Shown here: piece after piece, positions 1-29,175 of the stretch | How positions within the stretch are numbered: position 1 is the first letter of the stretch | Layout of the letters: each line of letters opens with the position of its first letter | DNA from: a virus | Virus record (IMG/VR): IMGVR_UViG_3300022929_000136 | Span: 1-29,175 of that record | Length of the DNA: 29,175 nucleotides | Direction: 5' to 3' (one strand) | Translations under genes and position numbers: made by a program | Notes under the pieces: model-generated | The model's input: the letters and a program-made list of their open reading frames with translations, nothing else | Database searches by the model: none | What the model was told of the DNA's origin: nothing

Positions 1-206
1 ATCTAGCTATTAACGTACACCCACAGCGCGACTTGCATGCGCTCATAGCTTTGTTCCCACAGCTGACGCAGGAAGAGCGCGACGCGATGACGTACTACAT
101 CGGCACGTCGGCGGTGGTGATGTTTCAATATCTGATGCCATCGGACAGCGAGATATTGACGCGAGAACAGGCCGAAGCCGCGGGGTGGTTCGGTGATTCT
201 ATCTAA
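1..206 (+). CDS. Fibre-associated hypothetical protein, 3' end (partial)
   Basis: The first complete codon is at base 3, and the frame encodes 67 residues before TAA at 204-206. It is the C-terminal half of a protein whose full-length relative lies at 28602-29006. The two are identical over the first 85 bases and differ at 6 of the first 197 bases. The replacements include A for P, M for L and R for Q, and the last residues differ completely (DSI here, DGPGV in the other copy). I do not recognise a family. The relative sits directly after the tail-fibre gene, so a fibre-tip, fibre-assembly or chaperone role is a guess from position. The upstream half lies outside the window. Confidence 0.8.
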   Translation, partial: LAINVHPQRDLHALIALFPQLTQEERDAMTYYIGTSAVVMFQYLMPSDSEILTREQAEAAGWFGDSI

Positions 207-276
207 AGCAGAAGTGATCGCCAAGTTGAACGAAGTGATTCAAGCCATAAACCATATGTGGCATCCCGGTCATTAA
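193..276 (+). CDS. Possible 27-aa peptide, GTG start
   Basis: A short frame starts with GTG at 193, overlaps the end of the preceding gene by 14 bases and stops with TAA at 274-276. The peptide begins MILSKAEVIAKLNEVI and ends in WHPGH. Its first two thirds look like an amphipathic helix. Tight overlap with the upstream gene is typical of this genome, but the length and the GTG start make it uncertain. The other copy of this junction at the right end of the window has no equivalent. No function can be assigned. Confidence 0.3.
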   Translation: MILSKAEVIAKLNEVIQAINHMWHPGH

Positions 277-396
277 TCGGACACGGTTTGCGAACATCGT
301 AGGATTAGTCCACAACTTCGTCGAGTAATGTTGTGCAAAGAGAACTTGCTAAACGTGTTTGGATTGGGGTGGAGTTATGCCGTTCTTGAGGTACAT

Positions 397-501
397 ATGA
401 CAACCATTCTGACACTTGGTACAGGGGCAACCCTTATTTGGATGAATGTCGAGCGGGCATTGAAAGCCCGAAATAGTCGCAAACAAAATCAAGATGAGTG
501 A
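397..501 (+). CDS. Small single-span membrane protein in the lysis module
   Basis: This 34-residue frame starts MTTILTLGTG, has one hydrophobic stretch (about residues 3-16) and ends in a strongly basic tail rich in R, K, N and Q. GAGG at 388-391 is well placed for the ATG at 397, one of the few plausible Shine-Dalgarno sites in the window. An in-frame ATG at 328 would give 57 residues with a second hydrophobic stretch, but has no ribosome site. The gene overlaps the next one by 8 bases. Its position before a holin candidate and an endolysin suggests a lysis accessory or antiholin-like role, which is inference only. Confidence 0.5.
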   Translation: MTTILTLGTGATLIWMNVERALKARNSRKQNQDE

Positions 502-667
502 TCTCCTTATTCAAAACTGGCCTGAAATCGCTTTGGCCGTTCTTTTCGTTGCGGATCTTATCGTTTCTATCACTCCTGGCAAAACGGACGATAAGGTCGT
601 CGGCTACATCCGTCTCCTCGTCAACGCCATTGCCAATGACCGAGACGACAAGAAGAAGGCTGAATGA
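494..667 (+). CDS. Holin-like small membrane protein
   Basis: This 57-residue protein starts MSDLLIQNWPEIALAV. It has one membrane segment at about residues 9-26, followed by a charged loop (PGKTDDK) and a highly charged C-terminus ending DDKKKAE. Size, one membrane span, a charged tail and position immediately before the endolysin fit a holin or holin-associated protein that lets the endolysin reach the cell wall. A clear homologue (MDILLDNWAAIALAIL...) begins at 29047 and shares the same ordered features: NW near the start, IVS.TP.K, DD..VGY. The gene overlaps its upstream neighbour by 8 bases and the endolysin start by 32 bases. No family-level signature was recognised. Confidence 0.65.
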   Translation: MSDLLIQNWPEIALAVLFVADLIVSITPGKTDDKVVGYIRLLVNAIANDRDDKKKAE

Positions 668-1100
668 AATAGACGGCGACCAGATTGCGCAAGCATTCGA
701 TAAAATCATTCTTCACCATACTGCTACTCCGCGTGAATCAAAGTTCGATGTGGAGTGGTGTCGTCTGCTGCACAAAGGTTTCGGCTGGAGGGATATTGGA
801 TATCACTACTACATTGATGCCGATGCTGAGTTACACATTGGTCGCCCGGTGCGGATGCGGGGTGCGCACACTCTAGGTCAGAATGCGGACTCTATTGGTA
901 TAGCTTACTGCGGGGGTATGAAGGGCGGTAGGCAACACTTCACGATGACCTATGAGCAGTCTCAAACGGTGTTGGACTTGATCCAGAGACTAAGGGATGT
1001 CACAGGTAAGGAGTTGCCTCTATTTGGACACCGTGATTTCAAGCCTACATTCTGTCCTGGTTTCGATGTCCACGATAAGAAGGCGTGGCCTAGACCGTGA
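636..1100 (+). CDS. Endolysin: N-acetylmuramoyl-L-alanine amidase (amidase_2/PGRP fold)
   Basis: This protein cleaves the amide bond between MurNAc and L-alanine in peptidoglycan during lysis. The 154 residues carry the T7-lysozyme-type motifs. KIILHHTA has the first zinc histidine (H28, or H27). The IGYHYYI segment holds the conserved tyrosine, Y57. GHRDFKPTFCPG holds the second zinc histidine H132, the catalytic lysine K136 and the zinc cysteine C140. The ATG at 636 gives MTETTRRRLNEID as N-terminus. The same frame extends upstream to 498, but that part is antisense-like shadow of the holin gene and was left out. There is no signal peptide, so export should depend on a holin. There is no separate cell-wall-binding domain. 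The stop overlaps the next gene's start by 4 bases. Confidence 0.9.
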   Translation: MTETTRRRLNEIDGDQIAQAFDKIILHHTATPRESKFDVEWCRLLHKGFGWRDIGYHYYIDADAELHIGRPVRMRGAHTLGQNADSIGIAYCGGMKGGRQHFTMTYEQSQTVLDLIQRLRDVTGKELPLFGHRDFKPTFCPGFDVHDKKAWPRP

Positions 1101-1462
1101 GCGAGTATCAGATACAAGCTGCCTTCGTGCAGTTGATCCAATCAACATATCCCGATGTGCTATTTAGTGCGACTGTAGGTGGGATTCGATTAAGCATCGG
1201 TGCAGCTATGAAGATGAAGAAGGCTGGCTACGTCCGTGGTGTTCCAGACCTCATATTCTTCGAACCCCGCAGGGGGTATGTGGGTTTGTGTATTGAGGTC
1301 AAAAAGAAAGGAGGCCGACCATCCAAGCAACAGAAGCAATGGAAAGCCGACCTCCAAGAGCGGGGGTACAGGAGCGTTGTCTGTACGGGCCTAAAAGAGT
1401 GTGTTATGGAATTCAATCACTACTTCACCGCTCAACTTCCACAATCGCCTTCTGAAGGCTGA
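1097..1462 (+). CDS. VRR-NUC domain nuclease
   Basis: This 121-residue protein fits the VRR-NUC branch of the PD-(D/E)xK nucleases, small phage or restriction-like enzymes that cut branched or structured DNA. It shows an early E3-x-Q5 motif, a GVPDLIF motif (P50, D51), an IEVKK motif (E67, K69), then K.QKQW (Q78-W82) and a late strand, YRSVVCTG. The start is GTG at 1097, overlapping the endolysin stop. It is the last plus-strand gene of the module, and its end overlaps the end of the convergent XRE gene by 38 bases. A role in Holliday-junction or replication-fork processing before packaging fits the family, but the sequence does not show it directly. Confidence 0.85.
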   Translation: MSEYQIQAAFVQLIQSTYPDVLFSATVGGIRLSIGAAMKMKKAGYVRGVPDLIFFEPRRGYVGLCIEVKKKGGRPSKQQKQWKADLQERGYRSVVCTGLKECVMEFNHYFTAQLPQSPSEG

Positions 1463-1655
1463 AGCAAAGCTTGTATCCAAAGACACCCGCCCAGCGTTCA
1501 ACCGTGTCGGCTTTTGGGGTTTGAAGACCCCGCTCATACTTGGACAGGGAGGACTTGTCAAGCCTCCCAAGTTCACAAACCAAGTCCAAACTCATCTTGC
1601 GATCTACTCGCTCTTGGCGAAGGGCATCGCATACCAATATCAAGTCAGTTACCAT
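1425..1655 (-). CDS. XRE-family helix-turn-helix regulator
   Basis: This 76-residue protein is essentially one cro/C1-type DNA-binding domain. The helix-turn-helix runs from about residue 11 to 60 (ALRQERVDRKMSLDLV, then RLDKSSLSKYERG, then PKADTVERWAGVFGY). The SSLSKYERG recognition-helix pattern is typical of XRE proteins. It is the last gene of the minus-strand replication cluster, 23 bases after the phosphoesterase gene, and it converges on the nuclease gene with a 38-base overlap. It could repress early genes late in infection or act on the GTAC cluster at 6276-6320. Both targets are guesses. With no integrase present, it need not be a lysogeny repressor. Confidence 0.85.
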   Translation of the reverse strand: MVTDLILVCDALRQERVDRKMSLDLVCELGRLDKSSLSKYERGLQTPKADTVERWAGVFGYKLCFSLQKAIVEVER

Positions 1656-1678
1656 ACCGCCAAGGTAGGGAAAAACAC

Positions 1679-2455
1679 CTACAACACCAAACCTCTTTCA
1701 ATCCTTTTATTGTAGACATCGAAATTGTTGCCGTCAAACTCGATGTATGCAAATCCGTGGTTGTACTTGTTAATCGGTCTGTATGCTGGGTTCAACTCGC
1801 ATAGGCAGCCTACCGTCCAGGCTCTTGTCGCACGTTGACGAATATCCTTCACGGAGAACTCATCGGTCTGGTGATGATGCCCACACATCGCGAAGGTGCG
1901 CGTCTTGTTGTACAAGGCCCTCGCAACCCCTGAACTGCTCGATCCTGCCAACTCGTGACCGTGGAGCAATGTTAGGTTTCCCAACTCTAGATACCTTTTG
2001 TTCCGCACGATGTCTATGCCCAGATGCCCGAAGTCAAGAAGTTGATACATATCTAAAGCATCAATTCCCAAAAGTTCTGGAGCCTTGCTGAACATATACT
2101 TCTCGTATCTCTCCTCGTGATTACCCATCACATACACAATCTTGGCCTCTTTAAAGCAGATTCGAATAATCTCAAGAATCTCCTTCCCCATCTTCAACTC
2201 TTCTGCGAAAGACCTCTTGGATGGGTCTTTCTCATAGCTACTTATTTGGTAGCAATCCAAGAAGTCTCCATTGATGATGACCGCATTCACACCTCTATCC
2301 TTGCCGTATTCAATAGCTGCATCGAGAGCGTGTGTGTTGTGGTATGGAACGTGAATGTCTGAGAGGACAAGAACCTTGTTATGCCTCTTAATGTCCAGCT
2401 TGTAAGGTCTGTATATGACCTCATCGCTCTTTGGGATCTTATTCCTGTTCATCAT
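1679..2455 (-). CDS. Calcineurin-like metallophosphoesterase
   Basis: This protein carries all the metal-binding motifs of the calcineurin-like phosphoesterase fold in order: SDIH (D33, H35), NGDFLD (D64), GNHEE (N112, H113), LHGHE (H165, H167) and GHHH (192-195). Such enzymes use two metal ions to hydrolyse phosphomonoesters or phosphodiesters, and phage members act on proteins, nucleotides or nucleic acid ends. I cannot narrow the substrate. The length from ATG 2455 is 258 residues. The frame is open further upstream, but a start there would overlap the previous gene heavily, whereas ATG 2455 overlaps it by only 17 bases. The gene lies near the distal end of the replication cluster. Confidence 0.9.
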   Translation of the reverse strand: MMNRNKIPKSDEVIYRPYKLDIKRHNKVLVLSDIHVPYHNTHALDAAIEYGKDRGVNAVIINGDFLDCYQISSYEKDPSKRSFAEELKMGKEILEIIRICFKEAKIVYVMGNHEERYEKYMFSKAPELLGIDALDMYQLLDFGHLGIDIVRNKRYLELGNLTLLHGHELAGSSSSGVARALYNKTRTFAMCGHHHQTDEFSVKDIRQRATRAWTVGCLCELNPAYRPINKYNHGFAYIEFDGNNFDVYNKRIERGLVL

Positions 2456-2732
2456 CAAAGCAAAACGACCGAATCCAGCGCGACAAAGCCCTTTGCGATG
2501 GTGCGTATTGGTAACGCACATCAAGCTTGTTCATCTGAAATGTGGTAGATAACTCACTACATTCATCAAGGGTCAGTTCGAAAGATAAAATGCGCTCGAC
2601 ATAACTCTCTTCGACATTGTACTCGAATCTGCATTGGTCTAATTGCCTGAACAAACCATCACGTCTGCGCTCCAACTCTTCGTCGGCTGCCGCGTCAACC
2701 GCGCTGAACATCTCATCAATCCAATCACTCAT
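2439..2732 (-). CDS. Hypothetical protein, 97 aa
   Basis: The protein starts MSDWIDEMFSAVDAAADEEL, is acidic in its first half and rich in charged residues throughout. The start at 2732 was chosen because its ATG overlaps the upstream stop by only 8 bases. An ATG at 2756 would overlap more deeply. The N-terminal 45 residues look helical and may form a short coiled coil. I do not recognise the family. Its place between a recombination-like protein and the phosphoesterase suggests a DNA-metabolism accessory, without direct evidence. Confidence 0.65.
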   Translation of the reverse strand: MSDWIDEMFSAVDAAADEELERRRDGLFRQLDQCRFEYNVEESYVERILSFELTLDECSELSTTFQMNKLDVRYQYAPSQRALSRWIRSFCFDDEQE

Positions 2733-3132
2733 CCTGTACACCTTCGTCTTCACCAAAGACGTTCTTCTGGTAGAGGCCGACCATCTTCAAGACCGCCCTG
2801 CTCAACGCCCTCTTCTCTGCCGTAGCCACATAGTAGGCGTTCTTGCAGTTCTCCGGGCCAGCCTCGCCAAAGGTCTCGATGACCATCCCGCCCAAGTCTC
2901 TACCACTATGATCTCTGCGCCTTGTGCAAATAGCCTTGACGACTACAAAGTCACGATCCATCTTAACGACCTCATACTTGACGCTAAGTCGTTGACGAGC
3001 CTGAATCTTCTCAATGCCTGACCGTGTGATGATGATGAAGTGTTTGTGCTGAAAGATGTCGTCATTCGTTAGCCCGTTTTCATCAAACAGGCTACGCATC
3101 TCCGCCTTCCTGGCTTCCGATAGTCTGGTCAT
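2725..3132 (-). CDS. Hypothetical protein, possibly recombination-related
   Basis: The 135-residue protein has a beta-rich centre (HFIIITRSGIEKI, YEVVKMDRDFVVVKAICTRR) followed by GEAGPENCKNAYYV and a helix, ATAEKRALSRAVLKMVGLY. The AEKRAxxRAVLK pattern after a beta sheet resembles the end of the core domain of phage single-strand annealing proteins of the ERF/Rad52-like type. The protein is shorter than those, however, and I cannot confirm homology. Its start codon shares one base with the preceding stop (TAATG), which implies translational coupling. It may be a truncated or minimal annealing protein, or an unrelated conserved phage protein. Confidence 0.6.
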   Translation of the reverse strand: MTRLSEARKAEMRSLFDENGLTNDDIFQHKHFIIITRSGIEKIQARQRLSVKYEVVKMDRDFVVVKAICTRRRDHSGRDLGGMVIETFGEAGPENCKNAYYVATAEKRALSRAVLKMVGLYQKNVFGEDEGVQDE

Positions 3133-3437
3133 TAGTTCTCGCTTGACTTTTGGGCATCCACGGCATTGATAGCCGCAATGAACGCTTCCATAAAAACACT
3201 ATCCAACTCAAACAACTCAAGGAAGGAAACCGCAAATTGAGTTAGCGTACCATTCGTCAGGACGCTCACCCTGTCTGTATTAGCCGTGAACCCCAAGCTG
3301 TTGTCACTCTCCACCAGCAGCTTTTGACCATCTGGTCTGCATTGCACACGGATGTAGATGTACGCTTGATTTGGGTCATTCCTACAGTCCTCAAGCAGTA
3401 ACTCAATGTTGTCGTCAATCAGGTCGTCCTCACTCAT
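3132..3437 (-). CDS. Hypothetical acidic protein, 101 aa
   Basis: The protein starts MSEDDLIDDNIELLLEDC and is markedly acidic at its N-terminus. A short beta-rich middle (AYIYIRVQC, KLLVESDNS) follows, then a hydrophobic helix around FLELFELDSVFMEAFIAAI. The ATG at 3437 overlaps the upstream TAA by one base, which matches several other junctions in this cluster. An ATG four codons earlier at 3449 is an alternative. No family was recognised. The acidic surface could mimic DNA, but that is speculation. Confidence 0.6.
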   Translation of the reverse strand: MSEDDLIDDNIELLLEDCRNDPNQAYIYIRVQCRPDGQKLLVESDNSLGFTANTDRVSVLTNGTLTQFAVSFLELFELDSVFMEAFIAAINAVDAQKSSEN

Positions 3438-3787
3438 TATTTCATCCATTGTTCGATGTTTTGCTTCAACTTCCTGTTCTCCTTCTCAAGTTCGGCGTTG
3501 CGTTCAATTGCCTTCCTGTTAATCATCTTGAGATCCACGTTCAGCCGCTTCTCCGCATCCAAGCTGCGCTGATAGATTGCCACTTCCTTTTCCAAATACA
3601 GGGATTGGTCAAGGATAGAAACGATGGCATCACAACATTGCTTCAAAACAGATGGGATGCGCTTGTGGTCTATAGGCTTATTCGTTTCAATTTGAGCCAA
3701 AATGCTTTCGGCAACACCACCAGCTTGTGCGCGGTCGGCGATGCGTTGCAGGACAGACGTAGGCGAGGGTTCGTAAGGGGTTTTCAT
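3437..3787 (-). CDS. Hypothetical coiled-coil protein, 116 aa
   Basis: The first 60 residues look like a helical bundle (SPTSVLQRIADRAQAGG, then IPSVLKQCCDAIVSILD). The second half (about residues 60-116) is a long, charged, heptad-patterned helix rich in E, K, L and N (AEKRLNVDLK, AELEKENRKLKQNI), a strong coiled-coil candidate for dimerisation. Its ATG overlaps the helicase stop codon by 4 bases. Being directly downstream of the helicase it might be a replication cofactor or loader. I have no motif to support that. Confidence 0.65.
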   Translation of the reverse strand: MKTPYEPSPTSVLQRIADRAQAGGVAESILAQIETNKPIDHKRIPSVLKQCCDAIVSILDQSLYLEKEVAIYQRSLDAEKRLNVDLKMINRKAIERNAELEKENRKLKQNIEQWMK

Positions 3788-4674
3788 TCTTCAAATCGGT
3801 TACTGCGGCGGTTTAAGTAAAGTTTAGCCAGACCGAGCCTACCGCTGCCTTTAGGCTTGGTCTTCTGATTTACAATCCAAGTTTCCCCGTCTCTTATTTC
3901 TGGTTCTCCCTCTCGCAATACCTCTCCTGCGGGCGGCCTATACACCAGAAGCATAGTAAACGCCCTTCTATACCACGATTGACCTCCAGCCCATTCTTGA
4001 GGCAATGCGGGTTTTTGGTAACGCTTGCCACTCGTTGTTGTTGCGTCAGCGTGAAGCTTCGCAATGTGATTCACCACGATGTCAATCCGGTTCCAATCTC
4101 GACTATGATGCCGGATCTTCTTCAATTCCGAGGTGAGCCAAATGTCCTCTCGACCCATTGCATCCTTCAAGTCTTTCATTGCATCGTTGAAGGGATCGAG
4201 TACTGTCGTGTCGTAACCGGAACAATTGCAAGCTGCGTAAAACTCGTCGGGAGTAAAGTCGCCCTCTTGCTCGTCGGGATCGAAGAACACGAAATGTTCC
4301 CCCACCCACTCCATAGCAATCTCGAATTCCGAGTCCGACATATGTTCCTGGTCTTCGCCGCGAAAATTTTTTTTCCGTGCTGGGCATCCAACGTGCATCT
4401 CCGCCAAATCCATAGCCAACTCCTCTGGTCCGCCCTCCTCGCCCATATACACAAAATGACGGAACTTGTATCTCTCGCTCCATTCAATCAATAGCCATTT
4501 GACAAATAAGGATTTACCGTGATGTGGCGCACCCGCCACGAAAAGGGGATAGCCTTTGCGTGGAGCGTATAGGTCGTCCAATGCCTCGATCCCCGTCTTA
4601 CACGCTGAATCTCTCTTCTCGTTTCGCAGCTCATATACCTTGGGCAAAAAATCTACTACAGTCTTAGTCTTCAT
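3784..4674 (-). CDS. Replicative helicase-like ATPase (DnaB/Twinkle C-terminal RecA fold)
   Basis: The 296-residue RecA-fold ATPase has Walker A GAPHHGKS at 48-55, an acidic EEGG step after the next strand (79-82), and a Walker B-like strand TTVLDPFND at 156-164. A polar strand with VNHIAKLH (H203) follows, then the GGQSWYRRA motif (230-238) typical of DnaB-type hexameric helicases, where Q and R act as sensors. There is no N-terminal primase or DnaB N-terminal domain, so it is a stand-alone motor, as in several small phages. It probably unwinds DNA at the fork with the neighbouring accessory protein and SSB-like protein. ATG 4674 overlaps the upstream TGA (TGATG), and a GTG one codon earlier is possible. 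Confidence 0.85.
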   Translation of the reverse strand: MKTKTVVDFLPKVYELRNEKRDSACKTGIEALDDLYAPRKGYPLFVAGAPHHGKSLFVKWLLIEWSERYKFRHFVYMGEEGGPEELAMDLAEMHVGCPARKKNFRGEDQEHMSDSEFEIAMEWVGEHFVFFDPDEQEGDFTPDEFYAACNCSGYDTTVLDPFNDAMKDLKDAMGREDIWLTSELKKIRHHSRDWNRIDIVVNHIAKLHADATTTSGKRYQKPALPQEWAGGQSWYRRAFTMLLVYRPPAGEVLREGEPEIRDGETWIVNQKTKPKGSGRLGLAKLYLNRRSNRFEE

Positions 4675-5201
4675 CACACACCTGTAAATTCATCCTCAAG
4701 GTCAGTCCTGTCCGAATCGTTCGATGCGATCATAGACAGGTTACGGTATTCCTCGAATTTATTGCCAAACAAGGTTGCAGGACGCAAGTGCGTTTTCAGC
4801 TTCGGCTCCGACCTCCACGCTCTAGCTCGGTCTGCAACAACATTTGTGTAGGCTGTTATTTCTACAAAACCCCTATCATACCAAACTCGGACATATTTCT
4901 TGACATCACCAGGTCGGTACTCCGTACCCAAGATCCTGTTCAGGTTTTGCGTGACTGCAATGCACAAAACATCTAGGTCTGTCCTAGCCTGTTGGCAGAA
5001 TAGAAAGGGGAGCCGTTGCTCCCCCTCCTTCGTAACCAAATAACTTGCGACTTGCCTCGCCTGTAAGTCGGTCAAGTTAAGGTCTTTCTGCACACGCTCC
5101 ATATCCTGACCCGCATTGAGTTTTACTAGAGCCTTAAACACTTCAATACCCTCAATGTCGATTTGAGCCAAGACCGTGAGGTCCACTTCAATCCTTGCCA
5201 T
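4674..5201 (-). CDS. Phage replication accessory/initiation protein (Phg_2220_C-like C-terminus)
   Basis: The 175-residue protein begins with a helical, winged-helix-like region (about 15-60: VFKALVKLNAGQDMERV, then DLQARQVASYLV). A second part ends with the motif THLRPATLFGNKFEEYRN (137-154). The LRPxTLFGxKFExYxN pattern is the hallmark of the conserved C-terminal domain found in phage replication initiators and helicase loaders of the DnaD-like type (Phg_2220_C). The gene lies directly before the helicase with a 4-base overlap and directly after the SSB-like gene (TAATG), which supports a loader role. Assignment rests on the short motif and context. The N-terminal fold is inferred. Confidence 0.65.
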   Translation of the reverse strand: MARIEVDLTVLAQIDIEGIEVFKALVKLNAGQDMERVQKDLNLTDLQARQVASYLVTKEGEQRLPFLFCQQARTDLDVLCIAVTQNLNRILGTEYRPGDVKKYVRVWYDRGFVEITAYTNVVADRARAWRSEPKLKTHLRPATLFGNKFEEYRNLSMIASNDSDRTDLEDEFTGV

Positions 5202-5515
5202 TAGAATGGAAGATCGTCATCCCCCTCTGGTTCAGGCTGGCTTGTTGGCTGGCTTTTGGGCTGCGCAGACTTGGTGTCATTGCCATTACGCAAATCCCAA
5301 TCCTTGCCATAGCCAACGATGTCACCCTTGATCCCATCGTCGTATTCCTTCTTGGTAGTCTTGCGGACCACAACGAAATCATTGTACTCTTTGTTTTCCA
5401 TCTCAATCACTTTCAGGTCGAGATAGGTTCCCTTTTTGCCGACAATGAAATAAGGCTTCTGCTTCCGCAGATCGTCGATGTTCAAGGTGATGTCAAATGT
5501 TTTGCGACTGCTCAT
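5201..5515 (-). CDS. SSB-like single-stranded DNA-binding protein
   Basis: The 104-residue protein has a compact, beta-rich N-terminal domain (about 1-72) and a flexible linker rich in Q, P and S (about 80-95). It ends in the acidic tip EGDDDLPF. That tip is the protein-interaction tail of bacterial and phage SSBs, which recruits replication and repair partners. The N-terminal domain does not show the standard E. coli SSB motifs I would look for, so it may be an OB-fold analogue. ATG 5515 (MSSRKTFDIT) overlaps the upstream gene by 23 bases. An upstream ATG at 5548 would add 11 residues and overlap more. It sits between a DnaA-like protein and the replication accessory gene. Confidence 0.75.
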   Translation of the reverse strand: MSSRKTFDITLNIDDLRKQKPYFIVGKKGTYLDLKVIEMENKEYNDFVVVRKTTKKEYDDGIKGDIVGYGKDWDLRNGNDTKSAQPKSQPTSQPEPEGDDDLPF

Positions 5516-5882
5516 TTTGTACTGTTTGTTTGATGTTCTGATATACACTCATTGCGGCGGCGTGATAAGGCATCACCACCGGGTCATTGACGGAAATCCA
5601 ATCTTCCCAATTACGCACTCCGTGGACGACGCTACTATGGTCACGGTAGAAGAATTGCCCAACCTTCTCGTAAGTTTTTTTTTCTTTCCGGATGAAGATA
5701 TAGTACAGGGCAAACCGAGTGTAAGCGTACACCCTCTTTCTGCTCAATCCACGAACTTCCGCTACAGGGAGATCTAGCTTCCAGCAGACTTCCGATGTCA
5801 AATGCAACATTGGAATATCTCTAGTGTGGAAGTCGAGTCCTGGAAACGTCCAATAGTGATGTTTAGACAAGCTTTCTGGCAT
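5493..5882 (-). CDS. DnaA domain IV-like DNA-binding protein (no ATPase)
   Basis: The 129-residue protein contains a helical region ending in the signature RDHSSVVHGVR (80-90). This closely matches the RDHxTVxHA motif of the DnaA C-terminal domain (Bac_DnaA_C), which binds DnaA boxes. The preceding helices (SRKRVYAYTRFALYYIF at about 47-63, then KTYEKVGQFF) correspond to the basic loop and helix that enter the DNA. There is no AAA+ domain and no Walker motif, so it cannot act as a full initiator. It could mark the phage origin, or compete with host DnaA. ATG 5882 overlaps the upstream stop by 20 bases. The frame stays open to 6017, but that would overlap the upstream gene by 155 bases. Confidence 0.8.
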   Translation of the reverse strand: MPESLSKHHYWTFPGLDFHTRDIPMLHLTSEVCWKLDLPVAEVRGLSRKRVYAYTRFALYYIFIRKEKKTYEKVGQFFYRDHSSVVHGVRNWEDWISVNDPVVMPYHAAAMSVYQNIKQTVQNEQSQNI

Positions 5883-6171
5883 CTCTGATGATGTAGCAAG
5901 GAACAGACGCGTGTCCTTTGCGGACATAGCCCACGTCAGCCAATGCACCCGACTTACACCAAGCCATAATTTGAGACCGTACAAGGCTAGGATCATAGCC
6001 GCACTTGTCTCCAACACGCAGCAGAATCATATCGCTCGTAAAGATGCCGGGAGACATAATGTAACAAGCCGCTCTCATTGCAGCTTTCAACTCGTACTTA
6101 GTGTCGCTCTTATTGTCGCCCTTCTTGTTTGAGGGGGAGAGCAAGTCAATCATTTCTCTAAAGGTGATCAT
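5863..6171 (-). CDS. Hypothetical winged-helix-like protein, 102 aa
   Basis: After a polar N-terminus (MITFREMIDLLSPSNKKGDNK) the protein has helices at AAMRAACYIMSP and FTSDMILLRVGDKC. A recognition-helix-like segment (DPSLVRSQIMAWCKSG) follows, then a strand pair with a basic turn (VGYVRKGHASVPCYII). This order fits a small winged-helix DNA-binding domain, but no family could be named. It is the first gene after a 98-base gap, just upstream of the DnaA-like gene, so it may be an early regulator or origin-binding partner. Confidence 0.65.
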   Translation of the reverse strand: MITFREMIDLLSPSNKKGDNKSDTKYELKAAMRAACYIMSPGIFTSDMILLRVGDKCGYDPSLVRSQIMAWCKSGALADVGYVRKGHASVPCYIIRDARKLV

Positions 6172-6269
6172 TTCTGAAAGTTACTTGGTGCGACAAAGAA
6201 GGGGGTTTTTAGCCAACACGCGCAAGAAATAGAACTTGTCTTTATTCACATCAAATTTTTGATAACACT
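6172..6269 (-). promoter_or_regulatory. Candidate control region upstream of the replication genes
   Basis: This 98-base gap is the only sizeable break inside the minus-strand cluster. It contains the palindrome-like ATCAAATTTTTGAT (6250-6263), with ATCAA/TTGAT arms around four bases, and a CCCCC-containing stretch close to the downstream start. No exact TAnnTTTG element was found on the minus strand. The gap may hold an operator or an internal promoter for the ten or more genes that follow, but this rests on position and the inverted repeat alone. Confidence 0.3.
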
Positions 6270-6359
6270 TTAGAAGTACCCCTTGTACCTATTAGGTACT
6301 ATAAGTACTATACTAAGTACACACACAATAAAGGGAACCAAGATGAACAGCATCACCAT
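6270..6359 (-). CDS. Possible 29-aa hydrophobic membrane peptide
   Basis: A minus-strand ATG at 6359 opens a 29-residue frame that starts MVMLFILVPFIVCVL, is hydrophobic over its first 20 or so residues, and ends in a short polar tail (NRYKGYF). A second in-frame ATG at 6353 would give 27 residues. It starts only 13 bases after the stop of the preceding gene, the spacing expected within this operon. The GTAC repeats at 6276-6320 lie inside it, so either the repeats are coding, or the frame is chance in an AT-rich regulatory region. Confidence 0.4.
   Translation of the reverse strand: MVMLFILVPFIVCVLSIVLIVPNRYKGYF
6276..6320. repeat. Cluster of five GTAC palindromes
   Basis: GTAC occurs at 6276, 6285, 6296, 6305 and 6317, with spacings of 9, 11, 9 and 12 bases. 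The second and third form a larger palindrome, GTACCTATTAGGTAC (6285-6299). The last three share an AGTACT- or AAGTAC-like context. A run of five self-complementary tetramers within 45 bases looks like a multi-site operator or an origin iteron cluster. It overlaps a possible 29-aa gene. Confidence 0.5.
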
Positions 6360-6372
6360 CCAAAACAAACGG

Positions 6373-6600
6373 TCACCCATTCCAACGTGCATCGTGGTGC
6401 TTCTTTAGCGTCTCCTTTATGCTCTCCGCGAACTCCTCAAGGATCTCGAGGTACGCCTCCAGCTGCTCGATGTATCCCTTCACCACCGCGACGTCGAGGG
6501 TGAGGTTACAATCCTTCGCCACCTTCTCCCACTCCTGGGCGTGGATCGCGATGTTGTCGAGCGCTTCGACGTGGCGCTTCATCTCTTCCCGCGCTTCCAT
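6373..6600 (-). CDS. Hypothetical coiled-coil protein, 75 aa
   Basis: The protein is almost entirely charged helix. It starts MEAREEMKRHVEALDNIA and continues through EQLEAYLEILEEFAESIKETLKKHH with clear heptad spacing, so it should form a coiled coil. The ATG at 6600 shares a base with the upstream TGA (TGATG), and a GTG one codon earlier is an alternative. The GC-rich codons differ from the AT-rich flank to its left. No family was recognised. Confidence 0.65.
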   Translation of the reverse strand: MEAREEMKRHVEALDNIAIHAQEWEKVAKDCNLTLDVAVVKGYIEQLEAYLEILEEFAESIKETLKKHHDARWNG

Positions 6601-6815
6601 CACTTCGCTACGTAGAGGATGAGGAACGTCAGCGCGACGCCTACGATACCGATATACGCACAGATGATGCGCTCAAACTTTTCGTCCGGATCTGGTTCGT
6701 AGTCACTTCCCGACCCACCACACTCTGGACAGGAGCAATATTCCGGATATTCTCCTTGCCAGCCCATATCTTGAATCTCTCCAGACCCACCGCATCTTTC
6801 ACAAGGCTCAATCAT
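6600..6815 (-). CDS. Small zinc-knuckle protein with C-terminal membrane anchor
   Basis: The 71-residue protein has two CxxCxGxG repeats: CERCGGSG at about 5-12 and CPECGGSG at about 29-36. Both are preceded or followed by acidic spacers. These repeats are the zinc-binding motif of the DnaJ cysteine-rich domain. The C-terminus (IICAYIGIVGVALTFLILYVAK) is a clear membrane segment. It is therefore a membrane-tethered zinc protein, possibly a chaperone mimic or an adaptor. ATG 6815 overlaps the upstream stop by 8 bases. An ATG 16 codons upstream would overlap the previous gene by 56 bases and was not chosen. Confidence 0.7.
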   Translation of the reverse strand: MIEPCERCGGSGEIQDMGWQGEYPEYCSCPECGGSGSDYEPDPDEKFERIICAYIGIVGVALTFLILYVAK

Positions 6816-7002
6816 TGTAGGCAGATTTGATTGTGTGATGAAGATCCCACAACGCTTGCTCAATCTCCTCGCGATGAGACTCGACCACGTCTTTAATGTC
6901 TTCTGACATCTCGCGATTCGCGGCTACTTCACGTTCTGTGAGCATCAACGCTACTGACAGGGCGATCTCCTGAATTTCCATACGGATTTTTTCTTGTGTC
7001 AT
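6808..7002 (-). CDS. Hypothetical helical protein, 64 aa
   Basis: The protein starts MTQEKIRMEIQEIALSVALML and is predicted to be entirely helical and acidic (REMSEDIKDVVESHREEIEQ). ATG 7002 was chosen because the frame upstream of it runs through two homopolymer tracts that translate to lysine runs and overlap the previous gene. No function can be proposed. Translation start lies 3 bases downstream of the tandem A-tract repeat described separately. Confidence 0.6.
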   Translation of the reverse strand: MTQEKIRMEIQEIALSVALMLTEREVAANREMSEDIKDVVESHREEIEQALWDLHHTIKSAYND

Positions 7003-7005
7003 ATC

Positions 7006-7038
7006 GGGAAATTTTTTTTTTGGAAATTTTTTTTTTTT
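7006..7038. repeat. Tandem GGAAA-T(n) repeat in a gene leader
   Basis: On the plus strand GGAAA is followed by 10 T (7012-7021), then GGAAA is followed by 12 T (7027-7038). On the transcribed minus strand this reads as two successive A-tracts, each ending in TTTCC, immediately ahead of the ATG at 7002. Such homopolymers are prone to slippage. Their position in a leader could change expression of the gene, or act as an A-rich translation enhancer, which Bacteroidota favour over Shine-Dalgarno sites. Confidence 0.7.
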
Positions 7039-7048
7039 CTCTCTCTCC

Positions 7049-7372
7049 TTAGAGGATGTCAAACCCAAGAGACAAAATGGTCATTGGCTCGCCTTGCTTA
7101 TAGTAGAAGTCGTCAAAGTCAATAACGTCCTTCAAGTATGGATCGTGATAGCAAGCGACTGTGATAAGCTGATGCAAGTCCATAATGTCTGCTGGAGTCA
7201 TTGGATTGCCGTCTTCACGATTCACAACCAATCGCAAGTGGCGAGTTTCACTGTCGTAATCGATTGGAGCGAACTCGGCATAGAAAGAATCGCAGTAATC
7301 CATAAAAAGATCGATGATCTTGGATTGAACGTTTGCGATGACGTGAGCGGGGGTGTTGATAGCGTTGAACAT
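7049..7372 (-). CDS. Hypothetical acidic protein, 107 aa
   Basis: The protein starts MFNAINTPAHVIANV and is rich in D, Y and F (MDYCDSFYAEFAPIDYD; DVIDFDDFYYKQ), with an acidic overall character. A longer start at 7444 would add 24 basic residues over an unusual stretch with an eight-base homopolymer and is less likely. It is the first gene of the minus-strand early cluster. No family was recognised. Being first in an early operon, small and acidic, it could be a host-interaction protein, but there is no direct evidence. Confidence 0.6.
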   Translation of the reverse strand: MFNAINTPAHVIANVQSKIIDLFMDYCDSFYAEFAPIDYDSETRHLRLVVNREDGNPMTPADIMDLHQLITVACYHDPYLKDVIDFDDFYYKQGEPMTILSLGFDIL

Positions 7373-7746
7373 AGCCGCAATGTAGGGCGTTCTCCCAACA
7401 CAAAGCAAACTTCTGGCGAAAAAAAATCGCGATTGGCGCGTCATTCGCGCGTTGAAACGGGCTGAAACGCCAGTATTGATTGGGGTTTATGCTTATTGAA
7501 GTTTTTGCGCATTATTTCTGTCCGTTCCCTTCGATAGGGAATTCGCCAAACTCGCTCAGCGATTCCGACAATTCCTATCGGAGTACTGGGAATTACCGTA
7601 GGGGGCCGGAAACGGGGCAAATTTCGACTTTCGGCTAAATGCGCACCCTGGGCAATAAATTTTGAGATATGGCAAAAATGGCCCCTTTAAATAGGTCCCC
7701 AGCTGAAAAAAATATCTTCGCGGCCCTCATTTTCACGGGATCCCAT
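7373..7746. other. Non-coding region with inverted repeats
   Basis: No convincing gene is seen in these 374 bases. The region contains an imperfect inverted repeat, CGATAGGGAATT (7532-7543) against AATTCCTATCG (7570-7580), with 26 bases between arms. The spacer itself holds a short CGCT-C-AGCG palindrome. A further hairpin, TCCCT/AGGGA, overlaps the left arm. The region lies upstream of the early cluster and downstream of an intrinsic terminator, so it should carry the early promoter. It is also a reasonable candidate for an origin. No exact TAnnTTTG element was found on the minus strand. Confidence 0.4.
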
Positions 7747-7770
7747 AAAAAAACGCCCCTAACCAGGGGC
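7747..7770 (-). terminator. Intrinsic terminator of the Gp88 operon
   Basis: Read on the minus strand the sequence is GCCCCT, loop GGTT, AGGGGC, one G, then seven T. That is a 6-bp GC-rich stem with a tetraloop and a full U-tract. It lies about 80 bases after the last small gene of the operon that runs from 9320 to 7852 and is oriented to end that transcript. Confidence 0.75.
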
Positions 7771-7793
7771 AATTGCAGGGCCATTGACGCAAA

Positions 7794-7822
7794 GAACCCC
7801 GCGCCTAATTGGAGCGGGGTTC
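7794..7822. other. Perfect 9-bp hairpin
   Basis: GAACCCCGC (7794-7802) pairs perfectly with GCGGGGTTC (7814-7822) around an 11-base loop. There is no T-run directly after it on either strand, so it is not a canonical terminator. It stands between the last small gene and the terminator of the minus-strand operon. It could protect the transcript's 3' end or act as a factor-binding site. Confidence 0.5.
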
Positions 7823-7851
7823 ATCTATTCGAGCAGCTTCAATCTATCGTT

Positions 7852-7944
7852 CTACAAAATCAGAAGCGTAAGCAAATACGACAGACCAAAAGAAAAAAAC
7901 CAAACGAGCAAACAGGAGGCCAGAAGGCTGCAAATTTCGCGCAT
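7852..7944 (-). CDS. Possible 30-aa hydrophobic membrane peptide
   Basis: A minus-strand ATG at 7944 follows the Gp88-like gene's TGA with one base between, the coupling seen elsewhere in this genome. The 30-residue product starts MREICSLLASCLLVWFF and is hydrophobic from residue 6 to its end, a single membrane span with almost no soluble part. It ends 30 bases before the 9-bp hairpin and 82 before the operon's terminator. No function is known. Coupling and composition support it being real. Confidence 0.5.
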   Translation of the reverse strand: MREICSLLASCLLVWFFSFGLSYLLTLLIL

Positions 7945-7945
7945 A

Positions 7946-8851
7946 TCAAACAGGAATAAAAAACCCACTATCCAAGGCCACAGATTCGGCCGCTTTCGTT
8001 GTGCGCTTCGCTCTCAATCCAACGATAAAACCGACCCCGTCAGGAATTTCAAAATATGCCCTGTCCAGATATCTCAGATCGGAAATATCTCCATCAATTA
8101 CGCGATATCCTTGGAAGGTCTCAGGTAGGCGGGCCGACTTTGCAACTTTGATCCGGCCATTTTTGTCCAGGTCGGCGAAAGGGACGGCCACAGAATACCC
8201 AGCCGCCAAAATCGAGCGCATATCTTCCAAAGTCATACCGTCAACCCAAGAAACGGTCACACTATAGTTCGGGCCGTAAGCGGCCCGCACGCGTCCAATT
8301 ACTTTTGTGTAATCGTAGAATTTAACGTCAGGGAAAAAGTTCAGCGCGTCAACACCGTACACCTTGAACGCTTTCGGCGATATGTCAGATGTGCCATTGA
8401 TGCGAACAGCAAAGTCGGCCCCCGCTTTTTCCGCTTTTTTGCGGGCCGTCATTATCTCACGAAAGAGAACGGCGCTAAAATGAGAACGAGAGGACGCGTA
8501 GAATAGCGTTCTACTGATTCGGGCCGCGTTTACTTTGTCATCAAAACTTGCGCGGCCTGAATTGAAAAGGCAGGCGGCCCGGCAACCTTCCGAGGCCGCT
8601 GGACAGACATTTACGGCCCCTGACATATCCGAGGGGGCCAAATAGGCGATATAGGTCAACACGTTAAACTTTGCTCCTTTCTCGATTTTCGCGGATTGAT
8701 TCACCCCACCAATATTTTGCGGGGTACTGAAACCGTAGCGGCCTAAAACAGCATTTACGGCCCGCAAAATTTCAGCCCGGTTTCCGGGTGCAGGTTCAAT
8801 GTGCTGCAATGATCGGCGCAACTCCCAGACTGTTTTTTGTTCGATAGTCAT
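7946..8851 (-). CDS. Gp88-like conserved phage protein
   Basis: The 301-residue protein has the conserved core of a family found in many phages and related to mycobacteriophage Gp88. A cysteine cluster, CPAASEGCRAACL (C83, C90, C94), is followed by NSGR, then ARISRTLF, then RSHFSAVLFREI, then VRINGTSDIS (about 149-158). The spaced cysteines and the R.NGTSDI strand suggest a metal or Fe-S site in a barrel-like fold, but the biochemical role is not established as far as I know. It is the main gene of a four-gene operon with two tiny membrane proteins, in a GGCC-rich island. Its leader is an array of 8-bp repeats. Confidence 0.75.
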   Translation of the reverse strand: MTIEQKTVWELRRSLQHIEPAPGNRAEILRAVNAVLGRYGFSTPQNIGGVNQSAKIEKGAKFNVLTYIAYLAPSDMSGAVNVCPAASEGCRAACLFNSGRASFDDKVNAARISRTLFYASSRSHFSAVLFREIMTARKKAEKAGADFAVRINGTSDISPKAFKVYGVDALNFFPDVKFYDYTKVIGRVRAAYGPNYSVTVSWVDGMTLEDMRSILAAGYSVAVPFADLDKNGRIKVAKSARLPETFQGYRVIDGDISDLRYLDRAYFEIPDGVGFIVGLRAKRTTKAAESVALDSGFFIPV

Positions 8852-8853
8852 AT

Positions 8854-8878
8854 TTAAATGGGTTAAAGGGTTAAAGGG
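8854..8878. repeat. 8-bp tandem repeat at a gene junction (first array)
   Basis: Plus-strand units are TTAAATGGG (8854-8862), TTAAAGGG (8863-8870) and TTAAAGGG (8871-8878). On the transcribed strand they read CCCTTTAA CCCTTTAA CCCATTTAA, ending two bases before the ATG at 8851. The stop codon TAA of the upstream gene (8871-8873) is part of one unit, so the repeat spans the stop-to-start junction. Confidence 0.85.
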
Positions 8879-9185
8879 TGAAAAGACTTTCGGTCAAGGC
8901 CGCGCATACCTGTTCGGGGTTCAAGTCAAGGCCTAGTTCCCGCTTTAATGCGCGGGCCGCTCTTGCCCCACACCTAAGTAGAACGGGGGGATAATTTTCG
9001 TCAATGATGAACCGCCCTGACTCAATGCACAAGGCCGCAACTTCCAAGAACGCGTGAAAGCTTGCGGGGTGATCTAGTTTGGTGCGTATCACAGACGTGA
9101 ACTGCTCGTCAACTTCGCATATAGTCCACAGGTGAACCGGTGCACGCAGGGCCTCAATTGTCAGGGTGTATTGGATATCGTTCAT
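8871..9185 (-). CDS. Hypothetical protein, 104 aa
   Basis: The protein starts MNDIQYTLTIEALRAPV and has alternating helices and strands. A helical middle (SFHAFLEVAALCIESG) is followed by a helix-rich end (CGARAARALKRELGLDLNPEQV). No motif was recognised. It lies between two 8-bp repeat arrays: one forms its leader, and the other contains its stop codon. Its partner downstream is the Gp88-like gene, so the two are likely co-translated. Confidence 0.65.
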   Translation of the reverse strand: MNDIQYTLTIEALRAPVHLWTICEVDEQFTSVIRTKLDHPASFHAFLEVAALCIESGRFIIDENYPPVLLRCGARAARALKRELGLDLNPEQVCAALTESLFTL

Positions 9186-9187
9186 AG

Positions 9188-9216
9188 TTAAATGGGTTGA
9201 AGGGTTAAAGGGTTAA
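9188..9216. repeat. 8-bp tandem repeat at a gene junction (second array)
   Basis: Plus-strand units are TTAAATGGG (9188-9196), TTGAAGGG (9197-9204), TTAAAGGG (9205-9212) and TTAA (9213-9216). It is nearly identical to the array at 8854-8878 and sits in the same place relative to its gene: just ahead of the ATG at 9185, with the upstream gene's TAA (9213-9215) inside it. Confidence 0.85.
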
Positions 9217-9320
9217 CGTGCGCCCTCAATAATGAGAGATGAAACAAGGGCCACTGCGGCCAGTACGACAGCGGCCACGAATGCAAGAGCGGGGGCCGAA
9301 AGAGTTGTAAGTAATTCCAT
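9213..9320 (-). CDS. 35-aa membrane peptide, first gene of the Gp88 operon
   Basis: The ATG at 9320 opens a 35-residue frame, MELLTTLSAPALAFVAA, followed by a run of V, A and L to about residue 30 and a short EGAR end. It is a single membrane span with an acidic N-terminus. A perfect TAnnTTTG element ends five bases before the ATG, which makes this the first gene of the operon and implies a leaderless or nearly leaderless message. Its stop codon lies in the 8-bp repeat array. No family was recognised. Confidence 0.55.
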   Translation of the reverse strand: MELLTTLSAPALAFVAAVVLAAVALVSSLIIEGAR

Positions 9321-9324
9321 ACCT

Positions 9325-9332
9325 CAAATATA
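9325..9332 (-). promoter_or_regulatory. Bacteroidota-type -7 element, TATATTTG
   Basis: The minus strand reads TATATTTG, an exact match to the TAnnTTTG -7 element of the primary sigma factor of Bacteroidota. No TTG was found at the usual 19-21 base distance upstream, so the -33 element is weak or absent. With the start codon at 9320 the transcript should begin at or within a few bases of the ATG. Confidence 0.5.
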
Positions 9333-9679
9333 GTTTGGGTATTGGGAAAAAACCTAACGAGGGGGCAAAGTACGGGAGGGCAAACCAGGGCCGTTCACCC
9401 CATTAATACGAACGCGCACACACGAAAAGGCAAACGCGGGGACATACACAAGACCCAAAACGACCCAAAACGCCGCAAACCCGCGCCCCCAGCGGGATAC
9501 AGGCGATATGTTAAAAAGACGGCGAATCGGATCGAACGCCTAGAACCCGCGCCAACCGGGGGATGGGGGGCCACCAACAAATCGGGCCGCCACAGAGACC
9601 GGCGGGCGGGGCTTCCATTTTATCCCGCCACTTTTTGGGCGGGGGGGGTCAACGGGCTACCTTGCCGCAAACCCTTGGT
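9333..9679. other. Divergent intergenic region, GC-rich
   Basis: These 347 bases separate the minus-strand Gp88 operon from the plus-strand late operon. The strand is rich in CCCC and GGGG runs. A 120-codon frame exists here, but it begins with TTG, is made mostly of R, K, P, T and G, and looks like composition rather than protein. Apart from the overlapping hairpins at 9601-9643 nothing recognisable was seen. A late promoter is expected here. A TATAGTTTG-like stretch at 9329-9337 with TTG at 9305-9307 is a weak candidate. Confidence 0.4.
9601..9643 (+). promoter_or_regulatory. Two mutually exclusive GC hairpins in the late-operon leader
   Basis: CCCGCC at 9624-9629 can pair with GGCGGG at 9601-9606 on its left or GGCGGG at 9638-9643 on its right, but not both. 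Five T (9632-9636) lie between the middle and right arms. The left pairing would put a GC stem two bases before the T-run, like a terminator. The right pairing would remove it. It precedes the small terminase start by about 37 bases, so an attenuator is conceivable. Confidence 0.35.
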
Positions 9680-10138
9680 ATGTCAACAAACCGCAAGACC
9701 ATAGCCCTGAAGGCTTTACAGGGTACGGATAGGCCGGATCGCAAGACTTTGCCCGTACCATCCAACACAAAAACACGACCCGAACCTGTCTTCGATTTCA
9801 CTAAGGAGGAGTTGGTCTACTACAACAACCTGGTTGACCACTTAGAGGAATACAACCTCTTGCACAAGGTGGACTCGCTTGGCTTAAGTGTCTTGGCGAA
9901 GAACATCGCTATCCTCAAGTGGTGCGCTGACAATATCAAAGGTGTGGGCGATGTAGTGCAGACCTTTGATAATGGAACCAGCAACATCAGCGGTATGTAC
10001 ACCGCATACACCAAGGCTGAAGCTGCGTTCCGTGGTCTGATGTCAAAGTGGGGTTTATCACCAACAGACCGTGAAAAGATTGCGGGAATGTTGCTTGACA
10101 CTACTGAAGACGATTACGAAACTTTCAAGTCACAATGA
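9680..10138 (+). CDS. Terminase small subunit, P27-like
   Basis: The 152-residue protein begins with a polar, basic tail (MSTNRKTIALKALQGTDRPD) and a PxxxxTKTRPEPVFDFTKEE linker. A helical domain follows (YYNNLVDHLEEYNLL, then DSLGLSVLAKNIAILKW). The last part, KAEAAFRGLMSKWGLSPTDREKI, matches the end of P27-family small terminases, where a short helix is followed by GL(S/T)PxxRxKI. These proteins recognise the packaging site and regulate the large subunit. The frame is open upstream to 9563, but that segment is low-complexity GC-rich sequence, so ATG 9680 was chosen. It is the first gene of the late operon and overlaps the next by 4 bases. Confidence 0.8.
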   Translation: MSTNRKTIALKALQGTDRPDRKTLPVPSNTKTRPEPVFDFTKEELVYYNNLVDHLEEYNLLHKVDSLGLSVLAKNIAILKWCADNIKGVGDVVQTFDNGTSNISGMYTAYTKAEAAFRGLMSKWGLSPTDREKIAGMLLDTTEDDYETFKSQ

Positions 10139-10932
10139 AAACTTGCACGAGCATAAGCGGAGGTCAGTCGAGTGCCTATGTAGCCGCCAACTATCCCAGC
10201 GACTTCTTGGTCTTTGCCTTAGTCTGCATTGAAGACGCTAACTGCACTCCCAAAGACAAGGGTTTGGTCAAAGAAGTGAGTGACCGGATCGGGCGGGAGT
10301 TTATAGCTACCGCAGAAGATGACATCATCTTGCACACCGTTTTAGACTTGGAACAGTATCTGGGTCAATCAATAGATTGGGTTGTCGGCAGACCATTTGA
10401 CCGACTGCGCAATACTAGCTTGCCTAATATCACTTGGAGGCATTGCACCGAGTTGATGAAAATCAAGCCAATGTTTGAGTGGTGGAAGAATCATTGCTTG
10501 CTCGGTGAAAATGAGCCAATTGCTATGCAGATTGGTTTTAGGTCTGGTGAAGAGAATCGCGCAAAGAATATGCTCGATCGATGCGATGAGAACGGCCTTC
10601 GTGCGTATCAAAAAAAGCCTTGGCAGAAGCCCGTGTTTCCGATGATCACGGATGGCATACGCAGAGACCAGGTGGTTAACTATTGGAAGGATAAACCAGT
10701 TCGGTTTGCGCCACAGAATAATTGCGTTGGGTGCTTTCACCGGAATCCTCTGGTGTTACGCAAGATGTTTGACCTTCACCCCAATAAGATGAAATGGTTT
10801 GTGGAGATGGAAAAGCGAAAGAAGGCTCGTTGGAAAAGCGAGATGTCATACGAGGATATTGGAAAGCACAGGCCACAGACCGAAATCAACTTTGAGGACT
10901 GGTCGTGTGACTCAGGTTATTGCGGACTTTGA
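10135..10932 (+). CDS. PAPS reductase-like PP-loop protein
   Basis: The 265-residue protein has the PP-loop SGGQSSAYVA (8-17) of adenine nucleotide alpha-hydrolases and the RHCTELMKIKP motif (102-112) typical of the PAPS reductase/sulfotransferase family. It also has two cysteine pairs, NNCVGC (C197, C200) and CDSGYC (C258, C263), that could bind zinc or an iron-sulfur cluster. Phage members are often annotated as phosphoadenosine phosphosulfate reductase, but their true substrate is usually unknown. Sulfur or nucleobase modification chemistry is possible. It is unusual in lying between the small terminase and HNH genes, inside the packaging block, with a 4-base overlap with the former. That suggests action on DNA about to be packaged, which is inference. 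Confidence 0.8.
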   Translation: MKTCTSISGGQSSAYVAANYPSDFLVFALVCIEDANCTPKDKGLVKEVSDRIGREFIATAEDDIILHTVLDLEQYLGQSIDWVVGRPFDRLRNTSLPNITWRHCTELMKIKPMFEWWKNHCLLGENEPIAMQIGFRSGEENRAKNMLDRCDENGLRAYQKKPWQKPVFPMITDGIRRDQVVNYWKDKPVRFAPQNNCVGCFHRNPLVLRKMFDLHPNKMKWFVEMEKRKKARWKSEMSYEDIGKHRPQTEINFEDWSCDSGYCGL

Positions 10933-10940
10933 ATGAAATA

Positions 10941-11027
10941 ATGAAAGAAAAAGAATCAGCCTACTTCTGCGCCTACTTGGGTTTATGTGGCTTGGCTTTG
11001 CTGGCCTTGATGTACTTGGTGCAATGA
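10941..11027 (+). CDS. Possible 28-aa membrane peptide
   Basis: An ATG at 10941 follows the PP-loop gene by 8 bases and opens a frame of 28 residues: a charged start, MKEKESAYFC, then a hydrophobic run of G, L, A and M to the end. A single membrane span is evident. It fills most of the gap before the HNH gene. No function is known. The composition is far from random, but the size limits confidence. Confidence 0.45.
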   Translation: MKEKESAYFCAYLGLCGLALLALMYLVQ

Positions 11028-11058
11028 AAAAAGTCACCAGGAGTTCAGTAGCTTAGGG

Positions 11059-11391
11059 ATGCCGCGAATACCAAAAAATGAAAGACGAAGACCTTGGAAG
11101 GTTGCTCGTAAGAAGCGTAGGCCGCAGTTTGGCAGAACGCGAGATGCAGACCCCCGATACCACACAAAACAATGGCAGAGGACGAGAATGCTGGTGCTTC
11201 GACGAGACCCATCCTGTGTGTTGTGCTTGCAGCTTGGTAAAGTTACTCCCTCCAATGTCGCTGACCACATCATCCCGGTGCGGATGCGGGATAGAGAGGA
11301 CGACCGATTCTACGATATCGACACAATGCGGGGACTTTGTACGCCCTGCCACGCCAGAGTCTCTGGCCGTCAAGCACACGGTAAAGCCTAA
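11059..11391 (+). CDS. HNH endonuclease
   Basis: The 110-residue protein has a very basic N-terminus (about 1-45, many R and K). The HNH fold follows: CVLC (C53, C56), ADHIIPV with the catalytic D69-H70, then LCTPCHARVSG (C94, C97, H98). The two CxxC pairs hold the structural zinc. Small HNH proteins next to terminase genes are common in HK97-like phages, where they assist terminase-mediated cutting during packaging. The stop is 5 bases from the large terminase start. The role is inferred from family and position. Confidence 0.9.
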   Translation: MPRIPKNERRRPWKVARKKRRPQFGRTRDADPRYHTKQWQRTRMLVLRRDPSCVLCLQLGKVTPSNVADHIIPVRMRDREDDRFYDIDTMRGLCTPCHARVSGRQAHGKA

Positions 11392-11396
11392 AGCGG

Positions 11397-13085
11397 ATGA
11401 AGTATGTCCAATATGCGGAGGACGTACTGAACGGGGACATCCCGGCATCGAGGTACGTTAGGCTGGCTTGTCAGCGGTTTGCTGACGACCTGGAGGGAGA
11501 GTGCGACTACACTTTCCGTCCAGATCTTGCCGACAAGTACATCACGTTCTTCACGAAATACCTTAAGCATAGCAAGGGCAAGTTTGCGGGTAAGCCGTTT
11601 CTCTTGCTCCCTTGGCAGGAGTTTGTGGTAGCCAACATCTTTGGTTGGGTAAACGATAACGGTCACCGTCGGTATCGCACCGCTTACATCCAAGTTGGAA
11701 GAAAAAGCGGCAAGACAACATTGCTTGCGGGCATCAGTTTGGCTATGCTCGACTTCGATAACGAACAGGGTAGTGAAGTGTACTACTGCGCCACCAAGAG
11801 GGACCAAGCCCGCATTTGTTTTGAGGAAGCGCAGCGGATGGTTAAGAGCAGCCCTTCCTTGTTAAAGCGCATCGGCATACACCGTGCCAATATGCACGTT
11901 CACGACACCAACAGTAAGGCTGAACCTCTGTCGAGTGACCGGAATAGCCTTGATGGACTCAATGCTCATTTGGCCGTGGTTGACGAGTATCACGCGCACA
12001 CAACGTCGCACGTTTACAACGTACTCAAATCCTCAATGGGTTCTCGTAGCCAACCATTGATGATGACCATCACAACTGCTGGATTCAATGTGGATGGGCC
12101 TTGCTACCAACTTGCCAAGACGTGTAAGGAGGTGCTGGACAAGAAGAAGACAGATGAGAGTCTCTTTGCGATGATCTACGAGTTGGACGACGATGATGAT
12201 TGGCGGGATCGTGAAACTTGGATAAAGGCCAACCCTAGCCTGAACGAATCCATCACCTACGAGTATTTAGACCAACAGGCGACTCAAGCGCGTAACTACG
12301 GGGGAGCCGAGGAAGTCAACTTTAAGACCAAACATTGCAACCTATGGGTTCGAAGTAGTGAGACCTGGGTGACGGATGAGGTATGGATGAGCAACGACCA
12401 CGGGAAGTTTGAAGTAGATGATAGAGTTTGCTATGGCGGTCTTGACCTTGCTTCGGTCAGCGACTTCTGCTCCCTTGTTCTGGTGTTCCCCTGTGATGAT
12501 GGCGGCTATGACCTGAAGCGATACTATTGGCTACCAGAGGAAGCGATTGAAAGACGACTGTACAAGGATGAAAGCACGATATACCTTGAGCTGCGTCACG
12601 CTGATGAAGTGACAGTAACTCCCGGCAACGTGACCGACTACGATTACATTCGTCAAGCCATTAGCGGGTATCACGTTGTAGATGGCAAAGTGCAGTTTGA
12701 CGAGGACTGCATTATGCGCAAATTCAACTTGAAGAGCATCGCCTTTGACCGCTATAACAGTAGTCAGCTAATCATCAATCTCACACAAGACGGTGTGGTA
12801 ATGTCACCGATGGGTCAGGGTTATGTGAGTATGTCCGCACCGATGAAGGAAGTGTATCGCCTTTTGCTTGAGGGTAAAATCAATCACGAAGGAGACCCTG
12901 TTTTACGCTGGATGGCTGGAAATCTCGAAGTTGCCTACGATCCGGCTATGAACTGCAAACCCGACAAGTCAAAATCGCAGGACAAGATAGACGGCATTAC
13001 AGCCCTGATATGCGCCGTGGGGGAGGCGATGACGGACCAGCAAGAAGATCAGTTCCCTGAAGACTATGACATACGCTTCCTATGA
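11397..13085 (+). CDS. terL: Terminase large subunit
   Basis: The 562-residue packaging motor has the ATPase domain first: an adenine-binding-like LLPWQEFVVANIFGW (70-84), Walker A GRKSGKTT (101-108), Walker B LAVVDE (192-197) and the TTAG coupling motif (226-229). The nuclease domain follows, with GGLDLAS carrying the first acidic residue (D350), AFDRYN further on and KIDGITALI near the end as the last acidic motif. Order and length fit the HK97-type large terminases (Terminase_1 family). It cuts concatemeric DNA and pumps it into the prohead. The stop overlaps the next gene by 4 bases. Confidence 0.95.
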   Translation: MKYVQYAEDVLNGDIPASRYVRLACQRFADDLEGECDYTFRPDLADKYITFFTKYLKHSKGKFAGKPFLLLPWQEFVVANIFGWVNDNGHRRYRTAYIQVGRKSGKTTLLAGISLAMLDFDNEQGSEVYYCATKRDQARICFEEAQRMVKSSPSLLKRIGIHRANMHVHDTNSKAEPLSSDRNSLDGLNAHLAVVDEYHAHTTSHVYNVLKSSMGSRSQPLMMTITTAGFNVDGPCYQLAKTCKEVLDKKKTDESLFAMIYELDDDDDWRDRETWIKANPSLNESITYEYLDQQATQARNYGGAEEVNFKTKHCNLWVRSSETWVTDEVWMSNDHGKFEVDDRVCYGGLDLASVSDFCSLVLVFPCDDGGYDLKRYYWLPEEAIERRLYKDESTIYLELRHADEVTVTPGNVTDYDYIRQAISGYHVVDGKVQFDEDCIMRKFNLKSIAFDRYNSSQLIINLTQDGVVMSPMGQGYVSMSAPMKEVYRLLLEGKINHEGDPVLRWMAGNLEVAYDPAMNCKPDKSKSQDKIDGITALICAVGEAMTDQQEDQFPEDYDIRFL

Positions 13086-13303
13086 CCTGCGAAGAACAAC
13101 TCGAATTGGCCCGGAGGTTAAGTACGCCGGAAGGGTTTGTAGAAGAATACCAAAAAAGGCTCTACGACTACAACCGGAATGTTGATGCCTATTGGTCAGT
13201 TGAGGAGGACTACTTCCGTCTATTTGGCCGCAACCGATATAGTTGCTACCAAAGCTTCCATACAATCCTGCGCCGCATTTTGAGAAGAAATCGAACATCG
13301 TAG
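13082..13303 (+). CDS. Hypothetical protein, 73 aa
   Basis: The protein starts MTCEEQLELARRLSTPEGF. It is rich in Y, R and E, and ends in a strongly basic stretch (ILRRILRRNRTS). It is coupled to the terminase stop by an ATGA overlap and precedes the portal gene. No family was recognised. In this position some phages carry small proteins of unknown role in packaging. Confidence 0.6.
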   Translation: MTCEEQLELARRLSTPEGFVEEYQKRLYDYNRNVDAYWSVEEDYFRLFGRNRYSCYQSFHTILRRILRRNRTS

Positions 13304-13341
13304 TGTTGCAATAGCAACGGCTGACTATATCCTTGCCGCGA

Positions 13342-14631
13342 ATGGCTCAAGACCGCAAGGGACTATTTACAAGGTTACGCGAGGCAGTACGCCCTGTGCA
13401 GCAAGAGGAGCGTAGTTATGACCCAATCAACATCTACCCTTGGACGCATACGCGTTCTGGCGTTGCGTTGAGTGAGGATGGGGCGATGGCGGTTGGCGCG
13501 GTGTACGCTTGCATCAACAAGATTGCAAGCACAATAGCCAGCTTGGACTTGGGTTTGTACGAGAGGGTTGAAGGTGGCAAGACACCGAACACCGAACACC
13601 CTGCATACAACCTTTGTGCAATTGAGCCTAATCCATACTTCACGCCATTTCACTTCTGGCAGTACATCATCTCTGATGCGCTTATGCACGGTGGTGGCTA
13701 CGCCTTGATTGAGCGCGACCAGGATGGAAGACCAGTAAGTTTAAACCTCATCCCTCCGGATCAAATTCGAGCGCGGACATTGAACGGTAGACGGATCTAC
13801 TTGTACAAGGAAAGTGAGGAGGCTCTGTTCAACGAGGACGTGTTGGCTATTGAGTGCTTTCGGGGCATCAGCCCTATTCGGGAGCATATGGAGAACATTG
13901 GATTGGCATATGCCGCCCAGCAGTATGGAAGCAGCTTCTTCGGAAGTGGTGGAAATATGAGCGGGGTTCTGATGACGGACAAAACCCTGTCCGAAGATCA
14001 GTATCGCCGACTAAGTAGTACTTGGGATGCCAAGTACCACGGAATGAACAGTAGTCACGCTACTGCGATTCTTGAGGCCGGGCTGAAGTACGAGCGCGTC
14101 GGCATTCCGCCGGAAACGGCACAGGCACTCCAGACCCGAAAATATCAGGTCGAGGAAATCTGCCGGATCTTCAATGTCCCATCGAGTATGGTACAGGTCG
14201 GTGACCAGAAGTATTCCAATGTGGAGCAACAAGACCTCTTCTTTGCCAAACACACAATCCACCCTTGGGTGTGTATGATTGAGCAGGAAATGAGGAAGAA
14301 ACTATTGCTTCCTGTCGAGCGTAAGTCTCACACCTTCAAGTTCAGTATGATTTCGCTGATGCGAGGCGATATGGAAGCCCGCGCTAATTATTATGCAACT
14401 ATGTTGGGTCGTGGATGCTTAACTATTAACGAGGTTCGCGAGTTAGAAGACCGCAATTCCGTGCCGTCTGGTTCGATCAACCTGGTTCAGGTTAACCAAT
14501 TGCCATTGGACTCGATGCCAGATTACGCGGAAATGCTGGTCTCAAAATCAAAAAGTAATGATGTAATTCCAGAGCCTCAAGGGAAACAACTTGAGGACGA
14601 CCACCAAGAAAATGGCGAAGACGTACAGTAA
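13342..14631 (+). CDS. Portal protein, HK97 family
   Basis: The 429-residue protein has the layout of HK97-type portals. A short N-terminal tail is followed by ALSEDGAMAVGAVYACINKIASTIA (around 45-70), where the conserved AVYACI.KIA.T pattern begins the wing, then the stem. NPYFTPFHFWQYI matches the family's N...T...F.....L segment. The crown side has SSMVQVG and the SNVEQQDLFFAKHTIHPWV motif. It forms the dodecameric ring through which DNA enters and on which the head-tail connector assembles. The ATG at 13342 was preferred to a TTG at 13333. The C-terminal tail is acidic, and the gene end overlaps the protease start. Confidence 0.9.
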   Translation: MAQDRKGLFTRLREAVRPVQQEERSYDPINIYPWTHTRSGVALSEDGAMAVGAVYACINKIASTIASLDLGLYERVEGGKTPNTEHPAYNLCAIEPNPYFTPFHFWQYIISDALMHGGGYALIERDQDGRPVSLNLIPPDQIRARTLNGRRIYLYKESEEALFNEDVLAIECFRGISPIREHMENIGLAYAAQQYGSSFFGSGGNMSGVLMTDKTLSEDQYRRLSSTWDAKYHGMNSSHATAILEAGLKYERVGIPPETAQALQTRKYQVEEICRIFNVPSSMVQVGDQKYSNVEQQDLFFAKHTIHPWVCMIEQEMRKKLLLPVERKSHTFKFSMISLMRGDMEARANYYATMLGRGCLTINEVRELEDRNSVPSGSINLVQVNQLPLDSMPDYAEMLVSKSKSNDVIPEPQGKQLEDDHQENGEDVQ

Positions 14632-15529
14632 TTATCCTGATGCAGCTCGTAAGGCCGCCGAGGACGATGCCGAGAAGCGTCACGTTATGGCGGTTCAGGA
14701 GACCGAGGAATCCATCTACATCACTTTGCAGAAGGCCCCTGGATTCGGTGGTGTGCAACAAGACCCCTTGTCCAACCCAACCTCACCTAACCCACAATCC
14801 TTCAAGCCCGAACCACGACCAGGTCCAACAGAAGGCCCAAAAGGTGGCGGAGAAGGCAATTCCGAACCTATGGAGGAGGAGCAAAGAGAACCATCTATGA
14901 GTGAAATTGAACGCCGTCACATTGAAGTGACCGAGAATACTGAAGTGCGCCTTGCCGACGAAGGCAGGACAGTAGAAGGTTACGCTGCCGTATTTGGGCA
15001 GCCGACTATGATTGGCGCGGTCGAAGAGGTAGTCCAGCACGGGGCATTCGACGATAGGCTTAATGACGATGTCGTTGCCTTGTTCAATCACGATCAAAAT
15101 ATGCCCTTGGCCCGCAGTTACAACGGTCAAGGCACTTTGGAACTAAAGGTCGATGAACACGGCCTGTTCTATAGCTTCAAGCTTGGCAATCAATCCTATG
15201 CCAAAGACTTGGCTGAAAGCATTAAACGTGGCGATGTCCGAGGATCAAGCTTCGGGTTCATCGTCCGAGAAGATGACTACGAGAAGAAGGAAGATGGAAG
15301 CTATCGTCGCACGATTAAGCGTGTTGCTAGGATTGCAGACATCTCACCAGTAGTCAGCCCCGCCTACCCTCAGACCTCCGTCAAGATGCGCGATATGATC
15401 GCTGCATTGGAGGCCCAGAAGGAAATCGAGGCAACCCCTGAAAACGAAACCCCGCCGACACTTGCTCCAAAGCGGAAACAAGCGGAGGCACTTCTTTCTA
15501 TTCATCACCACAATTCCCCCAAAAAATGA
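14612..15529 (+). CDS. Prohead protease (S78, HK97-type) with N-terminal extension
   Basis: The protease domain begins around residue 110, with RTVEGYAAVFGQP and GAFDDRL. The catalytic histidine is in ALFNHDQNMPLAR (about H160) and the serine in DVRGSSFGFIV (about S212-S213), the pattern of the HK97 prohead protease family. Ahead of it is a 100-residue extension: a helical start, MAKTYSNYPDAARKAAEDD, then a proline- and glycine-rich linker. A second possible start, MSEIERRHIEV at 14897, would give the bare protease. The extension may be a scaffold-like or portal-tethering segment. The enzyme should remove the delta domain of the capsid protein. The stop overlaps the capsid start by 4 bases. 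Confidence 0.9.
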   Translation: MAKTYSNYPDAARKAAEDDAEKRHVMAVQETEESIYITLQKAPGFGGVQQDPLSNPTSPNPQSFKPEPRPGPTEGPKGGGEGNSEPMEEEQREPSMSEIERRHIEVTENTEVRLADEGRTVEGYAAVFGQPTMIGAVEEVVQHGAFDDRLNDDVVALFNHDQNMPLARSYNGQGTLELKVDEHGLFYSFKLGNQSYAKDLAESIKRGDVRGSSFGFIVREDDYEKKEDGSYRRTIKRVARIADISPVVSPAYPQTSVKMRDMIAALEAQKEIEATPENETPPTLAPKRKQAEALLSIHHHNSPKK

Positions 15530-16815
15530 AGCACTCTATTGCTTTGAAGGAAGAACGAGCCTCCCTCATTACCGAGTTGGAGACCCTCGTTCACGCGGCA
15601 AAAACTGACGACCGCGAGTTCACCCAAGAAGAGGAAGCCCGTCAGGCTGACCTCAACGAATCCATTTTCGATTTGGACTCTAAGATTGAGTCTGCGGAGA
15701 AGACTGAAAAGATCCTTGCCCGGAACTTGGCAGGAGCAGCTTCGAAGTCGGATGAAATTGAAATGGAGCAACACGCCAAGGAGTATTCCCTGCGCGATGC
15801 CATCAACCAACTCGTTAACGGAGGTCGCTTGGAAGGCCGTGAGGCAGAGATGCACCAAGAGGCTCGTGCCGAGTTCTCTGCTGCGGGAGTCAACCCTCGC
15901 GGACAGATTTTCGTTCCTATGGCGTTGACCTATCGCGCCACGTCCACCGCAACGGGTGTTGTTGGAACGACCCAGCAGAATGTGATTCCCGGTCTCGTAC
16001 CGGAGTCTGTCATTGAACAGGCGGGTGGCAATCGCATCACCGGAGTTGCCGGAGCTGTGAAGTTGCCAAGCCTCCCTGTCGATGCCACACTCAACCGCAC
16101 GGAAGTTGAGACAAACGCGGGAGGTTCTCCAATCAGTTCCAAGACCATCGATGCCAAGCGCATCGCGTCTCGGATCGATGTGTCGAATCAGACCTTGGCG
16201 ATGGCAAATGGCACTTTCGATGCCGTTGTCGCTGCACAGTTCCGCCGCCACTCCGGAGGTATTATGGACTTGAACGCGTTCACCACTTGGGCGGCTGATG
16301 CAAACAAGGTGAAGCGTGGCACAAATCCCGCCGCCGTGATCCCCGGCGTTGACTTCCTCTCGGCAAACAACTTGATTGCTAATTTGGGAGACGCTGATGC
16401 CCTGAACAACAGCGCGGCATTCTTTGGAAGCCACGCTCAATTGGCGGTGGCACGGAGCCAACAGGCGGTCACGAACGGTGGTATCCCCACCTTGCAAGCT
16501 GATGGCACGATTGCGGGCTACAAGGCTTTCGGTCACAGTCAGATCACGGCTGGGTTGTTGACTGACACCAACATCGACATCTACTCCGAAGTGTATGATA
16601 CAACGGGAACTACCGCCATCACTAACGAAGCAGATGGACAGCCGTTCTTCCTCGTGAATATGAACGATGTGTACTGCTGTTATTGGGGCGGTGCAGATCT
16701 GGTAGTGGACCCGTATACTGCTGCTGCTGAGGGAACTACGCGTATGATTATGAACTACTACGCGAACTGCGATGTGGCTCACGCGGCTTCTGCCAAGTAC
16801 GTTGTTGTTGCGTAA
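15526..16815 (+). CDS. Major capsid protein, HK97 fold
   Basis: The 429-residue protein starts with a coiled-coil delta domain (about 1-115, with heptads such as KEERASLITELETLVH), expected to be removed by the protease encoded just upstream. The body has typical HK97-fold patterns: VPESVIEQAGGNRI (E-loop side), a P-domain helix AMANGTFDAVVAAQFRRH, and FLVNMNDVYCCYWGG followed by VVDPYT near the end. The delta domain makes a separate scaffold gene unnecessary, and none is seen. An intrinsic terminator follows the gene. There is a long open frame on the opposite strand here, judged spurious. Confidence 0.95.
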   Translation: MKHSIALKEERASLITELETLVHAAKTDDREFTQEEEARQADLNESIFDLDSKIESAEKTEKILARNLAGAASKSDEIEMEQHAKEYSLRDAINQLVNGGRLEGREAEMHQEARAEFSAAGVNPRGQIFVPMALTYRATSTATGVVGTTQQNVIPGLVPESVIEQAGGNRITGVAGAVKLPSLPVDATLNRTEVETNAGGSPISSKTIDAKRIASRIDVSNQTLAMANGTFDAVVAAQFRRHSGGIMDLNAFTTWAADANKVKRGTNPAAVIPGVDFLSANNLIANLGDADALNNSAAFFGSHAQLAVARSQQAVTNGGIPTLQADGTIAGYKAFGHSQITAGLLTDTNIDIYSEVYDTTGTTAITNEADGQPFFLVNMNDVYCCYWGGADLVVDPYTAAAEGTTRMIMNYYANCDVAHAASAKYVVVA

Positions 16816-16827
16816 TAGCTGATTGAG

Positions 16828-16881
16828 AAACCCCGGCTCCTGACGGTAAGCAAATGCCCTCCGTCAGGGCCGGGGCTTTCT
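16828..16881 (+). terminator. Intrinsic terminator or attenuator after the capsid gene
   Basis: CCCCGGC-T-CCTGACGG (16831-16846) pairs with CCGTCAGG-GCCGGGG (16861-16875), a 15-bp stem with one bulged T and a 14-base loop, followed by CTTTCT. The stem is strong but the U-tract short. It lies 13 bases after the capsid gene stop, where partial termination would keep capsid message above neck and tail message. Confidence 0.8.
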
Positions 16882-16895
16882 AAACCCACACCAAG

Positions 16896-17501
16896 ATGTA
16901 TCAGCATCCACACGTTCGATATGCCGCTCCGACATCTACGGGGTCTCTGACCAGCGGGCAATTGCCTGTCCTGGCTGATGCCAAGGCGCACCTTCGTGTG
17001 GACTTCGATGACGATGATGGTTACATCGGCGACATCTTGACTTCGGTGACTGCCTACATCGAAGATTACTGCGGAGTCGTATTCGGCGCGGCAGTACAGC
17101 ACTACGCATACTGGGACTATGCGTATCCTGTCGTCAACGTAGATATGAGAGGGGCAGAAGCCAAGGTCAGCGGGGCAGGAAATCAGCCCCCTACACTTTC
17201 CCAACTTGTTGACGGATCGTATACTGCTTTAGACGCGTCCAACTATGCAGTTGATTATGTCACCACTCCTATGCGTGTGCATATGAAGAGTGGATTCGGT
17301 TATGCAAGCGAGTTGAATCAGTTCCGCCTTGAGTGGAAGACTGACACACAAATTGTCCCAGCCTTTGTGTTTCAAGCTGCATTGATGATTGTCGGTCACT
17401 ACTACGAGAATCGTCAGGACGTTGGCAAGGAGCGCATCTTCGAAGTCCCAATGAACAGTAAGTTCCTGCTTGACAGGTACAGGAAGCAAGTCTTCACCTA
17501 A
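16896..17501 (+). CDS. Head-tail connector protein, gp6-like
   Basis: The 201-residue protein has the N-terminal helical pattern of HK97 gp6-like adaptors: LADAKAHLRVDFDDDDGYI, then DILTSVTAYIEDYCG. A C-terminal helix follows (VPAFVFQAALMIVGHYYENRQ), with a beta-rich insert between them. The consecutive L...K.HLR.D.DDDD and I..Y........ pattern is characteristic. It forms the ring beneath the portal. Spacing to the next gene is a TAATG overlap. The gene follows the capsid terminator, and starts 15 bases beyond it. Confidence 0.85.
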   Translation: MYQHPHVRYAAPTSTGSLTSGQLPVLADAKAHLRVDFDDDDGYIGDILTSVTAYIEDYCGVVFGAAVQHYAYWDYAYPVVNVDMRGAEAKVSGAGNQPPTLSQLVDGSYTALDASNYAVDYVTTPMRVHMKSGFGYASELNQFRLEWKTDTQIVPAFVFQAALMIVGHYYENRQDVGKERIFEVPMNSKFLLDRYRKQVFT

Positions 17502-17857
17502 TGCTCAACATTGGAACCTTCCGCCGTAAGATCTTCTTGTATGAGCCAAGAACGAGCATCAATGATTTCGGCGAGACCGAGGTTGAGGGGTACGTTCTTC
17601 GTCTAACCTGTTTTGCCAAACGCAGGGACATCGAGTGGTCTACAATCGGTGAGGAGAAGCACGGTATGCAACTAGTCGTTGAAGCGCGAACCGAGTTCTA
17701 CATTAAGAAGCACCGACCCGAAATAAAGGAGACTTGGATTGTCGAATTCAATGACAATTACTACGAGTTGACAAGGGTTGATGAGTTCGGAAACTCGGAG
17801 TATTCCCGTTTGCTTGGGTTGCGCCGAGATAACTGGACTCCGCGTATCGTGACCTAA
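17501..17857 (+). CDS. Head closure (head-tail stopper) protein
   Basis: The 118-residue, mostly beta protein starts MLNIGTFRRKIFLYEP and has the pattern FGET-EVEGYVLRLTCFAKRRDIEWS followed by EFYIKKHRPEIKETWIVEFNDNYYEL. This is the order of SPP1 gp16/HK97-type stopper proteins (Phage_H_T_join), in which a beta barrel with a long loop closes the portal channel. It lies between the connector and the gp10-like gene, the expected position, with TAATG overlaps on both sides. Confidence 0.8.
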   Translation: MLNIGTFRRKIFLYEPRTSINDFGETEVEGYVLRLTCFAKRRDIEWSTIGEEKHGMQLVVEARTEFYIKKHRPEIKETWIVEFNDNYYELTRVDEFGNSEYSRLLGLRRDNWTPRIVT

Positions 17858-18417
17858 TGCCCAAAATTAGTAGTAAGTACGCGCCTAATGTCTTCTTTGA
17901 CGCGTCTGAATTTCAGGATTTTGAAAGAGACCTTAAGAAGCTATATGGACTTTCCGTAAAGAAACGCAGGAAGGAGATGGGCAAGGTTCTTGCCTTTGCC
18001 CTTATGCCGACCAAGAAGGCGATGATTACCAACGCCAAGAAGATTAAGCGTAGGGGTATTCTGGCTAACAGCATTACGACAACTGACCAGAAGGCTACGG
18101 GAATCGGATCGAGAGTCGGAAAGAGGACAGGCCCAACGATTCGAGGCACAAAGAAGAAACGCGCCTACCACGCACACTTGGTCGAGTTAGGCACAAAGAA
18201 GAAGCGCAAGACCCCAAAGGCTGGTAAAGGACCATTCAGGTTCTACAGTCAGCGGTATAAGAAACGCCTCATACTGCCCTCTATTAATCACGGGAGTAAA
18301 GCCAAGCCCTACATCAAGCCAGCTTGGGAAGCTACGCGCAGAGGCATACCGGGTCGCATCAAGGAGAAGATGAACACGATCTTCAAAAACCTCACCAAAA
18401 AAATGGGCAAGAAATGA
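17857..18417 (+). CDS. HK97 gp10-like tail/neck component
   Basis: The 186-residue protein is very basic (runs such as KKKRKTPKAGK). It shows the HK97 gp10-family layout: an N-terminal helix FERDLKKLYGL, then a VLAFALMPTKKAMITNAKKI helix, then YHAHLVELGTKKKRK (the Y.....E.GT motif of the family) and a C-terminal helix IKEKMNTIFKNLTKKMGKK. It acts at the neck, where the tail joins the head. The stop overlaps the following ATG by 4 bases. Confidence 0.85.
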   Translation: MPKISSKYAPNVFFDASEFQDFERDLKKLYGLSVKKRRKEMGKVLAFALMPTKKAMITNAKKIKRRGILANSITTTDQKATGIGSRVGKRTGPTIRGTKKKRAYHAHLVELGTKKKRKTPKAGKGPFRFYSQRYKKRLILPSINHGSKAKPYIKPAWEATRRGIPGRIKEKMNTIFKNLTKKMGKK

Positions 18418-18809
18418 TTCATATTGTTCGCGCACGTTTGATTCAAAACGACGCACTTACTGACCTGATACCCGCGTCATCCATTCACCTATGCAAGGCT
18501 CGTCAGACTAATGAGCGACCATACATTGTGATTGACCTGGAGGAGACCCAATTCGAAAGGAACAACCTTGCGGTACACGGGGAGATTTACAATGTGCTGG
18601 TGTATATCACCGCAGAGAAAATCAGTCAGGCTTGGGAAATTCACGAGGAGGTCAAACGGTCCCTTTCCGAATATGACGGGTCAGTTACTGTTGACGGAGT
18701 CACCTACAACTTTGGTCAATGTAGCCTCGTGGACATTATGACTGATTCCCACGAGATACACGACTTCTACATCGTCGGTATGTCATTCAACATCATTATG
18801 GGTGTTTAA
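18414..18809 (+). CDS. Tail terminator/tail completion protein (DUF3168-like)
   Basis: The 131-residue protein starts MIHIVRARLIQNDALTDLIP and continues with a strand-rich body: RPYIVIDLEET, then GEIYNVLVYITAE, then AWEIHEEVKRSLSEY. The sequence of a short helix, a P....V strand, a strand pair with V.VY...., and a helix around E.VK..L matches minor tail/terminator proteins of the DUF3168 type, which cap the tail tube. Position immediately before the tail tube gene fits. The upstream in-frame extension overlaps the previous gene and was left out. Confidence 0.75.
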   Translation: MIHIVRARLIQNDALTDLIPASSIHLCKARQTNERPYIVIDLEETQFERNNLAVHGEIYNVLVYITAEKISQAWEIHEEVKRSLSEYDGSVTVDGVTYNFGQCSLVDIMTDSHEIHDFYIVGMSFNIIMGV

Positions 18810-18820
18810 TCGAACTTGGT

Positions 18821-18853
18821 TTGTCTTCTGCCTTTGATGTCTATTTAATCTTG
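18821..18853 (+). promoter_or_regulatory. Weak promoter candidate before the tail-tube genes
   Basis: The 60-base gap at 18810-18869 contains TTG at 18821-18823 and TAATCTTG at 18846-18853, one mismatch from TAnnTTTG, separated by 22 bases. That would start transcription about 10 bases ahead of the tail-tube ATG. Spacing is slightly long, so this remains a candidate. Confidence 0.25.
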
Positions 18854-18869
18854 CCCCAAAGAACAAGCT

Positions 18870-19298
18870 ATGGCAGCACTTAATGGCAATTGCGTCACAC
18901 TATATGTAGCCTCCGGCAGCGGCACTCCTTCTTTTTCAGGTACTGAAATTGACGGCGTGACTAGTTGTAGTATCTCTTTGAGCAACGCTACGTTTGAGAC
19001 GACTTCAATCCAAGGCGGTAGTTGTGCGACAGTTCGCGACTTTGCGGTTGGAACTACGAGCGGATCTTTGAGCGTTGAAGGCATTGTTGATGAGTCTTTG
19101 GCGACAGGAGGAACAAACATCTTGTTCAATTATTGTGACACCAAGACCCAGATCTCAATGGCTTGGGGTGATGGCACAAAAGGTTTTGGTGCGGTAGGTT
19201 ACTGCACTTCTTTCGAAATCTCTGCCGGAATGGACGACTTTGCTACGTTCTCGGCTTCATTTGAAATTGACGGTCTTCCCGTTGCAATCGGATTCTGA
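18870..19298 (+). CDS. Major tail tube protein, copy 1
   Basis: The 142-residue protein is almost entirely beta strand: VTLYVASGSG, SCSISLSNATFETTS, SGSLSVEGIV, QISMAWGDG, GYCTSFEISAGMDDFATFSAS. This is the composition and pattern of siphovirus tail tube subunits, in which a strand ending in F.ATFS.S.E..G closes the sandwich. A second, related gene follows immediately. The two share NATFE, VGT...S...EG.VD, (K/S)QI..(A/C)W, GY.TSF and DDFATFS.S.E in the same order. It polymerises around the tape measure to form the tail tube. There is no Shine-Dalgarno site upstream. Confidence 0.85.
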   Translation: MAALNGNCVTLYVASGSGTPSFSGTEIDGVTSCSISLSNATFETTSIQGGSCATVRDFAVGTTSGSLSVEGIVDESLATGGTNILFNYCDTKTQISMAWGDGTKGFGAVGYCTSFEISAGMDDFATFSASFEIDGLPVAIGF

Positions 19299-19300
19299 CA

Positions 19301-19795
19301 ATGGCTGGAGTAAATTCAAATACTTGTTGCATCTACATTGATACGGCGGCAGGAAGCGTAAGTAATGACCCGGCTGAAACATCAGGGGCAAGTCCGGCAC
19401 TTGTTCCAATTGCTTATAGCACTTCTGCTGGTGTCTCTATCAACAATGCCACCTTTGAGGTCAACTACAAGAAGGCCACGGGTGCTACAGTATCAGACGC
19501 ACCATCTCTTGCTCCCACAAGGGCTTTCAATGTCGGAACTCAAACCGCAAGTATGAGTTTTGAGGGTGTTGTTGATTGGACGGTGATTGCTGACACGATT
19601 GCTCTCAACGAGATCTTCAATAGTTTTCTTGCCAAGAGTCAAATCACGGCCTGTTGGGCTAGTACGGACACCAATGCAAACGCATATCACGCGAAAGGCT
19701 ACATCACAAGTTTTGACTTGAGTAGTAGTGTAGATGACTTCGCTACTTTCAGCGGATCAATTGAGTTGATTGGTGACATCACCGAATTGGCTTGA
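19301..19795 (+). CDS. Tail tube protein paralogue, copy 2
   Basis: The 164-residue protein begins MAGVNSNTCCIYIDTAAGS, two bases after copy 1 ends. It carries the same ordered motifs (NATFE, FNVGT...S..FEGVVD, KSQITACW, KGYITSFDLSSSVDDFATFSGSIEL). It is about 20 residues longer, with most of the extra length near its start and middle, and ends GDITELA. Two tail-tube homologues in tandem are uncommon. One may be the main tube protein and the other a minor or tip form, or a decoration-bearing variant. A copy of its last 18 bases is repeated just downstream, pointing to a duplication by recombination. Confidence 0.8.
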   Translation: MAGVNSNTCCIYIDTAAGSVSNDPAETSGASPALVPIAYSTSAGVSINNATFEVNYKKATGATVSDAPSLAPTRAFNVGTQTASMSFEGVVDWTVIADTIALNEIFNSFLAKSQITACWASTDTNANAYHAKGYITSFDLSSSVDDFATFSGSIELIGDITELA

Positions 19796-19815
19796 TGGGT
19801 GACATCACCGAACTG
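19772..19815. repeat. 18-bp direct repeat at the end of tail-tube copy 2
   Basis: GGTGACATCACCGAATTG (19772-19789) recurs as GGTGACATCACCGAACTG (19798-19815) with one mismatch, 26 bases later. The first copy codes for GDITEL at the end of the tail-tube gene. The second would code for the same residues followed by a stop codon. It looks like the remnant of a further partial gene copy. Confidence 0.85.
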
Positions 19816-19847
19816 TAATTAGTGTATCTTCGGGGAAACCCTCGTAG

Positions 19848-20204
19848 ATGAACTCTCTGTCCGGTAAATTTCAAATCACGGTTGGCAAGAAGAAATTCGA
19901 ATGCCATCTGTCTATGAACGCCTTCCGGATGCTTGCCGAGAAGGAGGATTTGTCACTTGAGCAAGTTCAGCTTCTTCTCCAGCACCGACCCATTTCGGCT
20001 GTTCCCGGCATCCTGTATATGGGTGTCAAGAACCACTTCTACTTCAACTCGAAGCCGCTCGACGAACTACCCGACTACGAGTACTTCACGGCTCGGATTT
20101 TGGACGATGCCGAAATGCTGCCCAAGTACATCGAACACATCACCAAGGTTTACCAAGGTGAGGAGGAGGTGGACGAAGAGGACCAGGGGCAGGGAAAGAA
20201 GTAA
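19848..20204 (+). CDS. Tail assembly chaperone, upstream frame (gpG-like)
   Basis: The 118-residue protein starts MNSLSGKFQITVGKKKFECH and is helical and acidic towards its end (VYQGEEEVDEEDQGQGKK). Position between the tail tube and tape measure, a size near 120 residues and an in-frame slippery site just before the stop identify it as the short chaperone of the lambda G/GT type. It binds the tape measure and tube subunits during tail assembly and is not part of the finished tail. Most ribosomes should stop at TAA 20202-20204. A fraction shifts back one base. Confidence 0.85.
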   Translation: MNSLSGKFQITVGKKKFECHLSMNAFRMLAEKEDLSLEQVQLLLQHRPISAVPGILYMGVKNHFYFNSKPLDELPDYEYFTARILDDAEMLPKYIEHITKVYQGEEEVDEEDQGQGKK

Positions 20205-20560
20205 GCGGTCAAGACAAGCCTGTTACTTGGGACGACCTGTACCGTCAGGGTCTATCCTGCGGCTTGTTGCCCAATCAGTTTTGGTCGCTTACATTCTTTG
20301 AATTCACACAATATTCCCGGTCGATCCGGGAGTCGGATGAACGTGCTTGGTGGCATACTGCCAGCCTTATGGCTCTTCACGCCAATCTAAACCGTGACCC
20401 AAAACGTAAGCCGAAGCCTTACACGGCATCGGACTTCTTTCCGTATACCGAAAAAAAGAAAGCAAAGTTTGTTCGCCCTATTGAGGACGACACAAAAGAA
20501 CTTGCCGCCGATTGGGCCACAAGGCTCACCAACCTGAAAAATGGCGGAGAAAGTAAGTAA
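19848..20560 (+). CDS. Tail assembly chaperone, frameshifted long form (gpGT-like)
   Basis: This is the -1 frameshift product. The first frame is read to 20198, then translation continues at 20198 in the frame one base back, through EVSGQDKPVTWDDLYRQG and FEFTQYSRSI to TAA ending at 20560. The product is about 237 residues. The second frame is open from before the slippery site and has no good start codon near its beginning, so it is reached by frameshifting. Its tail includes an aromatic segment (ERAWWHTASLMALHAN) followed by a basic, proline-rich stretch. It plays the role of lambda gpGT, linking the tape measure to tube subunits. The end overlaps the tape-measure start by 20 bases. Confidence 0.85.
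20192..20198 (+). promoter_or_regulatory. Programmed -1 frameshift slippery site GGGAAAG
   Basis: The heptamer GGGAAAG is in the correct phase (G GGA AAG) and fits the X-XXY-YYZ rule. It is the same heptamer as the lambda G-T frameshift site. It lies 4 bases before the zero-frame stop TAA. After the slip the ribosome reads GAA GTA AGC in the -1 frame. Confidence 0.9.
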
Positions 20561-23441
20561 GCTATCAGTCATTCTCTCTCTGGATAGCACCAAGTTCGAA
20601 AGGGCTTTGGGTGAGACGGAGAAGAAGATGAAGAACGTGGGTCGTCAGCTTGCGCAGACGGGCCAAGATATGAGCCTGTATCTGTCGTTGCCACTTGCGT
20701 TAATTGGGCAACGGATAACCGAGACAGCTACTGAATTTGAGTACCAGATGGCGCGTGTGTCGGCCATTAGTGGTGCTACAGGGGTGCAGTTTGGTAAACT
20801 TCAGAGCAACGCAGAAAGGCTCGGTGCATCGACCATCTTCACTGCCCGTGAAGTCGGTCAGTTGTCAGAGGAGTTTGCCAAACTCGGATTTACTGCCGAC
20901 GAGATTGTTCAGGTCACAGAAAGCACCTTGTCTTTGGCGCAAGTGACAGGTGCGGCATTGCCTAGAGCCGCAGAGGTCTCTGGTGCTGCCTTGCGGACAT
21001 TTGGATTAGACGCATCCAAGGTTGGCGAGGTCAATGATGTCGTTGCCGTAGCAATTAGTAAGTCCGCATTGGACTTCGAGTCTTTCGCCGAGACTATGAA
21101 GTATGCGGGATCGCAAGCGGCTATTAGCGGGATCTCAATGGAAGAGTTGAGTGCCGCTATGGGTGTCCTTGCCAATACAGGTGTCAAGGGTTCAATCGCG
21201 GGTACACGTCTGCGTATGATTTTCGCCAAACTCTCGCAGGAGGGCGGCAATGTCCACGACAATTTCATCGAGTTGATCAACAGCAACTTGACGATGAACG
21301 AGGCCATTGAACGCTTTGGAATTCGAGCCGCCACCGCCATACCTGTACTCCAGCAGAACCGCGAAGAGTTCTTCAAGTTGGAGAAGCAGATGAGGTTGTC
21401 GTCAGGCACTCTTGCCATTATGCAAGAGACTATGGATGACACTTCTTTTGCAATGCAGAGGAAGCTGAAGTCTGCATTAGAAGATGTGAGCATTCAAATG
21501 GGTAAGGCCCTGCTCCCGATGGTCAACCTGGTTGCAGGAGCATTGACTTACTTGGCTAATGGCTTTGCTAGTCTACCACCATTCATACACGGTGCAATTG
21601 TTTCGTTCGGTGCAATTGTTGCGGCTGCCGGACCGCTATTGCTTCTGACAGGGAAGTTGCTTCAAATACTTCCAACACTAACTCTGGTCTTCCCCAAGTT
21701 AGCCGCCGCAATCACATTCCTAACCGGACCTTGGGGTCTTCTCATTGCTGGTGTAGCGGCATTGAGTATGGCGTTGTATGCGGCGATTGGAAGATCCGAG
21801 AAGATGGCCGCAATGACAGAGCGACTTGCTGATGCAAGTAAAGCGGCAAGTCAAAATGCGGTCGAAGGCACTTCCAAGATTAAACTTCTCATTGAGGCTT
21901 ACAACAATGAGAACCGGACGATGGAGGAGAAGCAGGACATCTTGGACAAGCTAATGGAGCTGCAACCTGACTACTTCAAGGAGTTAGACGCAAACAAAAC
22001 CAAGGTGGCTGACCTGAAGACCGCCTATGACGAGTTGTTCAAGTCAATGCTTAAGCAGGAGACTGCAAAGGCATTTATGGCAGAAATCAATAAGCTGGAG
22101 CAACAACGCATTCAAGCGTTGATTGAGCAGGACAAGATTCGTCCTGGTATGGAGCAAACACAGACCAACCTTGACGCGGCAAAAGCAAGGCAAGAGGAAA
22201 CCGGAGGTACGGGAAGTATCCTGATGGGAACCTCGTCGGGTACTGCGATAACCGACACCGAAAACATTCTTAAACGTCAGAAAGGTCTGATGCAAGACCA
22301 ACAGGACATCATCGACGAAGCCGAGTCGCAGATCAAACAGATTGGTAAATTGATGGAGGGGCAAGGCTTAGATGCGCTCCTTGGCAATTTAACGGGTAGT
22401 GGAAGCGGAGCCGGACAGCCTGTCGAGTCCGGGGTTGACCCGGTGGACTTCTCGGTCAAGGCGACAACAAGCGAAAAGGCTCTGACCAAACTTGGCAATG
22501 CGCTCTCCGAAACTGCTGTGCGTATGTCCGTCTTGGGTATGAGCAGCAAGGAGGTTGCAGAGGAGAAGTTGAAGGCATTCGAGTCTGCTTTGGGTGCATT
22601 GATTACAGCCTCTTCGGAAGGTGAGAGTGTAGGCAATGAGATCGCGTACATCGTTGCCGAAATGGGCAATTTGCAAACCGAAATTGATGCCCTGACGCAG
22701 AGCGAGGATCTTGACAAGATCTTCAAGAAGATGAACGAAGGCTTTTCTTCATCAAAGATTGCTATCCAGGAGGGGGCTATCACCCCATTGGAGGACGCAA
22801 AAAACCGAATGAAGGCGACCAAAGATGCACTTGATGCATTGACTGACGCGCATTCGGATCAAGCCAGCACTATTGCCAGACTACGCGGTGAATACGCGCT
22901 ATTGGTAGATGAGGTTAAAAAGTTGACTGAAGCCGAGCGACTTGAAAAGCTGCAAAAGGACGTAATGACCAAAACCAATGAAGCCATAATTCAAGGAAGT
23001 ATGGACATTGGTAAGGCTTTGGGTCAGGTTGCGGCAAGTGGAGAGGATGCGGGCAAGGCTATGCTAGAGGCTTCTACAAGCGCACTTTCAGCACTCATCA
23101 CGCAACTGTACCTTTTGTACGCAAAGTCGGTGATGACTAGTGCGACAATCCCTGATCCTATAGCGAAGCTTGCGGCATTAGGCATTGGAGCGGGCATCTT
23201 GAGTGGCTTCGTTGCTAACATCCCCAAAATGGCCCAAGGGGGTATCGCCGTTGGTGAGCAGCTTGTAACGGTCGGCGACAACCGCTCTGGTCGGGAGGCA
23301 ATCATCCCGCTCGAAAAATTGCCGTCAATGATGGAGAAGATGGGGGCTGGTGGCAATAACCGAGTATATGGCTCGCTTCGCGGAGAAGACATTCATTTAA
23401 GCAGTATGCGCGGAGCAAGAATGCAACAAAGAATCATTTGA
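20541..23441 (+). CDS. Tail tape measure protein
   Basis: The 966-residue protein carries the TP901-type core (about 60-290). It includes FEYQMARVSAISGATG, GASTIFTAREVGQLSEEFAKLGF, a segment with ALRTFGLDASKVGEVNDV, and GVLANTGVKGSIAGTRLRMI, the standard order for this family. A membrane-active hydrophobic region follows (about 350-416), then long helical, alanine- and lysine-rich coils (420-900). Near the end is the conserved MAQGGIAVGEQLVTVGDN block followed by GREAIIPLE. By the rule of about 0.15 nm per residue the tail would be roughly 145 nm long. It is ejected with the DNA and may help cross the cell envelope. Confidence 0.95.
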   Translation: MAEKVSKLSVILSLDSTKFERALGETEKKMKNVGRQLAQTGQDMSLYLSLPLALIGQRITETATEFEYQMARVSAISGATGVQFGKLQSNAERLGASTIFTAREVGQLSEEFAKLGFTADEIVQVTESTLSLAQVTGAALPRAAEVSGAALRTFGLDASKVGEVNDVVAVAISKSALDFESFAETMKYAGSQAAISGISMEELSAAMGVLANTGVKGSIAGTRLRMIFAKLSQEGGNVHDNFIELINSNLTMNEAIERFGIRAATAIPVLQQNREEFFKLEKQMRLSSGTLAIMQETMDDTSFAMQRKLKSALEDVSIQMGKALLPMVNLVAGALTYLANGFASLPPFIHGAIVSFGAIVAAAGPLLLLTGKLLQILPTLTLVFPKLAAAITFLTGPWGLLIAGVAALSMALYAAIGRSEKMAAMTERLADASKAASQNAVEGTSKIKLLIEAYNNENRTMEEKQDILDKLMELQPDYFKELDANKTKVADLKTAYDELFKSMLKQETAKAFMAEINKLEQQRIQALIEQDKIRPGMEQTQTNLDAAKARQEETGGTGSILMGTSSGTAITDTENILKRQKGLMQDQQDIIDEAESQIKQIGKLMEGQGLDALLGNLTGSGSGAGQPVESGVDPVDFSVKATTSEKALTKLGNALSETAVRMSVLGMSSKEVAEEKLKAFESALGALITASSEGESVGNEIAYIVAEMGNLQTEIDALTQSEDLDKIFKKMNEGFSSSKIAIQEGAITPLEDAKNRMKATKDALDALTDAHSDQASTIARLRGEYALLVDEVKKLTEAERLEKLQKDVMTKTNEAIIQGSMDIGKALGQVAASGEDAGKAMLEASTSALSALITQLYLLYAKSVMTSATIPDPIAKLAALGIGAGILSGFVANIPKMAQGGIAVGEQLVTVGDNRSGREAIIPLEKLPSMMEKMGAGGNNRVYGSLRGEDIHLSSMRGARMQQRII

Positions 23442-23442
23442 G

Positions 23443-26400
23443 ATGGCAACCCAAGTAGTATACACAAGCACATTTCATAGTCAGAGTGACGACACGTTCC
23501 GGATTGACATCGTGGATGTTGATTATGCCGCAGAGGGTATTAGCCCAACCAATCAGATGTATGGATATGGCATATCCAATCTGCCGCGTGAGTTTCAGGT
23601 CATTCACGAGAGTCCAACGATAACCTGGGACGGTAATGCAGAGGAATTAGCCCAACCTTTGATTGGATCAAAGTTGGAGTTTACTGCTCTTTTAGAAAAC
23701 GAGCATAAAGGTCTGCTTGCGGCAATGAAGCAATTGCCCGAACACCGATTGTGTGCAGAGGTCTACAGGCACAATGGGGCAAGTTCGGACTTAAGTACGG
23801 AAAGTAATTGGGACATCTATTGGCGCGGCGTGTTGGTACACGAAGCGGTCAACTATAGCTACAGTTGCTACCCCATTGAGATTTCGATGGTTTTTACTGA
23901 CGGTCTGGCTCTGCTAAAAGACCAGCCGTACCTCGATCCGGATACCGACGCGGACTACCTAAATGATGGTCTTGAGGGTACTGTTGCGGGAAGCAGCTTT
24001 GCACCATTGCGTGTGCAAATAGGTCGGTGTCTGAAGAGGTTGCCTCACAACGCTCTTTGGGGGGATCAAGACGACTACTTCACCGAACAGATTGACTTGT
24101 TTCATTGGAATCACATTGATGAGACAGCCACTCCCGACGAGATTAAAAGCGTCCTCGACAAGACGGGATGTGATCAGCGCATTTGGTACGAGATTCGGGA
24201 CTACGAGGACGATTGGTATCGCAAGAGCAAGATTGTAACCAACGGCAGTACTTGCTACCAAATCCTGTCCGACATAATGGTGACGATGGGAGCAAGCTTC
24301 TATCACGCTGATGGTATGTTCAATGTCACTTCTCCCTTTATGCAGGAGAGTGATTCGGTCATCAATGGCAAGCGCAAATTCTTAGCGGATAAGCGAAGCC
24401 TCTTGGACTCATCATACGCATATAGCGCATATTCACAACCATCAGGATGGGCAGACGGGACGACATTCCCCAACCTTGTTGACTTAACGGACGACCAGGA
24501 CGACCAGAAGTATCTCATCGTAAGTAGTCGATCTTGGCTTGCTGCCCTGCAACGCGTCAGCTTAACCCATCGTAGTGGTGGCGCACCGCTCATCTTTAGT
24601 CAAAAACACAACAAGATTGGCTACATATGCGGAGTGACCGGGGCGACCTCTGGAACCGTTGTTCCGAATCCGGTAAATGAGAATCTTGAGGTCAACTACG
24701 GCTACCAATTTCCGCTCACCAATTCAGAGTCTATAGTACCCGCTGACTCAGAATTGAACCTTCGTGGTAAGGTGCGTTTTGGTCACGATCTGCTGGTTGA
24801 TGCTGACGATGATAAGCTAGGGCTTCAGCCTGTCTTGCGGTTTGAAATTAAGGTTGGCAACTATTACCTGAAGCAGACTGTTCAGTTGATGTCATCAAGT
24901 GATTTCAGCAATGACAGCGACTTTGGAACAATACGCGTTGCTCTAGGAAATAACGTCGTTCCTTCTGGCAATGACATCACAGGTTGGTTGCCTGTTGAGA
25001 TAACTGACCAAGTTCAATGGACAACAAATAGTGCCGATAGGTTCGAGCTGCCGTTACTGCTCCCTGACTACCTTCAAGAGACGCACGATACGATTGAGTA
25101 TGTCGATTCTGACGACAATGCTTACGAGTACCCTGTAGGCTTCTTTACTAAACGAGACAACAATCATCCTAACCAGATGAGTTCTAGTAACTCGGAGCAA
25201 AATGGAACTTACGAGAGAACATTAGAATTAGACATAGTGCTTCCTCCTGTCCCAGATGCAGTAGCGGAGCATACGGGAGTGAAAATCGACATTGAGGTCA
25301 TTGTGTATGACAATCAAGGTAGTTCTGTTGTAGGCACGACTGCTGACAATAGCGATCCATTCTCTTGCCAAATCATCGACTTCCAACTCTTCAATGGTGA
25401 CGAGTCATATGACCAAGACACTTTGTATTTCGCCAGCCATACCAACCCTGCGGGTGCAGAGACGTATGATGTAGGCGAGACATCGATTGGAACTCGGCCC
25501 GCCGAAATGTATGGGGAGTTAGGCGCACTTGTTGTGGGTAACGGGCATCGTACTGCCAACCGCGCGTCCGCTTATGGAGACCATTGGTTCAGTCAGTCAT
25601 TGGAGTCTTTTCCAACTAGCGACGCGGGCAGTAAAAACCTTGACCTTGTAGTTCGGTCACACTTCAGCAATCGCCAACAGACCATCAGCACCTACAAGAT
25701 GGAAATCCTGACTCGCAATCACCATAGCGAGTTCATTGTACCCACAAGGCGGGTGAAGTTGGAAGAGGGTGACTCCGAGCCTGTTGTGCAAGTGCAGTCC
25801 TGCCAGCACAACTTGATGCAGGGTGTTATGTCTTTCCAAGCATATGAGGTCGATCGGGTTCTGACCAATATGACCACCGACAATAGCACGGAGGCTTTTG
25901 ACACCTTGATTGGGCCGAAAGGGCCGAAAGGCTCGTTGCCAGGTGACTTCGCAACAACGAAAGTGTCCAAGGTGGGTGGCGGTGCAGGGTTGACCCAAGA
26001 GCAGATTGATAAGCTTCTGGCTATTACCATCAACGGCAATGGCGATATCACCGACTTTACAGTAGCATCAGGTTCCGATCCGCTTGATGTGAGCGAGGTG
26101 AGCGGAGCTGCATCGACTACTACGGTTGCTACGCTTCAACAACGCGTGACTGACATCGAGCGAGTGACTGACAACGTCACCCTCGATCAGGCAAATAACA
26201 TCTCGCAGATTGCAACGAACCAAGATGCAATTGCGGCAAATGCTATCCTGCAAACAAGCACAAAACAGTTTGTCACTCAGGCACAATCGACGCAGATTGG
26301 AACGAACGAAACTGACATCGCCAATCTCAATACAACTCTTGATGCAGTAACCGACGTCATCAAGGGGAGTACGGCAGGAACAGGAAAGGGTCTGTATTCC

Positions 26401-28602
26401 GATACCAATAGCACAACTGAAAGTAGTGTAGTTGTCAATGCCAACCTGATTTCCGCATCAGTCGAGACGGGATCTTCCGGTACGGAGACTTCTACTACTG
26501 CACTCCGAATTACCGGAGGTACAACTGCTGGAGATGCTACAGTGAACTTCGACGTTCCTACGGCAGGGATAAGCCACGACGATTTAGACGACAGACCTCC
26601 GCTTTACCACGGCATTGGTTTGGACGCGGCTGGCACTAGCGGTTTCCTGATTGGTAGTGGTAGTGTGTCTTTTGCGGTTGGCGATCTGTTGTCATTTACA
26701 TACAACAACAATGCAGGTATCTACCAATGCATTACAGCCACCTCAATTTCACAGGGGTCCAACGCTACCAATGTTTTCACAAATTGGCTTGCGGAGGCGA
26801 GCAAGTTTACACACGTTGGCGCAAGGGGTGACCTCAGTTTGGGGACGTTGGATTCGAGTACGTCATCTGACAATTTCAGCGATAGTCTTACCACATTTAC
26901 TTTGACGTGCAGTAGTACTGTATCCATTACTTCTTCCTCACTCATTGCTCTTTTCGGCACGGTGTTTTCGACAGGGTCAATTACTGCGGCAGGATTTACG
27001 ACTACGGGTACGGGTACGATAGGAACACTTGTCGCAAGTAGCCTGAACTATCCTACCTCGGACGGAACTTCCGGACAGGCTCTCGTGACGGACGGCTCCG
27101 GCAACTTGTCCTTCTCGACGATTAGTAGTGGTCTAACTGACATAGTTGACGACACCACTCCACAGCTTGGTGCGGATTTGGATATGTTCACCAATAGTGC
27201 CGAGTTGCTTGTGACGGGCAACGTATATGTGTTCCGATATCACACCGGGTCGGCAGCCACAAACTACGGACTGTTCTTCAACCTTACTTCGGCTCGTTTT
27301 GAGTTCCTCGATGGTTCAGGCAATGAGGTGTTTGCCATCAATGCCAACAACGGCAAGACCAAGGTTGCCAACTCTTACTTTCTGCCAACCGCAGACGGAT
27401 CAAGCGGTCAAACCATACAGACCGATGGTAGCGGCAATCTGTCGTTTGTTACCAAGACGCACTACCACGACCGCTACAGCACCGAAGCCGAGAGCGAGCG
27501 CAGCGGCGCGACGGCTACGCTGGAGATATACTACACCGCGCGACCTGACGGCGACGGGTATGCGGAAAGCGAAGTGAGCGACGTTGGCGAGACCGACACC
27601 ATCAACCGCACGCTGTACTACAGCGACAAATTCCAAGCCGACCCAGACACCGCGGGCGACTGGACCGAGTACACCACACAGCCAGCAGATAACGCCACGT
27701 TCGCCACAGCTAAAGCGGCGCTCCTTGCCGGCCTCAATGAGACCGACGCCACAGCAGAGACGCGCGGCACGTTGCCGCTGTCGCTTAAGATGGTGCGCAC
27801 GACAACCGCGGCGGCTAGTGACTTACTGTTAGACACTTACCCAGGCGCGGCGGCGGCGTACTCTGTGCGCAAGCTGGACAAGGACTACACAGGTTACTGC
27901 ATGAAGGTGCGACGCGCCAGCGACGATGCTGAGGCTGATATTGGCTTCGACGTAAATGGAGATTTGGACACTTCTGCCATCGCCACGCATTGCGGGGCAT
28001 CAGCCGGTTACTGCAGCGTGTGGTACGATATGTCAGGCAACAGCAGAAACGCCACGCAAAGCACCGCGAGCGCACAGCCGCAGATATACAACGGCACGGC
28101 GGTCATTACCGAGAACGGAAAGCCTGCGCTGGATTGGGACGGCACAAATGACGTGCTAATAACGTCATACAGTCCTACCGTGACGCACACGGCTTTCTTT
28201 GCTCAAGTGCCTGTTACAAGTACCTTTGGACCTGTTTACGCTTCAGCAGATACGGGCAGTTCGAGAATGTGGGTCGGGGCAAGTGGTGGTAATACTCTTA
28301 CAATTTACCGCGGCGGCACAGTCGCTTTCTCAGAAGGTACCACATTAAGCGGTCAATATTTAGGCTACTGTTTGAATAAGGCAACAGTAACAGACGTGCG
28401 GCTTGGTGTGGATGGAAGTAATGTCGCGGCAAGCGGTAACATTGGAATCGGCGTAATCACTAACCTGCGCCTTGGTGCTGAACCAGAGTCAGGTAATTAT
28501 GGAGATAGCCGAATACAGGAGTTCATTATTTACGATTCTGACAATTCCAGCAATAAGACCGGCATCGAGACTGACATCGACACTTACTTCAGCATAACAT
28601 AA
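23443..28602 (+). CDS. Distal tail / receptor-binding fibre polypeptide with GH54-like lectin end
   Basis: The 1719-residue protein is the only large gene after the tape measure. Residues 1 to about 820 are mostly beta, with an N-terminal part like a baseplate or distal tail domain. GPKGPKG (around 824) marks a collagen-like break. A coiled coil follows (about 890-975; TLQQRVTDIERV, TNETDIANL). Two fibre repeats (SDGTSGQALVTDGSGNLSF near 1206, ADGSSGQTIQTDGSGNLSF near 1316) come next. From about 1461 there is a concanavalin-like domain with AAYSVRKL, VRRASDDAEADIGFD, GDLDTSAI and VWYDMSGNSRNATQ, matching the GH54 arabinofuranosidase-type fold. That end probably binds host surface glycans. Base composition changes near 27460, suggesting replacement of the tip. 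Confidence 0.85.
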   Translation: MATQVVYTSTFHSQSDDTFRIDIVDVDYAAEGISPTNQMYGYGISNLPREFQVIHESPTITWDGNAEELAQPLIGSKLEFTALLENEHKGLLAAMKQLPEHRLCAEVYRHNGASSDLSTESNWDIYWRGVLVHEAVNYSYSCYPIEISMVFTDGLALLKDQPYLDPDTDADYLNDGLEGTVAGSSFAPLRVQIGRCLKRLPHNALWGDQDDYFTEQIDLFHWNHIDETATPDEIKSVLDKTGCDQRIWYEIRDYEDDWYRKSKIVTNGSTCYQILSDIMVTMGASFYHADGMFNVTSPFMQESDSVINGKRKFLADKRSLLDSSYAYSAYSQPSGWADGTTFPNLVDLTDDQDDQKYLIVSSRSWLAALQRVSLTHRSGGAPLIFSQKHNKIGYICGVTGATSGTVVPNPVNENLEVNYGYQFPLTNSESIVPADSELNLRGKVRFGHDLLVDADDDKLGLQPVLRFEIKVGNYYLKQTVQLMSSSDFSNDSDFGTIRVALGNNVVPSGNDITGWLPVEITDQVQWTTNSADRFELPLLLPDYLQETHDTIEYVDSDDNAYEYPVGFFTKRDNNHPNQMSSSNSEQNGTYERTLELDIVLPPVPDAVAEHTGVKIDIEVIVYDNQGSSVVGTTADNSDPFSCQIIDFQLFNGDESYDQDTLYFASHTNPAGAETYDVGETSIGTRPAEMYGELGALVVGNGHRTANRASAYGDHWFSQSLESFPTSDAGSKNLDLVVRSHFSNRQQTISTYKMEILTRNHHSEFIVPTRRVKLEEGDSEPVVQVQSCQHNLMQGVMSFQAYEVDRVLTNMTTDNSTEAFDTLIGPKGPKGSLPGDFATTKVSKVGGGAGLTQEQIDKLLAITINGNGDITDFTVASGSDPLDVSEVSGAASTTTVATLQQRVTDIERVTDNVTLDQANNISQIATNQDAIAANAILQTSTKQFVTQAQSTQIGTNETDIANLNTTLDAVTDVIKGSTAGTGKGLYSDTNSTTESSVVVNANLISASVETGSSGTETSTTALRITGGTTAGDATVNFDVPTAGISHDDLDDRPPLYHGIGLDAAGTSGFLIGSGSVSFAVGDLLSFTYNNNAGIYQCITATSISQGSNATNVFTNWLAEASKFTHVGARGDLSLGTLDSSTSSDNFSDSLTTFTLTCSSTVSITSSSLIALFGTVFSTGSITAAGFTTTGTGTIGTLVASSLNYPTSDGTSGQALVTDGSGNLSFSTISSGLTDIVDDTTPQLGADLDMFTNSAELLVTGNVYVFRYHTGSAATNYGLFFNLTSARFEFLDGSGNEVFAINANNGKTKVANSYFLPTADGSSGQTIQTDGSGNLSFVTKTHYHDRYSTEAESERSGATATLEIYYTARPDGDGYAESEVSDVGETDTINRTLYYSDKFQADPDTAGDWTEYTTQPADNATFATAKAALLAGLNETDATAETRGTLPLSLKMVRTTTAAASDLLLDTYPGAAAAYSVRKLDKDYTGYCMKVRRASDDAEADIGFDVNGDLDTSAIATHCGASAGYCSVWYDMSGNSRNATQSTASAQPQIYNGTAVITENGKPALDWDGTNDVLITSYSPTVTHTAFFAQVPVTSTFGPVYASADTGSSRMWVGASGGNTLTIYRGGTVAFSEGTTLSGQYLGYCLNKATVTDVRLGVDGSNVAASGNIGIGVITNLRLGAEPESGNYGDSRIQEFIIYDSDNSSNKTGIETDIDTYFSIT

Positions 28603-29006
28603 TGGCTACCGTATACCTCCCAGTAACCGCGCGCCTGAACCTCACCAGCGAGCAACGCGCCAAAGGCATCAGCCGCGAGCTGTACAACCTGAAGCTACCG
28701 AAGGTGTTGCACGAACCTGGGCGCACCACGACGATGCTGCTGGCCACCATCCAGCACCCAGATACAGGACAGTGGGCGTGCGTCGGTGACACCGATCTAG
28801 CTATTAACGTACACCCACAGCGCGACTTGCATGCGCTCATAGCTTTGTTCCCACAGCTGACGCAGGAAGAGCGCGACGCAATGACGTACTACATCGGCAC
28901 GTCGCCCGTGGTGCTGTTCCAATATCTGATGCCATCGGACAGCGAGATATTGACGCAAGAACAGGCCGAAGCCGCGGGGTGGTTCGGTGATGGTCCCGGC
29001 GTTTAA
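28602..29006 (+). CDS. Fibre-associated hypothetical protein (full-length)
   Basis: The 134-residue protein starts MATVYLPVTARLNLTSEQRAK and shows a beta-then-helix pattern (TTMLLATIQHPDTGQWACVGDTD, then DLHALIALFPQLTQEERD). It is coupled to the fibre stop by a TAATG overlap, so it is probably made with the fibre. Its last two thirds are nearly identical to the partial gene at the left end of the window. Candidates are a fibre chaperone or a tip component, but no family was recognised. Its GC-rich codons match the GC-rich segment of the fibre tip. Confidence 0.75.
   Translation: MATVYLPVTARLNLTSEQRAKGISRELYNLKLPKVLHEPGRTTTMLLATIQHPDTGQWACVGDTDLAINVHPQRDLHALIALFPQLTQEERDAMTYYIGTSPVVLFQYLMPSDSEILTQEQAEAAGWFGDGPGV
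28795..28991. repeat. Near-identical copy of window bases 1-197
   Basis: Bases 28795-28879 are identical to 1-85, and the whole 197-base segment has 6 mismatches against 1-197. Beyond it the sequences differ: the left copy continues with about 290 bases before its holin-like gene, the right copy with about 55. The identity begins exactly at the first base of the window. Confidence 0.95.
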
Positions 29007-29046
29007 GGTGTCGATTTAAGCCATGCGGGCGCGATAACTTGCGGGC

Positions 29047-29175
29047 ATGGACATCCTCCTCGATAACTGGGCCGCCATCGCGCTGGCCATCTTGGCCGCC
29101 GTCGACGTAATTGTGAGCTTCACGCCTTCGAAGCGTGACGACCAAATCGTCGGATACCTTTCGATTATCGTGCGC
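29047..29175 (+). CDS. Second holin-like gene (partial, 5' end)
   Basis: ATG at 29047 opens a frame running off the end of the window (43 residues). It starts MDILLDNWAAIALAILAAV, with one membrane span at about residues 7-24 followed by TPSKRDDQIVGYLS. It is clearly homologous to the protein at 494-667 (MSDLLIQNW...; SITPGKTDDKVVGYIR), at roughly half identity by eye and with much higher GC. The start codon lies inside a 6-bp inverted repeat (CCATGC at 29021-29026, GCATGG at 29045-29050). It probably precedes another endolysin gene beyond the window. Confidence 0.75.
   Translation, partial: MDILLDNWAAIALAILAAVDVIVSFTPSKRDDQIVGYLSIIVR

Follow-up and report, generated by a model that had tools for sequence, protein, structure and literature searches.

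P1, a conserved gene behind an exchangeable tail hub tip, is repeated at both ends of a viral contig

The window analysed here is the whole IMG/VR virus record, 29,175 bases in length, and the features described lie on its plus strand unless stated otherwise. The packaging genes are far from the contig ends and include the terminase small subunit (9563-10138, start uncertain; PF05119, E 1.5e-7) and the terminase large subunit (11397-13085; phrog_9, E 3e-167; PF20441 and PF03354). The tail-tube-like genes at 18870-19298 and 19301-19795 are neighbours and are about 35% identical to each other at the amino acid level. A contig from another IMG metagenome (3300018416), L091:1-5956, is 99.95% identical to window positions 17893-23848, so nearly the same phage is present there. 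The right part of the window is dominated by a gene for a tail hub-like protein with an exchangeable C-terminal tip (23443-28602), which comes after the tape measure gene and whose N-terminal part is 99% identical in L083 and L087, 71% in L088 and 60% in L090. The stop codon of the tip overlaps the start codon of a gene that we call P1 (TAATG), whose right copy (28602-29006; allele B) encodes 134 amino acids ending in GDGPGV. The remaining bases (29007-29175) hold a spacer and a holin-like gene, B (29047 onward), which is truncated by the contig end; this sequence is typical of tail-tube-type phages. A 32-base direct repeat (94%; 8848-8879 and 9182-9213) is found at the 5' ends of two adjoining genes on the minus strand, a GP88-like gene (7946-8851) and the gene at 8871-9185, and possibly represents a shared promoter or leader.

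The left end of the window opens inside a second copy of P1 (allele A) and continues into the lysis side of the genome. A small hydrophobic open reading frame of 57 codons (orf328, 328-501) is conserved in the window lineage, with 98% amino acid identity in L083, L084 and L087 and 68% in L090. It is followed by a 57-residue single-TM protein, A (494-667), which is called holin-like by position only; it has one hydrophobic stretch of 19 residues with a mean Kyte-Doolittle value of 1.85, and it precedes the amidase in L083, L084, L087 and L090. Profile searches returned no named family for either of the holin-like proteins A and B. The next genes encode an N-acetylmuramoyl-L-alanine amidase (660-1100, start codon uncertain; PF01510, E 5e-12; phrog_822, E 4e-34) and a VRR-NUC nuclease (1097-1462; PF08774, E 1.4e-11). 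For the amidase profile matches, the query was the translated frame except for the first two residues, entered by hand.

Self-comparison of the window revealed a single long direct repeat, 28795-28991 against 1-197, in which 191 of 197 positions are identical without gaps (96.95%, E 1e-91). The first 85 bases are identical, the six mismatches fall at left positions 86, 111, 113, 120, 125 and 163, and past left position 197 the two copies diverge completely, with nothing obvious in common. The exact 85-base identity may reflect the overlap length of an assembler, and the conclusions do not draw on it. A first-pass annotation had described the match of about 97% with its 85 identical bases, the unlike spacers behind the two copies (about 290 versus 55 bases) and the homologous, strongly diverged holin-like genes that follow, and all of these observations were borne out. 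The homology of the holin-like genes is apparent at the protein level, with 57% identity between A and B over the first 23 or so residues and 45% between A and the full homologue of B in L003. Both repeat copies fall within P1 coding sequence, the right one in 28602-29006 and the left one in a frame that is cut at its 5' end and open to the contig start (3-206). The repeat corresponds to the 3' half of a conserved gene of 132-134 codons that overlaps the stop codon of the variable fibre tip. The repeated gene is the fibre-tip-linked P1 and not a lysis gene.

The identical direct repeat that marks a closed genome is not present at the contig ends, where 97% identity and six differences give way to full divergence. 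If the packaged genome were linear with true terminal redundancy, a direct repeat would be expected at its termini, and 197 bases is a plausible length for one. In a redundant molecule both ends normally carry the same sequence, but here 6 of 197 sites differ before the sequences part entirely, and the ends fall in the gene for a fibre partner, a long way from 9.5-13 kb, where the terminase genes are. Terminal redundancy was rejected on these sequence differences and this distance, and we regard it as extremely improbable.

Relatives of the window showed how its two arms are connected. A search with the amidase retrieved sister contigs that share about 98% identity with the window across kilobases. 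Matches to the window begin at 22291 in L083, at 25419 in L084 and at 22392 in L087 (the same contig as L085), and all of them run through the hub gene to window position 27452. A different tip of about 600 bases follows in each of the three, and after it the sequence from window position 207 onward, at 97-98% DNA identity and with orf328, the holin-like gene, the amidase and VRR-NUC. L090, which is about 60% identical at the amino acid level, has the order hub, tip region, orf328, holin-like gene, amidase and VRR-NUC, without P1. In L129, from another lineage, the order is TMP, hub with tip, P1 and amidase, which is a natural precedent for the closed order of the window. The left arm of the window belongs directly behind its right arm because the sisters join the hub, a tip and the sequence from 207 onward; the sequence left of the break was found to follow that right of the break at 98% identity in L083, L084 and L087 and by synteny in L090. 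Joining the two flanks within P1 restores an uninterrupted gene of 132 codons ending in GDSI and a stop, as in many relatives. Exact IMG/VR searches for the junction between P1-A and position 207 found none outside the window, which is weak evidence, near-identical records possibly having been left out. The contig very probably closes on itself inside P1 as a unit of about 28,794 bp that would be circular in the assembly sense, and the synteny in these four relatives supports the circular or permuted genome of about 28.8 kb that had been proposed initially. The window appears best read as one nearly complete siphophage-like genome whose contig ends meet in P1.

Because the window closes on itself, no duplication of the lysis genes is needed. 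A linear genome in which two P1-holin units occur and the stretch between the contig ends went unsequenced would account for the two homologous P1 genes and the two homologous holin-like genes on one contig, but two P1 genes were found in none of the P1 contigs inspected, and the sisters leave no room for a second unit. Duplication of a lysis module was rejected on the direct joining of hub, tip and lysis genes in the sisters and is very unlikely. The second lysis module raised as an alternative in the first-pass annotation also loses its basis with the repeat being the tip-linked P1.

The right end has a different affiliation. From about position 28880, the right P1 copy, the spacer and holin-like gene B are 96-99% identical in DNA to L003, L005, L006 and L009, and the 182 bases at 28994-29175 are 98.4% identical to the start of L131. 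The gene after holin-like B is a tail tube gene, never an amidase, in four of four relatives with downstream sequence (L003, L006, L009 and L131), and the tape measure gene lies further downstream of the tail tube in these tube-type relatives. Holin-like B, a protein similar to A, thus sits within the tail operon there, whereas A is next to the amidase. In the window lineage, the tail tube and tape measure genes are upstream of the hub. The right end was read as that of another phage type because the tail tube follows holin-like B in the relatives yet lies elsewhere in the window lineage, and for holin-like B this origin seems a better explanation than allelism with the window's lysis locus. 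The original proposal that the right end is a different allele of the left lysis module retains its repeat and its closure but not the assignment of holin-like B, whose context is the tail tube.

The contig could instead span two real alleles of one population, one with tip, P1-A, orf328, holin-like A and amidase and the other with tip, P1-B, holin-like B and something else. The left and right P1 are 97% identical and each is closer to the other than to any known copy (best 94-95%), as such alleles would be. P1 is also clearly mosaic, so exchange within it does occur: its first part is nearest to L008, L004 and L081 (96-98%) and its 3' part to L003 and L009 (94-97%), and in both window copies the mosaic switch falls at the same point, near position 86. 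The tail tube context of holin-like B counts against two alleles, however, and a window-type series of hub, tip and P1 followed by holin-like B was seen in no relative, which leaves this reading unlikely. The explanation that we consider probable is a closed genome and an assembly chimera, in which the contig passed by way of the shared P1 into another phage with this gene. The left end would then hold the P1 and lysis genes of this phage itself; the right end would have continued via P1 into the spacer and small membrane-protein gene of a tail-tube-type phage. At the right end we infer such a chimera in preference to a genuine but rare recombinant; the close kinship of the two P1 copies makes a recent, true recombination possible.

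P1 is a plausible branch point for assembly because near-identical P1 genes occur in many phages of similar waters. Twelve of 80 P1 contigs end inside P1, compared to 4.9 expected (Poisson p 0.0045), a modest excess over a length-only model. Short-read viral assemblies fragment at microdiverse islands, some of which are bounded by tail fibre genes (PMC6487183). The window resembles these islands in that contigs break off at fibre-side genes that are shared and exchanged among co-occurring strains, and differs from them in that one specific conserved gene, P1, marks both contig ends. A repeat like this one at contig ends can point to a shared gene that recombines instead of to genome termini, and a suspected allele swap at contig ends was largely resolvable from relatives without reads.

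Comparison with the sisters also defined the borders of an inserted cassette. L083, L084 and L087 lack P1, and in the window the tip and P1 replace the resident tip, with sharp borders at 27452/27453 and 206/207. The 5' border (27445-27455) lies in a Thr codon common to recipient and donor-like sequences: the sisters match the window to 27452 and then diverge, and the donor-like L019 reads GCTACCAAGACGCACTACCAC at this place and has the same downstream bases as the window. The cassette ends with the last codons and stop of P1-A (198-206), since the three sisters match the window from 207 and not before; the same nine-base ending is present in L004, L007, L008, L081 and others. The 3' border cuts a small open reading frame of 39 codons in the sisters, the 5' part of which was replaced by the end of P1 and the 3' part of which survives in the window as a remnant at 193-276 (sisters MHISEDPLEELPTTATLADVIAKLNEVIEAINHMWHPGH, window MILSKAEVIAKLNEVIQAINHMWHPGH, as read from the sequences). 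These borders support the earlier placement of an exchange between fibre tip and lysis genes. Recombination in conserved flanks, with P1 serving as the 3' flank, would have put the cassette of tip and P1 in place of the hub gene's resident tip.

The tip (27453-28602) consists of a conserved first part, a hypervariable part at 28120-28524 and a conserved stretch of about 45 bases at its end. In an alignment of 43 sequences, the majority-residue frequency along the tip was mostly 0.73-0.97, then 0.21-0.43 and finally 0.66-0.78. The C-terminal 250 residues gave a reasonable structural model that matches GH54 arabinofuranosidases in the PDB (Foldseek E 7e-11), suggesting a GH54-like, lectin-like beta-sandwich. 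The tip is 32-45% identical in amino acid sequence to GH54 alpha-L-arabinofuranosidase-like modules of phage structural proteins. These modules are from Gordonia, Arthrobacter, Aphanizomenon and Synechococcus S-CBS4 phages, and their GH54 annotations are no proof of enzyme activity. A P1-like gene was found in no INPHARED phage.

The detected relatives of P1 in IMG/VR number 116. P1 is strongly conserved (73-98% amino acid identity), much more so than the variable part of its tip. In the relatives with upstream sequence, P1 stands directly behind a tip in every case, whether the tip is on a tail terminator, a hub or another fibre gene, and its start overlaps the tip's stop codon or lies within a few bases of it, with tip ends that resemble TGIETDINTYFSI; most relatives have the overlap seen in the window. 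No match to P1 was found in Pfam, PHROGs, NCBIfam or INPHARED phages, and none among the GTDB contigs searched for bacterial and archaeal genomes. The AlphaFold model of P1 had a mean pLDDT of 44.7, too poor for a structure search or a comparison of chaperone folds. P1 represents a new, unannotated protein family, and the module for host recognition to which it belongs is of a known kind.

In phage T4 (gp37/gp38) and phage lambda (Stf/Tfa), a variable receptor-binding end is accompanied by a small downstream gene and the pair is spread by mosaic recombination; tip and P1 resemble these systems in layout, a likeness by description. In the Alteromonas phages A5 and V22, the host-recognition module consists of a fibre (gp8/gp26) and a chaperone (gp9/gp27), for which a fold as a beta-hairpin trimer was proposed, and the pair is common to distantly related phages via horizontal exchange (PMC10579305). 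The cassette in the window similarly has a small partner gene immediately behind a fibre gene, and the pair is horizontally shared. Unlike V22 gp27, P1 is shorter (132-134 versus 195 amino acids) and also occurs behind tail-terminator and hub proteins, and the proposed likeness is one of function only. BLASTP and profile comparison detected no similarity of P1 to V22 gp27, so that neither this protein nor the four databases named above linked P1 to a known chaperone. By analogy, P1 most likely acts as chaperone, cap or partner to the tip: the tip would recognise a surface sugar, and P1 would assist or cap it, as in the Alteromonas fibre-chaperone modules.

Tip and P1 are paired in otherwise unrelated phages. 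Most P1 contigs have the tip fused to a tail terminator (PF11367), with P1 behind it and then genes for a small membrane protein and for the tail tube. Fusion of the tip to the hub is seen in the window and L129, and in L129 the amidase comes after P1; L036 has tip and P1 on an unrelated fibre of 803 amino acids, and P1 adjoins terminase genes in L070. L134, a phage with a GroES-like co-chaperonin, has four tandem tip-lectin modules in one protein of at least 1078 amino acids (L134:2-3238). Across 501 bases, its second module is 84% identical in DNA to the hypervariable tip part of the window, and next comes a P1 homologue (45%). As in a partner cassette, the relatives with upstream sequence have a small gene immediately after the fibre, which it overlaps or adjoins within a few bases. 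We tentatively propose, at somewhat less than even odds, that tip and P1 form a portable adhesin cassette of an undescribed family that is moved between unrelated phages and between virion positions: the neck via the terminator, the opposite end via the hub, and four tandem modules in a large unrelated phage. When metagenomes are searched for exchangeable receptor-binding tips, P1 is a possible marker. L003:2478-4478 and similar loci of the main P1 group encode the tip fused to a tail-terminator (gp17/DUF3168-type) protein, and such a fusion would put the adhesin near the tail neck, not at the tail tip.
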